DNA from: Magnetovibrio sp.
GTDB lineage: Bacteria; Pseudomonadota; Alphaproteobacteria; Rhodospirillales; Magnetovibrionaceae
Length of the DNA stretch: 64,000 nt
Direction of reading: 5' to 3'
NCBI RefSeq assembly: GCF_036568125.1
Contig: NZ_DATCTF010000004.1
Location: forward strand, 124,001-188,000
The notes beneath the pieces were generated by a model. That model had not been told where the DNA came from. It made no database searches and was given only the letters and a program-made list of their open reading frames with translations. Both the position numbers and the translations under genes were made by a program. How positions within the stretch are numbered: the first letter of the stretch is position 1; each line of letters begins with the position of its first letter. Below, one piece after another: positions 1 to 64,000 of this stretch.

Positions 1-237
1 ATGCAAATCTGTGATTATTTCGGCCTGATCTGGGACGACAGCGAAGAGCTGAAACGTTTGGCGCGCCTGTCTCATCCGCGCGTCACGGTGGACACCGCCG
101 GGATGAGCGCCAAGGCCACCGAACTGGCCAACGAGCTGGCGGAATCCATCGGCGATCTGGACGAGCCGACGCTGCAATGGATCCTTGACGAAATCCGCGC
201 CCAGAAGCTCGCCAAAAGCTCCGGACCGGCCTATTGA
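1..237 (+). CDS. Small hypothetical protein, possibly 5'-truncated by the window edge
   Basis: The reading frame is open from the first base (an ATG) to a TGA at 235-237, giving 78 residues. Because the ATG is base 1, I cannot tell whether it is the true start or an internal Met of a longer protein. The product is acidic and helix-rich, with no membrane segment, no cysteine pair and no motif I recognise. A good promoter for the next gene begins about 20 bp after its stop, so it is probably the last gene of a preceding unit. Function unknown. Confidence 0.5.
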   Translation: MQICDYFGLIWDDSEELKRLARLSHPRVTVDTAGMSAKATELANELAESIGDLDEPTLQWILDEIRAQKLAKSSGPAY

Positions 238-257
238 ACCGTCCTTCAATGCCGGGT

Positions 258-286
258 TTGCCGAAAGGCTAAAGTTCTCATACAAT
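258..286 (+). promoter_or_regulatory. Sigma-70-like promoter for the bacteriohemerythrin gene
   Basis: TTGCCG (258-263) and TACAAT (281-286) are separated by 17 bp, a near-consensus vegetative promoter. The start site would fall near 293, just upstream of a strong AGGAGGAG ribosome-binding site (301-308) for the ATG at 317. Confidence 0.5.
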
Positions 287-316
287 TGACGTGGGTGCCG
301 AGGAGGAGAACTGGAC

Positions 317-754
317 ATGCTTATGCAGTGGTCCAAGGCGCTTGAGATAGGCCATCCGATTATCGACTACGATCACCAGATGCTGGTGAACATCGCCAAC
401 GATCTACACCATGCGGTTCATGCCAATCTTGGCGATCAGATGATCGCGCAGTCCCTGCAGCGCCTGGTGCAATACATCGAAACGCATTTCGCCCGCGAAG
501 AAGAGCTTTTTTCCAAAACCCGCTATCCCCATGTTGAAAAGCATAAACAAAATCACCGCGATATCGAAAAATTGGTCCACGGATTTTTAACCGCTTTCGA
601 AGCCGACCCCAATGCCGTGGATATGAACAAGTTGCTCGGCTTTATGAAGGAATGGTTGATCAAGCACATCGGCAAGCTGGACAAAAGTTATGCGTCATAT
701 GTGATCAAGTCCGAAAAATCATCGACCCTGGGCCAGCGCCGCGGATTTGCGTGA
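317..754 (+). CDS. Bacteriohemerythrin
   Basis: A single-domain hemerythrin of 145 residues that binds O2 at a non-heme di-iron centre. The full ligand set is visible: His in IDYDHQ, HFAREE (His plus Glu), the HVEKHKQNH histidines, and HIGKLDKSY (His and Asp) near the C-terminus. The length is typical of stand-alone bacterial hemerythrins. AGGAGGAG lies 8 bp before the ATG and a good promoter precedes it, so it is probably transcribed alone. In microaerophilic bacteria such proteins store or deliver O2 or sense it; which applies here cannot be told from sequence. Confidence 0.93.
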   Translation: MLMQWSKALEIGHPIIDYDHQMLVNIANDLHHAVHANLGDQMIAQSLQRLVQYIETHFAREEELFSKTRYPHVEKHKQNHRDIEKLVHGFLTAFEADPNAVDMNKLLGFMKEWLIKHIGKLDKSYASYVIKSEKSSTLGQRRGFA

Positions 755-771
755 ATACGATTTTATGAAGA

Positions 772-800
772 TTTAACCCCTCGTTTTTACCATATTATAT
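772..800 (+). promoter_or_regulatory. Possible promoter for the methyltransferase-like gene
   Basis: TTTAAC (772-777) and TTATAT (795-800) are 17 bp apart in a short AT-rich gap between the hemerythrin stop and the ATG at 848. The match is moderate. Confidence 0.35.
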
Positions 801-847
801 GAAATGGGCGTAAGATCACCAAAAGCCGAAACGGTGGATGAGACAGC

Positions 848-1804
848 ATGGCGGCAGAGCCGAAGAAAAAACCGGAAGGCCTGATCGGTAAAATTACCGG
901 CGTGCTGGGATTGAAAAAAAATCAACCCACTGCCAAAAGCGCCGCGCCGAAAGCGGCATCACCGTTTTCTGACGCCAAAAAAAGTCGTCCCGCCGCACCG
1001 GTTCATTGGCCCGCCAACCGTCTCAATGTCGTCGAAAAGTTATGGGGTCTGGGTTACACCACGCCGGGTGGCGCCGACTTCGTCAAGTTGCTGTTGCCGC
1101 TGTTGGGGCTGGATGAAAAGAAAAGCTTGCTTCTGCTGGGCGCGGGATTGGGCGGAATATGCGAAACCATTGCCGAAGAAACCGGCGTTTGGATCACCGG
1201 TTACGAGCCCGATAAAGAACTTGCCAAAATGGGTCAGGAAAGCATGAAGCGCGCAGGTCTGCAGCGCAAAGCGCCGATCCGTTTCGATCACATGGAAGAC
1301 CTCAAGCTCAAGCCCAAGTCCTTCGACGCGATGATGGCGTTCGATGCCATCCACACGGTCAAAGATAAAAAAGCTTTGTTCACCGCGGTCAGCGAGGCGC
1401 TGCGCCTTGACGGCGAGATGCTGTTCATTAGCTACGTTTTGCCCAACACCAATCCGCCCAGCGAAAAGGTGCAAATCTGGGCGCGCCATCAGAGCCTAAT
1501 GCCGCATCTGTGGCCGCAAGAGGCGATGGTGGCGATGTTGCAGGGCTGCAATCTAGATGTGCGCCCGCCCGATGACATCACCCACGACTTTCGCGTCCGA
1601 GTGTTGAAGGCGTGGATGGACTTTTTATCGACGATGAAAAAGGACGAACTGTTGAACATCGCCGCCGATCTGGTCGGGGAATGCGAACGTTGGGCCGACC
1701 TCATCACGGCGATCGATTGCGGCGACCTCAAGGTGATGAAATATCATTGCATCAAATTGCCCGATCAGCGTAAATCGGTGCACGAATTGATGGCCAAAGC
1801 CTAA
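848..1804 (+). CDS. SAM-dependent methyltransferase-like protein with basic N-terminal extension
   Basis: The 318-residue product starts with about 55 Lys/Ala/Pro-rich residues that look disordered. A Rossmann-type domain follows: the glycine-rich SAM motif LLLLGAGLGG, an acidic residue at the end of strand 2 (TGYEPDKEL) and the post-motif FDAMMAFDAIHTVKDK, as in class I methyltransferases. The last 80 residues are helical and unlike a standard methyltransferase. I cannot name the substrate. It lies convergent to hslU with only 5 bp between the stop codons. Confidence 0.7.
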   Translation: MAAEPKKKPEGLIGKITGVLGLKKNQPTAKSAAPKAASPFSDAKKSRPAAPVHWPANRLNVVEKLWGLGYTTPGGADFVKLLLPLLGLDEKKSLLLLGAGLGGICETIAEETGVWITGYEPDKELAKMGQESMKRAGLQRKAPIRFDHMEDLKLKPKSFDAMMAFDAIHTVKDKKALFTAVSEALRLDGEMLFISYVLPNTNPPSEKVQIWARHQSLMPHLWPQEAMVAMLQGCNLDVRPPDDITHDFRVRVLKAWMDFLSTMKKDELLNIAADLVGECERWADLITAIDCGDLKVMKYHCIKLPDQRKSVHELMAKA

Positions 1805-1809
1805 CCGGC

Positions 1810-3120
1810 TTAAAGAATGAATTTCCGCAAATCGGCGTTTTGCGCCAAGTTCGATACCGTATCGCGCACGTTGCTCGCGTCGATGACCACGGTTTCGCCG
1901 TTGCGTTCGGACGCTTCGAAACTGATCTCTTCGAGCAGCTTTTCCATCACCGTGTGCAGGCGGCGTGCGCCGATGTTTTCCATCGATGCGTTGATTTCCG
2001 CAGCCAGTGTGGCGAGTTCCTCGATGGCGTCGTCGGTGATGTCCAGCGTCACACCCTCGACGGCCATCAACGCCGTGTATTGGCGAATCAGGCTGGATTC
2101 AGGCTCTTTGAGGATGCGCACCAGATCATCACGGGTCAACGCCTGCAGTTCGACGCGGATCGGCAGGCGGCCTTGCAATTCGGGCAGCAGGTCGCTCGGC
2201 TTGGCGACGTGGAACGCGCCCGATGCGATGAACAGAATGTGGTCGGTCTTCACCGGACCGCGCTTGGTCGAAACGGTGGTGCCTTCGATCAACGGCAACA
2301 AATCACGCTGAACGCCTTCGCGCGATACATCACCGCCGGAACGTTCGGCGCGCACCGCGATTTTGTCGATTTCGTCGAGAAACACGATGCCGCCCATTTC
2401 CACCTTGGTGATGGCCTCCTTGGAAAGAGCCTCTTCATCGACCAGCTTATCGGCCTCTTCCGCGACCAAGATGTCGTAGCTGGCCGCCACGGACATCTTT
2501 TTCGGTTTCAGCTGCGCGCCAAACGCGCCGCCGAACATGTCGGTGAGATTGATCATGCCGATTTGCGCGCCGGGCATGCCGGGAATGTCGAACGCCGGCG
2601 CGCCGTTTCCACCCGCGTCGCGCACCTGAATTTCGATTTCCTTGTCGTCGAGATCACCTTCGCGCAGCATTTTGCGAAACTTCTGCCGGGTGGCTTCAGA
2701 CGCGTGATCGCCAACCAGGGCATCGAGCACGCGATCTTCGGCGGCCAATTCGGCCCTGGCACGGACTTGGTTTTTGTGTTTTTCGCGAACCATGTGCACG
2801 GCGCTTTCCACCAGATCGCGCACGATTTGCTCGACGTCGCGCCCAACGTAACCGACTTCGGTGAACTTGGTGGCTTCGACCTTGATGAACGGCGCGTCGG
2901 CCAACTTGGCCAAACGCCGTGCGATTTCGGTTTTGCCGACCCCGGTGGGCCCGATCATCATGATGTTTTTCGGCACGATTTCGTCGCGCATGTCGTCAGA
3001 AATTTGCTGACGCCGCCAGCGGTTGCGCAGAGCGACCGCGACCGCGCGCTTGGCGTCGTTTTGGCCGATGATGAAGCGATCCAGTTCGGAGACGATTTCG
3101 CGAGGCGTGAAGCTGCTCAT
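1810..3120 (-). CDS. hslU: ATP-dependent protease ATPase subunit HslU
   Basis: The AAA+ unfoldase of the HslUV (ClpYQ) protease; it unfolds substrates and feeds them into the HslV chamber. Motifs: Walker [18 protein letters not shown], Walker [10 protein letters not shown], and the C-terminal tail ending RKFIL that docks into HslV. The large I-domain insertion lies between the Walker motifs. I chose the ATG at 3120 ([20 protein letters not shown]), giving 436 residues as in the family; the frame stays open further upstream but only over hslV. It starts 14 bp after the hslV stop, so the two are co-transcribed. Confidence 0.97.
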
Positions 3121-3134
3121 GAAGAAGGTAACTT

Positions 3135-3683
3135 TCAGAGTTTCTCGATGGTGAAATTGGAATTGGTGAAGACGCAGATATCGGCGGCGATTTCCATGGC
3201 GCGCCGCGCGATTTCTTCGGCGCCCAGGCCGTCCTGGCCCGCCAGCGCGCGCGCCGCGGCCAGCGCATAATTGCCGCCCGAGCCGATGGCGATCACGCCG
3301 TCGTCGGGTTCCAGCACATCGCCGGTACCGGTCAGCACCAACGACACGTCCTTGTCGGCGACCAGCATCATGGCTTCGAGCTTGCGCAGATAGCGATCCG
3401 TGCGCCAATCCTTGGCCAGTTCCACGCACGCGCGGGTCAGCTGGTTGGGGTATTGCTCCAACTTGGCTTCCAGGCGTTCGAACAGGGTGAAGGCATCCGC
3501 CGTGGCGCCCGCAAAACCGGCAATCACGTTACCGCCGCCGAGACGACGGACCTTGCGCGCCGTGCCCTTGATCACGGTGTTGCCGAGGCTCACCTGACCG
3601 TCGCCGATCATCACCACGTCGTCTTTGGTGCGCACGCTGAGGATGGTGGTGCCGTGCCAGGTGGGTTGGCGGGTGTCGGTCAT
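3135..3683 (-). CDS. hslV: ATP-dependent protease peptidase subunit HslV
   Basis: Threonine peptidase of HslUV, related to the proteasome beta subunit. The ATG at 3683 gives 182 residues. A short propeptide ends ...WHG and is followed by TTILSVR, where the first Thr becomes the N-terminal nucleophile after processing. Further family signatures are [13 protein letters not shown] and [15 protein letters not shown]. The frame runs up to 3752, but the extra residues do not look like the family and overlap the promoter. First gene of hslVU, divergent from hisB. Confidence 0.97.
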
Positions 3684-3724
3684 GGTTTTCGGATCCGTTT
3701 TCAGTGCATGAGCAAGCCTCCCGG

Positions 3725-3752
3725 ATGTAAGCCGCTCTGGCGGATGGGTCAA
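3725..3752 (-). promoter_or_regulatory. Putative hslVU promoter
   Basis: Reading the minus strand, CTTGACC (core TTGACC, 3752-3747) is followed after 16 bp by TTACAT (3730-3725), about 40 bp upstream of the hslV ATG. This fits sigma-70. The CTTGAC half also resembles a heat-shock sigma-factor -35, expected for hslVU, but the -10 element does not settle it. Confidence 0.4.
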
Positions 3753-3867
3753 GGGTTGCGGGCAGGTTCTCGGGCGCTCTTTTGCCCCCTTTGATGCTGG
3801 TACTTACAGAACGATCCTGTTAAAACGGACACGTCAACACCGCTTTATCTTTTTTGGAGGACGTCCA

Positions 3868-4467
3868 GTGCGCACAGGCCGCGTTGAGCGCAAGACCCAC
3901 GAGACCCAGATCCTCGTCGAATTGAATCTCGACGGCACGGGTTCCTACGACGTTTCCACCGGGATCGGGTTTCTCGATCACATGCTGGAACAGTTGTCGC
4001 GCCACTCCCTGATCGATCTCAAGGTCGAGGCCAAGGGCGACCTGCACATCGACTTTCACCACACCACCGAAGACGTCGGCATCGCCATCGGCGAGGCTTT
4101 CACCCAAGCGCTGGGCGACCGCAAAGGCATCACGCGCTACGGTTCCGCGCTGTCGCCGATGGACGAAACGCTGTCGCGCGTGGCGCTGGATGCATCCAAC
4201 CGTCCGTACTTGGTGTGGAAGGTCGAGTTCGTGCGCGACAAACTCGGCGACATGGACACCGAATTGTTCAAGGAATGGTTCGCCGGTTTCGCTCAAGCGG
4301 CCGGTTTGACGCTGCACGTCGAAACGTTTTACGGCGAAAACAACCACCACATCGTCGAAAGTTGTTATAAGGGCCTCGCCCGCGCTCTGCGCCAAGCGGT
4401 GGAAATCGATCCGCGCAAAGCCGATCAGGTTCCGTCGACAAAGGGCGTTTTGGGCGGATCGCTGTAA
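3868..4467 (+). CDS. hisB: Imidazoleglycerol-phosphate dehydratase
   Basis: Catalyses dehydration of imidazole glycerol phosphate to imidazole acetol phosphate in histidine synthesis, using a di-Mn centre. The 199 residues cover the monofunctional enzyme. Metal-binding motifs are visible: [30 protein letters not shown], and ENNHHIVES near the C-terminus. It begins with GTG at 3868; GGAGG lies 7 bp upstream and the N-terminus ([13 protein letters not shown]) matches the family. First gene of the his cluster, divergent from hslVU. Confidence 0.97.
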
Positions 4468-4487
4468 CGCACGCTTTTGAGGACCTT

Positions 4488-4880
4488 ATGACCGTCTATT
4501 CCGTTCACGTGCGTGACACAGGCCTGAAGCCGAACCTGGCTTTGGTCAAGGACGGATTTTCTTGGCCGGCGGCGGTCTTCGGCTTTATCTGGGCGCTGGT
4601 TATCGGCGCGTGGGATGTTGCGCTGGTGCTGTTCGCCATCCAATTGGCGGCGGGCATCCTGGCGCCGCTGTTGATCCTTGACCCCACCGCGCAATCGGTG
4701 GTGCAGGTCGGCGTGTCGGTGGTGATCGGTCTGATCGCCAACGAACTGCGCCGCTGGTCGCTGGATCGCCGCGGCATGTTTGAAGACGCAGTGGTCACGG
4801 CCCACGACAAAGAGGAGGCGGAGCGTCGTTATCTCGACGCCAACCCCTACATGACATCGAAGCTTTTGAGGGACATATGA
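4488..4880 (+). CDS. DUF2628 domain membrane protein in the his cluster
   Basis: A 130-residue protein with a soluble N-terminus ([14 protein letters not shown]), two to three hydrophobic helices (roughly residues 25-50 and 55-90) and a charged C-terminal tail. The [14 protein letters not shown] stretch is characteristic of DUF2628 proteins, small inner-membrane proteins of unknown role. It starts 20 bp after hisB and overlaps hisH by 4 bp (ATGA), so it is co-translated with the histidine genes. I recall this gene at the same place in other Rhodospirillales, so the position may matter, but no histidine function is established. Confidence 0.8.
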
Positions 4881-5518
4881 AGGTCGCCATCATCGATTAC
4901 GGTTCCGGCAATCTGCGTTCAGCGGCCAAATCGTTCGAACGCGCGGCGGGCGAGCAAGCGCTGAACGCCGATATCGTGGTCACCGGAAACCCTGACGATC
5001 TGCGCGGTGCGGACCGCATCGTGTTGCCCGGCGTCGGCGCATTTGCGGACTGCAAGGCCGGGTTGGAGGCCGTCGACGGTTTGCATGACGCATTGAACGA
5101 GGCGGTGATCGAAAAAGGTCGGCCGTTTCTCGGCATCTGCGTCGGCATGCAATTGATGAGCGACGTCGGTCACGAATTCGGCGACACCCCCGGCCTGGGC
5201 TGGATTGCGGGCGACGTGACGGCGCTCACCCCCACCGATGCGATGCTGAAAATTCCCCACATGGGTTGGAACGACTTGCGTATCCTCACCCCACACCCGG
5301 TGTTCGACGGCATCGCGAACGGCGAGCACGCCTACTTCGTGCACAGCTTTCAATTTAAGACCAAAGACCCGGCGCATGTGCTGGCGCAGGTCGAGTACGG
5401 TGGGCCGGTGACGGCTGCGGTCGGGCGCGACAACATGATCGGCACCCAATTCCACCCGGAAAAAAGTCAGGCCCTGGGCCTGCACTTCATCGCCAATTTT
5501 TTGAAATGGGCGCCTTAA
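4877..5518 (+). CDS. hisH: Imidazole glycerol phosphate synthase, glutamine amidotransferase subunit
   Basis: Glutaminase subunit that supplies ammonia to HisF for imidazole ring formation. Class I amidotransferase triad: nucleophile Cys in [11 protein letters not shown], and the His and Glu in [10 protein letters not shown]. The N-terminal [13 protein letters not shown] and LPGVGAF are HisH hallmarks. Length 213 is normal. Its ATG overlaps the stop of the upstream DUF2628 gene, which supports coupled translation. Confidence 0.97.
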
Positions 5519-5556
5519 CGCGCCCCCAGTGACAAGACTTAATAAAGAGATAGATC

Positions 5557-6291
5557 ATGATTTTCTTTCCCGCCATCGATCTGAAGGATGGCAAGTGCGT
5601 GCGATTGTTGCGCGGCGAAATGGACCAGGCCACGGTGTTCAACGACGATCCCGGCGCGCAGGCCCGCGCGTTCGTGAAGCAAGGCTGTCAGTGGATTCAC
5701 GTGGTCGACCTCAACGGCGCGTTTGAAGGCCGCCCGGTCAATGCCGACGCGGTGGACGCAATCTTGGACGACGTCAGCGTGCCGATCGAACTGGGCGGTG
5801 GTATCCGCAACATGGAAACGATCCGCTTTTGGCTCGACAAGGGCGTGCGCCGGGTGATTTTGGGCACCGTGGCGCTGCGCGATCCCGAACTGGTGATCAA
5901 GGCCTGTAAGGCCTATCCCGGACGTATCGTCGTCGGCGTCGATGCCAAGGACGGCCTGGTCGCGGTCGAAGGTTGGGCAGAGGTGTCCGACATCTCCGCC
6001 ATCGAGCTGGCGAAAAAATTCGAAGACGCCGGTGTCGCCGCGATCATCTTCACCGACATCGGTCGCGATGGCTTGATGCAGGGCCCGAACATCGATTCAA
6101 CCCTGGAACTGGCACGCGCGATTTCGACCCCGGTGATCGCATCGGGCGGGGTTTCGTCGATGGACGATTTGCGCGCCCTGCAAGCCCGCGGCGGCGATAT
6201 TCTCGAAGGCGTGATCAGCGGCCGCGCCGTTTACGACGGTCAAATCGAGGTCCGCGAAGCGGTCGATCTCTTGAAGGCGAAAAGGGCTTAA
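5557..6291 (+). CDS. hisA: Phosphoribosylformimino-5-aminoimidazole carboxamide ribotide isomerase
   Basis: (beta/alpha)8-barrel Amadori isomerase converting ProFAR to PRFAR. The first catalytic Asp is in [15 protein letters not shown] and the second in [14 protein letters not shown]. Phosphate-binding glycines are in [10 protein letters not shown] and [13 protein letters not shown]. 244 residues, the usual size. It sits 38 bp after hisH and is followed within 5 bp by hisF. Confidence 0.97.
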
Positions 6292-6296
6292 ACGCG

Positions 6297-7082
6297 ATGC
6301 TCAAAGCACGCATCATTCCGTGTCTCGACGTCGAAGGCGGGCGTGTGGTCAAAGGCGTCAACTTCGTCGACCTGATCGACGCGGGCGACCCTGTCGAACA
6401 GGCCCGCGTCTACGACGCCGCCGGGGCGGATGAGCTGACGTTTCTCGACATCACCGCAAGTCACGAAAACCGCGACACCATTTTCGATGTCGTCAACCGC
6501 ACCGCCGAACAATGTTTCATGCCGTTGACCGTCGGCGGCGGGGTGCGCACCACCGAAGACATTCGCAAGCTGCTGTTGGCGGGCGCGGACAAGGCCTCGA
6601 TCAACACCGCCGCCGTGCACAATCCCGAATTCGTCAAAGAAGCGGCGGAAAAGTTCGGCAGCCAGTGCATCGTCGTCGCCATCGACGCGAAAACCGTGGC
6701 GCCCGGCAAGTTCGAGATCTTCACCCACGGCGGCCGCAAGCCCACCGGCATCGATGCCGTCGAATGGGCAAAACGCATGGCAAGCTATGGAGCGGGGGAA
6801 ATCCTGCTGACGTCGATGGATCGTGACGGCACCAAGCAAGGCTTCAACATTGAACTGACCCGCGCCATCGCCGATGCCGTCGACGTTCCGGTGATTGCAT
6901 CGGGTGGCGTCGGCACGCTGGATCATTTGGTCGAGGGCGTGCGCGACGGTCACGCGTCGGCTGTGCTGGCGGCGTCGATCTTTCACTTCGGCACCTATAC
7001 CATAGGCGAAGCCAAGCGTTACATGGCCGCGCACGGCGTGGATGTACGCCTGGACGGTCTCACAGAGGAAACCGCATCATGA
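6297..7082 (+). CDS. hisF: Imidazole glycerol phosphate synthase, cyclase subunit
   Basis: Cyclase subunit that, with HisH, turns PRFAR and ammonia into IGP and AICAR. Catalytic Asp residues lie in [17 protein letters not shown] and [15 protein letters not shown]; phosphate loops are VGGGVRT and [12 protein letters not shown]. The ATG at 6297 gives 261 residues; the open frame upstream is only the shadow of hisA. It overlaps hisE by 4 bp. Confidence 0.97.
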
Positions 7083-7405
7083 GCGACGTTACCGTTTTGA
7101 CCCGATTGTTTGAGACCATTTCCAGCCGCAAGGGCGGTGATCCGGACTCTTCGTATACCGCCAAGCTGTTTCACAAGGGCCGCACGGCGATCGCACAAAA
7201 GGTCGGCGAAGAGGCGGTCGAGGTCAACATCGCCGCGTTGGCCGAAGGCCCGGACGCGCTGGCGGCGGAAAGCGCGGATTTGATTTATCACCTGATGGTG
7301 TTGTGGGCCGATGCCGACATCACCCCCGATCAAGTGTGGAGTGAATTGCAAAAGCGCGAGGGCGTGTCCGGGATCGAAGAAAAGCGTGCCCGAGGCGAGC
7401 TGTAA
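7079..7405 (+). CDS. hisE: Phosphoribosyl-ATP pyrophosphatase
   Basis: All-alpha MazG-type pyrophosphohydrolase converting PR-ATP to PR-AMP, the second step of histidine synthesis. Typical signatures are [20 protein letters not shown], with the acidic EEAVE and [12 protein letters not shown] metal-binding helices. 108 residues with no HisI domain, so PR-AMP cyclohydrolase must be encoded elsewhere. Translationally coupled to hisF through an ATGA overlap. Confidence 0.96.
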
Positions 7406-7417
7406 GGGGGGGGTGCC

Positions 7418-7777
7418 ATGACGTACGATACTGACAACATCTTTGCCAAAATTTTGCGCGGCGAAATTCCGTGCGACAAAGTCTACGAAGACGAATGGGT
7501 GTTGGCGTTCAACGACATCGCGCCGCAAGCGCCGGTTCACGTGTTGGTGATTCCCAAGGGCGCATACGCGTCGATGGACGATTTCACCGCCAACGCGTCG
7601 GATGCGGAAATCGTCGGCCTGTACCGCGCGGTCGGCCAGATCGCCCGCGATCTCGGCCTGGTCGAGGCGGGCTACAGAACCATCAACAACACCGGGCGCG
7701 ATAGTCATCAGGAAGTGCCGCACCTGCACGTGCATATTCTGGCCGGCCGTCCCCTCGGCCCGATGTTGGCGCGCTAA
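7418..7777 (+). CDS. hinT: HIT-family purine nucleoside phosphoramidase HinT
   Basis: 119-residue histidine-triad hydrolase. The triad is HLHVHILAG close to the C-terminus, and the N-terminus (NIFAKILRGEIPCDKVYEDE) is typical of HinT/PKCI proteins. HinT cleaves aminoacyl- and lysyl-adenylates and other nucleoside phosphoramidates. The last gene of the his transcription unit in many alphaproteobacteria; here it begins 13 bp after hisE. Confidence 0.95.
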   Translation: MTYDTDNIFAKILRGEIPCDKVYEDEWVLAFNDIAPQAPVHVLVIPKGAYASMDDFTANASDAEIVGLYRAVGQIARDLGLVEAGYRTINNTGRDSHQEVPHLHVHILAGRPLGPMLAR

Positions 7778-7780
7778 ACC

Positions 7781-8023
7781 ATGGCTATCGACGGCGTCGG
7801 ACCCGACGGCACAATCATCATGTGCACCCTGACCTGTCCGCATTGCGGGCATCGGGAAGAATTGGAAATGCCGCCGTATTCATCGCAGCAGTTTCACACC
7901 TGTTCGGGCTGTGGGGCGCGATTGCAGGCCACCGGCGCGGCTTGCTGCGTGTTTTGTGCGTATGGCGACGTACCGTGTCCGCCGACGCAGTTGGGTGGGA
8001 AAAGCTGCTGCTCGCCCGATTGA
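7781..8023 (+). CDS. GDCCVxC-type small Cys-rich protein
   Basis: 80 residues with LTCPHCGH, CSGCGA, then GAACCVFCAYGDVPCPP and a final CC pair. This closely follows the GDCCVxC domain family, small putative metal-binding proteins of unknown function often found near mercury or heavy-metal genes. The strict GDCC is GAACC here. The start may be 7781, only 3 bp after hinT, or the internal ATG at 7820, which would give 67 residues starting MCTLTCPHC. Confidence 0.65.
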   Translation: MAIDGVGPDGTIIMCTLTCPHCGHREELEMPPYSSQQFHTCSGCGARLQATGAACCVFCAYGDVPCPPTQLGGKSCCSPD

Positions 8024-8030
8024 GCGCCGC

Positions 8031-8216
8031 TCAGCTCGATGTGTAGTCGCGCAAAATGACCTCGGCGTTGCGCAACAGAATGCGCGCCGGACAATCCTCC
8101 ATGCACGGTTTATTTCGGCCGTCCTTGCGCAAAACCGTCAAGCCGCAGGTGCTGCACATCGCGTTGCTTTGTTGTGTGAGCTTGGCGCTCAACGCGGGAT
8201 AATCAGGTATCGTCAT
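8031..8216 (-). CDS. Small Cys-rich protein, paralogue of the next gene
   Basis: With the ATG at 8216 the product has 61 residues: MTIPDYPALSAKL, then CSTCG, then CMEDCPARI. This aligns with the neighbour at 8338-8535 over both the N-terminus and a CxxC-x13-14-CxxxC pattern, so the two are probably an old tandem duplication. Four cysteines in such spacing suggest a zinc knuckle, though iron is possible. The frame is open to 8285, but the similarity begins at 8216. Function unknown. Confidence 0.55.
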   Translation of the reverse strand: MTIPDYPALSAKLTQQSNAMCSTCGLTVLRKDGRNKPCMEDCPARILLRNAEVILRDYTSS

Positions 8217-8337
8217 CGGAAAATTATAAACGCAACAACCGCTGATTTGCTCATGCAAAAGAGGCATGGCTACCATGACGAACAATCTTGGCGCGAAAGC
8301 ATTTCGGCACCGTACGCATCTGGGGAATGGAAAAGGA

Positions 8338-8535
8338 TCAGCTTATACGGTCAATCTTCTCTTCGGAGATGGACATCGCCGTGGCGCGGACCCGGTGACC
8401 AGGGCAATCCGGTCGGCGGCATTTCATCACACCGTGGGCATCAAAATAGCGGTCACCGCATTTGCCGCAGGCTTCATCCATTTCCGAAAGCATACGTAAA
8501 CGCATCGCGTTGTAATCAGGATCCTGTTTGGTCAT
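8338..8535 (-). CDS. Small Cys-rich protein, paralogue of the previous gene
   Basis: 65 residues beginning MTKQDPDYNAMRLRML, with CGKCG and CRRPDCPGHR forming a putative four-Cys metal site. It is the upstream member of a tandem pair on the minus strand, with 121 bp between the genes. The region in front of it has a recognisable promoter containing an inverted repeat (8588-8616). The start has only a weak ribosome site, but the shared N-terminus of the two paralogues supports it. No known family recognised. Confidence 0.55.
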   Translation of the reverse strand: MTKQDPDYNAMRLRMLSEMDEACGKCGDRYFDAHGVMKCRRPDCPGHRVRATAMSISEEKIDRIS

Positions 8536-8587
8536 GGGTGCTGACCTAAGTCACATCGAACGTAAATCGTTCAAAACGGCAATGAAA

Positions 8588-8616
8588 TATGTACACTATT
8601 TCTTCGGAAATAGCAA
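8588..8616 (-). promoter_or_regulatory. Promoter with an 18-bp dyad in its spacer (putative repressor operator)
   Basis: On the minus strand, TTGCTA (8616-8611) and TACATA (8593-8588) are 17 bp apart. The spacer is almost filled by an inverted repeat, CTATTTC-TTCG-GAAATAG (8596-8613, plus-strand reading), with perfect 7-bp arms. A dyad between -35 and -10 is a classic repressor site. The same sequence on the plus strand could form a C(UUCG)G hairpin, but no gene reads that way here. Confidence 0.45.
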
Positions 8617-8696
8617 GATTAGACTAGTCTTAATAATTGTATAATGATTCCAGATTCAATGGATCATGGGCGCTGCACAACCCGTTGGATGGTTCA

Positions 8697-10241
8697 TTAT
8701 GCCCCGCCTGTGATGTTCGAATGGCCCGGAATGCGCCGACGATAGGACAGCGCTTCGGCGAGGTGCAGTTTTAAAACCATCGGCTTGGCGTCCAAATCGG
8801 CAATCGTGCGTGCGACTTTTATGATGCGGTGATAACCGCGTGCACTGAGGCGCATGCGTCCGGCCGCGTCCGTCAGCAGGTCCTTAGCCGCACCGTCCAG
8901 TTGCGCAATGCTTTCGAGCACTTGGCCTTCCGCTTCGGCGTTGGTGCGTGCTTCGGCGCCCAAGGCATCGAAACGCTCGATTTGACGCCTGCGGGCTTCG
9001 GCGACACGTTGACGCACCTGCTTGGACGTTTCACACGGCGGCGGCAAAGCCAAATCGACCGCCGCAACCATCGGCACCTCGACATGCAGGTCGATGCGAT
9101 CCAAAAGCGGCCCGGACAAGCGGTTTTGGTAATCTTCCGCGCATTTGGGCGCGCGCGAGCAAGCCTGCCCGGGATCGTCGAGGTAACCGCACCGGCATGG
9201 GTTCATGGCGGCGACCAGTTGAAATCGTGCCGGATACGAAACATGAGCGCTGGCACGGGCGATTACGGCCACGCCGGATTCGATCGGTTGGCGCAGGGCT
9301 TCCAGCGCAGGGCGTTGAAATTCAGGCAATTCATCCAAAAACAACACACCCAAATGAGCCAACGAAATTTCACCGGGACGCACCTGTATGCCACCACCGA
9401 CCAATGCGGCCTGTGATGCCGAATGATGCGGGTCGCGAAACGGCCGGGTGCGCATCAGGCCGCCTTCGGGCAATGTTCCGGCTAGCGAATGAATCATCGA
9501 TACATCCAGTGCTTCCTCAGGGGACAGGTCGGGTAACAGCCCCGGAAGGCGTCTGGCGAGCAAGGATTTGCCGGCGCCGGGCGGCCCGCTCATGAGCAGG
9601 TTGTGGCCGCCTGCCGCGGCGATTTCCAGCGCCCGCTTGGCTGATTCCTGGCCTTTTATATCTACTAGGTCTAGGACTGGTAGGGCTTCCAAATGGGTAG
9701 TGGAAATAAGCGCATTCGGACGACTTAAGACTTGTGATCCTTTGAAATGATTGACCAAATCAATGAGCGACCGGGGCGCGAGCACGTCCAGATCGCCCGC
9801 CCAAACGGCTTCACCACCTTGCGCAGGCGGGCAAATCAGTCCAAGACCTTGGGCGTTTGCAAAAATAGCGCTGGGCAACACGCCGGAAACCCGCGTGAGC
9901 GTACCGTCGAGCGCCAGTTCGCCTAGGGCGACAAACCCGTCCATTTGATCCGCAGGCAAAACGTCCATCGCGGTGAGCAGACCTAGCGCGATCGGCAGGT
10001 CGAAATGCGACCCTTCCTTTAGGGCATCAGCGGGTGACAGGTTGACGGTGATGCGTTTGGGCGGCAACGCCAACCCCAACGCCGACAGGGCGGCGCGCAC
10101 CCGTTCGCGTGCCTCGCTGACCGCCTTGTTGGGCAGGCCGACGACGGTAAACGACGGTAGACCTTGCGCAATGTGCACTTGAACGTCGACCGGCAAAACC
10201 TCGATGCCCTGAAAGGCGACGGTATTGATGCGTGCAACCAT
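8697..10241 (-). CDS. comM: YifB/ComM-like Mg-chelatase-type AAA+ ATPase
   Basis: 514 residues with the three-part architecture of the ComM/YifB family: an N-terminal Lon-protease-like (ChlI) domain (RINTVAFQGIEVLPVDVQVH), a central AAA+ domain with Walker A GPPGAGKSLLARRL and Walker B VLFLDELPEF, a Cys cluster (CRCGYL...CSRAPKC), and a C-terminal Mg-chelatase domain ending SYRRRIPG. ComM is a helicase promoting branch migration during natural transformation. The family is widespread in non-competent bacteria too, so competence is not implied. Confidence 0.92.
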   Translation of the reverse strand: MVARINTVAFQGIEVLPVDVQVHIAQGLPSFTVVGLPNKAVSEARERVRAALSALGLALPPKRITVNLSPADALKEGSHFDLPIALGLLTAMDVLPADQMDGFVALGELALDGTLTRVSGVLPSAIFANAQGLGLICPPAQGGEAVWAGDLDVLAPRSLIDLVNHFKGSQVLSRPNALISTTHLEALPVLDLVDIKGQESAKRALEIAAAGGHNLLMSGPPGAGKSLLARRLPGLLPDLSPEEALDVSMIHSLAGTLPEGGLMRTRPFRDPHHSASQAALVGGGIQVRPGEISLAHLGVLFLDELPEFQRPALEALRQPIESGVAVIARASAHVSYPARFQLVAAMNPCRCGYLDDPGQACSRAPKCAEDYQNRLSGPLLDRIDLHVEVPMVAAVDLALPPPCETSKQVRQRVAEARRRQIERFDALGAEARTNAEAEGQVLESIAQLDGAAKDLLTDAAGRMRLSARGYHRIIKVARTIADLDAKPMVLKLHLAEALSYRRRIPGHSNITGGA

Positions 10242-10315
10242 ACGCGGCTATCTCCACTCCGATGCTTCGTTTGAGTGTAGATCGCCGCGATGGCCATGCA
10301 AGGGTTTTGTGAGGA

Positions 10316-11578
10316 TTAGCGCTCGGGCGTTTCCCATTCGGCCGGCGGCACGTGGCGACGGCGCAGGCGTAGCGCCAAACCGATGGCCACACCGACGCCG
10401 ATGGCCAGGGTCAGGTCGGTCAAAACGGTCAAAAACAAGGTCAGCAGCATCAAAATCCTGTCCGATAGGGGGCTCGACATATAGCTGCGCCATTTGTGCG
10501 GCTCGCTCATGTTCCAGGCGGTCAGCATCAACAACCCGGCCAGGGCGGGCATGGGCAGATACCCGGCCGCTTCGGCAAAGCTCATCATCACCGCCAAAAT
10601 CATCACCGCATGAACGAGGCCTGCCACCGGGGTTTTACCGCCCGCGCGCACGTTGGTCGCGGTGCGCGCGATGGCGCCGGTCGCGGGCATACCGCCGAAC
10701 AGGGCCGATCCGATGTTGGCCCAGCCCTGTGCCAAAACCTCGGCGTTGGAACGATGGCGGCCGTTCACCATGCGATCGGCGACCATCGCCGACAGCAACG
10801 ATTCAACCCCGGCCAGAAACGCGATGATCAGCGCCGACGGCAACAGTTCGACAATGCGGTCTAGCGAAAAAGCGGGCAGTTCAGGCATCGGCAAATGATC
10901 CGGCAGCGCGCCGAAACGTGAAGCGATGGTGTCGACCGGAAGTGACCCGTAGGCGACCAGGGCCGCCGTGCACGCCATCGCGACAATCAATCCCGGCAAG
11001 CGCGGTGCCACGCGGCGCAACACCACGATCAGGCCCATGGTCAAAACGCCAACGCCCAACGCCGACAGGTTAAAGGTGTCGCGCGCCTGCCAAAGCACCG
11101 GAAGTTTCTCGACGAAATCGGCGGGAACTGTATCCACCGAAAGGCCAAACAAATCCTTGAGCTGGCTGGTCGCGATGATAATGCCGATACCGATGGTAAA
11201 CCCGTTGACCACCGCTTCGGGTACGTAACTGACCAGATTGCCGACGCGCAAAAGACCGGCGATGACGAGTATAATACCAGCCATAAACGTCGCCAGGACC
11301 AATCCGTCATAACCGTGTTCTGCGATGACGGCGAACACCACGACGATAAAAGCGCCGGTCGGCCCACCGATTTGCACGCGGCTGCCGCCCAACAGCGAAA
11401 TCAAAAAACCGGCGACGATGGCGGTCACCAAACCCTTGATCGGTTCGGCACCCGATGCAATGGCAATAGCAAGGCTAAGCGGCAACGCCACCATGGCGAC
11501 GGTCACGCCCGCGATGAGATCCGCTAAAAAGAGCGACCGCGAATAGGTCGCCAGCGTGGTGATAATTTTTGGGTGCAT
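10316..11578 (-). CDS. SulP-family anion transporter lacking a STAS domain
   Basis: 420 residues with about ten to twelve hydrophobic helices. The SulP core signatures are clear: LADLIAGVTVAMVALPLSLAIA, SRVQIGGPTGAFIVVV and GGMPATGAIARTATNVRAGG. The protein stops after the last helix with a short arginine-rich tail, so the C-terminal STAS domain of most SulP carriers is absent. No STAS-like frame follows in the 74 bp before comM. Substrate (sulfate, bicarbonate or other anion) cannot be assigned. Confidence 0.88.
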   Translation of the reverse strand: MHPKIITTLATYSRSLFLADLIAGVTVAMVALPLSLAIAIASGAEPIKGLVTAIVAGFLISLLGGSRVQIGGPTGAFIVVVFAVIAEHGYDGLVLATFMAGIILVIAGLLRVGNLVSYVPEAVVNGFTIGIGIIIATSQLKDLFGLSVDTVPADFVEKLPVLWQARDTFNLSALGVGVLTMGLIVVLRRVAPRLPGLIVAMACTAALVAYGSLPVDTIASRFGALPDHLPMPELPAFSLDRIVELLPSALIIAFLAGVESLLSAMVADRMVNGRHRSNAEVLAQGWANIGSALFGGMPATGAIARTATNVRAGGKTPVAGLVHAVMILAVMMSFAEAAGYLPMPALAGLLMLTAWNMSEPHKWRSYMSSPLSDRILMLLTLFLTVLTDLTLAIGVGVAIGLALRLRRRHVPPAEWETPER

Positions 11579-11745
11579 GATCTGAAAATCAAACGGTCAA
11601 GGATCAAGGTGTGAGGGCGTGAGACTGATGATCATCGCAAAGCCTCAGCCGAGCACGAATGAATGATAATCGCTCCACATGCGCAATGCATCATCGATTA
11701 AGTCAGATGTCTTTAAAACCGTTGCCGTACGGACAACGCCAGACG

Positions 11746-12357
11746 TCAGCGTTCCGCGAACGCCAGTCTCAGTCCCAACAGCGCAAACGTCCCGGCGAAA
11801 AGTCGACGAAACCAGGCCATCACCCGGGGGCGCGAAATCACCGCATCGCGCATGAACGCCGCCCCAAAGCCGTACCCGGCAAACACCACCGCCGTCAACG
11901 CCATGAACATGGCGCTCAACACCATCATGTGAATCAACGGCGCAGGGTTATCCGCAGGCACGAATTGAGGCAAAAACGCCAGGAAGAAGATCGACAGCTT
12001 GGGGTTCAGGATGTTGATAAGAAAACCATGCAGAGCGATTTTCCGTGTGCTGAGATGACGACGATTTTCCGTGACGGAAAGTGTGCCATCGTCTTTAAGT
12101 GTCGTCCAAGCCAGATAGATCAGATAGGCCACACCGGCGAATTTGATCGCTTGAAACGCCATCGCGCTGGCATGCAGCACGGCGGCGAGGCCGAAGATGC
12201 TGGCCGCCATATGCGGAACGATGCCAAGGGTGCAGCCCACCGTCGCGGCCAATGCTGCACGGGCGCCACCGCCCAGACCATGGGACAGGGTGTAAATGAC
12301 CCCGGTGCCGGGCATCAAAACGACGATCAGAGAGGTCAAGAAAAACTCGGTGCTCAT
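11746..12357 (-). CDS. LysE/RhtB-family amino-acid exporter
   Basis: 203 residues, six predicted helices. The N-terminus (FFLTSLIVVLMPGTGVIYTLSHGLGGG) has the family's PGP-like glycine/proline motif, followed by FAGVAYLIYLAW and LNPKLSIFFLAFLPQFV. Proteins of this type export amino acids or homoserine-like compounds. Divergently transcribed from the NTF2-like gene at 12440 across an 82-bp gap. The exact substrate is unknown. Confidence 0.9.
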   Translation of the reverse strand: MSTEFFLTSLIVVLMPGTGVIYTLSHGLGGGARAALAATVGCTLGIVPHMAASIFGLAAVLHASAMAFQAIKFAGVAYLIYLAWTTLKDDGTLSVTENRRHLSTRKIALHGFLINILNPKLSIFFLAFLPQFVPADNPAPLIHMMVLSAMFMALTAVVFAGYGFGAAFMRDAVISRPRVMAWFRRLFAGTFALLGLRLAFAER

Positions 12358-12439
12358 GGTATACCTTCGCGCCTATTTTATCAGTGTGCCCGACAAATTT
12401 GCCATGGGCAAGCGATCGCACAATCGCTAAAATGTAGGC

Positions 12440-12799
12440 ATGCTGGAGTTCTTCAACACCTATGCGCGTGGTTATATCGACCAAAATTTCGCGCTGATCG
12501 AAAGGCATTTCGCCTATCCTTGCATGCTGAGCAATGAAAGCGGCACGGATCTCATTTGCGATGCCGACGATTTACGCCAGCACGTCACGGGCTTTCTCGC
12601 CATGCTGCAGGAAAACGGTTTGACCCGCGCCGTGCCCACCATCCTCAATGATCAGCACCACGGCACGGATCATCGGGTGGTGTCGGTGCATTGGGATCTG
12701 TACGGCGCCACCGATCAACCTTTCGCCGCTTTCGATTTTCTGTATGTGCTGATCGGCGGCGAGGGAACTTGGAAAGTCAGTCTTGCGAACTTGCTCTAA
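12440..12799 (+). CDS. NTF2-like (SnoaL-type) small protein
   Basis: 119 residues of alpha+beta character: an initial helix ([19 protein letters not shown]), a middle helix with [17 protein letters not shown], and a run of beta strands ([37 protein letters not shown]), as in the NTF2/SnoaL cone fold. No catalytic set can be picked out. Its stop overlaps the gshB stop by 4 bp, convergently. Confidence 0.6.
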
Positions 12800-13740
12800 A
12801 CGGCGAGCTTCGCTTCGATCGCATCCCAGATCTTTTGTTCCAGTGCGACCCCGTCGAAACGGCGGATTTCCTGCAAGCCGGTGGGCGAGGTGACGTTGAT
12901 TTCGGTAAGATAATTGCCGATCACATCGATGCCGGCGAATATCAAGCCACGGGCTTTCAGATCGCCGCCAATGGCGGCGCAAATTTCCAAATCGCGTTCG
13001 TTCAGTTTGCACGGTTCCGGCGTGCCCCCGGCGTGCATGTTGGAACGCGCCTCACCTTCGGGGGGAATGCGGTTGATCGCACCGACCGGTTCGCCGTCGA
13101 TCAAGATGATGCGCTTGTCACCTTGGCGCACGTCTTTGAGATACGCCTGCACCACGATGGGCTCGCGCGAGCCGTTCAAAAACATTTCCAGCAACGAGCC
13201 GAGGTTTTCGTCGTCGGGTTTGACGTGAAACACCCCTGCGCCGCCGTTGCCGTACAGCGGTTTGACGATGATGTCGCTGTGCTTTTCGCGAAACGCCTTG
13301 ATATGGGCGACGTTGCGCGTCACCAAGGTGGGCGGCACCAGATCGGGAAAGCGGGCGATGTAGAGCTTTTCGGGATTGGCGCGCACTTGGGTAGGGTTGT
13401 TCACCACCAAGGTGCTGTCGGGCAGCATGTCCAACAGATAGGTGGTGGTCAGATAGGCCATGTCGAACGGCGGGTCTTGGCGCAACCACACCACGTCCAT
13501 GGTTGAAAGATCGACCAGTTCGGGCGTGCCGAGCGTGCAGTGGTTGCCCAGCTCGCGGCGCAACTCCAGCCGCTGGGCGTGAGCCATCACGCGGCCGTCT
13601 TCATAAAGCAGGTCGTCGGGATGATAATAAAACAGCTCATGGCCGCGGTTTTGCGCTTCCAAACCGATGACGAAGGTGCTGTCGGCGTCGATATCGACAC
13701 CGGTGATCGGGTCCATTTGCAGGGCGACTTTGAGGGTCAT
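12796..13740 (-). CDS. gshB: Glutathione synthetase
   Basis: ATP-grasp ligase joining gamma-glutamylcysteine and glycine. 314 residues. Family features are [30 protein letters not shown] at the N-terminus, [21 protein letters not shown] in the substrate domain, and the ATP-grasp elements [15 protein letters not shown] and [24 protein letters not shown]. End of a likely minus-strand operon yraN-BON-sirB1-gshB, with 24 bp to the preceding gene. The glutathione S-transferase at 54.2 kb would use its product. Confidence 0.96.
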
Positions 13741-13764
13741 CGGTAAGGTTCCTCGGCAGGGACG

Positions 13765-14619
13765 CTATGGGGTGCGGTTGCTTTCGATGCGGCGGCGCAA
13801 AGTCTGCAACATCTGAGAAGCTGTATAGCGGTGCGCGGCGCCTCCCGGCAATTGTAAAAAGCGCTCCAACGCGCGGGTGGCGTCGAGCAGTTGGTCGAGC
13901 CGTTCGTGCAGCAACGCCAGTTCGCGCCATAGATAAGCCTCGTCCGGTGCGATCAGCACCGCCGCCTGTACCGCCATCAGCGCCGCTTCGGGCGCGGCGT
14001 GCAGCAGATGATGCACCTTGATGTCGGTTTGTAAGCTGAGCAGGGCTTGGCGCGGGGTCATCGGCACCAGGTGTCGGGGCGTCAATTCGCCGCTTTCGCC
14101 TTGGTGCGCTTTCAACAATCGCCGCAATTCGCGGGCATGAACGATGCGCCCGCCGTCGAAGGGATCGATCAAGGTGCGTGTGCCGCCCGTGAAAACGCCG
14201 ACAAGGGTACGCGGCGCAAAATCGATCATCACGACCTCGCGCTCTAAGGCACGCAGCACGTGGCGATACATCAACGCCAAAACCGTCGCGTTGCCGCGGC
14301 GGCGATCGATGGTGCGGGTGATGTTGGCTTCATCGTTGCGCTGACTTGAGCTTTGCGCACCACGGTAGCCATAGCGGCGGTCGAGAATTTGCCGCGCGGC
14401 TTCCAGCGCCAGCGCATCGTCGCGCCGGTCGTCGGCGAGATAGGCGCGCGCATCGCTGACCAGGGTGTCGATATGACGGCGATAGGGGTCGAGGTTCAGC
14501 GATGGCTCGGCCCATTTGGCCAGCCACAGCGCGCCGTCGATGGGATCGATGGCGTCGGCGTCAAGCACGCCGATGGTGCGCAGAGCGTCTTCGGCGTTGG
14601 CCTGAACCTCCGCGCTCAT
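13765..14619 (-). CDS. SirB1-like transglutaminase-fold / TPR protein
   Basis: 284 residues. The middle has the SirB1 signature: NDEANITRTIDRRRGNATVL, then LALMYRHVLRALEREVVMIDFAPRTLVG and RTLIDPFDGGRIV. The C-terminal 90 residues form two TPR-like helical pairs (ALMAVQAAVLIAPDEAYLWRELALL, LDATRALERFLQLPGGAA). In the transglutaminase-like fold a catalytic Cys is expected around residue 110; I see no Cys at that point, so it may be non-catalytic. Biochemical role of the family is unclear. Confidence 0.82.
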   Translation of the reverse strand: MSAEVQANAEDALRTIGVLDADAIDPIDGALWLAKWAEPSLNLDPYRRHIDTLVSDARAYLADDRRDDALALEAARQILDRRYGYRGAQSSSQRNDEANITRTIDRRRGNATVLALMYRHVLRALEREVVMIDFAPRTLVGVFTGGTRTLIDPFDGGRIVHARELRRLLKAHQGESGELTPRHLVPMTPRQALLSLQTDIKVHHLLHAAPEAALMAVQAAVLIAPDEAYLWRELALLHERLDQLLDATRALERFLQLPGGAAHRYTASQMLQTLRRRIESNRTP

Positions 14620-14622
14620 GGG

Positions 14623-15261
14623 TTAGCTTCCTTGCGTAGTGGCCGGTGGGTTGGCGGCCGGATCCGGTGCCTTGATGCGCACGTGGCTGACGATGTGGCG
14701 CACGTATTCGATCGCGCGGGCGTGATTTTTAACCCGCTCCAACTCGTCCGCGCTTTGCGCGATGCCGATCAGATATACCGTGCCGCCGACGGTTTCGATG
14801 GCGTAATTGATGGCGAGAATTTTTTCATCGAACGTCAGCTTGGCTTCCAATTGGGCGGAAATCCAACTGTCGCGGGCGGTGTCGATGATGCCGCCGTCGG
14901 TGGTGACGTGAATTTCGTTGATCACGTCGGTGATGCCATCGACCTTCCACGCCAGGCGCACCGCTTTGGCCCGCTCGTCCTCGGTTTTTACCTGACCGGT
15001 CAAAAGCGCACGGCTTTCGTAGACCTCGACCCCGACGTGGGCGAGCAGGGTGTGGTCGTTGCGCGCATACTGGTCGAGGATGCGGCTGGACAGACCGATG
15101 TCGCGGGCGACGCCGTCGACGCCACGTTCTTGATACGCAGCGATGCCGGTGCCCGCGCCGACACCCAACACTGCGCCGACGGGGGTGCAGGCGGTGACGA
15201 GCAGCGCACAACCGATCGCGAGTGCGCTCAAAGCTGTGCGGGGGTTCGAGGGAAGGGTCAT
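14623..15261 (-). CDS. Dual BON-domain lipoprotein (OsmY/DolP-like)
   Basis: 212 residues. The N-terminus is a lipoprotein signal ending in the lipobox LVTAC. Two BON domains follow, with pattern [31 protein letters not shown] and WISAQLEAKLTFDEKILAINYAIETVGGTVYLIGIAQS. BON proteins bind phospholipid and help keep the outer membrane intact; DolP is the best-known case. It lies 3 bp upstream of the SirB1-like gene. Confidence 0.9.
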   Translation of the reverse strand: MTLPSNPRTALSALAIGCALLVTACTPVGAVLGVGAGTGIAAYQERGVDGVARDIGLSSRILDQYARNDHTLLAHVGVEVYESRALLTGQVKTEDERAKAVRLAWKVDGITDVINEIHVTTDGGIIDTARDSWISAQLEAKLTFDEKILAINYAIETVGGTVYLIGIAQSADELERVKNHARAIEYVRHIVSHVRIKAPDPAANPPATTQGS

Positions 15262-15335
15262 CGTATGTACTCACTCAAGTCCTAAAACGGGCGCTCAGTC
15301 TACAAGGCGATGGTTAACAAAGCGTGGTTTGCGGA

Positions 15336-15734
15336 TCAACCGGGCCGCCAGGCATCGCGCACCAGGGTCAGGTGCAACGGGCCCGTTACCAACGCCACAT
15401 CGAAACGCACATCGCAGGTCTGAAACGCCGGATTTTGGCACAGATACAGCTCCGCAGCCCGTTGAATGCGTTGGCGTTGGCGCGCACCGATCGCGGCGGC
15501 GGCTTGGGCGGCATCGGCGCGCGCCTTGACCTCGATGAAGCAAAGCACCGATCCGCGTTTGGCGATCACATCGATCTCGCCGACCTGGGTCTTGAAGTTG
15601 CGCGCCAGTATGCGATGTCCGCTGAGACGCAGGACCAGCGCGGTCAAGGCTTCCGCCCACCGGCCACGTTTTTGCGCGCGCACCTTGGCCGATTGGGAAG
15701 GGGATGATTTTGTGTGATCAGACGGTTTACTCAT
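15336..15734 (-). CDS. yraN: YraN/UPF0102 family nuclease-like protein
   Basis: 132 residues with the ATG at 15734. Core: RGRWAEALTALVLRLSGHRILARNF, then GEIDVIAKRGSVLCFIEVKAR, which carries the D...ExK residues of a restriction-endonuclease-like fold. The family is universal but its substrate is not settled (Holliday-junction-like or other DNA is suspected). The open frame extends to 15761 only through weaker starts. Heads the minus-strand run to gshB and is divergent from the LpoA-like gene, an adjacency also known from other proteobacteria. Confidence 0.88.
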   Translation of the reverse strand: MSKPSDHTKSSPSQSAKVRAQKRGRWAEALTALVLRLSGHRILARNFKTQVGEIDVIAKRGSVLCFIEVKARADAAQAAAAIGARQRQRIQRAAELYLCQNPAFQTCDVRFDVALVTGPLHLTLVRDAWRPG

Positions 15735-15837
15735 TGAGCTCTGCCCGCTACCCTTCACCAAAATTTAGCCGCTTTCACGGGTCACGATGACACCGGATGA
15801 AAGAGTAGCAGTTTTTCCGGGAGGCTCCAGGCCGCAC

Positions 15838-17319
15838 ATGCGCAACGTGACCTATAAATCCAACTGGCGGCGCTTTCGCGCGGGCATCGTCATCGCTTGT
15901 GTAAGCGTGGCGCTGGCGGGTTGCGAACAGGCGGGCTTTGGAACCAAGCCGAAGCTGGCCGTACCGCCGCAAACCCAGCAAACAGCCAAGACACCTGGGC
16001 AACAACCGGACCACACGTCGCATGCGGCGTCGGCCGGCGTCGGTCCGCAAGTGGTCAACCGTCCGGCCGATGCGCCGCTGCCGCGCCCGCCGTTGCTGCC
16101 ATCCCTGGACGATTTGATCGGGCGCATTCCCCAAGCCACGACCCAAGGCGGCGTGGGCGGTGAAATGGCCGAACCGCCATCGCTGCCCGGTGCGCGCGGT
16201 CTGCGCGTGGCGATCTTGCTGCCATTGTCGGGGGCCAATCAGCGGGTCGGCTCGGCGATGCTGAACGCGGCGCAAATGGCGCTGTTCGAATTTTCCGGAA
16301 ACGATTTCGAACTTTTGGTGCACGACACCCAAGGCACCCCCGAAGGTGCGGCGGAAGCCGCCCGCCTGGCGATCGGCGATGGCGCGCAACTGATCATCGG
16401 GCCGTTGCTGTCGACCTCGGTGCGCGCGGTGGCCGATCAGGCCCGCGCCGCCAGCGTGCCGGTGGTGGCGTTTTCGTCCGACCGCACCGTTGCGGGCGAA
16501 GGCGTGTACACCATGGGCTTTTTTCCCGGCGACGAGGTCAAGCGGGTGGTCGATTTCGCCGCCAGCAAAGGCGCGCAGCGCTTCGCTTTGTTGGCGCCCG
16601 AGGGCGCTTACGGCGATGCGGTGTCGGCGGCGTACAACGCCGCGGTGTGGCAGGCGGGCGGCTTCGTGGTGCAAAGCGAATTTTACCCGCCCCAAGTCAG
16701 CGACTTTTCCGAACCGGTCAAACGCATCGCCCACTTCGACGAACGCCGTGCAGCGCTGCTCGATCAGCGGCGCATCCTTGAGGAGCGCGGCGACGAGGTG
16801 TCGTTGCTGGCGTTGAAGCGGCTGGAAAATTTGCAGACCCTGGGCGAAGTGCCGTTCGACGCGCTGTTACTGGCCGATGGCGGCAAGCGCCTGATTGCGG
16901 TGGCGGCGTTGCTGCCGTTTTACGACGTTGATCCGAAAAAGGTCAAAATTCTCGGCACCGGACAGTGGGACGAGGCCGGTCTCGGCGCGGAACCGGCGCT
17001 GGTCGGCGGTTGGTTCGCGGCCCCGGATCCCAGCGCTCGGCGGGCGTTTTCCGACAAATACCTGACGGCCTATGGCAACCGCCCGCATCGCCTAGCGACG
17101 CTGGCCTATGACGCCACCGCGCTGGCTGTCGTGCTGGGCGCGCAACAGGTGGCGCAGCCTTATGGCGTCGAGGTTCTGGCCCAGGCAGGCGGTTTCGCAG
17201 GGCGTGACGGGATCTTCCGATTTACGCCCGCGGGCGCGGCGGAACGCGGGCTTGCGGTGATGCAGGTGGAGCGCAAGGACGCCAGCATTGTCGATCCGGC
17301 GCCCAAGGCCTTTCCCTGA
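15838..17319 (+). CDS. Penicillin-binding-protein activator, LpoA-like lipoprotein
   Basis: With the ATG at 15838 the product has 493 residues and a lipoprotein signal ending VALAGCEQ. After a Pro/Ala-rich linker of about 110 residues comes a periplasmic-binding-protein fold (LRVAILLPLSGANQRVGSAMLNAAQMALFE; LIIGPLLSTSVRAVADQA; PVVAFSSDRTVAGEGVYTMG), as in the C-terminal half of LpoA. LpoA activates PBP1a in the outer membrane of gammaproteobacteria; in alphaproteobacteria the partner is not proven. An upstream ATG at 15787 would spoil the signal peptide. Confidence 0.85.
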   Translation: MRNVTYKSNWRRFRAGIVIACVSVALAGCEQAGFGTKPKLAVPPQTQQTAKTPGQQPDHTSHAASAGVGPQVVNRPADAPLPRPPLLPSLDDLIGRIPQATTQGGVGGEMAEPPSLPGARGLRVAILLPLSGANQRVGSAMLNAAQMALFEFSGNDFELLVHDTQGTPEGAAEAARLAIGDGAQLIIGPLLSTSVRAVADQARAASVPVVAFSSDRTVAGEGVYTMGFFPGDEVKRVVDFAASKGAQRFALLAPEGAYGDAVSAAYNAAVWQAGGFVVQSEFYPPQVSDFSEPVKRIAHFDERRAALLDQRRILEERGDEVSLLALKRLENLQTLGEVPFDALLLADGGKRLIAVAALLPFYDVDPKKVKILGTGQWDEAGLGAEPALVGGWFAAPDPSARRAFSDKYLTAYGNRPHRLATLAYDATALAVVLGAQQVAQPYGVEVLAQAGGFAGRDGIFRFTPAGAAERGLAVMQVERKDASIVDPAPKAFP

Positions 17320-17347
17320 TTGCCGAACTTAGACGAGAATTGAGGAC

Positions 17348-18571
17348 TTAAGCGGGTGCGGTGACCAGCGGCGGCTCGTCCAACAGCCGCGCGATGATGG
17401 CGTTGAGTATCAGCCTTCCTTGCGCGGTGGTTCGCACGCCGCGCGTATCGACTTCGATCAGTTCGGCCTGCTGCAGATCCGACAGCGCCTCGGCATTGAG
17501 TGCCGTCGCCAGATCTTGGCCGCACTGCGCCACAAAGCGCGCCGCGTCGAGGCCGTCGCGCAACCGCAATCCCGACAACACCAGCTCTTCCAGGCGCTCA
17601 TGACGACTGAGTTCGCGGACTTTTGCGGTGGCGTGGCCTTTTTTGCTCACCGACTCCAGCCACCGGGCCGGATCGGCGATTTGATGTGTGGCGCGGGTTA
17701 CGGTCATGCCCGTCGCACCGTCGGGTTGCGCCGTCAGGCGGCCGTGCGCGCCGGGACCGACACCGATGTAATCGCCGCCGGTCCAGTAGGTGAGGTTGTG
17801 GCGGCTCTCAAGGCCGGGTTTGGCGTGGTTGGACACTTCGTAGGCCGGCAGTCCGGCGTCCTCGCACATTTCTTGGGTCATTTGGTAAAGGTCGGCGGCG
17901 AGGTCTTCTTCGGCTTCCACCCGGTTTTGGCGGAAAAATGCGGTGCCCGGCTCGATGGTCAGTTGGTAAAGCGAAACGTGTCCGTTGGCGAGGCTGAGGG
18001 CTTGTTCCAATTCATCGGCCCAATCGCCTTGGCCCTGACCGGGACGGGCGTAAATAAGATCGAATGTGTAACGATTGAAGATGGCGCTGGCGATGTCCAA
18101 GGCGCGCAACGCTTCATCGACCGAATGCTCACGGCCAAGGGCTTGTAAATCTTCATCATTCAAAGCCTGGACACCGATTGAAACGCGATTCACACCGGCA
18201 TCTTGAAAGGCGCGGAACTTCGCCGCCTCGATCGAGGTGGGGTTGGCTTCCAGGGTTATTTCGCAATCAGATTGAAGGCTCCAATGGCGTTGAGCGGCGT
18301 CAATGATGGCATGGATGGTAGCGGGTGCGATGAGGCTCGGCGTGCCGCCGCCGAAAAAGATACTGCTCAGTGGGCGCGAATTCGTTTGCTGTGCGTAATG
18401 TTCCAGTTCCCGCAAAATTGCGCCGCGATAGTCGATTTGATCGCGCTCACCCGGGACCAGCGGGCGTGAATTGAAATCGCAATACGGACATTTCGACAAA
18501 CACCATGGCCAATGCACATACAAGGCAAGCGGCGCGTTCACGTCGGGGCGGTGCGGGCGGTCTGTGGCCAT
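17348..18571 (-). CDS. hemW: Radical-SAM heme chaperone HemW
   Basis: 407 residues. The radical-SAM cluster motif is CLSKCPYCDF near residue 24, followed by the GGGTPSL and FDLIYARPGQ signatures of the HemN/HemW group. HemW inserts or carries heme; it lacks the N-terminal extension of true coproporphyrinogen oxidase HemN. Convergent to the LpoA-like gene, 28 bp apart. In related genomes it sits directly beside rdgB; here a small secreted protein separates them. Confidence 0.93.
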   Translation of the reverse strand: MATDRPHRPDVNAPLALYVHWPWCLSKCPYCDFNSRPLVPGERDQIDYRGAILRELEHYAQQTNSRPLSSIFFGGGTPSLIAPATIHAIIDAAQRHWSLQSDCEITLEANPTSIEAAKFRAFQDAGVNRVSIGVQALNDEDLQALGREHSVDEALRALDIASAIFNRYTFDLIYARPGQGQGDWADELEQALSLANGHVSLYQLTIEPGTAFFRQNRVEAEEDLAADLYQMTQEMCEDAGLPAYEVSNHAKPGLESRHNLTYWTGGDYIGVGPGAHGRLTAQPDGATGMTVTRATHQIADPARWLESVSKKGHATAKVRELSRHERLEELVLSGLRLRDGLDAARFVAQCGQDLATALNAEALSDLQQAELIEVDTRGVRTTAQGRLILNAIIARLLDEPPLVTAPA

Positions 18572-18671
18572 TCATAGAGTCCGCTGTTTGGCACAAAGTG
18601 CGGGGTTGGAGCGTCTTACGTTCATGTATTGGTCCTCAACGGTCAATCCCTTAAGGCGATTTAGTGAAAGG

Positions 18672-19193
18672 ATGATGATGATCAAAGGAATTTCGGTGCT
18701 TTTGGCGGTCTTGGCCCTGGCCGTGACGACCATGGTGGGGAGCGTGACGCGCGCCTGGGCGCAAGACGCGTCATATGCATGCATTCTGCCCAATGGTGAG
18801 AACGTACAGATCCTGGCCAATAAGACGTTGCCCAACGTCGCCGTGGCACGGCGTGATTCCGCGGGTCGGCGGACCATCGTGATCAATCCGACGTTGATGG
18901 AGCTGTTTCAACCTGCAACGCGGTGGTTTTGGCTGGCGCACGAATGTGCCCATCAGCAGTTGGGCCACACCCTGGGCAACTACGGCCCCGACCGCGAGCA
19001 GCAAGCCGACTGTTACGCCGCCAAGCAAATGGTCAAAAACCGGCAAATGGACGCCGATGACCTGAGGGCCATCGAAGAGGACATTTCACAACTGGGCGGG
19101 AACTACAAAGCCTACCTGCCGGGGCCCGCGCGCGCCTTCAACATCGACGAATGCGTGGTGCAGGCTGTGCAGGAAATCCAGCAATCGCAATAA
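18672..19193 (+). CDS. Small secreted HExxH metalloprotease-like protein
   Basis: 173 residues with a signal peptide (about residues 1-30, ending TRAWAQD). A zinc-protease motif HECAH is at residues 90-94 and a glutamate in EQQAD at 109-113, giving the HExxH...ExxAD arrangement of M48-like gluzincins. Otherwise it is very small, with no transmembrane core. Three consecutive ATGs (18672, 18675, 18678) follow GAAAGG, so the exact start is open. Four cysteines may form disulfides. It lies alone on the plus strand between hemW and rdgB. Confidence 0.7.
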   Translation: MMMIKGISVLLAVLALAVTTMVGSVTRAWAQDASYACILPNGENVQILANKTLPNVAVARRDSAGRRTIVINPTLMELFQPATRWFWLAHECAHQQLGHTLGNYGPDREQQADCYAAKQMVKNRQMDADDLRAIEEDISQLGGNYKAYLPGPARAFNIDECVVQAVQEIQQSQ

Positions 19194-19204
19194 AATGCAG
19201 CGGA

Positions 19205-19825
19205 TCAATCGGCCGCGAAGCACGCCGCGACGAGCTTTTTGAACGCATTGGCGCGGTGGCTCATGGCGTGTTTTTGTTGCGGCTCCATCTCGGCGAAAGT
19301 GGTCTCATAGCCATCAGGCACGAAGGTTGGGTCGTAACCGAAGCCTTTTTCGCCGCGCATCGGCCACGTCATGGTTCCGTGAACCTGACCCTCGAAGCTT
19401 TCCACATGCCCATCTGGCCACGCCAAGGTTAAGGCGCAGGCGAAGTATGCGCTGCGGTCGTCCGTGTCGGCGGCGACCAGGGCCTCTTCGACCTTTTGCA
19501 TGGCGACGGAAAAATCCTTGTCCGGTCCGGCCCAGCGCGCCGAATAGACGCCGGGTTCGCCCCCGAGCGCATGCACGCAAAGCCCCGAATCATCGGCCAA
19601 CGCGACGTGTCCGGACGCTTTCGCCGCCGCCAGCGCCTTGATTTCGGCGTTGGCGATGAAGGTTGTGCCGTCCTCGACCGGCTCATCGAGGCCCAGGTCG
19701 CCCACGGAAACCACCTCCGCGCCGAACGGCGCCAGCAATTCGCCGATTTCGCGCACCTTGCCGGGGTTGTGGCTGGCGATGACCAGCTTGCCGCCTGCAA
19801 ATTTACGAGGTGCCGTCTGCGCCAT
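19205..19825 (-). CDS. rdgB: Non-canonical purine NTP pyrophosphatase (RdgB/HAM1)
   Basis: 206-residue XTP/dITP diphosphatase that removes damaged purine nucleotides from the pool. Motifs: [18 protein letters not shown] at the N-terminus, [26 protein letters not shown] in the centre, and [21 protein letters not shown], then [10 protein letters not shown] at the end. Follows rph with 6 bp between the genes, a conserved pair. Confidence 0.96.
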
Positions 19826-19831
19826 GAGCCG

Positions 19832-20551
19832 TTACTCCAGATCGAGGGCTTGGCGTTGCAGCTGCACCAGCTCGCCGACGCCCTTTTTGGCCAGACGCAT
19901 CAGTTCCATGAATTGATCTTCGGAAAACGGATAGTCTTCGGCGGTGCCTTGGATTTCGACGATTCCGCCCGCGCCGGTGAGCACGAAGTTGGTGTCGGCT
20001 TCCGCCGCGCTGTCTTCCAGATAGTCGAGGTCGAGCACCGCGTTTTCTTTATACAAACCGCAGCTGATCGCCGCGACCTGATCGATCAGCGGCACGGACG
20101 GCAAAACGCCGCGTTCGACCGCGCCGCGAAAGGCCAGATAAAGCGCCACATACGCGCCGGTGATCGACGCCGTGCGGGTGCCGCCGTCGGCCTGGATGAC
20201 GTCGCAGTCGACCGTGATCTGCATTTCGCCCATGGCTTCCAGGTCGGTGACGGCGCGCAGCGAGCGTCCGATCAGGCGCTGGATTTCCTGGGTGCGGCCC
20301 GATTGCTTGCCGCGCGCGGCTTCGCGCTGCATGCGTGAATTGGTGGCGCGCGGCAGCATGCCGTATTCGGCCGTGACCCAGCCCTTGCCCTGGCCGCGCA
20401 TCCACGGCGGCACGCGCTCTTCCAGCGTGGCGGCGCACAACACGTGGGTGTCGCCGAATTTGATCAGGCACGATCCTTCGGCGTGTTTGGAAAAGCCGGT
20501 TTCCAAGCTTACGGTGCGCATGACGTCAAGGGCGCGGCCACTGGGTCTCAT
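19832..20551 (-). CDS. rph: Ribonuclease PH
   Basis: 239-residue phosphorolytic 3'-5' exoribonuclease that trims tRNA 3' ends. Signatures: [43 protein letters not shown] and [23 protein letters not shown] with the phosphate-site residues, plus [21 protein letters not shown] at 20551 is preceded by GAGGA. Divergent from hrcA across a 149-bp gap. Confidence 0.97.
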
Positions 20552-20700
20552 CTGTTTATCCTCAATTTTTTAAAAAGTTGCGCCAAGCTACCCGCCCGCG
20601 CGCGTCAGGTAAAGCGCCCAACGCACATCATGGGCGCAATTGACGGACATGGCGGGCGCGACTACCTTCGTCACGGACAACAACAAGGGCCCTTCGGCAC

Positions 20701-21747
20701 ATGATTACCGAGCTGAACGAGCGTTCGCGGGAAATTTTTCGTCGCATCGTCGACGCCTATTTGACCACCGGCGATCCGGTGGGCTCGCGCACCTTGTCGC
20801 GTCAGCCGGGCCTGGACATTTCACCCGCCACCATCCGCAACGTCATGGCGGACCTGGAAGACGCGGGTTTGCTGTTTTCACCCCACACCTCGGCCGGGCG
20901 GTTGCCAACCGAACTGGGCTTGAAGCTGTTCGTCGACGGCATTTTGGAAGTCGGCAATCTGACCAAGGCCGAACGCCAATCCATCGAAGGCGAGTGCAAG
21001 GCCTCGGGCCGTTCGGTCGAAGGCCTGCTGGAAAACGCCACCCAGGCCCTGTCGGGGCTATCGCACCTGACCGGTCTGGTGGTCGCACCGAAAAGCCAAG
21101 CGCCGCTTAAACACATCGAATTCGTCGCGCTCAGCCCCGGCCGGGCGCTGGTGGTGTTGGTGACGGAAAACGGCGTGGTGGAAAACCGCATCATCGAAAT
21201 TCCACCGACCGTGCTACCCAGTGCTTTGGTCGAAGCAACCAACTATTTGTCGGCGCGCTTGGTCGGGCGCACCCTCGAAGACGCGCTGGATGCGATCAAG
21301 ACCGAACTGAACAGTCACCAAGCGCAACTCGACGCGCTGACCGCCAAGGTGGTGGAGGAAGGCTTGGCGGTGTGGTCCGGCAACGAAGGCCAAGGTTCGC
21401 GCGGGGGCTCGCTGATCGTGCGCGGTCAGGCCAATCTGCTCGAAGACATGGACGCCATGAAGGATCTGGAAAACATTCGTGCGCTGTTCGAGGCCCTGGA
21501 AACCAAGGAAACCATGGCCCGGTTGCTCGAACGCGCCGACACCGCCGACGGTGTGCAAATCTTCATCGGCGCGGAAAACAACCTGTTCGGCATGTCCGGC
21601 TGTTCGCTGATCGTCGGCCCTTACCGCGACACCAAAGAACGCATCATCGGCACCATCGGGGTGATCGGCCCGACGCGGATGAATTACGCCCGCATCATCC
21701 CCATGGTCGACTACACCGCAAAGCTGGTGGGCCGTCTGATCGGATAA
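20701..21747 (+). CDS. hrcA: Heat-inducible transcription repressor HrcA
   Basis: 348-residue repressor that binds CIRCE operators and is kept active by GroEL. The N-terminal winged helix holds YLTTGDPVGSRTLSRQPGLDISPATIRNVMADLEDAGLL; the C-terminal GAF-like domain has FIGAENNLFGMSGCSLIVGPY. I found no CIRCE element (TTAGCACTC-N9-GAGTGCTAA) near hrcA, grpE or dnaK, so its main target (usually groESL) is probably elsewhere. First gene of the heat-shock block. Confidence 0.96.
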   Translation: MITELNERSREIFRRIVDAYLTTGDPVGSRTLSRQPGLDISPATIRNVMADLEDAGLLFSPHTSAGRLPTELGLKLFVDGILEVGNLTKAERQSIEGECKASGRSVEGLLENATQALSGLSHLTGLVVAPKSQAPLKHIEFVALSPGRALVVLVTENGVVENRIIEIPPTVLPSALVEATNYLSARLVGRTLEDALDAIKTELNSHQAQLDALTAKVVEEGLAVWSGNEGQGSRGGSLIVRGQANLLEDMDAMKDLENIRALFEALETKETMARLLERADTADGVQIFIGAENNLFGMSGCSLIVGPYRDTKERIIGTIGVIGPTRMNYARIIPMVDYTAKLVGRLIG

Positions 21748-21852
21748 ATGCGCCCGGCGCACACTGCGGTGGGTTGATTGATTCGTCAAATACGCTAAAT
21801 ACCACCCCAACACAGATGCCAATTGGCCCCAGACCATGACTTTAGGTGCGCA

Positions 21853-22602
21853 ATGAACACTGAGAACGAAATCCAGGCTGACGATCAACCCGAAACGTCC
21901 GAGGCTGCCGCACAGGCAGAACAGGACGCCATGGCCGATGCCGCTCGCGAAGCCGAAGCGGAGGCCCTGGAAGCCGAGGCCGAAGCCGAACTGGCTGGCG
22001 CGCCCGCGCCGGAACCGGAGACTCCCGATCTCGCAGCCGAGGTGGCGGAGCTGAAAGACAAATTGCTGCGCACCATGGCCGAGATGGAAAACACCCGCCG
22101 CATCGCCGCGCGGGAAAAGGCCGACGCCAGCAAGTACGCCGTGACCAATTTCGCCCGCGACATCGTGCGCGTCGCCGATAATCTGGGCATGGCCATGATG
22201 ATGGTGACCGACGAAGCCCGTCAGGCGGACAAAAACCTCGACAATCTGTGCGTCGGCATCGACATGACCATGAAGGAGCTGCTGAACATTTTCGAAAGCT
22301 ACGGCATCAAGCCGGTGGCGGCCGAAGGTCAGCCGTTCGACCACAACGTTCACGAAGCGGTTCAGCAAGTGGAAAACACCGAGGTCCCCAAAGGCACCGT
22401 GATGCAAGTGCTGCGCGGTGGCTTCACCTTGCAAGACCGCTTGCTGCGTCCGGCGCAGGTGATCGTTTCAACCGGCGGTCCAAGCGCGGCCGAGGTCGCC
22501 AACGGTGGCGACGAAAACGCTCCGGCACCCGCGGAAGGCGCTCAGCAAGCCTACGAGCCCAGCGCTGCCGAGCCCGGGACGAACCTCGACCAAGAAACTT
22601 AA
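21853..22602 (+). CDS. grpE: Nucleotide exchange factor GrpE
   Basis: 249 residues with the ATG at 21853. A long acidic, Ala/Glu-rich N-terminal coiled coil is followed by the conserved core (ELKDKLLRTMAEMENTRRIAAREKADASKYA) and the beta-domain (HEAVQQVEN, GTVMQVLRGGFTLQDRLLRPAQVIVS). GrpE releases ADP from DnaK. A weak AGGT precedes the start. It is longer than E. coli GrpE because of an extended Ala/Pro-rich C-terminal tail. Confidence 0.94.
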   Translation: MNTENEIQADDQPETSEAAAQAEQDAMADAAREAEAEALEAEAEAELAGAPAPEPETPDLAAEVAELKDKLLRTMAEMENTRRIAAREKADASKYAVTNFARDIVRVADNLGMAMMMVTDEARQADKNLDNLCVGIDMTMKELLNIFESYGIKPVAAEGQPFDHNVHEAVQQVENTEVPKGTVMQVLRGGFTLQDRLLRPAQVIVSTGGPSAAEVANGGDENAPAPAEGAQQAYEPSAAEPGTNLDQET

Positions 22603-22642
22603 GACACCACGGTTCGGAGCGATTTTTTCCGTGTGACAAGCG

Positions 22643-22671
22643 TTGCACGGCGAAAAACTCCGGCTTATATA
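22643..22671 (+). promoter_or_regulatory. Sigma-70-like promoter upstream of dnaK
   Basis: TTGCAC (22643-22648), 17-bp spacer, TATATA (22666-22671): a near-consensus vegetative promoter in the 209-bp gap before dnaK. The resulting leader of about 130 nt contains a small GAGGC-GCCA-GCCTC hairpin (22723-22736). A separate CTTGAA at 22764 recalls a heat-shock -35, but I see no matching -10. Confidence 0.5.
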
Positions 22672-22811
22672 CCACCCGGTGCCGAATTTAATGAGCACTG
22701 CAAGATTTAATGAACGCAACTTGAGGCGCCAGCCTCGTTAAACCCGAGGGGACATGCGCGGAGCTTGAAAGCCAAGGCCGCAGATGTCCGCCTAAGACGG
22801 AGATGAAAGAC

Positions 22812-24740
22812 ATGAGCAAGGTTATCGGCATTGATTTGGGCACCACGAACTCGTGCCTGTCTTTGATGGATGGTTCCGACCCCAAGGTTATCGAAAACGC
22901 CGAAGGCGCGCGCACCACGCCGTCGATGGTTGCGTTCACCGAAAGCGGCGAACGTCTGGTGGGTCAGGCTGCTAAACGCCAAGCGGTCACCAACCCGGAA
23001 AACACGCTGTTCGCCATCAAGCGCTTGATCGGCCGTCGTTACAGCGATCCGATGACCAAAAAAGACAAAGACCTTGTTCCTTACCAGATCGTCGAAGGCG
23101 ACAACGGCGACGCTTGGGTCGAGGCGCATGGCAAAAAGTACAGTCCCTCTCAGGTCTCCGCCTTCATTTTGCAAAAAATGAAAGAAACCGCTGAAAGCTA
23201 TCTCGGCACCGAAGTGACCCAGGCGGTCATCACCGTTCCGGCCTACTTCAACGACAGCCAACGCCAAGCCACCAAGGACGCCGGCAAGATCGCCGGCCTT
23301 GAAGTGCTGCGCATCATCAACGAACCGACCGCCGCCGCGCTCGCCTACGGGCTCGAGAAAAAAGAAGGCGGCGTGGTCGCGGTGTATGACTTGGGCGGCG
23401 GTACGTTCGATATCTCCATCCTCGAAATCGGCGACGGCGTGTTCGAAGTGAAATCGACCAACGGCGACACCTTCCTGGGTGGCGAAGATTTCGACCACAC
23501 CATCGTTGAGTACCTCGCCGACGAATTCAAAAAGGAAAACGGCATCGACCTGCGTCAGGACCGTCTGGCCTTGCAGCGCCTCAAAGAAGCTGCGGAAAAA
23601 GCCAAGATCGAACTGTCCAGCTCGACCCAGACCGACGTCAACCTGCCGTTCATCACCGCCGATGCGACGGGTCCCAAGCACCTCAACGTCAAGATGACCC
23701 GCGCCAAGCTGGAAAGCCTGGTCGGCGACCTGATCAAACGCACCGTCGGTCCGTGCAACGCCGCGCTCAAGGACGCCGGTTTGAAAGCATCGGAAATCGA
23801 CGAAGTGATCTTGGTCGGCGGTATGACCCGCATGCCCAAGGTGCAGGAAGTGGTGAAGGAAATCTTTGGCCGCGAACCGCACAAGGGCGTCAACCCCGAC
23901 GAAGTCGTCGCCATCGGCGCGGCCATCCAAGGCGGCGTGCTCAAGGGCGAAGTCAAGGACGTGCTGTTGCTCGACGTTACCCCGCTGTCTTTGGGTATCG
24001 AAACGCTGGGCGGCGTGTTCACCCGCTTGATCGATCGCAACACCACCATCCCGACGCGCAAATCCCAGGTGTTCTCGACCGCCGAGGATAACCAAAACGC
24101 CGTCACCATCCGGGTGTTCCAGGGCGAACGCGAAATGGCCGCCGACAACAAGTTGCTTGGCCAGTTCGACCTCGTGGGCATTCCGCCGGCGCCGCGCGGC
24201 ATGCCGCAAATCGAAGTGACCTTCGACATCGACGCCAACGGTATCGTCAACGTGTCGGCCAAGGACAAGGCGACCGGCAAGGAACAGCAGGTTTCCATCC
24301 AGGCGTCCGGCGGCCTCGACGACGCGGACATCGAAAAAATGGTTAAGGACGCCGAAGCGCACGCCGAAGAAGACAAGAAGCGTCGCGCGCTGGTGGACGC
24401 CAAGAACCACGCCGAAAGCTTGGTTCACGACACCGAAAAGAACGTCAAGGAATACGGCGACAAGGTTTCGGCCGACGACAAGACCGCGATCGAAACCGCC
24501 ATCCAAGACACCAAGAGCGTGTTGGAAGATGAAAACGCCGACGCCGATGCCATTAAGGCCAAGACCGATGCTTTGATGCAGGCGGCGATGAAGTTGGGCG
24601 AAGCCATGTACAAGGACAGCCAAGCCGAAGCCGCGGGCGCAGCGCCGGAAGGCGACGCCGGTGCGGGTGACGGGGCTCCCGAAGAGAACGTGGTCGACGC
24701 CGACTTCGAAGAAGTCGATCCGGATCAGGACAAGAAATAA
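22812..24740 (+). CDS. dnaK: Molecular chaperone DnaK (Hsp70)
   Basis: 642 residues from the ATG at 22812, which has GGAG 9 bp upstream; the in-frame ATG at 22803 abuts that site and is less likely. Signatures: [28 protein letters not shown], and [15 protein letters not shown] in the ATPase domain; [18 protein letters not shown] at the linker to the substrate domain; and the conserved acidic C-terminal tail (DADFEEVD). Works with DnaJ and GrpE encoded alongside. Confidence 0.99.
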
Positions 24741-24780
24741 GCCGGGGAAAGCCCCTCAGGTATTTGGCGGGCTCAAGTGT

Positions 24781-24802
24781 CCGGCGGGCTGTGGCCCGCC
24801 GG
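24781..24802 (+). other. Perfect GC hairpin between dnaK and dnaJ
   Basis: CCGGCGGGC (24781-24789) and GCCCGCCGG (24794-24802) form a perfect 9-bp stem with a TGTG loop. There is no T-run after it, so it is not a standard terminator. It may stabilise or process the dnaK-dnaJ message and lower dnaJ expression relative to dnaK. Confidence 0.5.
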
Positions 24803-24883
24803 ATGCGTTCCGGGCGGGGCAAACCCGTGATCGGATTAGCCCCCCGCTCTCGGGTCGGCTCTAGGGGATGAGTGGATAAAGCA

Positions 24884-26047
<1,164 letters not shown>

Positions 26048-26240
26048 GCCAGCGCGGCTTAGGGTTCATCGCGGTGATGCTGCAGCGTTGCGGCGTCACC
26101 AAAGCGTGTATTTGTCTGATAATATCAACTTGTAGTTTATTTTTCTGTTCGTCTTATGCGTGTGGACCGACCGGCCCGGCATTATGTGGGCGGGATGGCC
26201 CATTGAAATCAGCACGATGTTGAGATGGTTTAGACCGTGT

Positions 26241-26876
26241 TCATGCTTGGGTGCGTTCCGCGACCAGCGCCAGTGGCGCCCAGTAATCGCCCGCGCGGCG
26301 TTTTTTGACGCGACCAGCGATGATGTTGAGACGGCGGTGCTTGCCACCCAGCGTGACGCGCCAGTCTTCGAGCTGTTCGCGGAACTGGCTCACGCGGGAT
26401 TTAATGACCTGCTGGCCGTGCATGCTCTCGGCCATGGTGTTGAACATCACCGCGCCGAATTGCAAGGTGTTGCCGTCAACACCATCGCCCATCAAATACA
26501 AAATTCTTTCCACATCGGTTTTGATTTTATTCAGGGATTGGACGTCGCGTTTGATTTCGAACGCGGCGCGCGGCTCTTTGCTGGCCGCCCAGCACATCAA
26601 AATGTCGCACCGGCCGTCGCCGCGACCGTGCGTGTGTGTTGAACTGAGGTGATGACTGCGCCGTTCAGACCGGGCTTGGCTGAGTTGGAATTCCAACCAA
26701 GTCAGATGGTTGGGCGCGCTTTTGCCTAGTTTTTCCGCGACATTGACGGTCAAAAGGTATTCCGGTGCGCGATTGAGATAGACGCTGTTGGAGGTCAACG
26801 CGCTGAATTTACGTTCCGCCGCCTGCATGCCGTTGAAAGCGGCGCGAATAAGGTCTTGCTTGGTAACACGTTTCAT
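26241..26876 (-). CDS. Orphan protein with PD-(D/E)XK nuclease-like residues
   Basis: 211 residues from the ATG at 26876, which has GGAG 8 bp upstream. The centre reads GRCDILMCW then AAFEIKRDVQ, i.e. Asp91 and Glu107-x-Lys109, the layout of a PD-(D/E)XK nuclease core, with Glu48 as a possible helix residue. The C-terminal half is predicted alpha/beta and ends with a basic stretch (GRVKKRRAG). Single gene between dnaJ and dapB, on the opposite strand to both. No neighbouring methylase or toxin partner, so no system can be assigned. Confidence 0.55.
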   Translation of the reverse strand: MKRVTKQDLIRAAFNGMQAAERKFSALTSNSVYLNRAPEYLLTVNVAEKLGKSAPNHLTWLEFQLSQARSERRSHHLSSTHTHGRGDGRCDILMCWAASKEPRAAFEIKRDVQSLNKIKTDVERILYLMGDGVDGNTLQFGAVMFNTMAESMHGQQVIKSRVSQFREQLEDWRVTLGGKHRRLNIIAGRVKKRRAGDYWAPLALVAERTQA

Positions 26877-26927
26877 ATGGAAGTCTCCGTTCTGGATACA
26901 TGCTAAAATGTTGCGGTATAAACCACA

Positions 26928-26943
26928 TACATCATGAGATGTA
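26928..26943. repeat. Inverted repeat upstream of the orphan nuclease-like gene
   Basis: TACATC (26928-26933), ATGA, GATGTA (26938-26943): a perfect 6-bp dyad about 55 bp upstream of the ATG at 26876. It could be an operator, but the sequence is short enough to occur by chance. Confidence 0.25.
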
Positions 26944-27048
26944 GACTCTCCTGCGGCGGTTGTGCGGCTGGGTTGGGGCAAGGGTGTGGTGTTTGATTTG
27001 TGATGGTGATAAAGCTGTCGCACGCAACACTAAAGACGGGTTTGAGTT

Positions 27049-27846
27049 ATGAAGATCGCAATTGTCGGCGCCGCCGGGCGCATGGGTCGCATGTTGATTG
27101 CCGCTGTTCTTGCGGCCGATGGCGCTGATCTGGCGGGCGGTAGCGAAGCCGCAGGCCACCCGGACATGGGCCGTGACCTGGGCGAGTTGATCGGCGCGGA
27201 CGCTGTCGGCGTGACCTTGACGTCGGATCCGCGGGCCCTGTTCGAGGCCGCCGACGCGGTGATCGATTTCACCGTGCCCACTGCCACCGCCGCACACGCG
27301 ATGCTGGCCGCCGAAAGCGGCACGGCCTTGATCATCGGCACCACCGGACTGGACGCCGCCCAACAGGCCGCTGTCGACGCGGCGGGTGAAAAAACCGTAA
27401 TCGTGCAAGCAGCCAATTATTCGGTCGGCGTCAACGTGTTGCTGGGTTTGGTGGAAAAAGCCGCGCAAATCCTGCCTGATGCCTACGACATCGAAGTGTT
27501 GGAAATGCACCACCACCACAAAGTCGACGCCCCTTCTGGCACCGCGCTGGCCTTGGGCCATGCGGCGGCAGCGGGTCGCGGTGTGGTGTTGGACGAGGTG
27601 GCCTGCAAAGCGCGCGACGGTATCGTCGGGGCGCGCCCGCGCGGCGAGATCGGCTTTGCCACCCTGCGTGGCGGCGATGTGGTCGGCGATCACACGGTGA
27701 TGTTTGCAGGTCCCGGCGAGCGGGTGGAAATCACCCACAAGGCCTCATCGCGCGAAGTCTTCGCAGGCGGCGCGGTACGCGCAGCCCAATGGGCAAGTTC
27801 GCAACAGCCGGGCGTGTATTCGATGAAAGACGTGCTGGGTTTTTGA
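27049..27846 (+). CDS. dapB: 4-hydroxy-tetrahydrodipicolinate reductase
   Basis: 265-residue NAD(P)H-dependent reductase of the lysine/diaminopimelate pathway. N-terminal nucleotide motif KIAIVGAAGRMGRM; catalytic region EVLEMHHHHKVDAPSGTALAL with the conserved His and Lys; C-terminal GVYSMKDVLGF. It follows dnaJ in many relatives; here the orphan gene intervenes. Confidence 0.97.
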   Translation: MKIAIVGAAGRMGRMLIAAVLAADGADLAGGSEAAGHPDMGRDLGELIGADAVGVTLTSDPRALFEAADAVIDFTVPTATAAHAMLAAESGTALIIGTTGLDAAQQAAVDAAGEKTVIVQAANYSVGVNVLLGLVEKAAQILPDAYDIEVLEMHHHHKVDAPSGTALALGHAAAAGRGVVLDEVACKARDGIVGARPRGEIGFATLRGGDVVGDHTVMFAGPGERVEITHKASSREVFAGGAVRAAQWASSQQPGVYSMKDVLGF

Positions 27847-27848
27847 GC

Positions 27849-28361
27849 TTAGGGGGTTGGCGCAGACTTCAGGCGCCGCAACACATCCTGAATTTGATCG
27901 GCGGTGCGGTTTTTTTCCGATGCGGATAAAAACCGGCCGATTTCAACAGCATCGCCATGACTGCGAATTTCCAGGGCAGCGTTTTCGGTCGGTGATCCGC
28001 TGAACGACACCTGCGCCCAATAGGCGGGAAAATCCTTCGTTTGCTGACCGCTCAAATCGCGGCGGGTGATATGCACGGCGTCGGCGGTGATCTCGATGGT
28101 TTCGACCACTTCGGTGCGGCGGATGAAGATGTGCACCATACCGGCGATGAATATGAACTCCGCGCCGAAAAAACCAAGCAGCGGCCAGCCGCCCATGGAG
28201 ATGGTGAAAAACAGCCCGGCGATGAACCAGAACACTCCCAACACGGCGCAAAAGCCATAGGCCACGCGCGGGTCGGCGCTACGCCGGGGCCGCAACGTCA
28301 TGATAAACGCTTTCAGCCCACCGTTTGTTTCCATGCGTTCGGCAATATCGATGGTTTGCAT
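27849..28361 (-). CDS. DUF2244 domain membrane protein
   Basis: 170 residues from the ATG at 28361. Two hydrophobic helices (AYGFCAVLGVFWFIAGLFFTI and LLGFFGAEFIFIAGMVHIFI) are followed by a cytoplasmic tail with the DUF2244 pattern (EVVETIEITADAVHITRR, AYWAQVSFSG). Other candidate starts are 28451 and 28301. A terminator-like hairpin lies just before the chosen start. Divergent from nth, its usual neighbour in alphaproteobacteria. Function unknown. Confidence 0.8.
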   Translation of the reverse strand: MQTIDIAERMETNGGLKAFIMTLRPRRSADPRVAYGFCAVLGVFWFIAGLFFTISMGGWPLLGFFGAEFIFIAGMVHIFIRRTEVVETIEITADAVHITRRDLSGQQTKDFPAYWAQVSFSGSPTENAALEIRSHGDAVEIGRFLSASEKNRTADQIQDVLRRLKSAPTP

Positions 28362-28477
28362 AAAAAATATGTGGAGAAGTTTGAAAAATTTTTCCACAAA
28401 AAAATGAATCTGCGGGAGGGGTAAAGTCCACGTCTGGGGCTTGGAAACCATGCGCGATTTGCTTTAGGCTGACGCCC

Positions 28478-29110
28478 ATGAAAAAAGCCGATGTTCAAGA
28501 ATTCTTCACACGCCTGCGCGCCGCCGATCCGGAACCGAAGTCGGAGCTGAATTGGACCAATCCCTACACCTTGGTGGTAGCGGTTTCTCTGTCCGCGCAA
28601 GCCACCGACGTGGGCGTCAACAAGGCCACCGAAAAGCTGTTCAAGATCGCCGACACGCCGCAAAAAATGCTCAAGCTGGGACTGGGCGGACTGAAGGACC
28701 ACATCAAGACCATTGGCCTATACAACAACAAGGCCAAGAACGTCATCGCCATGAGCCAGATGCTCATTAACGATTTTGGCGGCGAGGTGCCGCGCGACCG
28801 AACGGATTTGGAAAAGCTGCCCGGGGTCGGGCGCAAGACCGCCAACGTGGTGCTCAACGTGTGCTGGGGCGAACCGACCATGGCGGTGGACACGCACATC
28901 TTTCGCGTTTCCAACCGCACCGGGTTGGCCCCGGGCAAGACCGTCTTGGCGGTGGAAAAAAAGCTGCTCAAGGTGGTGCCCGCCGAATTCATGGTCCACG
29001 CCCATCATTGGCTGATCTTGCACGGACGCTATGTGTGCAAGGCGCGAAAGCCCGACTGCGCGGTGTGTGCGGTGCACGATTTGTGCGCGTTCAAGGGCAA
29101 GACGCTATAG
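28478..29110 (+). CDS. nth: Endonuclease III
   Basis: 210-residue bifunctional DNA glycosylase/AP lyase that removes oxidised pyrimidines. The helix-hairpin-helix LEKLPGVGRKTANVVLN contains the catalytic Lys, VDTHIFRVSNRTGLA the catalytic Asp, and the C-terminal CKARKPDCAVCAVHDLC binds the [4Fe-4S] cluster (C-x6-C-x2-C-x5-C). Confidence 0.97.
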   Translation: MKKADVQEFFTRLRAADPEPKSELNWTNPYTLVVAVSLSAQATDVGVNKATEKLFKIADTPQKMLKLGLGGLKDHIKTIGLYNNKAKNVIAMSQMLINDFGGEVPRDRTDLEKLPGVGRKTANVVLNVCWGEPTMAVDTHIFRVSNRTGLAPGKTVLAVEKKLLKVVPAEFMVHAHHWLILHGRYVCKARKPDCAVCAVHDLCAFKGKTL

Positions 29111-29111
29111 A

Positions 29112-29525
29112 TCAATTCTGCAGCATGGCAAGGCAACGGTCGCGGTCGGTGTTGTCGCCTTTGATGTTGCGCGCGTCGAAATGCAGTACGTGCGGCACGG
29201 CGTCATCGCCTTCGACATATAAAAAGACGTTGAGCACGCAAACGTGATTTTTGTACTGCCAGATGTTGGCAGTCTTTTCGCTGCGCACGAACGCCGGCTC
29301 GCCAAGCCTGGACTTCAACCAATCGCCGTCACGGCCCAGCAGCTGCGCGCTGGTGATTTTGGGTTTTGCCGAGGTGATGGTGACCACCTTTTCGGTCGGT
29401 GCGGCGAGCGGCGCGGCGGGTTCGCTGTTGACCGTTTCCGGGGTCACGGCCGGCGCGCCCGGGGTGTTCGGCGCGGCACAAGCGGCGAGGGTCAGGATCG
29501 CAGCGCAGGCGATGAGCTTTTGCAT
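29112..29525 (-). CDS. SmpA/OmlA-like small lipoprotein
   Basis: 137 residues from the ATG at 29525. Signal sequence MQKLIACAAILTLAAC ends in a lipobox. After an Ala/Pro-rich linker comes LLGRDGDWLKSRLGEPAFVR and IWQYKNHVCVLNVFLYVEG, the fold-defining pattern of SmpA/OmlA (BamE-like) domains. Lies 10 bp after the EI24-like gene, same strand. Earlier in-frame starts up to 29630 lie within that upstream gene and would bury the lipoprotein signal. Confidence 0.7.
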   Translation of the reverse strand: MQKLIACAAILTLAACAAPNTPGAPAVTPETVNSEPAAPLAAPTEKVVTITSAKPKITSAQLLGRDGDWLKSRLGEPAFVRSEKTANIWQYKNHVCVLNVFLYVEGDDAVPHVLHFDARNIKGDNTDRDRCLAMLQN

Positions 29526-29535
29526 CAAACTTCCG

Positions 29536-30297
29536 TTACGTCTGGGTTGGCGGGGTGTTGACGGGGGGCACGACGACGTCGCCCGAACCGCGTGACGGCG
29601 AAGGCTTGTCGGAAAGATTGTCTTTGGCACGCCACGCTTCGAACAGATGCACCGTCGCCGCGGTGGCGAGGATCGGTGCGATCAGGTTTAAGATCGGCAC
29701 GGTCAGCATGAACGCAAACCCGGCCCCGGCGAAAAACAGCGGCGTGCGCCAGCGCAGGCGCATCAGGTTGGCGTCCGCGACGCTCAAACGGCGCAGCGCC
29801 ACCAGCTCGAAATATTCGCGGCTCAGCAGGTATCCGTTGAGCGCCAGATAGATGAACGGAATAAACGGCCACAGCGGCACCACCACGAACAGCGGCACGA
29901 TCAGCAAGTTGAGCCCAACCGTCACGCCCAAGAACTTGATCGCCGGACCGATGCTTTCGGCCAGGCTGGCGCCCGGGGCCATGGCAAGGTGCGGATAGTG
30001 GCGCTGCTCCACCGCATCGACGACCTTGTCCAGCATCAATGCGCCGATGGCGGTGACCACGGCGGGAAACAGCAGCCACGTCAAAACCGGTGCACCGAGC
30101 AAGGTGACGAAATCGAACAGCATCTCCAACGGACCGATGGCGATGAACGTGGTCGCTTTGAGCAAAACGACCAACGCGATGAACAAGCCGACGAAAATCG
30201 CCACCGACCAACCGATCGACGCCCAAATCACCGCACGGGTCTTGGGGTCGGACAATTGTTCGAACGCCTTAAAATATGCGGTAAGAATGCGGCCCAT
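29536..30297 (-). CDS. EI24/CysZ-like membrane protein
   Basis: 253 residues with about five long hydrophobic segments in a CysZ/EI24 arrangement: GRILTAYFKAFEQLSDPKTR at the N-terminus, a middle TWLLFPAVVTAIGALMLDKVVDAVE, and NGYLLSREYFELVALRRLS, which matches the family's re-entrant region. CysZ imports sulfate, but many alphaproteobacterial members are uncharacterised. Co-directional with the following lipoprotein gene. Confidence 0.8.
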   Translation of the reverse strand: MGRILTAYFKAFEQLSDPKTRAVIWASIGWSVAIFVGLFIALVVLLKATTFIAIGPLEMLFDFVTLLGAPVLTWLLFPAVVTAIGALMLDKVVDAVEQRHYPHLAMAPGASLAESIGPAIKFLGVTVGLNLLIVPLFVVVPLWPFIPFIYLALNGYLLSREYFELVALRRLSVADANLMRLRWRTPLFFAGAGFAFMLTVPILNLIAPILATAATVHLFEAWRAKDNLSDKPSPSRGSGDVVVPPVNTPPTQT

Positions 30298-30449
30298 GCG
30301 GTTCGGTCTCCGAAAATCAAAGTCGTGTGACGCGTTGTGTCAGAAATAGACATGAACGCGGGCAGACGCAAGGGTGGTGCCCCCACAACGGCGTTACGCG
30401 GCGGATTGCGAATGAAAACGGCGTGAATTTCAGCGTCTTTTTTCAACCC

Positions 30450-30477
30450 TTGCCCCACCGGCTTTCGTCGCTATACT
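30450..30477 (+). promoter_or_regulatory. Sigma-70-like promoter for the PfkB kinase gene
   Basis: TTGCCC (30450-30455), 16-bp spacer, TATACT (30472-30477). The start site would be near 30484, leaving a leader of about 54 nt that contains a terminator-like hairpin before the ribosome site. Confidence 0.5.
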
Positions 30478-30492
30478 GCGCGGAAATTGTGG

Positions 30493-30520
30493 GCTCCCGG
30501 CTTCGGGGGCTTCTTTCTGT
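30493..30520 (+). terminator. Hairpin plus U-rich run in the leader of the PfkB kinase gene (possible attenuator)
   Basis: GCTCCCG (30493-30499) pairs with CGGGGGC (30504-30510) with one G-T wobble, and TTCTTTCTG follows. It sits downstream of the promoter and upstream of GAGGAG (30523-30528) and the ATG, with no upstream plus-strand gene to terminate. Confidence 0.35.
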
Positions 30521-30537
30521 TTTGAGGAGTGAGCGAT

Positions 30538-31548
30538 ATGTCGGGTGCGGGCGAAAACGCACGGTTTGACGTGGTGGGGATCGGCAATGCGATCGTGGAC
30601 GTTTTGAGCCACGAGACCGAAGACTTTTTGACCCGCCACGGCATGACCAAAGGCACCATGGCGCTGATCGACACGGCCGCCGCCGACAAGCTGTACGCCG
30701 ACATGGGCGCGGGCATCGAGTGTTCGGGCGGGTCCGCCGCCAACACCATCGCCGGTCTGGCGTCGTTGGGCGGCAAGGGCGCGTTCATCGGAAAGGTCAA
30801 GGACGACACGCTGGGCAAGGTCTTCCGTCACGACATCTCGGCCATCGGCGTGCATTTCGCGACCGATGCCGCGACCGACGGCGCACCCACCGCACGCTGC
30901 CTGATCCACGTCACGCCGGATGCGGAGCGCACCATGAACACCTATCTCGGTGCATGCGTCGAGTTGGGTCCCCACGACGTCGATCCGAGCGTGATCCGCA
31001 CCTCCAAGGTGACGTACCTGGAAGGCTATTTGTGGGACAAGGAAGACGCCAAGGCGGCGTTCGTCAAAGCCGCCGTGCTGGCCCATGAAGCGAACCGCGA
31101 GGTGTCGCTGAGCCTGTCCGATCCGTTTTGCGTCGATCGCCACCGCGACAGTTTTCTCGATTTGGTCGAAAACCACGTCGACATCCTGTTCGCCAACGAA
31201 GACGAAATCAAAGCGCTCTATCAAGTCGACAGTTTCGACGACGCCCTGCAACACGTGCGCGGGCATTGCAAAATCGCGGCGCTGACCCGCAGCGCCAAAG
31301 GCTCTGTCGTGATCAACGGCGACGAGGTGCACATCGTCGATGGCGAGCTGGTCAAGCACGTCGTGGACACCACCGGCGCGGGCGATGCCTACGCCGCGGG
31401 CTTCTTGTTCGGTTACACCAACGGACACGCAGATGATCTGGCGCATTGCGCGCGGCTCGGCGGCATCGCCGCGGCCGAGATCATCAGCCACTTCGGCGCG
31501 CGTCCCGAAACCCCCCTTAACGAAGTCGTCGCCGCCAAGCTCGGCTGA
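30538..31548 (+). CDS. PfkB-family carbohydrate/nucleoside kinase (adenosine-kinase-like)
   Basis: 336 residues from the ATG at 30538, with GAGGAG 9 bp before it. Ribokinase-fold signatures: VVGIGNAIVDVLSHE near the N-terminus, CSGGSAANTIAGLASLGG, and DTTGAGDAYAAGFLFGY with the catalytic Asp. The closest type I recall is the alphaproteobacterial 'adenosine kinase' group, but adenosine specificity is not proven by sequence. Followed at 25 bp by typA. Confidence 0.9.
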   Translation: MSGAGENARFDVVGIGNAIVDVLSHETEDFLTRHGMTKGTMALIDTAAADKLYADMGAGIECSGGSAANTIAGLASLGGKGAFIGKVKDDTLGKVFRHDISAIGVHFATDAATDGAPTARCLIHVTPDAERTMNTYLGACVELGPHDVDPSVIRTSKVTYLEGYLWDKEDAKAAFVKAAVLAHEANREVSLSLSDPFCVDRHRDSFLDLVENHVDILFANEDEIKALYQVDSFDDALQHVRGHCKIAALTRSAKGSVVINGDEVHIVDGELVKHVVDTTGAGDAYAAGFLFGYTNGHADDLAHCARLGGIAAAEIISHFGARPETPLNEVVAAKLG

Positions 31549-31572
31549 CGCAATTTAAAAAGGCATCCCCCG

Positions 31573-33393
31573 ATGAACCTTCGCAATATCGCGATCATCG
31601 CTCACGTTGACCATGGCAAAACCACCCTGGTCGACGTGCTGTTGAAACAATCCGGCACGTTCCGCGAAAACGAAAAAGTCTCCGAACGCGCCATGGACAG
31701 CGGCGAGTTGGAACGCGAACGCGGCATCACCATCACCGCCAAGCCGACCTCGGTCGAATGGAAAGGCACGCGCATCAACATCGTCGATACCCCGGGTCAC
31801 GCCGACTTCGGCGGCGAAGTGGAACGTATCTTGTCGATGGTCGACGGCGTGTTGCTGTTGGTCGACGCCGCCGAAGGCGCCATGCCGCAAACCAAGTTCG
31901 TCACCGGCAAGGCGCTGAAGCTGGGCTTGAAGCCCATCGTGGTGGTCAACAAGGTCGACAAACCCGAACAGCGCGCTTTCGAAGTCCAGGACGAAATCTT
32001 CGATCTGTTTTCGGCCATGGACGCGACCGAAGAACAGCTCGACTTTCCGACCATCTTCGCCTCGGCCAAAAACGGCTGGGCGGCGTTGGAGCCGGACGGC
32101 CCACAAGACAACATGGACGTCATCTTCGACGCCATTTTGGACCACGTGCCCGCGCCGAAGGTGAACCTCGAGGCGCCGTTCTCGATGCTCGTCACCACCT
32201 TGGAAAGCGATCCATTCTTGGGCCGCATTCTCACCGGGCGCATCGAAACCGGCGTCGCCAAGCCCAACATGACCATCAAGGCCCTGAACCGCGAAGGCGA
32301 GGTCATCGAAACCGGCCGCATTTCCAAGCTGCTGGGTTTCCGCGGCCTGGACCGCGTGCCGGTCAACGAAGCCGGTTCCGGTGAACTGGTTGCCGTCGCC
32401 GGCCTGGTCAAGGCCACCGTGGCCGACACCCTGTGCGATCCGCAAGTGGCCGATCCGATCTCGTCCCAGCCGGTCGATCCGCCGACCTTGTCGATGATGT
32501 TCGCCGTCAACGACAGCCCGCTGGCCGGTACCGAAGGCACCAAGGTGACCTCGCGCATGATCCGCGACCGCCTGTTCGCCGAGGCCGAAGGCAACGTCGC
32601 GCTGCGCATCACCGAGTCCGAAAACAACGAAGCCTTCGATGTCGCCGGTCGCGGTGAACTGCAATTGGGCGTGTTGATCGAACAGATGCGTCGCGAAGGA
32701 TTCGAGCTCACCGTGTCGCGTCCGCGCGTGGTGATGCAGGAAATCGACGGCAAGCGTCATGAGCCGTTGGAAGAAGTCACCGTCGACGTCGACGAAGAAT
32801 ACGCCGGCATCGTGGTCGAGGCGATCTCGTTGCGCAAAGGCCAGATGAAGGAAATGCGCCAGGCCGGTGCGGGCAAGACCCGCATGGTGTTCCACGTGCC
32901 GGCGCGCGGCATGATCGGGTACTTGGGTGAATTCCTCACCGAAACGCGCGGTACCGGCATCATGGCGCGGACCTTCCATTCCTACGTTCCCTACGCCGGG
33001 CCGCTGCCGGGTCGCCGCAACGGAGTGTTGATCTCCAACTGCGCCGGCGCGACGGTGCCTTATGCGTTGTTCAACCTGGAAGGCCGCGGGCCGTTGTTCG
33101 TCGGCGCCCAGGTGAAGGTCTACGAAGGCATGATCATCGGCGAGCATTCGCGTCCGGGCGATCTGGAAGTGAACCCGCTCAAGGGCAAGCAGCTGACCAA
33201 CGTGCGTGCGTCCGGCACCGACGAAGCGGTGCGCCTGACCCCGCCGCGGCGCATGAGCCTGGAACAGATGATCTCCTACATCCAAGACGACGAGCAGGTG
33301 GAAGTCACGCCGAAAAACGTGCGTATGCGCAAGCGTCACCTCGACCCCAACGTGCGCAAGCGCGAATCGCGCAAGGCCGAGGCCGAGGGCTAA
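31573..33393 (+). CDS. typA: Ribosome-binding GTPase TypA/BipA
   Basis: 606-residue translational GTPase. G1 [15 protein letters not shown]2 RGITITAK, G3 [17 protein letters not shown]4 NKVDKPEQR; then beta-barrel and EF-G-like domains, and the TypA-specific C-terminus ([16 protein letters not shown]). TypA affects ribosome assembly and stress and cold adaptation. Ends in a strong Rho-independent terminator. Confidence 0.98.
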
Positions 33394-33412
33394 GCCCCTC
33401 GTTCCGACAAAC

Positions 33413-33447
33413 AAAAAGCCCGGCGTTCGATACGCCGGGCTTTTTTT
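33413..33447 (+). terminator. Rho-independent terminator of typA
   Basis: AGCCCGGCGT and ACGCCGGGCT form a perfect stem with a 5-nt loop (TCGAT), followed by seven T. Upstream A-run pairs with the T-run, so it may work in both directions. Confidence 0.92.
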
Positions 33448-33522
33448 GTGTCGCACACGCTTGACGAACGGTGCTTATGGTTGTGCTATGGCGGCCCCTC
33501 GAAAGTGGAAGGCCAGGCCTTG

Positions 33523-34455
33523 ATGCAAACGGACACGTTGATATCCATCGAAAACCTATCGAAGACCTACGCCACCGGCTTCGCGGCGTTGAAGGGCGTC
33601 AGCCTCGACATTCGCCGGGGTGAAATCCTCGCGCTTTTGGGACCCAACGGCGCGGGCAAGACCACGCTGATCAGCATCGTTTGCGGCATCGTCACCGCCA
33701 GTGCGGGGCGGGTGACGGTGGCGGGTTTCGATATCGAGGCCGACTACCGCCAAACCCGCGCGCTGATCGGACTGGTGCCGCAAGAGCTGACCACCGATGC
33801 GTTCGAAAGCGTGTGGGCGACGGTGAATTTCAGCCGCGGCCTGTTCGGCAAAAAGGCCGATCCCGCCTACATCGAAAAAATCCTCAAGGACCTGTCGTTG
33901 TGGGACAAGAAAGACAACCGCATCATGGAGCTGTCGGGCGGTATGAAGCGCCGGGTGCTGATCGCCAAGGCGCTGTCGCACCAGCCGGAAATCCTGTTCT
34001 TGGACGAACCCACCGCCGGCGTCGATGTGGAGCTGCGTCAAGACATGTGGCGGCTGGTGCGCGATTTGCGCGCGGCGGGCACGACCATCATTTTGACCAC
34101 CCATTACATCGAGGAAGCCGAGGAAATCGCCGACCGCGTCGGCGTGATCAACAAGGGCGAAATCGTGGTGGTCGAGGATAAAGCCGATCTGATGCGCAAG
34201 CTGGGCAAGAAGCAGCTGGTGCTGGAACTGCATCAAACTCTCGATGCGGTGCCGGGCACCTTGGCCGACTTCGATCTGGAACTCAGCGGCGACGGCGCGC
34301 ACCTGATCTACACCTACGACACCCAGGCCAAGCACACCGGCATCACCGCACTGCTGGGCGCGCTGCACGACGCCGGGGTCAAGTTCAAGGACCTCAACAC
34401 CACGCAAAGTTCGCTGGAAGACATCTTCGTCAATTTGGTGAGGGACGCGTCATGA
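33523..34455 (+). CDS. ABC exporter ATP-binding subunit
   Basis: 310 residues from the ATG at 33523 (GGAAGG about 10 bp upstream). Walker [11 protein letters not shown], signature LSGGMKRR, Walker [13 protein letters not shown] and the H-loop TTHY are intact. The C-terminal 70 residues are the extra domain of drug/polysaccharide ABC-2 exporters (NatA/YadG type). Partner permease overlaps by 4 bp. Substrate unknown. Confidence 0.94.
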
Positions 34456-35213
34456 ATTTTTATGCGGTCAAGGCCATCTATCTGTTCGAAATGGCGCGCA
34501 TGTGGCGGACCCTGTTTCAAAGCGTGGTCTCGCCGGTCATTTCCACGTCGCTGTATTTCGTCGTGTTTGGCTCGGCCATCGGTTCGCGGATTTCCGAAAT
34601 CGACGGGGTCGGCTACGGTTCGTTTTTGGTGCCGGGGCTGATCATGCTGTCTTTGTTGACGCAAAGCGTGTCCAACGCGTCGTTCGGCATCTATTTCCCC
34701 AAGTTCACCGGCACCATCTACGAACTGTTGTCCGCGCCCATTTCGTCGTTCGAAATCATCTTGGGCTACGTCGGCGCGGCGGCCACCAAGTCGATGATTT
34801 TGGGCCTGATCATCTTGGCCACGGCGGGCCTGTTCGTGCCGATCCAGGTGGCGCACCCGGTGTGGATGGTGGCGTTTTTGGTGCTCACGGCGGTGAGCTT
34901 CAGCCTGTTCGGCTTCATCATCGGGGTGTGGGCGGACAACTTCGAAAAGCTGCAGATCGTGCCGTTGCTGGTCGTCACGCCCTTGGTGTTTTTGGGCGGC
35001 AGCTTTTATTCGATCCACATGCTGCCGGAATTTTGGCAAAAGGTGACGCTGTTCAACCCGGTGCTTTATCTGGTCAGCGGCTTCCGCTGGAGCTTCTACG
35101 AAATCGCCGACGTCGGCATCGAACTCAGTCTCGCGATGATCGCCGCGTTCCTGTTCGCGTGCATGGGCATCGTGTGGTGGATCTTCAAAACCGGCTATCA
35201 CGTGAAAAAGTGA
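34452..35213 (+). CDS. ABC-2 type permease
   Basis: 253 residues with six membrane helices: [27 protein letters not shown], the ABC-2 core [21 protein letters not shown] and the signature [16 protein letters not shown] before the last helices. YadH-like. Overlaps the ATPase gene (ATGA), so a two-component exporter with both subunits in homodimeric pairs is likely. Confidence 0.93.
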
Positions 35214-35304
35214 TTGGCGCTCTTAACAACCGCCCCTACACACAGTATGGTCATTGGGCCCGAGGGGAAGGGCTTAACCTAGATGTCTGAATGACCGCGA
35301 CTTT

Positions 35305-36606
35305 ATGACTGCTTTAGAGCTGTTTTTATACATCATGCTGGGGGCCTTGGTGCAGGTCGCGATCGCCGCTTTCGTGGTACTGGTCAAGCGCTGGCGCGAT
35401 TTGCGGTTCATGGAAAAGCGCCTCAGTGGTCTTGAGGTTCCGACCCCCGGCGAACCGATCCTCGACGATCTGAAAGCCGCGTTCCAGCCCGGCCGCAAGG
35501 GCGGGCCGTGGAAGGGTGAACGGCCCTTTCGCGTCGCCAAGCGCGAAATCGAATCACCCGACGGCAAGATCTGCTCGTTTTACCTGGAACCCGAAGACGG
35601 CGGGCCACTGGCCGATTTCAAGCCCGGTCAGTTTCTCACCTTTCAGCTCGACATCGCCGATGAGGCCGTAAGCGGCCCGCCCAAGGCGGTGACGCGGTGC
35701 TATTCGCTGTCCGATGCGCCGGGTGGTGGGCGCTACCGGGTGTCGATCAAGCGGGTGGAGGCGCCGTTCGACAAACCCGACGCGCCGCCGGGCCTGTCGT
35801 CGAGTTACTTTCACGACCACGTCGACGAGGGCGACGTGCTCAAGGTCAAAACACCCAGCGGCCATTTTTATCTGGAGCGCGGCACCAGCCCGATCGTGTT
35901 GATCGCGGGCGGCATCGGCATCACGCCGATGATCTCTATGCTCAACGACGCGCTGACCCACAACCCGGATCGCGAAGTGTGGCTGTTTTACGGTGTGCGC
36001 AATTCCGCAGAGCAAGCTATGCAAGAGCATCTGCAGCGTCTCGACGGGCGCTATCCGAATTTTCATCTGCACGTTTGCTACAGTCGTCCGCTGCCAGGCG
36101 ATCAATTGGGCCGCGACTATCAACACGAGGGCCGCGTCGACGTCGATCTGCTGCGCCGAACGTTGAAGTTCCAGGTCTACGATTTTTACATCTGCGGCCC
36201 GAGGGCGATGATGGAAAGCCTGGTTCCGGCGCTCGACGACTGGGGCGTGCCCGACCAGCACATTCATTACGAAGCGTTCGGCCCGGCCTCGATCCCGCGG
36301 CCCAAGCGCCAGCAAGCCGAATCGGCGGAGACGCAGGACGAAGCGCCAGGTCCCGTCAGCGTCACCTTCGCGACGTCGGGCAAAACCGTGCCATGGGATC
36401 CGGCCTGCGAAAGTTTGTTGGAGTTCGCCGAACAACACAACATCGACATCGCGTCGGGCTGTCGCGCGGGCGGCTGCGGCAGTTGCCAGACCGTCATCCA
36501 AAGCGGCGAAGTCAGCTACACCCACAGCCCCGATTTCGATCCCGAGCCGGGCACCTGCCTGATGTGCGTGTCGCGCCCCAAACGCGATCTGACGGTGGAG
36601 GCGTGA
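35305..36606 (+). CDS. Membrane-anchored FAD/NAD(P)-[2Fe-2S] oxidoreductase
   Basis: 433 residues. A single N-terminal anchor (about residues 5-27) leads to a ferredoxin-reductase-type FAD domain with RCYS (131-134), an NAD(P)-binding domain with GGIGITPM (202-209) and CGPRAMMESL, and a C-terminal plant-type [2Fe-2S] domain with Cys386, Cys391, Cys394 and Cys418 or Cys421. The order anchor-FAD-NAD-Fe/S differs from NqrF, where the Fe/S domain follows the anchor. It should take electrons from NAD(P)H and pass them to the cytochrome b gene that starts 4 nt after its stop. A weak TTGGCG-17-TACACA promoter lies at 35214-35242. Confidence 0.9.
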   Translation: MTALELFLYIMLGALVQVAIAAFVVLVKRWRDLRFMEKRLSGLEVPTPGEPILDDLKAAFQPGRKGGPWKGERPFRVAKREIESPDGKICSFYLEPEDGGPLADFKPGQFLTFQLDIADEAVSGPPKAVTRCYSLSDAPGGGRYRVSIKRVEAPFDKPDAPPGLSSSYFHDHVDEGDVLKVKTPSGHFYLERGTSPIVLIAGGIGITPMISMLNDALTHNPDREVWLFYGVRNSAEQAMQEHLQRLDGRYPNFHLHVCYSRPLPGDQLGRDYQHEGRVDVDLLRRTLKFQVYDFYICGPRAMMESLVPALDDWGVPDQHIHYEAFGPASIPRPKRQQAESAETQDEAPGPVSVTFATSGKTVPWDPACESLLEFAEQHNIDIASGCRAGGCGSCQTVIQSGEVSYTHSPDFDPEPGTCLMCVSRPKRDLTVEA

Positions 36607-36610
36607 GCGC

Positions 36611-37192
36611 ATGGAAGTGAAATCGCTGCTGCGTCAGGAAGTCGCGCCGTTCTTCGCCCAGTTCGCCATGCTGGTGGCGGCGGCGATCGTGTCCGATCAA
36701 GTGCTGCACGCCCTCGATCTGGTGTGGGTGGGGCGTTATCTGGGCATTCCCGGCACGCTCTTGATCGTGCTGTCGTTCCTCTATTCGCTGCGCAAGCGCA
36801 AGATGATCACGGTGGGCAGTCCCAAGGCGCTGTTGTGGCTGCACGAAACCCTGACCTGGGCGGGATCGCTGATGGTGTTGGTGCACGCGGGCATCCACTT
36901 CAACGCGGTGCTGCCGTGGCTGGCGATGATCTTCATGATCATCAACGTGCTCAGCGGCATGGTCGGCCAACGTTTGCTGCACCGTTCGCGCCAGCACCTG
37001 AAGGAAAAGGAAGAGCGCTACCGATCCCACGGAATGAGCAAGGAAGAGGTCGAGCGCGAGGTGTTTTGGGATTCGGTCACCTATGACCTGATGGCCAAAT
37101 GGCGCATTGTGCACTTTCCCATCTCGTTCGTGTTCGGCGTGGTGACGCTCGGCCACATCGTGTCCATCTTCATGTTTTGGGGGTGGAAATGA
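36611..37192 (+). CDS. Small diheme cytochrome b-like membrane protein
   Basis: 193 residues with about five hydrophobic helices. His78 and His92 lie in one helix (LHETLTWAGSLMVLVH) and His168 and His182 in another (VHFPISFVFGVVTLGH). Both pairs are 14 residues apart, the spacing that holds two stacked b hemes across a membrane. No family name comes to mind. The start is 4 nt past the reductase stop, and its TGA overlaps the ATG of the multiheme cytochrome, so all three are co-translated. Likely passes electrons across the inner membrane. Confidence 0.72.
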   Translation: MEVKSLLRQEVAPFFAQFAMLVAAAIVSDQVLHALDLVWVGRYLGIPGTLLIVLSFLYSLRKRKMITVGSPKALLWLHETLTWAGSLMVLVHAGIHFNAVLPWLAMIFMIINVLSGMVGQRLLHRSRQHLKEKEERYRSHGMSKEEVEREVFWDSVTYDLMAKWRIVHFPISFVFGVVTLGHIVSIFMFWGWK

Positions 37193-38652
37193 GCCGTCTG
37201 GTGAAAATCGTCTTGTGGCTGAACATGGGCGTGCTCACGGTGCTGGCGTTCCTGTACGCCAACCTGATGATCAGCCCCGGCCATCTGATTGACGGCCACA
37301 AGGATATCGAGGGCGATTGCTTCGCCTGCCACACCTTGTTCCTGGGCGCGGCGGACGACAAGTGCGTCGAGTGTCACAAGGTCAAAGACATCGGACTGCG
37401 CACCACCAAGGGCATGGTGGTGCCGCCCAAGGCCCAGGGCAAGACCCCGGTGGCGTTCCATCAAAAGCTGGTCGGTCAGGAATGCGTCGCGTGCCATTCC
37501 GATCACGTCGGCATCGCCATGTATCGCGCCCAGTTCAAGTTCTCGCACAACCTGTTGGACCAACAGACGCAAAAGGACTGTGTGGCGTGCCATGCCAAAC
37601 CGGTTGATAACATCCACAAAAGCGCCTCGAGCGAATGCAGCCAGTGCCACACCATCGAAAAATGGAAGCCCGCGACCTTCAAGCACGAGCTGCTGCCCAA
37701 GGCCGAGCTGGCCCAGTGCGTAAGCTGCCACAAGGCCGCGACGCCCAAGGACAAGCTGCATCAAACCAGCACCGAAAAGTGCGGCCTGTGCCACGTTACC
37801 GACAAGTGGAAACCGGTCGAATTCAAGCATGCGAATTTGGCCAAGGCGGACCTGGAAGACTGCGCGGCGTGCCATACGGCGCACACGCCCAAAGACAAGC
37901 TGCACCAAAACGTCTCGAACAAGTGCGGCCTGTGCCATGTCACCGACAAATGGAAACCGGCGACCTTCAAGCACGACTTGCTGCCGAAGGCGGAACTGCA
38001 GCAATGCGCCAGCTGTCACAAGGCTGCGACGCCGAAGGACAAGACCCATGACGGCTTGAGCACCGAGGTTCGCGACCAGTGCGGTCTGTGCCACAAGACC
38101 GACAAGTGGAAGCCTGCGACCTTCAAACACGACCTGCTGCCCAAGGCGGAGTTGCAACAATGCGCCACTTGTCACAAGGCTGCGACGCCGAAAGATAAGA
38201 CCCACGACCGCCTGACGGAGGAAATGCGCATCAAATGCGGCATCTGCCACAAGACCGAAAAGTGGAAGCCGGCAAGCTTCAAGCACGATCTGCTGCCCAA
38301 GGCGGAGCTGGAACAATGCGCAACGTGTCACAAGGCGGCGACGCCGAAGGACAAGACCCACGACCGCCTGACGGCGGAGATGCGCATCAAGTGCGGCATC
38401 TGCCACAAGACCGAAAAGTGGAAACCGGCCGGCTTCAAACACGACCTACTGCCCAAGGCGGAACTGCGCCAATGCGTCAACTGTCACGCCGCCAAGGCGC
38501 CCAACGACGACCGTCACCGCAATGCGTCCAAACGCTGCGGCAACTGTCATTACACGGACAAATGGAAACCGGTGAAAAAACGCAATGTCACGCCGTCGGG
38601 CACATCGTTAGGTAACGGCTGGTGGTTCAACGGTGGCGGTGACGACGATTAA
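37189..38652 (+). CDS. 17-heme c-type cytochrome with tandem two-heme modules
   Basis: 487 residues from the ATG at 37189. An N-terminal hydrophobic stretch (about residues 5-25) has no clear cleavage site and probably anchors the protein, with the rest in the periplasm. I count 17 CxxCH motifs. From residue about 150 on, six full modules and one partial repeat follow (48 or 52 residues each). Each holds CxxCH, KWKP-x2-F-x-H, CxxCH, and a Lys-x-His, giving two hemes and two candidate distal His ligands. The tail is Gly/Asp-rich. Needs the cytochrome c maturation system, not seen in this window. Confidence 0.93.
   Translation: MSRLVKIVLWLNMGVLTVLAFLYANLMISPGHLIDGHKDIEGDCFACHTLFLGAADDKCVECHKVKDIGLRTTKGMVVPPKAQGKTPVAFHQKLVGQECVACHSDHVGIAMYRAQFKFSHNLLDQQTQKDCVACHAKPVDNIHKSASSECSQCHTIEKWKPATFKHELLPKAELAQCVSCHKAATPKDKLHQTSTEKCGLCHVTDKWKPVEFKHANLAKADLEDCAACHTAHTPKDKLHQNVSNKCGLCHVTDKWKPATFKHDLLPKAELQQCASCHKAATPKDKTHDGLSTEVRDQCGLCHKTDKWKPATFKHDLLPKAELQQCATCHKAATPKDKTHDRLTEEMRIKCGICHKTEKWKPASFKHDLLPKAELEQCATCHKAATPKDKTHDRLTAEMRIKCGICHKTEKWKPAGFKHDLLPKAELRQCVNCHAAKAPNDDRHRNASKRCGNCHYTDKWKPVKKRNVTPSGTSLGNGWWFNGGGDDD
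37636..38571 (+). repeat. Tandem 144/156-bp repeats encoding two-heme modules
   Basis: Modules start at 37636, 37780, 37924, 38080, 38236, 38392 and (partial) 38536. Lengths are 48, 48, 52, 52, 52 and 48 residues, then 12. The 52-residue forms at 38080 and 38236 are the most alike and carry an extra insertion (DRLTEEMRIK-type) before the next CGxCH. This is an in-frame array produced by internal duplication. Confidence 0.85.
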
Positions 38653-38670
38653 GCTTTGAAATTCCAAGAT

Positions 38671-38699
38671 TTGTCATAATAATCAGATCCGTGTAATCT
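38671..38699 (+). promoter_or_regulatory. Sigma-70-like promoter for the heme sensor kinase gene
   Basis: TTGTCA (38671-38676), 17-bp spacer, TAATCT (38694-38699), immediately after the multiheme cytochrome gene. It would let the kinase be expressed separately from the reductase-cytochrome operon. Confidence 0.45.
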
Positions 38700-38732
38700 G
38701 TTCGCACAGGGCAATTGCGTCGGGGGGACGCG

Positions 38733-40253
38733 GTGGCGATAGATCGGCAATTGCGTCAAAGAGCGTACGGCACGTTGATGCTGGCGTTGATCTGGACGAT
38801 ATCGGTGGGCGGGTTGTTTATCTGGAACAACCGGTTGGCCCACACGCATACCCGTGACATGGCCCATGAGGATGCGATCAGCGCGTTCAACAAGGACCAA
38901 GCCCTGCGCCGATGGGCGGCAGGGCACGGCGGCGTCTATATGGAGGCCACCCGCGGTGTAAAGCCCAGCCCGTTCATGGAACACATCGAAGAACGCGACA
39001 TCATGACCCCATCGGGACGTATGCTGACGCTGGTCAATCCCGCCACGATGGTGCGTCAGATCATGGACGAGTACGCGCAGCTGTACGGCGTGCAGGGCCG
39101 TTTGGTGAGCCTCAATCCGTTTCAGCCCGACCATCTCGCCGATCCGTGGGAAACCGCCGCCATCGAGGCGTTTCAGCGCGGCGCAGAAGAGGTGCGCGAA
39201 ATTACCACCATCAACGGTGAAGAATTCTTTCGCATGATCCGCCCCATGGTCGCCACCAAGGTCTGTCTGAAATGTCATGGCCTGCAGGGGTATGAGGTCG
39301 GTGACGTTTTGGGCGGGGTCGGCACCATGGTGCCCATGAAACCGTATCGTGTTCAGCTGGCCGAGTTTTTGAAAGGCAACGCGATATCGCACGGTTTGAC
39401 CTGGATGCTGGGCCTCTTCGGTCTGACGGCGTGGCACGTTCGCGGCATTAAAACGGTGCGCGAACGCGAAACCGCGCGCACCAAGCTGGAAGATTTGGTG
39501 AAAGAACGCACGGCCGAATTGGAAGCGGCGAAAAAAGAGGCCGAAGCCGCCAACGAGGCCAAATCCAAGTTTCTCGCTTCGATGAGCCATGAGCTGCGCA
39601 CACCGCTCAACGCCATCATCGGGTTCAGCGATTTCATGAAGCTCAACATCGACGGCAATCTGAACGAAACGCAGAAAAGCTACATCGACGACATCCACTT
39701 TTCCGGCACCCACCTGCACGGGCTGATCAACGAAATTCTCGAACTGGCGAAAATCGAAAGCGGGGAAATCCGCCTCAACATTGTGCCGGTCGACCCCAAC
39801 CATGCCCTGCGTCAAAGCATCACCGCCAACACCCCGATGATGGAAAAGAAAAGCGTGCAGCTGCATAATCGCTGCGCCACACAGGGCGCGCCAAAGGTTT
39901 TGGCGGACGAAAACCGCCTGACACAGGTGTTCATCAACTTGGTTTCCAATGCCATCAAGTACAATCGCGACGGCGGCGAAATCGATGTGTCGTGCGAAGC
40001 CGCTACGGATGGACGGTGGCGGTTCGTGGTGGCCGATACCGGTCACGGCATTCCAGCCGCACGTCAAGACGAGATCTTCCAGCCATTTCACCGCCTGTCG
40101 GAAGAACAAGACAAAACCGAAGGCACCGGCATCGGTCTCACCATCGTCAAGGAACTGATCGAACACATGGACGGCCGGATCGGTTTTTCTTCCATCGAAG
40201 GCGAGGGTTCTAGCTTCTGGTTCGAGTTGCCGACCGCGGGCGACGAAGCCTAA
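38733..40253 (+). CDS. Histidine kinase with c-type-heme Tll0287-like (DUF3365) sensor domain
   Basis: 506 residues from the GTG at 38733 (GGGGGGA just upstream); the frame opens at TTG 38715. Two membrane helices (about residues 12-32 and 220-240) flank a periplasmic Tll0287-like/DUF3365 domain with a heme c motif CLKCH at 178-182. After a coiled coil come HisKA (SMSHELRTPLNAIIGF) and HATPase (NLVSNAIKYN, DTGHGIP, GTGIGLTIVKELIE). A heme that changes redox state or binds a gas probably controls kinase activity. No response regulator is adjacent. Confidence 0.9.
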   Translation: MAIDRQLRQRAYGTLMLALIWTISVGGLFIWNNRLAHTHTRDMAHEDAISAFNKDQALRRWAAGHGGVYMEATRGVKPSPFMEHIEERDIMTPSGRMLTLVNPATMVRQIMDEYAQLYGVQGRLVSLNPFQPDHLADPWETAAIEAFQRGAEEVREITTINGEEFFRMIRPMVATKVCLKCHGLQGYEVGDVLGGVGTMVPMKPYRVQLAEFLKGNAISHGLTWMLGLFGLTAWHVRGIKTVRERETARTKLEDLVKERTAELEAAKKEAEAANEAKSKFLASMSHELRTPLNAIIGFSDFMKLNIDGNLNETQKSYIDDIHFSGTHLHGLINEILELAKIESGEIRLNIVPVDPNHALRQSITANTPMMEKKSVQLHNRCATQGAPKVLADENRLTQVFINLVSNAIKYNRDGGEIDVSCEAATDGRWRFVVADTGHGIPAARQDEIFQPFHRLSEEQDKTEGTGIGLTIVKELIEHMDGRIGFSSIEGEGSSFWFELPTAGDEA

Positions 40254-40328
40254 ATTCCCCGCTCGCCATTAACGCGATCTCAAGACCCCGGTCCGACACT
40301 GAGCGTTCGAATTTTTGCGGAGACTTTC

Positions 40329-41684
40329 ATGCGCTCTTGGCTGCAATCGGCCCAGGTTTATCGCGACCGCCGGGTCTTGTCGCTGTTGTTTTTAGGCTTT
40401 TCCAGCGGTCTGCCGTTCGGCGTGTTGGCCGACCCCTTAAGCGCGTGGCTGGTGGACGAGGGCGTGTCGAAAACCACCATCGGCTTGTTCGCGCTGGTCA
40501 GTTTGCCGTATGCGATCAAGTTTTTGTGGTCGCCGTTGATGGACAAGCTGGCGTTGCCGCTGTTCACGCCGCTGTTTGGGCGTCGGCGCGGCTGGGTGCT
40601 GTTCACGCAGTTGTTTTTGCTCGCCTCGATCTTCGCCATGGGCTTGACCCAGCCCGGAATCGATCCGTGGTGGACGGCGGTGTTCGCCCTGGCGGTGGCG
40701 TTTTCGTCCGCGTCCCAAGACATCGTGGTGGATGCCTATCGCATCGAGATCCTCAGCGAAGACAAATTGGCCGCCGGTGCGGCGACGGCGGTATTCGGGT
40801 GGCGATTGGGTCAGGTGGGTACGGCGGCGGCAGGTTTGATTTTCGCCGATATGTTCCCGTGGCAAAGCGTCTTTATCGCCATGGCGGCGCTGGTCGGGGT
40901 CGGCATCGTGGCGATCTTGATCAACCCCGAACCCGACGTGGCGATGACGCCCGAAGCCGAGCAGCGCGAGCAGGCGGTCGAGGAGTTTCTGGAACGCAAA
41001 CAGCATTTACCGCCGCGTCTGGCCGAAGCGATGGCGTGGCTTTACGGCGCGGTGGTGTGCCCGTTCGCCGATTTCATGACCCGGCGCGGCTGGGTCAGCA
41101 TCGTGCTGTTCATCTTGCTCTACAAATATGGCGACGCGATCTTGGGCGTGATGAAAACGCCGTTTTTCTTGGAGATCGGGTTCACCAAGACCGAAATCGC
41201 GGCCGTGGCCAAGGTGTTCGGCTTCAACGCCATTATCGCGGGCGGCATCCTGGGTGGTGTGGTGTTGGCGCGGTTCGGCATTCTGCGCGGGTTGTTGGTC
41301 TGCGGCGTGCTGATGGCGGCCTCCAACCTGGTGTTTGTGGCTCAGGCTTGGGCCGGACCGGATGTGCGCATGTTGGCGGTGACCATCGCGGTCGAAAACA
41401 TCACCACCGGCATGGGAACCACCGCGTTCGTGGCTTATTTATCAAGCCTTTGCCACGTCGCTTACACCGCCACCCAGTATGCGTTGCTGACCTCGTTCAT
41501 GGCGTTTTCGCGCACCATCATGTCGTCGGGCAGCGGTTGGCTGGCGGATCGGGTGGATTGGGTGACGTTTTTCATCCTCACCACCGTCGCCGCGTTGCCG
41601 GGCCTGATACTGTTGGTGTGGATGATCAAACGCTTTCCCCCGGAAGAGCAGAATCCACCGGCTGAACCACGGGCGTCCGCTTAA
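40329..41684 (+). CDS. AmpG-like major facilitator transporter
   Basis: 451 residues, about 12 to 14 membrane helices. The start RRVLSLLFLGFSSGLPFGVL and SSASQDIVVDAYRIEIL are hallmarks of AmpG-type muropeptide permeases, which import anhydro-muropeptides for cell-wall recycling and beta-lactamase induction. A central cytoplasmic loop (about 195-235) is charged. No ampC or ampR is nearby. Confidence 0.85.
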   Translation: MRSWLQSAQVYRDRRVLSLLFLGFSSGLPFGVLADPLSAWLVDEGVSKTTIGLFALVSLPYAIKFLWSPLMDKLALPLFTPLFGRRRGWVLFTQLFLLASIFAMGLTQPGIDPWWTAVFALAVAFSSASQDIVVDAYRIEILSEDKLAAGAATAVFGWRLGQVGTAAAGLIFADMFPWQSVFIAMAALVGVGIVAILINPEPDVAMTPEAEQREQAVEEFLERKQHLPPRLAEAMAWLYGAVVCPFADFMTRRGWVSIVLFILLYKYGDAILGVMKTPFFLEIGFTKTEIAAVAKVFGFNAIIAGGILGGVVLARFGILRGLLVCGVLMAASNLVFVAQAWAGPDVRMLAVTIAVENITTGMGTTAFVAYLSSLCHVAYTATQYALLTSFMAFSRTIMSSGSGWLADRVDWVTFFILTTVAALPGLILLVWMIKRFPPEEQNPPAEPRASA

Positions 41685-41810
41685 AACGGTTTTGAAAGAG
41701 GTGGACGACCCGCGCAATCCATGGCATACACGCCCGCAGACACTTTTATTGTGCGGCGCAACATGCAGGTTGCCCTTTCTTGATTTTCCCAAACCAGAGC
41801 GGCTTTCACT

Positions 41811-42341
41811 ATGGATATCACCAAACTCCCCATCGGCGATAACGCCCCCGAAGAATTCAACGTCGTCATCGAAGTGCCCATGGGTGGCAATCCGGTGAAG
41901 TACGAGCTCGACAAAGAATCCGGCGCGATGTTCGTCGATCGCTTCCTGCACACCGCGATGCACTATCCGTGTAACTACGGCTTCATTCCCCACACCCTGT
42001 CCGACGACGGCGACCCGGTCGATGCCGCCGTGCTGGGCCAGCACGTGGTGGCCCCCGGCGTGGTGATTCCGTCGCGACCCATCGGCGTGCTGATGATGGA
42101 AGACGAAAGCGGCGTCGACGAAAAGATCCTGTGCGTGCCGGTTCACCGCCTGCACCCGTACTACGAAAACGTCGAATCCTATACCGACGTGCGTCCCATC
42201 CTGGTCGAACAGATCGCGCATTTCTTCACCCACTACAAAGATCTCGAGGACGGCAAGTGGGTCAAGGTGATGGGCTGGGAAGGCCCCGAACGCGCCAAGG
42301 AATTGATCCGTGAAGGCATTGCCCGCAACGCGAAAAAATAA
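41811..42341 (+). CDS. ppa: Inorganic pyrophosphatase
   Basis: 176-residue soluble family I PPase. Signature [11 protein letters not shown] with the metal-binding Asp residues; [18 protein letters not shown] near the N-terminus and [20 protein letters not shown] near the C-terminus. Monocistronic with a clear terminator. Confidence 0.98.
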
Positions 42342-42366
42342 TCGCCGCGCAGCGTTTTGAAATTCG

Positions 42367-42398
42367 AAAGGGCGGTCCGCGCAAGGGCCGCCCTTTTT
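42367..42398 (+). terminator. Rho-independent terminator of ppa
   Basis: AAAGGGCGG and CCGCCCTTT form a 9-bp stem with a 12-nt loop, followed by T residues. Confidence 0.88.
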
Positions 42399-42403
42399 CG
42401 TGC

Positions 42404-42409
42404 TATAGT
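42404..42409 (+). promoter_or_regulatory. -10 element placed for a leaderless macro-domain mRNA
   Basis: TATAGT lies 6 bp before the ATG at 42416, so transcription would begin at the start codon. No ribosome-binding site precedes the ATG. A -35 is not evident in the terminator tail. Confidence 0.4.
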
Positions 42410-42415
42410 GCGACT

Positions 42416-42949
42416 ATGATGAGCATCGTTTTCGAGCGCATGCAGGTGATCCAGGCCGACATCACCACCTTGGATGTCGACGCCATCGTCAACGCCGCCA
42501 ACAGCTCGCTGCTCGGCGGCGGCGGGGTGGACGGCGCGATCCATCGCGCGGCCGGGCCAAGTTTGTTGGCGGCCTGCCGCACCTTGGGCGGGTGCGCCAC
42601 CGGCGACGCCAAATTGACGCCCGGTTTCGACTTGCCCGCGCGTCATGTGATCCACACCGTCGGGCCGATTTGGCATGGTGGCGCAAAGGGTGAGGATGCG
42701 GCGCTGGCGTCGTGCTATCGCCGCAGCCTGCAGATCGCGGCGGATCACGGTTTACAATCCATCGCCTTTCCGGCCATTTCCACCGGGATTTACGGCTTTC
42801 CGGCGGACCGCGCTGCGCAAATCGCGATCGCCGTGGTGGCGGACTTTCTCGCCGCACACGACCACCCGGCGACGGTGACGTTTTGCTGCTTCGGCCCTGA
42901 AAGCACCGCTTTGCACATGCAAAGCCTGGAAGCCGCGCGTCAGGCTTGA
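42416..42949 (+). CDS. Macro-domain ADP-ribose hydrolase (O-acetyl-ADP-ribose deacetylase type)
   Basis: 177 residues. Macro-domain motifs: [46 protein letters not shown] and [19 protein letters not shown]. These bind and hydrolyse ADP-ribose or O-acetyl-ADP-ribose; YmdB is the E. coli example. Alternative start at 42419. It seems to be read from a leaderless transcript, starting next to its own -10 box. Confidence 0.92.
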
Positions 42950-42987
42950 TAAGCTGGGCGTAGATCATAATTGGGGAGGTTTCGTTT

Positions 42988-43935
42988 ATGCCGTTCGCTC
43001 ACTGTCGCCGGGTGTTGCTTGCCACCATTTTCGTCGCCGCGCCGCTGAGTGCGGGTGCGCAGGGCACGCGCTATGAATCGTGGTCGCCGCCGGGCACGAC
43101 ATCGACGCAAACCACGCCGGCCAGCACCGAAAACCTGCTCAAAGATTTGAAAGTCCTCGTCGACGACGCCGAAAAAGCCCGCGCTGCCGACCGCATGTTC
43201 CTGCGCGACCTGCGCGATTTGATGGCGCGCTATCAGCGCCCTTGGACCCAGCGCCTGGTGTTCGACGACTTCATCGACGGCGACGTGACCCGCAATCCGA
43301 CCTGGACCACGGTCAGCGGCGAATTCTGGGTCGAACAAGGCTACGGCCTGCGCTCCAAATCGGTGGCCGGCGCGCCCGCGTCTGGGGAAGCCAACGGCGG
43401 TAAGATCAGCAAGGAACAACTCGCGATCTCGATCCTCGGCGCGGTCTTGCAGGGGACCAACAAAAACACCACCAACACCGCCCCGGCGGCGGCCCCTGCG
43501 GTCGAAGCCAAGCCCGCGGTGCTCAGCACCCGGGCGCGCATTTCCAACAGTTTCGCGCTGAGCAGCAGCTTTTCATCGTGGAAGGGCGAGGGCAATTTCG
43601 CCTACGCCGTCACCCAAGGTACCGGCAGCGCAGGCTATCGCCTGGTCTACAATCCCAAGCAAACCGCCCGCGGGGCGTCTCTTGAACTGGTGCGGGTAAC
43701 GTCGCGCGGCGAAGGCACCATCGACAGCGCTTCGATCAACACGCTGGAAGATCAGAAAAACCATAGCCTGGAATGGACCCGCGCCACGGACGGCCAGATG
43801 ATCGTCAGCCTGGACGGCAAAGCAATCCTCAATGCGCGCGACGCCAGCTTTCGCGATCCCTTCGACGCGGTGGCGATCATCAACGCCGGCGCCGACGTGA
43901 TCGTCAAATCGGTCGAGGTCCTGGGCGTCAAATAA
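42988..43935 (+). CDS. Secreted protein with a beta-sandwich-like domain
   Basis: 315 residues with a signal peptide (VLLATIFVAAPLSAGAQG). A short coiled region (about 50-80) precedes FDDFIDGDVTRNPTWTTVSGEFWV, and a beta-rich C-terminus (HSLEWTRATDGQMIVSLDGKAIL). The layout recalls LamG/concanavalin-type carbohydrate-binding sandwiches. A low-complexity Ala/Thr/Asn linker splits the domain. No catalytic residues seen; function unknown. Confidence 0.6.
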   Translation: MPFAHCRRVLLATIFVAAPLSAGAQGTRYESWSPPGTTSTQTTPASTENLLKDLKVLVDDAEKARAADRMFLRDLRDLMARYQRPWTQRLVFDDFIDGDVTRNPTWTTVSGEFWVEQGYGLRSKSVAGAPASGEANGGKISKEQLAISILGAVLQGTNKNTTNTAPAAAPAVEAKPAVLSTRARISNSFALSSSFSSWKGEGNFAYAVTQGTGSAGYRLVYNPKQTARGASLELVRVTSRGEGTIDSASINTLEDQKNHSLEWTRATDGQMIVSLDGKAILNARDASFRDPFDAVAIINAGADVIVKSVEVLGVK

Positions 43936-43963
43936 ACGATTGGCTCGGGAACTGCAGCAAACG

Positions 43964-45556
43964 CTACGGTTTCACACCCACCGCGATCATCGCAAAATAG
44001 AGGCCTGCCGCCAGCAGCGCGGCCAACGGCACGGTGATGACCCACGCCGCGGCGATGGTCCAGGCGTGTTGGCGGCGCACCAATTTGCGTTGAATGGCTT
44101 TTTGTTCCGCGTTGGGCTTGGTGGGGGTATTCGGCGTATCCGTGGCGTGGGCGAGGCCCGGCACGTGCTGCAGTTCGGGTGCGGTGTCTTCAACCTCGTG
44201 CATGGCCTCGATCGCACTGACTTCGGCAGCGGCCAACGGCGACAGGCGTCGTCGTTCGGTTGCGCGGCGGTTGAGATATTCGCGCAAGAAACCGACCCCG
44301 AACACCCCACCCACGGCGATGTGGGTTGAGCTCACCGGTAACCCCAGGGCCGAGGCGATGATCACGGTGATCGCCGCCGACAGCGCCACGCAGAACGCGC
44401 GCACCGGGTTGAGCTTGGTGATTTCCTGGCCGACGGTTTTGATCAGGCGCGGGCCGAACAGCATCAAGCCGATGGAGATGCCCACCGCGCCGACCAGCAT
44501 CACCCACAGCGGAATGCCCGCCTTGATGACGATTTCGCCGCTGGCCGATGCCGACACGATCGCCGCCAAGGGCCCGACCGCGTTGGCGACGTCGTTGGCG
44601 CCGTGGGCGAACGACAGCAGCGCAGCGGAAATGATCAGCGGCAAAACGAACAGCGCGTTCACCGACTTGCGGCGGTTTTCCATGTTTTGAGATACGAACT
44701 TGACCCTCGCGCGGGTGGCGTACCAGGCCAAGGCATAGACCGCGAGACCGGCGACGATGATTTCGGTCCAGCTCGACTTGTAGATTTTCTTGATGCCTTT
44801 GTTCATCAAATACATGGTGAACGCGCCGGCCATGATCGCGACCACCACGGGGACCCATTTTTGCGCGGCTTCGATCTTGTTGGCCTTATTGAGCACCTTG
44901 AGCTTGAGGAAGAACAAAAACCCCGCCGCGATGACGCCGCCCATCACCGGGGAGATCACCCAGCTGGCGGCGATCTTGCTGACCGTGGCCCAGTTGACCG
45001 CGCCAAAGCCGGTGGCGGCGATGCCCGCGCCCATGACCCCGCCGACGATGGAATGGGTGGTGGACACCGGCGCGCCCAGATAGGTCGCGAGGTTGAGCCA
45101 CAGCGCGGCAGCCAACAGCGCCGCCAGCATCGCGGTCATGAAGGTCGCCGCATCGGGCATCAGGCTCGGATCGATAATGCCGCTTTTGATGGTCGACACC
45201 ACGTCGCCGCCCGCCAACAGCGCGCCGCCGGCTTCGAACACCGCTGCGATCAAGATGGCACCGGTCAGCGTCAGGGCTTTCGAGCCCACCGCTGGTCCGA
45301 CGTTGTTGGCGACGTCATTGGCACCGATATTGATCGCCATATAACCGCCGATCACCGCCGCTGCGACCACAAACGGGCTGAACGCCATGCCGTGGTTCGA
45401 GGTGAACAGCCACACCGCGACCAAAAACAAGAACCCCAACCCGACCCGCGCCATGGCCTGCCCCTGAACCTGGGCGGCGGCTTCGACCTTGGTGATCTTT
45501 TTCAGATCCTTGTCGAGCGTGGTTTTGGATTTATGGGGGGTGGGTGTGTCGATCAT
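43964..45556 (-). CDS. Inorganic phosphate transporter, PiT family
   Basis: 530 residues, about ten to twelve membrane helices. The duplicated PiT motif appears twice: GANDVANNVGPAVGSKALT and GANDVANAVGPLAAIVS. A long cytoplasmic loop separates the two halves. PiT carriers symport phosphate, often as metal-phosphate, with H+. The N-terminal 40 residues (Lys-rich) and C-terminal extension are longer than E. coli PitA. No PhoU-like partner adjacent. Confidence 0.93.
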   Translation of the reverse strand: MIDTPTPHKSKTTLDKDLKKITKVEAAAQVQGQAMARVGLGFLFLVAVWLFTSNHGMAFSPFVVAAAVIGGYMAINIGANDVANNVGPAVGSKALTLTGAILIAAVFEAGGALLAGGDVVSTIKSGIIDPSLMPDAATFMTAMLAALLAAALWLNLATYLGAPVSTTHSIVGGVMGAGIAATGFGAVNWATVSKIAASWVISPVMGGVIAAGFLFFLKLKVLNKANKIEAAQKWVPVVVAIMAGAFTMYLMNKGIKKIYKSSWTEIIVAGLAVYALAWYATRARVKFVSQNMENRRKSVNALFVLPLIISAALLSFAHGANDVANAVGPLAAIVSASASGEIVIKAGIPLWVMLVGAVGISIGLMLFGPRLIKTVGQEITKLNPVRAFCVALSAAITVIIASALGLPVSSTHIAVGGVFGVGFLREYLNRRATERRRLSPLAAAEVSAIEAMHEVEDTAPELQHVPGLAHATDTPNTPTKPNAEQKAIQRKLVRRQHAWTIAAAWVITVPLAALLAAGLYFAMIAVGVKP

Positions 45557-45680
45557 GGTCTCAAGCTTCCCTCATGAGGCTGCCTCATAGGCGGATAGGC
45601 GCGTCTTTTTAATGTGAAAGCTATGTATCAGATTTATGACAATGAAGACAGGTCGGAATTCACCCTGGGCAAATCGCCGA

Positions 45681-46226
45681 TCAGTCGTCCAACGGATAGG
45701 GTTTTAAGCCGTCGATGCTGGTGTGATTGCGTTCTTGCCAGTATGTGCGCACGCCGTCCGGGCCGCGCTTGGCCCATTCGTTCACAAGGGCGTCGCGATC
45801 ACCTTTATAGTCATACAGCGGCACGCCCGTACCACAGGAATCCTGGGTTTGTTCAACGTCGATGATCATGATTTGACGGCTGCCGGGGTGCTTGGGGAAC
45901 AGTGCCGACAACTCCGCCCACGCGGCGTCGGTTTGCGTCACGACACGTCCACGGCCAAACAACCGCACGATGCGCGGCGTCCCTTGGAAAGCGCAAAACA
46001 TCACTGTGATGCGGCCGTTTTGCCGCAGATGGGCCGAAGTCTCGTTGCCGCTGCCGGTCAGGTCCAGATACGCGACCTGGTTGGGGCCGAGGATGCGGAA
46101 ACTATCCATGCCCTTGGGCGATAGATTGACGCGGCCCTGATCGGGGGCCGTGGCGACGAAAAACAGATGTTGCCGCCCGATCAGGTCGCGCTGCTTATCG
46201 GTGATCGCATCGTAAAATGTCGCCAT
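45681..46226 (-). CDS. Pyridoxamine 5'-phosphate oxidase-fold protein
   Basis: 181 residues with a split-barrel flavin fold: QHLFFVATAPDQGRVNLSPKGMDSFRIL near the N-terminus and TAHLRQNGR-type ITVMFCAFQGTPRIVRLFGRGRVV in the core. These proteins bind FMN or F420 and reduce varied substrates; this one belongs to the stand-alone group often called general-stress FMN-binding proteins, not to PdxH. Substrate unknown. Confidence 0.82.
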   Translation of the reverse strand: MATFYDAITDKQRDLIGRQHLFFVATAPDQGRVNLSPKGMDSFRILGPNQVAYLDLTGSGNETSAHLRQNGRITVMFCAFQGTPRIVRLFGRGRVVTQTDAAWAELSALFPKHPGSRQIMIIDVEQTQDSCGTGVPLYDYKGDRDALVNEWAKRGPDGVRTYWQERNHTSIDGLKPYPLDD

Positions 46227-46317
46227 GAATCTTCAGAGCCTTGAACCTTTTAGTGGGAAAATCGTATCAGTAAAGTGATGCGAAACGGCAATTTGTTGAG
46301 GGTGCTGACTAGATTCG

Positions 46318-46352
46318 TTTATGACCCAGAGTGGTAATTTATGGGTCAAAAT
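46318..46352. terminator. Possible terminator hairpin after the HEPN-like gene
   Basis: TGACCCA (46322-46328) and TGGGTCA (46342-46348) form a perfect 7-bp stem with a 13-nt loop, and A/T residues outside can extend it. It lies 9 bp after the stop of the minus-strand gene at 46358; the T-run is weak. Confidence 0.35.
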
Positions 46353-46357
46353 TTGTG

Positions 46358-47047
46358 TCAGATATTGGAGCGCCCCGGCAGTCGTATACCTTTTCGAGGT
46401 GGTATAGATAAGGAACTTAACTCGTTTCTAAAATCCGCTAGCAATAAAAAGACAGCTCTCATTTTTTCAAAATCCAGTTCCACTTTGTCACCTGGCTTGA
46501 AACATTTAATAATATTGCATCCAGTAATCTTGGAGTACGCAAGACCATTGTTGTGGACAATGGAATTTCGAAGATGCCTTATGTCTCCCCATATGTCGTA
46601 AGCAACATGTTGATTGAGTACTTGTCGTGTTTGTTCGTCATTGCGGGCACCAATGCCAAGAACGCCTTTAGCGATGCCTATCTCAATCCTTAGATATTCT
46701 TCCCAATAGCTGTATAGGGCCACGATGCAGTTTGCTCCAAGAATAAGAGTATTCTCACCGTTTTCTCTGTTTCTGGCTTTTACCCGCCCTTGCTGCATCA
46801 CGGGGGAAAGAGTCATAGGCACTAAATCCTTTCCAGATAATTCTTTATACAAAGTTGTGCATGTATCCAGAAACTCTTCACTTGCGTACTCATGCTCTCC
46901 CAAGAATTTCATGACGTCCAACTGCTTTGCCACCATGCGATCATGCAAAACAGAAAAACCTATTATGCTGTCCAAGTAGTAGGTGTGCTGTTCTTCTAGT
47001 TTCGCGGCGAATTCATTGAATAAATCTCGTAATCTACGATAGTTCAT
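46358..47047 (-). CDS. HEPN-like protein in an AT-rich island
   Basis: 229 residues, mostly helical. Near the C-terminus GDIRHLRNSIVHNNG contains Arg160-x4-His165, the Rx4-6H motif of HEPN ribonucleases and their toxin relatives. The codon and base use is clearly more AT-rich than the neighbours, as is the surrounding non-coding DNA. No MNT nucleotidyltransferase antitoxin or defence partner is next to it. AAGGA precedes the ATG. It follows maeB on the same strand. Probably acquired by transfer; function unproven. Confidence 0.6.
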   Translation of the reverse strand: MNYRRLRDLFNEFAAKLEEQHTYYLDSIIGFSVLHDRMVAKQLDVMKFLGEHEYASEEFLDTCTTLYKELSGKDLVPMTLSPVMQQGRVKARNRENGENTLILGANCIVALYSYWEEYLRIEIGIAKGVLGIGARNDEQTRQVLNQHVAYDIWGDIRHLRNSIVHNNGLAYSKITGCNIIKCFKPGDKVELDFEKMRAVFLLLADFRNELSSLSIPPRKGIRLPGRSNI

Positions 47048-47108
47048 TCTTATTCATCCTTAGCTCGCAAAATTGAACTAGCGGGCACGACTCTTGTCAG
47101 CCTCTTAA

Positions 47109-49376
47109 TCAAATAGCATCATGCGCGGCGAGCGCCGCCAAGTTGACCAGATCGGACACCGTCGCGCCCATCGGCACGATCTGCGCCGGTTTGGAAATGC
47201 CCAGCAACAACGGCCCGATCACCGTACCGCCGCCCAACTGCTGCACCAAGCCGGACGAAATGCTCGCCGAATTGAGCCCCGGCAAAACCAACACGTTGGC
47301 CGCCGCCGACAGGCGGGTGAACGGGAAGACACGGTGCTGCAGGTCATAATCCAGCGCGACCTCGGCGCTCATCTCGCCTTCGTATTCGAAGCTGACGTGA
47401 GAATTGTCGAGGATTTTCACCGCCTCGCGCACCACCTGGGTGCGGTTGGGCATGGGATTGCCGAAATTGGCGAACGACAGCAGCGCCACGCGCGGTTCCT
47501 GGCCCAGTTGACGCACCTTGGCGGCCGCCTGGATGGCGGTGTCGGCCAACTGCTGGGCGTCGGGCATGACGTTGACGGCGGTGTCGGACAAGAACACCGT
47601 GCGCCCTTGCGCGACCATCAGCGTCAAGCCAACCACAGATTGGTCGGGGCTGGGGTCGATGACGCGGGTGATGTCGTTCAGCGCCACGTGGTAGTTGCGC
47701 GTCAGCCCCGTGACCATGGCGTCGGCGTCGCCTTGGGCGACCATGCATGCGGCGAAGATGTTGCGGTTTTGGTTGACCATGCGTTGGCAATCGCGAAACA
47801 GCTTACCTTCGCGCTGCAAGCGTTCGTAAACTTCGTCGATATAACGCTCGGTGGCGTCGGACAGTTTGGCGTTGGTGATCTCAACGCCGTCCAATTTGGG
47901 CAGACCCAGTTCGCGCAGCTTGTCCAAAACCTGTTCTTCGCGGCCGACCAAAATGGGGAACCCATAGCCGGCATTGTAAAATGCCACGGCGGCGCGGATG
48001 GACTTTTCCTCTTCGCCCTCGGCGAACACCACCCGGCGTGGGTGCAGATGAACGTCTTCGAAGATCGCCTGCAGGCTGGGCGCGGTGGGATCGAGGCGCG
48101 CGGTCAATTCGTTGCGATACGCATCCATGTCGATGATCGGGCGCTGGGCGACGCCCGATTCCATCGCCGCGTGGGCCACGGCGGGCGGCACGGTGGTGAT
48201 CAGGCGCGGATCGAACGGCGCGGGGATGATGTACTCGGCCCCGTATTTGAGATGCTGGCCGGAATAGGCCATATCGACTTCGTCGGGCACGTCTTCGCGG
48301 GCCAGCGAGGCGATGGCGTGGGCGGCGGCAGCTTTCATGTCTTCGTTGATGGTGGTGGCGCGGACATCCAGGGCGCCGCGGAAGATGTAGGGAAAGCCCA
48401 AAACGTTGTTGATCTGGTTGGGATAGTCGGACCGCCCGGTGGCGATGATGGCGTCGGGGCGCACGGCCTTGGCTTCTTCGGGAGTGATTTCCGGGTCCGG
48501 ATTGGCCATGGCGAAGATGATCGGTTTGTCGGCCATGGCTTCGACCATGTCCGGGGTCAACGCGCCTTTGACCGAAAGGCCTAAGAACACGTCCGCGCCG
48601 ACCAGCGCTTCCTTCAAGGTGCGCGCGTCGGTGTTGGCGGCGTGGGCGGCCTTCCATTGGTTCATGCCCACTTCGCGGCCTTGGAAAATCACGCCCTTGC
48701 TGTCGCACATGATGGTGTTGTCGGCACGCACGCCCAAACACTGCACCAGTTCGATGCATGCGATCGCCGCAGCGCCTGCGCCGTTGACGACGATTTTGAG
48801 ATCGCTGATGTCGCGTCCGGTCAGGTCGCAGGCGTTGATCAGGCCCGCCGCGGTGATGATCGCGGTGCCGTGCTGATCGTCGTGAAACACCGGAATGTCC
48901 ATCAGTTCGCGCAGTTGCTGTTCGATGATGAAGCAATCGGGTGCGGCGATGTCTTCCAGGTTGATACCGCCGAAGGTCGGCCCCAGCAACTTGACGCAGT
49001 TGACGAACTCGTCGACGTCGCGGGTATCGACTTCCAGATCGATGCCGTCGATGTCGGCGAAGCGCTTGAACAGCACGGCCTTGCCTTCCATCACCGGTTT
49101 CGATGCCTGCGCGCCCAAGTCGCCCAGCCCCAGCACCGCGGTGCCGTTGGAAATGATCGCCACCAAGTTGCCCTTGGCGGTGTAGTCGTAGGCCAATTGC
49201 GGATCGCGTTCGATTTCTTTACACGGCGCGGCGACGCCGGGGCTGTAGGCCAGCGATAGGTCGTGCTGGGTGGTCAGCGGCTTGGTCGGGTGAATTTCGA
49301 TTTTGCCGGGGCGTCCGCGGGCGTGCATGACCAAGGATTCTTGGTCGATGGCGCTCATTTTGTCATCGTCGTGCAT
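47109..49376 (-). CDS. maeB: NADP-dependent malic enzyme with phosphotransacetylase-like C-terminal domain
   Basis: 755 residues from the ATG at 49376. The malic part holds [37 protein letters not shown] and [16 protein letters not shown]; the NADP-binding [14 protein letters not shown] follows. From about 430 on it is a phosphate acetyl/butyryltransferase-like domain ([19 protein letters not shown]), regulatory rather than catalytic in MaeB. Converts malate to pyruvate and CO2. An alternative start is 49358. Confidence 0.95.
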
Positions 49377-49418
49377 GGGGAGGTCTTTCAAATGTGGTGC
49401 ATTTGTCGGTGAGAGGAA

Positions 49419-49910
49419 TTAAGCGCTGCGTTCGTGCATGTGCACGTTGGCGCCATCGAATTTCTGGAGCAGTTCCAGGGCCTGCTGCTCTTTTTCAGGG
49501 GTCGCGCAGCTGACCCACAAGATCAGCCCGCCGGCCGCAAGCGCGTTGGTGAAATCTTCGCTGTCGGGCGACGAGGTCACTTCGTCGAGGACTTCTTTCG
49601 CCGCCACGCCCGCCGTGGCCGCACCGATGATCGACGCGATCAACGCCGCCGTCGGACCGCCCGCCAGCAAGATCGCACCGGCGGCTACCAAGGGGCCTTC
49701 GTATTTGATTTCACCGACCAGGGCGGTGAGCACGTCTTTCCACGGCTTGCCGGGTTCGCCCACGACGTCGAGAGATTCATGGCCGTCCAAAACAGACAGG
49801 TCGGGACGTTCGAATCCGGCCTCCAAAAGGTGATGGACGGCGGCTTCGAAACTGGCGCGATCTTTAAAGATGCCGACGGCTTCGCGAACGGTGGTGGCTG
49901 AGTTGCTCAC
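49419..49910 (-). CDS. Gly/Ala-zipper stress-type protein
   Basis: 163 residues. N-terminal alpha/beta half (AVGIFKDRASFEAAVHHLLEAGF) is like general-stress 17M/DUF1269-type domains. The middle is a Gly/Ala-rich hydrophobic stretch (GPLVAAGAILLAGGPTAALIASIIG) that could insert in a membrane, and the C-terminus (ILWVSCATPEKEQQALELLQKFDG) resembles the first half. Function unknown. It lies upstream of maeB on the same strand, 42 bp away. Confidence 0.65.
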   Translation of the reverse strand: MSNSATTVREAVGIFKDRASFEAAVHHLLEAGFERPDLSVLDGHESLDVVGEPGKPWKDVLTALVGEIKYEGPLVAAGAILLAGGPTAALIASIIGAATAGVAAKEVLDEVTSSPDSEDFTNALAAGGLILWVSCATPEKEQQALELLQKFDGANVHMHERSA

Positions 49911-50093
49911 GTACGGTCTCCAAGTAGAGTTCTTTATGGATTATCAATGTCTATGTTAGGCCGCTTCGCGCATCAGGCCAAGCGGCTTTGGACGAAATTC
50001 CATTGTATTCAAAGCAGGATCGCATGTTGATTTCGCGGCCCCGGGCTGTTTATGGTGAGGACCCCTTTAACGCCGATTTGTCAAAAAGCCAAG

Positions 50094-52757
50094 ATGAGCC
50101 CTGAACCCGCCGCCGAGATGCAACAAGTCACCCCCATGATGGCGCAATTTCTGGCCATCAAGGCGGATCATCCCGACGCCTTGCTGTTTTATCGCATGGG
50201 CGATTTTTACGAGCTGTTCTTCGACGACGCCGAAAAGGCGTCGCGCGCGCTCGACATCACCCTGACCAAGCGCGGCAAGCACAACGGCGACGACATCCCC
50301 ATGTGCGGCGTGCCGGTGCACAGCCACGAGCAATATCTGTCGCGCCTGATCCGCAAGGGCTTTCGCGTCGCGGTGTGCGAGCAGACCGAAGACCCGGCCG
50401 AAGCCAAGAAGCGCGGCGCGAAATCGGTGGTGCGCCGCGACGTGGTGCGGGTCGTCACCCCCGGCACCATCACCGAAGATTCCCTGCTCGACGCGCGCGC
50501 CAACAATTATCTGGCGTGCATCGCCGAAGCCCAGGGCGCGTTGGGGCTGGCGTGGATCGACGTTTCGACCGGGCAGTTTTTCGCCCAAGCCTCGGCGCCC
50601 GAACAATTGGGCGCGCAGCTCGCCCGTCTCAAACCCGGCGAATTGCTGCACCCCGACAGCTTGATGAACCGCGACGCCTATCGTTTCGTGTTGGACGATT
50701 GGCGCGATGCGTTGACCCCGCAACCGGCCGCGCGGTTCGACAGCACCAACGGCGCGAAACGCCTCGAAACATTGTTCGGGGTCAAGACCTTGGAATCGTT
50801 TGGCGGGTTCAGCCGCGCCGAAGTGGCGGCGGCGGGCGCGTTGCTCGATTACATCGAATTGACGCAAAAGGGCAAACTGCCACGGCTGTCGCCGCCGGTG
50901 CGCATCGCGTCGGGCGGGGTGATGGAAATCGACGCCGCCACCCGGCGAAATTTGGAACTGTCCGAAACCCTCACCGGTACGCGCAAGGGCTCGCTGCTGG
51001 CGGTGATCGATCGCACCGTCACGGGCGCCGGCGCACGCCTGCTGGCCGGACGATTGGCCGCGCCGTTGACCGATGTCGCGGCGATCGAAGGGCGCTTTTG
51101 CGATGTGCAGTTTTGCGTCGATGAAAGCCGCGTGCGCGAAGACGTGCGCGCTTTACTGACGCGGTGTCCCGATTTGGAACGCGCCCTGACGCGCATCACG
51201 TTGGGCCGCGGGGGCCCACGCGATTTGGCTTCGGTGCAGGGCGGTTTGGCGCTTTCCGCCGACGTGCGCGACGCGTTTGCGGGCAAGCCGATTTCCAAGG
51301 GTTTGGAGCAGAGCTTAGAGAATCTCGGCGCGCATGGCGAACTGGTGGGCGAACTGGGCGCGGCGTTGGGCGACGATCTGCCGTTGCTGGCGCGCGACGG
51401 CGGTTTTGTGCGCCCTGGCTATCGCCCCGACCTGGACGAGCTGCGCATGATGCGCGACGAAAGCCGCCGCCTGATCGCCGGTCTGCAAGGCAACTATCAG
51501 TCCGATACCGGCATCGCCACCTTGAAGGTCAAGCACAACAACGTGCTGGGTTATTTCATCGAGGTTCCGGCCAAACAAGGCGACAAGCTGATGGGTGCGG
51601 ACGGGCCGTACATCCATCGCCAGACCATGGCCAACGCGGTGCGCTTTTCCACCGTCGAGCTGAACGAACTGGAAAGCAAGATCGCGCGCGCCGCCGACGG
51701 CGCGGTGGCGTTGGAGCTGGAAGTCTTCGAGCAACTTGCGGCGCGGATCCGTGCGCATGGGGAAGCCATCGCGCTGTGCGCGTGCGCGCTGGCGGAACTG
51801 GACGTGGCGACCGGCTTGGCGGAATTGGCGGTGGAACGCCGCCTGACCCGCCCGCAGGTGGACGACAGTGTCGATTTCGAGATTGTTCAAGGCCGCCACC
51901 CGGTGGTCGAAGCCGCCTTGGAAGCGGGCGGTGGGGACAAGTTCGTCGCCAACGATTGCGCCCAAGACGATGCCTCGGGCCGCCTGTGGCTGCTGACCGG
52001 TCCCAACATGGCCGGTAAATCGACGTTCTTGCGGCAAAACGCGCTGATCGCGGTGTTGGCGCAGATGGGGTCGTTCGTACCGGCAGCGCGCGCGCGCATC
52101 GGTGTGGTGGACCGGCTGTTTTCACGCGTCGGCGCGGCCGACGATTTGGCGCGCGGGCGTTCGACGTTCATGGTCGAAATGGTCGAAACGGCGGCGATCC
52201 TCAACCAAGCGGGCGAACGCGCATTGGTGATCTTGGACGAAATCGGGCGCGGCACCTCGACCTTCGACGGCTTGTCGATCGCCTGGGCGGTGATCGAACA
52301 CCTGCACGAGGTCAACAAGTGCAGGTCCTTGTTCGCCACCCACTACCATGAGCTCACCGCGCTGCAGGCCAAGCTTGCGGGGCTCAGCTGTCACGCCATG
52401 AAGGTCAAGGAATGGCAAGGCGACGTGGTGTTTTTGCACGAGGTCGGACCCGGCGCGGCGGATCGCTCTTACGGTATTCACGTCGGCCAACTGGCAGGCC
52501 TGCCGCCTGCCGTGATCAAGCGCGCCGAACAGATCTTGAAGTCCCTGGAAGAAGGCGAGCAATCGTCCACGGTGACCAAGCTTGCCGATGACTTGCCGTT
52601 GTTTTCCCATGCGCCCGCCAACCCAAGTCCGGCTGCCGGGCCGCGCAAATCGTCGGAGGTCGAAGAGGCGGTGAAGGCCGTGCTGCCTGACGAGATGACC
52701 CCGCGCGAGGCGCTCGATTTCTTATATAGATTGAAAGCTATGGATACCGGCGGATAA
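50094..52757 (+). CDS. mutS: DNA mismatch repair protein MutS
   Basis: 887 residues from the ATG at 50094 (alternative in-frame ATG at 50052; neither has a strong ribosome site). The N-terminal mismatch-recognition domain has [15 protein letters not shown] with the Phe-x-Glu element; the ATPase has Walker [40 protein letters not shown] and ATHYHELT. First gene of the conserved mutS...glnD...murJ series. No mutL in the window. Confidence 0.98.
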
Positions 52758-52770
52758 GGATAATCGCACG

Positions 52771-53259
52771 GTGACGGATCGACTGGGAGCCTACCAACGT
52801 ATTTTCGGCACCGGGCCGCGTGGACTGGCGCTGAGCCTCGCGACGTTGGCGGCGACTTGGGCGGTGACGCATTTCATCAATGCCGCCCCGATCCACGGCT
52901 ACGACGGCTTCGGCCTGGGTGCGCTGTTGGTTTCCATCGCCGTGACCGCTGCGGGGGTGGCGTGGAGTTTGAAGTCGTTGCCGCTCAGTAGCCGCGGGCG
53001 CGAGCTGATCACCAGCGGTGCGTTCCGCCATGTGCGCCATCCGCTGTATGCATCGTTTTTGCTGAGCTTCGATTTCGGCCTGGCGCTGTATCTCGATCAC
53101 TGGATCTACATGCTGTGGGCGCTGGCGCAATTTCCGCTGTGGCACGCCAACGTGGCGGGCGAAGAACGCCTGATGCACGAAACGTTCGGCAAAGCGTATG
53201 TCGTTTACGCCGCGCGCACCGGGCGGTTCGTGCCCAAATGGCGCGCTTCGCGGGCTTAA
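52771..53259 (+). CDS. ICMT/PEMT-like membrane methyltransferase
   Basis: 162 residues with about four helices. The catalytic region RHVRHPLYASFLLSFD and the C-terminal EERLMHETFGKAYVVYAARTGRFVP are the SAM-binding pattern of isoprenylcysteine carboxylmethyltransferase-like enzymes. In bacteria the targets are lipids or thiols and usually unknown. Starts 13 bp after mutS; convergent to the DUF2834 gene with a 4-bp overlap. Confidence 0.82.
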   Translation: MTDRLGAYQRIFGTGPRGLALSLATLAATWAVTHFINAAPIHGYDGFGLGALLVSIAVTAAGVAWSLKSLPLSSRGRELITSGAFRHVRHPLYASFLLSFDFGLALYLDHWIYMLWALAQFPLWHANVAGEERLMHETFGKAYVVYAARTGRFVPKWRASRA

Positions 53260-53567
53260 CGCGACGGCGTCTCGCGCCAGCGGTAATACAGATACAACGG
53301 CAGGCCCGCCGACACCCCGATCAACAACGTCGCCGCAACGACCGCGCCCAGCCCGCGCCCGCCGTGACGGTGGGCGAAGACGGCGGCGCTGATCAGCGCG
53401 ATGGCGGCGACGATTACGTCCAGGGCGAAAAACGCGGCGATGCGGTTGGCGAACATCTCGTGCACGAACAACAAGGCGTTCGCACCATGATCCAAGAACC
53501 AAGGCGCAAAGGCGGCGTAAGGGACGATCACGCCGACACCGAACAAGACGAGCAGCCATACGCGCAT
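53256..53567 (-). CDS. DUF2834 membrane protein
   Basis: 103 residues from the ATG at 53567, with GAGGAGG 6 bp upstream. Three hydrophobic helices; the first (WLLVLFGVGVIVPYAAFAPWF) and the ALLFVHEMFANRIAAFFALDVIVAA motif match the DUF2834 family of small bacterial membrane proteins with no known role. It faces the tetR gene over tandem operators, so that regulator likely controls it. Confidence 0.78.
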   Translation of the reverse strand: MRVWLLVLFGVGVIVPYAAFAPWFLDHGANALLFVHEMFANRIAAFFALDVIVAAIALISAAVFAHRHGGRGLGAVVAATLLIGVSAGLPLYLYYRWRETPSR

Positions 53568-53586
53568 GGCGGCCTCCTCAAATAAT

Positions 53587-53616
53587 GTAACACATGCTAC
53601 ATGTAACATATGTTAC
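53587..53616. promoter_or_regulatory. Tandem operator sites for the TetR regulator
   Basis: GTAACATATGTTAC (53603-53616) is a perfect 14-bp palindrome, and GTAACACATGCTAC (53587-53600) is a two-mismatch copy. The centres are 16 bp apart. They lie between the DUF2834 gene and the TetR gene, just upstream of both starts, as expected for autoregulation and control of the divergent gene. Confidence 0.7.
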
Positions 53617-53651
53617 GATATCTATCAACGTGTATCGCATGAGGGAATCCG

Positions 53652-54236
53652 ATGGTGAAAACGATACCCCAGGCCAAGCGTTTGACCACCAAGGACCGCT
53701 TGCTGCAGGGCGCGACAGCGTGGTTGATGCGCAACGGCGCGGATGACTTTTCGTTGCGCAACGTGGCCAAGGATTTAAACACCTCGGCGCGTATGCTGGT
53801 CTATCACTTCGGTTCGAAAAACGGGCTGCTGACGGCGGTGCTGCAAGGCATCGCGGCGATGTGGATGAGCGAGGTGCGGGTCCTGGAAAGCACGGCGCTG
53901 GTCGAACAGCTGCGCCGCCTGTGGACGCAAAAACTGACCACCGACGCGGCGCAAAACCTGCATGTGGTGACGATCCAGTTGTGGGCCAGCGGCTTGGCGT
54001 CGCGCGACCCGCTTTTTGCGCCGTTTTTGCACACGCTGTCGAAAGGGTGGATCGACGCCTTCACGCCGCATTTCGAGGCCCGTGGCCTCAGCCGAGAGCA
54101 AGCCGTGGCCCGCGCGATGCTGGCTGTCGCGGCGATCGAAGGCTTGTTGCTGCACCGGGTCACGGACCAAGGTCTGCCCGCCGACGCGGCGTTCGAATTG
54201 CTGATGGGCGTGCTCGACGATTGGACGCAGGCTTAA
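53652..54236 (+). CDS. TetR-family transcriptional regulator
   Basis: 194 residues. The N-terminal HTH covers TKDRLLQGATAWLMRNGADDFSLRNVAKDLNTSARMLVYHFGSK, a standard TetR DNA-binding domain; the C-terminal helices form the ligand pocket and dimer surface. AGGGA precedes the ATG. It is divergent from the DUF2834 gene and overlaps the GST gene by 4 bp at its 3' end. Ligand unknown. Confidence 0.9.
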   Translation: MVKTIPQAKRLTTKDRLLQGATAWLMRNGADDFSLRNVAKDLNTSARMLVYHFGSKNGLLTAVLQGIAAMWMSEVRVLESTALVEQLRRLWTQKLTTDAAQNLHVVTIQLWASGLASRDPLFAPFLHTLSKGWIDAFTPHFEARGLSREQAVARAMLAVAAIEGLLLHRVTDQGLPADAAFELLMGVLDDWTQA

Positions 54237-54886
54237 GTGCCGGGGGTGATGATGATTTCGGTGTCGCCGGGCCGCCAAGGATCGAATTTGGCCATCACGC
54301 CGACAAATAAATCGCTTGCTATGAAATTGTTGAGCCAACGGTGTACGTGCGGATACGGCGCGGCGAAAAACCAATCCCAATCGGCCAGGGCGAATTGACG
54401 CACAAACGGCGCGATGGCGATGTCGGCAAGAGACCGACGGGCGCCGAACAGATACGCTGTTGCGCTCAATCTGTCTTCCAACTGCTGAATGAATTGGATT
54501 CCCGCCGTTCGGTGGGCGAGCGGATCGCCCCCGTCATAGCGGCTGGCGTATTTGTAACGATCCAGATGGGTTTTGAAGTCCGTGTCGCACCGCGCGATCA
54601 GCGCGTTCGTTTGATCTGCAGGCGCATCCAGCCAGCCGTGAGGGTCGTTGCGCGCCAGCGCCCACCGCATGACATCGAGGCTTTCGTCGATCACCCGGCC
54701 GTCGCTCAACACCAGCACCGGCACGGTGCCCTTGGCGGAAAGCGCGAGCATCTGCGGCGGTTTATCGCGCAGAACCACTTCGCGCAAAACGTACGCCTGG
54801 CCGCTTGCGAACAGCGCCATGCGCGCCCGCATAGCGTAAGGGCAACGGCGAAAACTATAGAGGATGGGTAAAGACGCGGTGCTCAT
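54233..54886 (-). CDS. Glutathione S-transferase-like protein
   Basis: 217 residues. An N-terminal thioredoxin-like domain begins PILYSFRRCPYAMRARMALFASGQ, with the CPYA motif of Beta/Omega-type GSTs, and VPVLVLSDGRVIDESLDVMRW; a helical C-terminal domain follows. Its ATG abuts the stop of the upstream PLP-fold gene, so the two are translated as a pair. Substrate unknown. Confidence 0.88.
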   Translation of the reverse strand: MSTASLPILYSFRRCPYAMRARMALFASGQAYVLREVVLRDKPPQMLALSAKGTVPVLVLSDGRVIDESLDVMRWALARNDPHGWLDAPADQTNALIARCDTDFKTHLDRYKYASRYDGGDPLAHRTAGIQFIQQLEDRLSATAYLFGARRSLADIAIAPFVRQFALADWDWFFAAPYPHVHRWLNNFIASDLFVGVMAKFDPWRPGDTEIIITPGT

Positions 54887-56410
54887 TCAGGTTTCGTCCC
54901 GTACCCGGTCCTTGGGGTGCTGGGCCTCGATCTGGGGATAGGCTTTGCGCAGGGCGGCGAAGTCGGGGTAGGCGGCAAGATCGCTGAACAATTGGATCGC
55001 GCCGTGCAACGATGGCCCGCGCCGCGCCCCCATGGCGACGCGCAAGGTGTTGAACTTGACCCCGCGCACGAACCCCATTTCGAAACGATGGCCGCGAAAG
55101 CCGAAGCTGCTACCCGATCGCAACGTCAGCTTGCGCTGCTTGGCTTCGTGTTCGAGGACCGTGCGCAAGAACGCCCGCGCGCTGGCACCGTCGGGGTGGT
55201 AGCGTAAAACGACGAACGGCGCTTCGGCCCACGCTCGGTCCTTGGCCGCGCCGAGACACGGATGGCTGACGCGCCCGAGCACGCTGCTGTCGGGTTTGAT
55301 CCGCGCCGCCAAGGTTTCGGCGAACAGACGGTTGTTGGCGAATACCGCGCGGGCATGGTCGTGCAGCGACGTGGCATCGAGGAACGGCGGCGCACTCAAC
55401 GCCGCGTATTCGTCTTGTGACAGGCTCGCGCCAAACGTGGTGCGTGCCGTCGTCAAGGCGCTGGCGAACGTATCCAGGCGTTCGATGGTGGCGGGCGTGT
55501 CGACCATCCACACATCCACAAGTCCGACGTTGGAAAACTCCAAGCCTTCTTGATCGAGCTTCAGGCCCGAACGGATCGATGCAATCAACACCGGCGGATC
55601 GTTGGCGAGTTCCACACACAGCCGTTCGACGGGAAACACGTCGGCGGATAATGAGCTGTCGATGACGATGGCGCATGGACGCTTGGCACGGCGCTGCTTC
55701 CACGTGGCGATAAAAGCGTCGAGATCGAAAACCTCCAACCCAGTGTCGGCGGCGACGGGCTCGATCAGCACCACATCCACCGCCCCGCGCATCACGGCCG
55801 TGCAAAGCGCGGGTTGTCGCGCGTGCTTGCGGCCGTGAAAGCTGTCGTTGCACAACAATTCAAGCGCACGGGCAATTTCGAAATATCCACCAAACCAATG
55901 CAGCGAATAGGGAAGCTTCGGCGCGCGCGGCCACATCTTGGGCGATTGGACGCGCAACACTTGCAAGATCGTGGTGATGGCGGACATGCCGTTGGCGAAC
56001 AGCATCGAACGACCGGCCCAGCCCGACGGCGGCGGATGCAGCGCGGCGAGGCGGCGTTCGAGTTCCCTGGGTTTGAGCCAGCGATCATAGGGGTAATGCA
56101 CGCGGGTGCCGTCCGCCAGATATTTGGCCTGTGCGTGGGGCGGCGACATCATGTAGCGATCGGAACCCGCTGGCGCGCCCGCGTGAACTTCATTCAACCA
56201 TCGACGGCGAAGGTCCAAAGATAGGTTTTCCAGCATCTGCTCGCCGTCGAGGGATTCAAGCTTCGGGTTGGTCACAAGCGTTTCGGCGCGCGCCAACCAG
56301 TCGACCAAGGACACAGGGGGCTTGGCGGATGGGCCGCTAAGCGCCGTCGCCATGCGCTGGGCGATGGCGATGAGGTGTTGGCATTCCGCTGTGCAAGGAG
56401 AAGCGTGCAT
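54887..56410 (-). CDS. PLP-fold (aspartate aminotransferase type) protein of unknown function
   Basis: 507 residues. The centre follows a fold-type I PLP enzyme: a phosphate-cup-like FANGMSAITTIL (about 138-149), VVLIEPVAADTG (213-224), the cofactor Asp in IVIDSSLSADV (D251), and SGLKLDQEGL with Lys284 as candidate Schiff-base lysine. The first 110 residues and the C-terminal 150 are not like standard aminotransferases. No family name comes to mind. The gene abuts the GST and is divergent from glnD over 168 bp. It may act on a sulfur or amino compound with the GST, but that is inference. Confidence 0.62.
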   Translation of the reverse strand: MHASPCTAECQHLIAIAQRMATALSGPSAKPPVSLVDWLARAETLVTNPKLESLDGEQMLENLSLDLRRRWLNEVHAGAPAGSDRYMMSPPHAQAKYLADGTRVHYPYDRWLKPRELERRLAALHPPPSGWAGRSMLFANGMSAITTILQVLRVQSPKMWPRAPKLPYSLHWFGGYFEIARALELLCNDSFHGRKHARQPALCTAVMRGAVDVVLIEPVAADTGLEVFDLDAFIATWKQRRAKRPCAIVIDSSLSADVFPVERLCVELANDPPVLIASIRSGLKLDQEGLEFSNVGLVDVWMVDTPATIERLDTFASALTTARTTFGASLSQDEYAALSAPPFLDATSLHDHARAVFANNRLFAETLAARIKPDSSVLGRVSHPCLGAAKDRAWAEAPFVVLRYHPDGASARAFLRTVLEHEAKQRKLTLRSGSSFGFRGHRFEMGFVRGVKFNTLRVAMGARRGPSLHGAIQLFSDLAAYPDFAALRKAYPQIEAQHPKDRVRDET

Positions 56411-56578
56411 GGAAAATCGAAATACTTTCGAAAAGAATCACCAGTCGCCATTAGAGCGAAAACCAAACCGCGATACAAGAAAGGCAAGATTTCACGCTCG
56501 TTTGCGCGCGGCAAATCTTATATACATCGTGGGTCAAGCCGGGCAGGTTGGGGAACCACAACGGCAGTTGGAAGCAAT

Positions 56579-59347
56579 ATGCGTTTGAAGATCAAAAATC
56601 CGCGCGGCGTGATCTGCCGAAAAACCTTCATGGCGGAGCTCTGTAGCGTCGCCCACGGCGGCGACGTCAAAAAGCCCAAAACCCGCAGCGCGGTTCTCAA
56701 ACTGTTCAAGGACGCATTGGAAAGTGGCCGCACGGAAATTCGGCGGCGCTTCGAGAGCGGTGGGGCCACCGGCGCGCGGACCCTGCGCGAAGGGGCGTTC
56801 TTGCTCGATCAATTGATCCGCACTCTGCACGAATTCACCATCACGCACGTCTATGCCATGAGGGACGAAGACATGTCCCTGATCGCCACCGGCGGCTACG
56901 GGCGGGCGGAAATTTCGCCGCATTCCGATTTGGACCTGATGTTCTTGCTGCCCAAAAAAGCCCATCCATCCACCACTGACGCGGTGGAATGGATGCTCTA
57001 CATGTTGTGGGACTTGGGCCTTAAGGTCGGCCATGCCACCCGCACCGTGGAGGAAGCTGTGCGTCTGGCTAAAACCGACATCACCATTTCCACCAGCTTG
57101 CTGGAAGCGCGTTGGATCAGCGGCGATCACGAGCTGTTCACGTTGTTTGAAGCACGGTTCGAAAAAGACGTCATCCAGGGCAGCGAGGCGGAATTCGTCA
57201 AAGCCAAGCTGGAAGAACGTGACGAACGTCACGAACGCATGGGCGATTCGCGCTATGTGTTGGAACCCAACATCAAGGACGGCAAAGGCGGGCTGCGCGA
57301 TTTACAGACGTTGTTTTGGATTGCCAAGTTTCTCTATCGGGTCGACGACATCACCGGACTGGTGGAAAAAGGCGTACTGAACAAAGCCGACGCGCGGCGC
57401 TTCAACACCGCGCAAAAGTTTCTGTGGACGGTGCGCTGCCATCTGCATTATCTCGCCGATCGACCCGACGAAACCATCAGCTTCAATGTGCAAAACGACC
57501 TCGCCAAGCGCATGGGTTATACCGCCCGCGCCGGCGTCAGCGCGGTCGAAAGGTTCATGAAGCATTATTTCCTCGTCGCCAAGGACGTCGGCGATTTGAC
57601 CCGCGTGATCTGCGCGGTGCTGGAACATCAACACACCAAACGGTCGCTGATCTCGTTGCCGTCGTTCAATTTCCGCAAACGTAAAATGCCCGGCTTCAAG
57701 GTCGACGGCGGGCGCTTGACGGTCGAGCACGACAAGGTCTTCAAGCAAGACCCGGTGAATTTGCTGCGGCTTTTCGCGGAAGCCGAAAAATACGACCTGG
57801 ATATCCACCCCCAAGCCCTGCGACTGGTGCAGCGCGACCTCAAATGCATCAACGCGAAGGTGCGCAAAGACCCACAGGCCAACGAGCTGTTTCTCGACAT
57901 GTTGACGTCGCCCAAGGGACCCAAGCGGGCATTGGTGCGGCTCAACGAATCGGGGGTATTCGGGCGCTTCATGCCCGATTTCGGCCGCGTGGTGGCGCAG
58001 ATGCAATACGACATGTATCACGTCTACACGGTCGACGAGCACACCATCCGTGCCATCGACATTCTCAGCGAGATTGAGCGCGGCTTGCTGGCCGAGGACC
58101 ATCCGTTGAGCAGCGAAGTGATCAAGGACGTGCAGTCGCGCCGGGTGCTGTACGTGGCGGTTCTGTTGCACGACATCGCCAAAGGCCGGGGCGGCGACCA
58201 TTCGGTGATCGGTGCGGAAGTCGCCAAGAAACTCTGTCCGCAATTCGGTCTCAACGATTGGGAAACGGAAACGGTGGCGTGGCTGGTGCTGCACCATCTG
58301 GATATGAACCGCAACGCCTACAAACGCGACCTCGACGACCCCAAAACCATCAAGGATTTTGTCGAGCTGGTGCAATCACCGGAACGCCTGCGCCTGTTGT
58401 TGATCTTGACCGTTGCCGATACCCGCGCGGTCGGCCCCAATGTGTGGAACGGCTGGAAGGCCTCTTTGCTGCGCGAGCTCTATTACAGCGCCCAGGAACT
58501 GATGACCGGTGGCTTGCCGACCCAACGCCGCGAGGCGCGCGCCGACCGGGTGCGCAAAAAACTTATCGACAAGCTGGCACATTGGCCGTCCGAAGACGTG
58601 GATTGGTATCTTGCCCAAGGTCACGCCAACTATTTTCTGTCTTATGGTGCAGACGATTTGGCGCACCATGCCGAGATCGTGCGCAATGCGCACAATTCGG
58701 AAACCAAGCTGTATCTGGAAACCCGTGCAGTGGAACGCATCGACGTGACCGAAGTGCTGATCCATACGCTCGATCATCCGGGGCTGTTCGCCTCCATCGC
58801 CGGGGCGATGTCGTTGTCGGGCGCGAACATCGTCGATGCGAAAATCACCACCTTCGGCAACGGCATGGCGCTGGATACGTTCTGGGTGCAAAACGTCGAG
58901 GGTCACGCGTTCACCGGTGCAGATAAGCTCAAGCGCCTGAAACAGCGCATCGAAGACGCGCTGACCGGCCGTTTGCGGCCCGAACGGGAACTGGCGGCGG
59001 AACGCAGCCGCCAATTGCCGTCACGCACCCGGGTGTTCGAAGTGCCGCCACGGGTGCTGGTCAACAACGAGGCCTCAACATCGGCGACGGTGATCGAAGT
59101 CAACGGTCGCAACCGTCAGGGCTTCTTGCACGACGTCACCCGCGCGCTCACGGATTTTGGATTGCAGATCACTTCCGCGCATATTTCGACCTACGGCGAA
59201 CGCGTGGTCGACGTGTTTTACGTCCGCGACGTGTTTGGACTGAAGATCGATTCCGAAACCAAGATCAAGGGCCTGCGAAAAGTATTGCTGAAAGCCATCG
59301 GCACGTCGCGGGGCGACCCGATTCAGGAAGACGACGTGGGGGGCTGA
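56579..59347 (+). CDS. glnD: Bifunctional uridylyltransferase/uridylyl-removing enzyme GlnD
   Basis: 922 residues from the ATG at 56579 (MRLKIKNPRGVICR matches the family; the frame opens further upstream at 56375 but overlaps the divergent gene). NTase motif GGYGRAEISPHSDLDL (about 105-120), HD domain LLHDIAKGRGGDHSVIG, and two C-terminal ACT domains (LIHTLDHPGLFASIAGAMS, EVNGRNRQGFLHDVTRALTD). Modifies PII proteins in nitrogen control. Confidence 0.97.
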   Translation: MRLKIKNPRGVICRKTFMAELCSVAHGGDVKKPKTRSAVLKLFKDALESGRTEIRRRFESGGATGARTLREGAFLLDQLIRTLHEFTITHVYAMRDEDMSLIATGGYGRAEISPHSDLDLMFLLPKKAHPSTTDAVEWMLYMLWDLGLKVGHATRTVEEAVRLAKTDITISTSLLEARWISGDHELFTLFEARFEKDVIQGSEAEFVKAKLEERDERHERMGDSRYVLEPNIKDGKGGLRDLQTLFWIAKFLYRVDDITGLVEKGVLNKADARRFNTAQKFLWTVRCHLHYLADRPDETISFNVQNDLAKRMGYTARAGVSAVERFMKHYFLVAKDVGDLTRVICAVLEHQHTKRSLISLPSFNFRKRKMPGFKVDGGRLTVEHDKVFKQDPVNLLRLFAEAEKYDLDIHPQALRLVQRDLKCINAKVRKDPQANELFLDMLTSPKGPKRALVRLNESGVFGRFMPDFGRVVAQMQYDMYHVYTVDEHTIRAIDILSEIERGLLAEDHPLSSEVIKDVQSRRVLYVAVLLHDIAKGRGGDHSVIGAEVAKKLCPQFGLNDWETETVAWLVLHHLDMNRNAYKRDLDDPKTIKDFVELVQSPERLRLLLILTVADTRAVGPNVWNGWKASLLRELYYSAQELMTGGLPTQRREARADRVRKKLIDKLAHWPSEDVDWYLAQGHANYFLSYGADDLAHHAEIVRNAHNSETKLYLETRAVERIDVTEVLIHTLDHPGLFASIAGAMSLSGANIVDAKITTFGNGMALDTFWVQNVEGHAFTGADKLKRLKQRIEDALTGRLRPERELAAERSRQLPSRTRVFEVPPRVLVNNEASTSATVIEVNGRNRQGFLHDVTRALTDFGLQITSAHISTYGERVVDVFYVRDVFGLKIDSETKIKGLRKVLLKAIGTSRGDPIQEDDVGG

Positions 59348-59477
59348 ACCAATGGCGTGGCTCTCTCTTTAAACCTACAGGCGTATGGCTTACATTGCTT
59401 GCAGGGCCTCGTTGTGATGGCGCTTGGTCCAGTGTGCACCCTTTTCGGGCGGTGCGCTCCTCAAGTGGGGAAAGCTC

Positions 59478-59867
59478 GTGAAAAGCAAAACAATACTTTG
59501 TGTTGATGACGATAAACTGCTCCTGGGTTTGGTTCGGGTGGTGGTTGAAGACCTCGGCGCACGCTTTATCGGGGCGGAAGATGGCGAGGCCTGCTTGACA
59601 GTAATGCAAAACCTGGAACCGGATTTGCTGATATTGGATGTTCAGATGGAGGGCATGTCCGGTGTGGACTTGCTTGAACGCATCCGCCAAGCGCATCCGC
59701 GCCTAAAGTCCAAGGTGATCTTTCTCACCGCGCAAAAAAGCCTGAAGACAATCGAAAAAACCACCGAGCTCGGCAGCACCACCTACATCCTCAAACCCAT
59801 CGACCCCCACAGGCTGCATGCACGCATTCGCGAGGTCCTAAGTCCCACCGTGAATTCCGACGGTTGA
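59478..59867 (+). CDS. Orphan CheY-like response regulator
   Basis: 129 residues from the GTG at 59478 (GGGG upstream); a single receiver domain. Acidic pair in CVDDDKLL, phospho-acceptor Asp in LLILDVQMEG, Thr in FLTAQ and Lys in YILKPIDP. No output domain and no adjacent kinase. It could receive phosphate from the orphan heme kinase at 38.7 kb or any other kinase; that is inference only. Confidence 0.9.
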   Translation: MKSKTILCVDDDKLLLGLVRVVVEDLGARFIGAEDGEACLTVMQNLEPDLLILDVQMEGMSGVDLLERIRQAHPRLKSKVIFLTAQKSLKTIEKTTELGSTTYILKPIDPHRLHARIREVLSPTVNSDG

Positions 59868-59871
59868 ATGC

Positions 59872-60987
59872 TCAGCGGCCTTGCGCATCCAGCATGTCGA
59901 CGACATATGCGCCAATTGCCAGAGATGCGGTCAGACCCGGCGATTCGATGCCGAACAGGTTGACCAATCCCTTGATCCCATGGACTGCGGGACCGTCGAT
60001 GCGGAAATCCTCCGCCGGGGTGCCGGGAGCTTGTAGTTTAGGTCGGATGCCACAATAAGACGGGCTCAGCGCACCGTCCTTGAGACCGGGCCAATAGCGC
60101 CGGATTTGCGCGTAAAACGAATCGCCGCGACTGGGATCGACATCGTAGTCGATGCTCTCGACCCACTCCGCATCGGGGCCGAAGCGCCCTTGCCCGCCCA
60201 GGTCGCGGGTGTAATGACAGCCCAGCGACGCAGTGCCGGGCACCGGGTAGACCAGTTGCGTGAACGGCGCCTTGCCGGTTAGGGAAAAGTAATTGCCTTT
60301 GCACAAATATCGCGGAGGGATGTGAGCCTTGGCGAAACCGTTCAAGTGATGTGCGACGCCTTGGGCGTTCAGGCCGGCGGAATTGATGACGGTGTTGCAG
60401 AGCACTTCCATGGGCTCGAGTCCGCCGATGCGCAGGACGATGCCGCTGGCGTGGATTTCACCGTCGATCAGCGGACTTTCCAACGCGATCCATCCGCCCG
60501 CGGCCTCAATCTCGCCTTGCAGGCTGAGCATGTAGCCGTGGCTGTCCAAAATGCCGGTGGTCGGCGACGACAGCGCGGCCAGGCAGCTCAGCTCCGGCTC
60601 CAACGTCATGGCGTCCTTGCCGTCCAACCAATCCAGCTCGGTGCAACCGTTGGCGGCGGCCTTATCGACCACGCCGCGCAAAACGCCGATTTCATCTTCG
60701 GTGGTGGCGACCACGAGTTTTCCGCAGCGCTGGTGGTCGACGCCGTGGCGTTCCAGGTAGTCATAGAGCAAGCCTTTGCCGCGCACGCACAACGTACCCT
60801 TGAGGCTGCCTTGGGGGTAATAAATACCCGCGTGGATGACTTCGGAATTGCGCGAGCTGGTACCGGTGCCGATGGCGCTTTCGGATTCGATCACGATCAC
60901 CTCGCGGCCGCTCATCGCCAGGGTTCGAGCGATCGCCAAACCAACCACGCCCGCGCCGATCACCACGCAATCCAATTTTTCCGTCAT
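59872..60987 (-). CDS. FAD-dependent oxidoreductase, L-2-hydroxyglutarate dehydrogenase-like
   Basis: 371 residues from the ATG at 60987; the frame extends upstream but with no better start. The FAD motif is CVVIGAGVVGLAIARTLAMSG, followed by SSRNSEVIHAGIYYP, typical of the DAO/L2HGDH (LhgO) group, and a C-terminal GIRPKLQAP and GIESPGLTASLAIG. Oxidises a 2-hydroxy acid or amine; the substrate is not certain. Convergent with the response regulator gene. Confidence 0.87.
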   Translation of the reverse strand: MTEKLDCVVIGAGVVGLAIARTLAMSGREVIVIESESAIGTGTSSRNSEVIHAGIYYPQGSLKGTLCVRGKGLLYDYLERHGVDHQRCGKLVVATTEDEIGVLRGVVDKAAANGCTELDWLDGKDAMTLEPELSCLAALSSPTTGILDSHGYMLSLQGEIEAAGGWIALESPLIDGEIHASGIVLRIGGLEPMEVLCNTVINSAGLNAQGVAHHLNGFAKAHIPPRYLCKGNYFSLTGKAPFTQLVYPVPGTASLGCHYTRDLGGQGRFGPDAEWVESIDYDVDPSRGDSFYAQIRRYWPGLKDGALSPSYCGIRPKLQAPGTPAEDFRIDGPAVHGIKGLVNLFGIESPGLTASLAIGAYVVDMLDAQGR

Positions 60988-61123
60988 TGCTCGTTTCACT
61001 CCATTCAGATATGCGGCGCAGTTTGCGCCTTTTTTTCGACATGGCAAGTGCCTACACACGCCTAAATCGGGGGTAAAGTTCAGCATCCGTTAAGCCCTGA
61101 CGGGTATGGTATGTGGCTGTTGA

Positions 61124-62740
61124 ATGGGGAAGACCGTTTTGTTGATACGCGCCATCGCTACCGTGGGGTCCATGACCCTGATCTCTCGTTTGCTCGGCTT
61201 TGTGCGCGATGTCGCCGTGGCGTGGGCTTTGGGCGCGGGGTGGATGGCGGATGTGTTCTTCGTCGCCTTCAAGCTGCCCAACCTGTTTCGCCGTCTGTTC
61301 GCCGAAGGGGCGTTCAACCTCGCGTTCGTGCCGATTTTTGCCGGTAAGCTGGAAACCGAAGCCGATGAAAACGGTCCCCACGGCGCGCGTACCTTCGCCG
61401 CCCAAGCGCAAAGCGGCTTACTTGCAGTGTTGTTGTTGTTCACCATCGCCATCGAATTGGCGATGCCGTGGGTGGTGGCCTTGATCGCGCCGGGCTTCGT
61501 CGACGAGCCGGAAAAATACGGTCTCGCCATCGATCTGGTGCGCATCACTTTTCCCTATCTGATCTTCATCTCGATGGTGTCGTTGTTGGGCGGTATTCTC
61601 AATTCACTAGGAAAATTCTGGGCCGCCGCGGCGACGCCGATTTTGCTCAACATCACCTTGATCACGGCGGTGTTCGGTCTGACGCCGTTGATGGAGACAC
61701 CGGCCCACGCACTCAGTTGGGGCGTTGCCATTGCCGGTGTGGTGCAGTTGGCGTGGATGATGTGGCACGTTCGGCATGCAGGCTGGATGCCCAAGCTGGT
61801 GCGCCCGCATATGTCCGACGACGTCAAACGCCTGCTCAAGCGCATTGCCCCGGTGGCGGTGGGCGCGGGCATCTATCAAATCAGCTTGTTGATCGACACG
61901 GTGATCGCATCGCTGCTGGTGTCGGGGTCGATCTCGTATCTGTTTTATGCCGATCGCTTGGTACAGCTGCCGCTGGGCGTGGTCGGCGTTGCGGTGGGCA
62001 CCGCGCTGCTGCCGTTGCTCAGCCGTCAAATCAAGGCCGGCGACGAGACGGCGGCGCTCGACAGTCAAAACCGCGCGGTGGAATTCGCGCTACTTCTAAC
62101 GTTGCCCGCGGCGGCGGCGTTGTTCGTGATCCCCGACACCATCGTTTCTGCGTTGTTCGAACGTGGCGAATTTTCCGCCGAGGCCACCACCAAGACCGCC
62201 CTGGCGTTGATGGTGTTCGCCTGCGGCCTGCCCGCTTATGTGTTAGTCAAGGCCTTGGCGCCGGGCTATTTCGCGCGCGAAGACATGTCCACCCCGATCA
62301 AGATCGGGGCGTTGTGCGTGGGCGTCAACGTGGTCGTGGCGTTGAGCCTGATGGGTCCGCTGCAACACGTTGGCTTGGCGGCGGCGACGGTGATCAGCCA
62401 ATGGCTCAATGCCGGATTGCTGGCGTTTTTCCTGGTGCGTCGCGACGAGTTTCACTTCGACGGCCGGTTGATGTGTCGGCTGTGGCGCATGGTCAGTGCG
62501 GTCGCGATCATGGCCGCCGTGGTGATGGCGCTCGATTGGCTGTTGGTGGTTGAACTGGCGGGCTGGTTGGGCGGCGGCGGCACGGAAAAGGCCTTGAGCC
62601 TCGCTGCGATCGTGTTCGGCGGCATGGCGGTCTACGTGATCGCGGCCCACGTGCTGGGCGCGGCGTCGCTGGGCGACGTCAAGGGCTGGATGCGCCGCCA
62701 GCCTAAGCAAGGCCCCAAGCAGAGCCCCAAGCAATCTTGA
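61124..62740 (+). CDS. murJ: Lipid II flippase MurJ
   Basis: 538 residues, about 14 membrane helices. MATE-superfamily signature at the N-terminus ([26 protein letters not shown]) and [16 protein letters not shown]. The C-terminal tail has a short Lys-Gln-Pro-Ser repeat ([11 protein letters not shown]). The ATG at 61124 is the likely start; TTGs a few codons later are alternatives. In the glnD-murJ-trpS order typical of the group. Confidence 0.96.
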
Positions 62741-62837
62741 CCTGCTAAGGCGGGCGGTTCATAACCCTCACAGTCAATCAACACCGTTTCTCAACACCGG
62801 CAATCACTCATCCGGTCCACACGGAAGGGCATTCCAT

Positions 62838-63839
62838 ATGTCACGCATCTTTTCGGGTATTCAATCCACCGGCAATCTGCATCTTGGCAATTATCTCGGC
62901 GCGGTGCGCAACTGGGTGCAATTGCAACACGATTACGAGTGTCTGTTTTGCGTCGTCGACATGCACGCCATTACCGTGTGGCAAGACCCGGCAGCGTTGA
63001 AGGCCTCCACCCGCGAAGTCGCCGCGGCCATGATCGCGTCGGGCGTCGATGCGAAGAAGCACATCATCTTTAATCAAAGCCAAGTGCCCGCGCACGCCGA
63101 ACTGGCGTGGATCTTCAATTGCGTGGCGCGTCTGGGCTGGCTCAACCGCATGACCCAGTTCAAGGACAAGGCGGGCAAGAACCGCGAAAACGCATCGGTG
63201 GGGCTTTACGCGTATCCCAACCTGATGGCCGCCGACATCTTGCTTTACAAAGCCACCCACGTGCCGGTCGGCGAAGACCAAAAGCAGCATCTGGAACTGG
63301 CCCGCGACATCGCGCAGAAATTCAACAACGACTACGGCGTCGAAGACTTCTTCCCGTTGCCCGAACCGATGATCTTCGGCACCGCGACCCGCGTGATGAG
63401 CTTGAAGGACGGCACCAAAAAGATGTCCAAATCCGACCCGTCGGATTTGTCGCGCATCACCATGACGGACGATGCCGACACCATCGCCAAGAAAATCCGC
63501 AAGGCCAAAACCGACCCCGAACCCCTGCCCGACAACGCCAAGGGTTTGGAAGGCCGTCCCGAGGCCGCCAACCTGTTGGGCATTTACGCCGCGCTCAGCG
63601 ACACCACGCTGGACGAAACCATCGCCAAGTTCGCGGGCGAGGGCTTCGGCACCTTCAAGCAACACCTGGCCGATCTGGCAGTCGCCAAGCTCGACCCGAT
63701 TCAGGGGGAAATGCGCCGCCTGATGGCGGACATCGGCCATGTCGACGCGGTGCTGAAAGACGGCGCCGAGCGTGCCCGCGCCATGGCCGAGCCGATCATC
63801 GCCGAGATCAAGGAAACAGTGGGTTTTTTGAACGTATAA
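62838..63839 (+). CDS. trpS: Tryptophanyl-tRNA synthetase
   Basis: 333-residue class I synthetase. HIGH-like motif [19 protein letters not shown] in [10 protein letters not shown], and the Trp-binding [10 protein letters not shown]. Length and motifs match bacterial TrpRS. Directly downstream of murJ. Confidence 0.98.
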
Positions 63840-63947
63840 GATACCCACACCGTCGTCCGGGTTGATCCGGGGGCCATAAAGCCCCATATTCCCGGCAACC
63901 AAACAGATTTAACGCCCACAGACTTTTACATAGCTGAGAGAACGGAC

Positions 63948-64000
63948 ATGTTCATTCAAACCGAAGCGACCCCAAATCCCGCGACCCTCAAGTTCCTGCC
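63948..64000 (+). CDS. NfuA-type Fe/S cluster scaffold (5' end only)
   Basis: The ATG at 63948 opens a frame that runs off the window; the 17 visible residues (MFIQTEATPNPATLKFL) are the conserved start of the Nfu N-domain. The rest, including the CxxC, lies outside. Called from the N-terminus only. Confidence 0.75.
   Translation, partial: MFIQTEATPNPATLKFL

Follow-up and report, generated by a model that had tools for sequence, protein, structure and literature searches.

NOX/FRE enzymes and MsrQ-Fre are transmembrane NAD(P)H systems that use a flavin and membrane b heme(s) to reach an outside acceptor. He et al. 2017 (PMC5566968) noted short proteins of the inner membrane that carry two HX13H motifs and are encoded next to unassigned multiheme cytochromes, mostly with no porin; most of these pairs are accompanied by "another redox protein", whose type is not given there, and the gene of the membrane protein often follows that of the cytochrome. 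The same source relates these membrane proteins to the quinone-active PCC3/PCC4 proteins. DUF4405 cytochromes are membrane b-heme proteins with four central His residues, proposed as feeders of extracytosolic carriers (PMC11334425).

Here, three genes are described from the window, i.e. the whole 64,000-nucleotide stretch of Magnetovibrio sp. DNA that was analysed, and together they probably form a route by which electrons from NAD(P)H are exported through the inner membrane. The gene set is real, widespread and apparently uncharacterised: searches of open-licence PMC papers found neither an experimental study of it nor a suspected earlier Accumulibacter description.

The reductase, membrane protein and cytochrome genes

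The three genes are tightly linked on the forward strand in the order reductase, membrane protein, cytochrome, with a 4-nt gap between the first two and a 4-nt ATGA overlap between the last two (the cytochrome ATG is at 37189), and a histidine kinase gene follows. This linkage had been described in the original prediction, as had an anchored FAD/NAD/[2Fe-2S] reductase, a membrane protein with two His pairs each 14 apart and a 17-CxxCH cytochrome; all of these stood when the locus was re-analysed and the coordinates rechecked. GC3, listed for two of the three genes, is 0.78 in the reductase and 0.79 in the cytochrome ORF. The immediate neighbours of the set are an ABC transporter, the kinase and an MFS transporter, with no porin or extracellular cytochrome among them.

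The membrane-anchored FNR-type reductase (35305..36606, forward strand) was assigned from Pfam matches to PF00970 (FAD_binding_6), PF00175 (NAD_binding_1) and PF00111 (Fer2) and from invariant columns. An N-terminal hydrophobic helix (residues 9-27, 35329-35385) precedes the FAD and NAD domains, and a plant-type [2Fe-2S] motif, C-x4-C-x2-C...C, lies at the C-terminus (Cys386/391/394/421). This motif, RxYS, GGxGxTP and CG[PS] are present in 16/16 aligned sequences including that of the window, and so is the hydrophobic N-terminus. No NCBIfam score exceeded its curated cut-off, with all 25 listed matches falling below, including PRK10684 NADH oxidoreductase and NqrF.

Conservation and predicted helices identify the second gene product (36611..37192, forward strand, 193 aa) as a five-helix membrane protein and a predicted diheme cytochrome b. 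A fold model with a pLDDT of 84 places its helices at residues 6-34, 38-60 (broken at 44), 71-95, 100-129 and 159-189, with the basic loops on one side and an SGxxG motif (residues 115-119) on helix 4. His78 (36842) and His92 (36884) are on helix 3 and His168 (37112) and His182 (37154) on helix 5, making two His-x13-His pairs. At least two pairs of this spacing also appeared when the residues of the protein were shuffled, in 790 of 20,000 trials, so the pairs alone are weak evidence; however, among 63 aligned sequences His occupies the four columns in 63, 63, 62 and 62 (19 of 80 membrane proteins were left out of the alignment, being at least 90% alike to a kept one or shorter than 180 aa), and all four His are present in 18/18 more distant proteins.

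The window protein itself matches no Pfam family, Ferric_reduct (PF01794) included, although one relative matches Ferric_reduct weakly (0.0079, below the cut-off). DUF4405 (PF14358) is weakly matched by 29 of the 63 aligned relatives (best E 2.7e-4) and Ni_hydr_CYTB by some relatives, in both cases with no match for the window protein. An earlier, poor fold model (16 sequences, pLDDT 72) gave uninformative matches; with the pLDDT 84 model Foldseek gave no match under E 0.001, and a second look at that model gave Z scores of 8.8 for cytochrome b561, 8.4 for b6 and 6.0 for NOX5, against values of up to 9.8 for unrelated helical bundles. Searched against PDB sequences, neither the membrane protein, its profile nor the cytochrome gave a match, and no relative of the membrane protein was found in the viral contigs and plasmids searched.

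The cytochrome gene (37189..38652, forward strand) encodes an N-terminal hydrophobic anchor and a predicted periplasmic heme chain, with matches to Cytochrome_C7 and Cytochrom_CIII. It has 17 CxxCH motifs, compared with a mean of 0.18 and a maximum of 2 in 2,000 shuffles, and its 19 further His residues would be enough for bis-His ligation of 17 hemes. In the family as a whole at least one spare His per CxxCH is present in 79/79 cytochromes (counted without L115 and L123), which fits electron carriage better than catalysis. The usual heme number is eight (61/79), making 17 unusual; the homologue of Magnetovibrio blakemorei MV-1 (L061) has 10 hemes and that of Dechloromonas agitata (L111) has 8. 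Tandem Repeats Finder detected two-heme repeats at 37636..38487 on the forward strand, with a 144-bp period (2.8 copies) followed by a 156-bp period (3.6 copies), and in the four genes with units the mean likeness of the repeats is higher inside a single gene (0.62-0.73) than from gene to gene (0.51-0.57), L051 having no unit that fits the pattern. From their sequence, the window's 17 hemes look like the product of tandem duplication of a two-heme unit, and the series from 8 to 17 hemes offers a natural experiment on the lengthening of a heme wire.

Conservation of the gene set

In one scan, relatives of the membrane protein were encoded on 284 stretches, and the locus counts rest on the best 80 of these, picked by closeness to the query. 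When the four-gene set was sought in these genomes the triad recurred and the kinase was not kept: a multiheme cytochrome lies downstream of the membrane protein in 80/80 loci (in two of them the contig ends within the locus and tblastn identified the cytochrome) and the reductase upstream in 76 of the 79 testable, some being partial or split. The triad has the window's order in each of the 15 further genomes that gave a strong match, in G313 split over two contigs. By record name the hosts belong to the Alpha-, Beta- and Gammaproteobacteria and the Magnetococcales, with order and partners kept in 76/79, and include Gallionellaceae, Thiobacillus and Beggiatoa-like groups. Furthermore, the distance matrices of the three proteins correlate (r = 0.92-0.94 over 70 rows, permutation maxima 0.21-0.28; 11 of 81 rows were dropped as having no full reductase or cytochrome), which would also follow from shared ancestry. 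Genes of the SHP type (DUF1924) occur near the triad in some Rhodocyclaceae.

The membrane protein and cytochrome also occur as a pair without the reductase, at seven loci (L068, L073, L085 and L165-L168), and the genomes of L165-L168, one of them 65% complete, gave no match to the reductase family at E 1e-20. The pair can thus work with another donor, perhaps quinol. In a phylum sample, the reductase was present in three and absent in four of seven strong matches whose surroundings were read.

Proposed electron route and alternative explanations

In the proposed route, cytoplasmic NAD(P)H would reduce the FAD of the anchored reductase, electrons would pass through its [2Fe-2S] cluster to a cytoplasm-side heme b held by His78/His168 and on to a periplasm-side heme b held by His92/His182, both hemes lying in the five-helix protein. 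The anchored periplasmic chain with its 17 c hemes would receive the electrons next. Domains, cofactor motifs, the four conserved His and the kept gene set are features of the sequence itself; from it we infer heme binding, His pairing, complex formation, donor and direction. Outward flow is downhill and aided by the membrane potential, while inward flow to NAD(P)+ is opposed by both. No MtrB_PioB match was found in this genome, suggesting that the chain probably ends in the periplasm, although the control genomes likewise gave none over the cut-off, so the search may have been insensitive, and the family may not cover the PCC3 porin. A porin-cytochrome conduit in this genome was rejected with that same reservation, and the acceptor is most likely a periplasmic cytochrome or reductase.

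More distant relatives bear on the donor. Among 18 genomes with such a relative (G469 excluded as a partial match, E 4.9e-4; all but G613, G572, G686 and G678 read as DNA), a flavoprotein gene lies directly upstream on the same strand in 12, with 39-455 nt between matches; seven of these proteins are relatives of a Pyr_redox/cNMP/4Fe-4S protein and five are FNR-type reductases. A Pyr_redox/4Fe-4S protein has a relative in each of the remaining six genomes (E at or below 1e-40), encoded within 9 kb on the same contig in four and on another contig in two, compared with 0/12 of the others (Fisher p 5e-5, post hoc). Both flavoprotein families usually use NAD(P)H, and the recurrence of unrelated flavoproteins of such families beside the membrane protein argues for NAD(P)H as donor. 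In G613 and G572 the Pyr_redox/cNMP protein was found also apart from a detected membrane protein.

The main alternative to weigh is a quinone-linked cytochrome b, in which the five-helix protein would couple the quinone pool to the heme chain and the reductase would feed quinone or serve elsewhere. He et al. 2017 (PMC5566968) proposed a quinone link for PCC3/PCC4, and the seven loci lacking the reductase, four in genomes with no match to its family, are consistent with one. Moreover, H33 (60/63) and H96 (62/63) are nearly invariant, and predicted topology puts both at the periplasmic side, where they could mark a quinone site. However, the reductase adjoins the membrane protein in 76 of the 79 testable loci and the upstream flavoproteins in 12 of the 18 distant genomes favour an NAD(P)H donor over that link, making the quinone reading unlikely. 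An inward route in lithotrophs, carrying electrons from a periplasmic or extracellular donor to NAD(P)+, would suit the many hosts named as Gallionellaceae, Thiobacillus and Beggiatoa-like groups, which are iron or sulfur oxidisers; yet Dechloromonas and Aromatoleum, also among the hosts, are heterotrophs, and a flow that climbs in redox potential and works against the membrane potential would find no energy source in the set. Expression of a PCC3 inner-membrane gene of Sideroxydans CL21 is reported to rise with iron oxidation (PMC12442390), as inward flow might predict, but on balance this direction is highly improbable. That the genes are chance neighbours, with the reductase working for a soluble oxygenase or other partner, can hardly be credited: its top NCBIfam scores are flavohemoprotein and oxygenase reductases, all under cut-off, whereas partners and order are held in 76/79 testable loci across the host groups named above.

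The kinase had been put forward as a fourth member, and a signalling unit in which it senses how reduced the heme chain is and regulates that chain would fit its position and domains. It starts 62 or 80 nt past the cytochrome gene (38715, TTG, or more likely 38733, GTG, to 40253, forward strand) and has a Tll0287-like domain (PF11845) with one CxxCH (residues 184-188), followed by HisKA (PF00512) and HATPase_c (PF02518). Another kinase follows the cytochrome gene in one close relative, L029, and a kinase-like ORF lies within 3 kb in four more of 15. The sensors in L029, the sole relative with an adjoining kinase, are different (dCache_3, PAS), and the best BLAST match of an ORF extends into the part of the window kinase before its core at only 3/80 loci (L070, L073 and L075), beside the triad at L075 only; as best matches alone were used on loci of limited length, a diverged heme sensor could be missed. 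The next downstream gene encodes an MFS transporter and not a response regulator. A four-gene signalling unit is thus quite improbable, the heme-c kinase was rejected as a conserved part of the system, and it is at most a local regulator. Conserved motifs and gene neighbourhoods lend good support to the path in the original prediction, which runs from NAD(P)H by way of two b hemes into a c-heme chain; the kinase is no part of it.

If export from NAD(P)H is correct, delivery of electrons to periplasmic c hemes without quinone would give many environmental bacteria a redox valve (284 stretches in one scan); bacteria of water and sediment commonly have the gene set, and hosts include, by record name, groups of wastewater and of iron- or sulfur-rich sediments. 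The inner-membrane proteins of PCC3/PCC4-like clusters would also gain a testable donor and direction. The family profile reaches proteins adjoining 21-24-heme cytochromes that resemble PCC3, and a tentative, broader reading is that the diheme b family is a general adaptor in Proteobacteria, with an interchangeable dedicated NAD(P)H flavoprotein inside (FNR-type/[2Fe-2S] or Pyr_redox/4Fe-4S), a multiheme wire outside (6 to 24 CxxCH in the ORFs read) tuned in length by duplication of two-heme units, and an optional porin. PCC3-/PCC4-like clusters, thought to carry electrons from Fe(II) to quinone, would then be exporters of NAD(P)H electrons instead.

Comparison with known systems

As in NOX/FRE and MsrQ-Fre, the proposed path starts at NAD(P)H, crosses the membrane by flavin and b heme(s) and delivers to an acceptor outside, with H-x13-H pairs on helices 3 and 5 as in the FRD of the ferric reductase/NOX superfamily. 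Unlike in those systems, the window's reductase is a separate protein with a [2Fe-2S] cluster, the acceptor is a multiheme cytochrome and the membrane protein has no Ferric_reduct match. DUF4405 cytochromes (PMC11334425) are described with six helices and flavinylated partners, whereas the window protein has five helices and no DUF4405 match. The SHP/DHC operon (PMC2909971) similarly combines a membrane diheme b with periplasmic c hemes, but it is quinol-linked according to its authors, belongs to other protein families and is described with no NAD(P)H reductase named. Electron-uptake systems of Thioclava and Pseudomonas CP-1 were considered and rejected, being described in their sources with other proteins than the window's.

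The closest resemblance is to the proteins in He et al. 2017 (PMC5566968). With PCC3/PCC4 the window protein shares five helices, SGxxG on helix 4 and two HX13H motifs, although it differs from PCC3 in having no porin or extracellular cytochrome seen here and in its length (193 aa vs about 300). With the unassigned pairs it shares the five helices, HX13H on helices 3 and 5, an adjoining multiheme cytochrome, another redox protein (the FNR-type reductase) and no porin seen nearby. The original prediction knew of no named system with this exact set, which may hold for names, but such pairs had already been noted in that paper. As the membrane protein gene lies upstream of the cytochrome gene in the window and all 80 loci, and often downstream in the published group, the window set is a variant of the kind noted in 2017 and no new four-gene system.

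Content of the three genes

The window (G000:C4:124001-188000) lies in a 3.39-Mb assembly and contains a triad whose coordinates, 4-nt gap and 4-nt overlap were all confirmed on the sequence. The first gene (35305-36606) encodes a reductase with FAD_binding_6, NAD_binding_1 and Fer2 domains behind a single N-terminal hydrophobic helix and basic residues; none of its 25 listed NCBIfam matches reaches its cut-off. The third (37189-38652) encodes an N-terminally anchored cytochrome with 19 other histidines besides 17 CxxCH motifs, far above the shuffle mean of 0.18.

The 193-aa membrane protein between them (36611-37192) has neither a Pfam nor a PDB sequence match. Hydropathy, basic loops and a model of pLDDT 84 give it five helices. 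The histidines lie at the ends of helices 3 and 5, H78 and H168 being predicted on the cytoplasmic side and H92 and H182 on the periplasmic side, the placement that a diheme cytochrome b would need. The histidine spacing by itself is mildly unusual (790/20,000 shuffles), and it is column conservation, not spacing alone, that places the pairs beyond chance: aligned proteins keep H78 and H92 in 63/63 and H168 and H182 in 62/63, the single row lacking the latter two being a shortened distant sequence whose full protein has both. Weak similarity to DUF4405 (29/63) and Ni_hydr_CYTB (19/63) occurs among the aligned members. Structure comparison returned b561 (Z 8.8), b6 (Z 8.4) and NOX5 (Z 6.0), and since unrelated bundles score up to 9.8 it is no more than compatible with a cytochrome b. 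Two further histidines, H33 (60/63) and H96 (62/63), are nearly invariant; both are kept in the close family and at the reductase-free loci L165-L168, are mostly not found together in distant branches, and possibly mark a third cofactor or a quinone site.

Recurrence of the set and its neighbours

Among 317 genomes of the window's order, 16 (its own counted) match the membrane protein strongly and three more distantly; within the genus the count is 2/6. A phylum sample gave matches at E 0.001 or better in 38/398 genomes, by eye 24 strong (own included), 13 distant only and one weak and partial. No relative was found on the plasmids and viral contigs searched. A scan of genome contigs found relatives in 284 stretches, and the analysis covered the 80 best of them. 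Among these 80 a multiheme cytochrome lies downstream in 80/80, detected by tblastn at L115 and L123, where contig ends interrupt it, and a reductase upstream in 76/79 (L060 excepted), some as partial or split ORFs; it is missing at L068, L073 and L085. Of seven strong phylum-sample matches with surroundings read, the reductase is present at L169, L171 and L172 and absent from the other four (L165-L168), and the 76/79 figure therefore describes the closest relatives. Distance matrices of the three proteins correlate (r 0.92-0.94, 70 rows); this agreement shows a triad inherited as a unit, and alone is no proof of interaction.

The original prediction included the next gene (38715-40253), a kinase with a Tll0287-like domain carrying one CxxCH, HisKA and HATPase_c, as a fourth member. 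When the four-gene set was searched for in other genomes, the three-gene set recurred and the kinase seldom did: by best BLAST match, 3 of the best 80 of 284 loci have an ORF similar to its part before the core, and at one of them (L075) this ORF lies immediately upstream of the reductase. In the order's 15 related genomes, the gene right after the cytochrome is kinase-like once, at L029, where its sensors are others (dCache_3 and PAS); four more (L026, L027, L028, L035) have a kinase-like ORF within 3 kb. A kinase-triad link is possible in single lineages, and is no property of the system.

Other neighbours recur locally. At several Rhodocyclaceae loci (L100, L108, L111, L124, L074 and others), DUF1924 (SHP-type; one scanned), two-CxxCH and Ferric_reduct (one scanned) families lie only a few kb from the triad, often with a cation efflux transporter and a TerB/DUF533 gene (one of each scanned) downstream. 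At L100, L106 and L111, reductase and membrane protein are identical or nearly so between records filed as Accumulibacter sp. 66-26 and as Dechloromonas, reflecting either recent transfer or a mislabelled assembly. The reductase-free pair at L165 adjoins a regulator and a permease of arsenic-related look by eye.

Direction of electron flow and heme number

In the simplest reading, electrons would pass outward from NAD(P)H through FAD, [2Fe-2S] and two b hemes to the c hemes. This three-gene part of the route originally predicted is likely, given the domains, motifs, conserved ligands and conserved set; the kinase as its fourth member is not supported. We infer heme binding, contact between the proteins, NAD(P)H as donor and, from established bioenergetics, the outward direction: electrons from NAD(P)H leaving the negative cytoplasmic side run downhill, and inward flow would have to climb on both counts.

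Among the alternatives, the quinone model proposed by He et al. (PMC5566968) is the strongest. Seven loci carry membrane protein and cytochrome without a reductase, the genomes of four of these loci (one 65% complete) gave no match to this reductase, and H33 and H96 are conserved in the window's close family, all of which favour it; the conserved set of the closest relatives argues for the route from NAD(P)H. On the periplasmic side of that route, five NapC/NrfH-type and six DHC-type matches outside the window make this genome rich in periplasmic electron carriers, and such cytochromes are possible partners. MtrB_PioB has no match in the genome, the control set likewise giving none over the cut-off.

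Heme number varies. Eight CxxCH is the usual count, present in 61 of the 79 cytochromes compared (the window's and those of 78 loci); ten are present in 12 proteins, twelve in two, and 11, 15, 16 and 17 in a single protein each, some counts being minima because of contig ends or masked bases (L056, L050). Eleven changes are required on a quick tree of reductase and membrane protein (70 rows), which places the window in a supported group of five with 17, 11, 16, 8 and 15 hemes. The window's cytochrome gene contains tandem arrays with periods of 144 bp and 156 bp, in which every repeat corresponds to one two-heme unit, and repeat units are on average more similar within than between genes. Together, the tree changes and this likeness suggest that these lineages probably lengthened the wire, or homogenised its units, independently of one another; for such putative repeat-driven lengthening of this heme wire no printed precedent was found.

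Distant relatives and published clusters

Eighteen genomes hold a distant relative, three from the window's order and 15 from the phylum sample (two of which hold a close relative too). After realignment the four histidines are kept in 18/18 proteins beyond the close family, 14 from these genomes and four short ones from L165-L168. Directly upstream, 7/18 genomes (G443, G661, G686, G233, G470, G678, G213) have a relative of a Pyr_redox/cNMP-binding/4Fe-4S protein, its domains determined in one, with 10-heme cytochromes adjoining in the 5/5 read, and 5/18 (G613, G572, G475, G663, G501) an FNR-type reductase, with Fer2 in both scanned. The remaining six all contain a relative of a Pyr_redox/4Fe-4S protein, 0.25 to 8.8 kb from the membrane protein in four (G674, G009, G463, G560) and on a separate contig in G358 and G676; none of the 12 genomes with an upstream flavoprotein matches it at E 1e-40. 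Of three copies of the Pyr_redox/4Fe-4S protein that were read, two have a clearly hydrophobic N-terminus (hydrophobicity-window scores 2.18 and 1.89) and the third a less hydrophobic one (1.23), and 21-24-heme cytochromes adjoin the membrane protein in five of the six, those with ORFs read.

Three distant FNR-type reductases (639-703 aa; L158 3568-5676, L162 6028-7944, L170 3767-5767) carry a long extension on the N-terminal side of the FAD domain, without Pfam match in the two scanned (L158, L162). One 10-heme cytochrome (L161 7181-9022, scanned; L159 and L160 alike by eye) has an FHA-like N-terminal domain, with a metallophosphoesterase-looking gene, by eye, downstream.

No experimental work on the three-gene set was found in the open-licence PMC literature, nor a printed precedent for the recurring flavoproteins of NAD(P)H-using families across several branches of a single family of membrane proteins. 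Sets of this kind were already noted in 2017, and this one is common. He et al. 2017 (PMC5566968) describe a five-helix inner-membrane protein with two HX13H, and also cases mostly porin-free and accompanied by another redox protein, which they judge less likely to act in extracellular transfer. By heme counts and layout, not by sequence, the six Pyr_redox/4Fe-4S loci look like the PCC3 porin-cytochrome clusters of that paper, and the 10-heme cytochrome with the FHA-like domain, which neighbours a Pyr_redox/cNMP protein, recalls a 10-heme 'Forkhead-associated' cluster that a table in PMC10734462 gives with no function.
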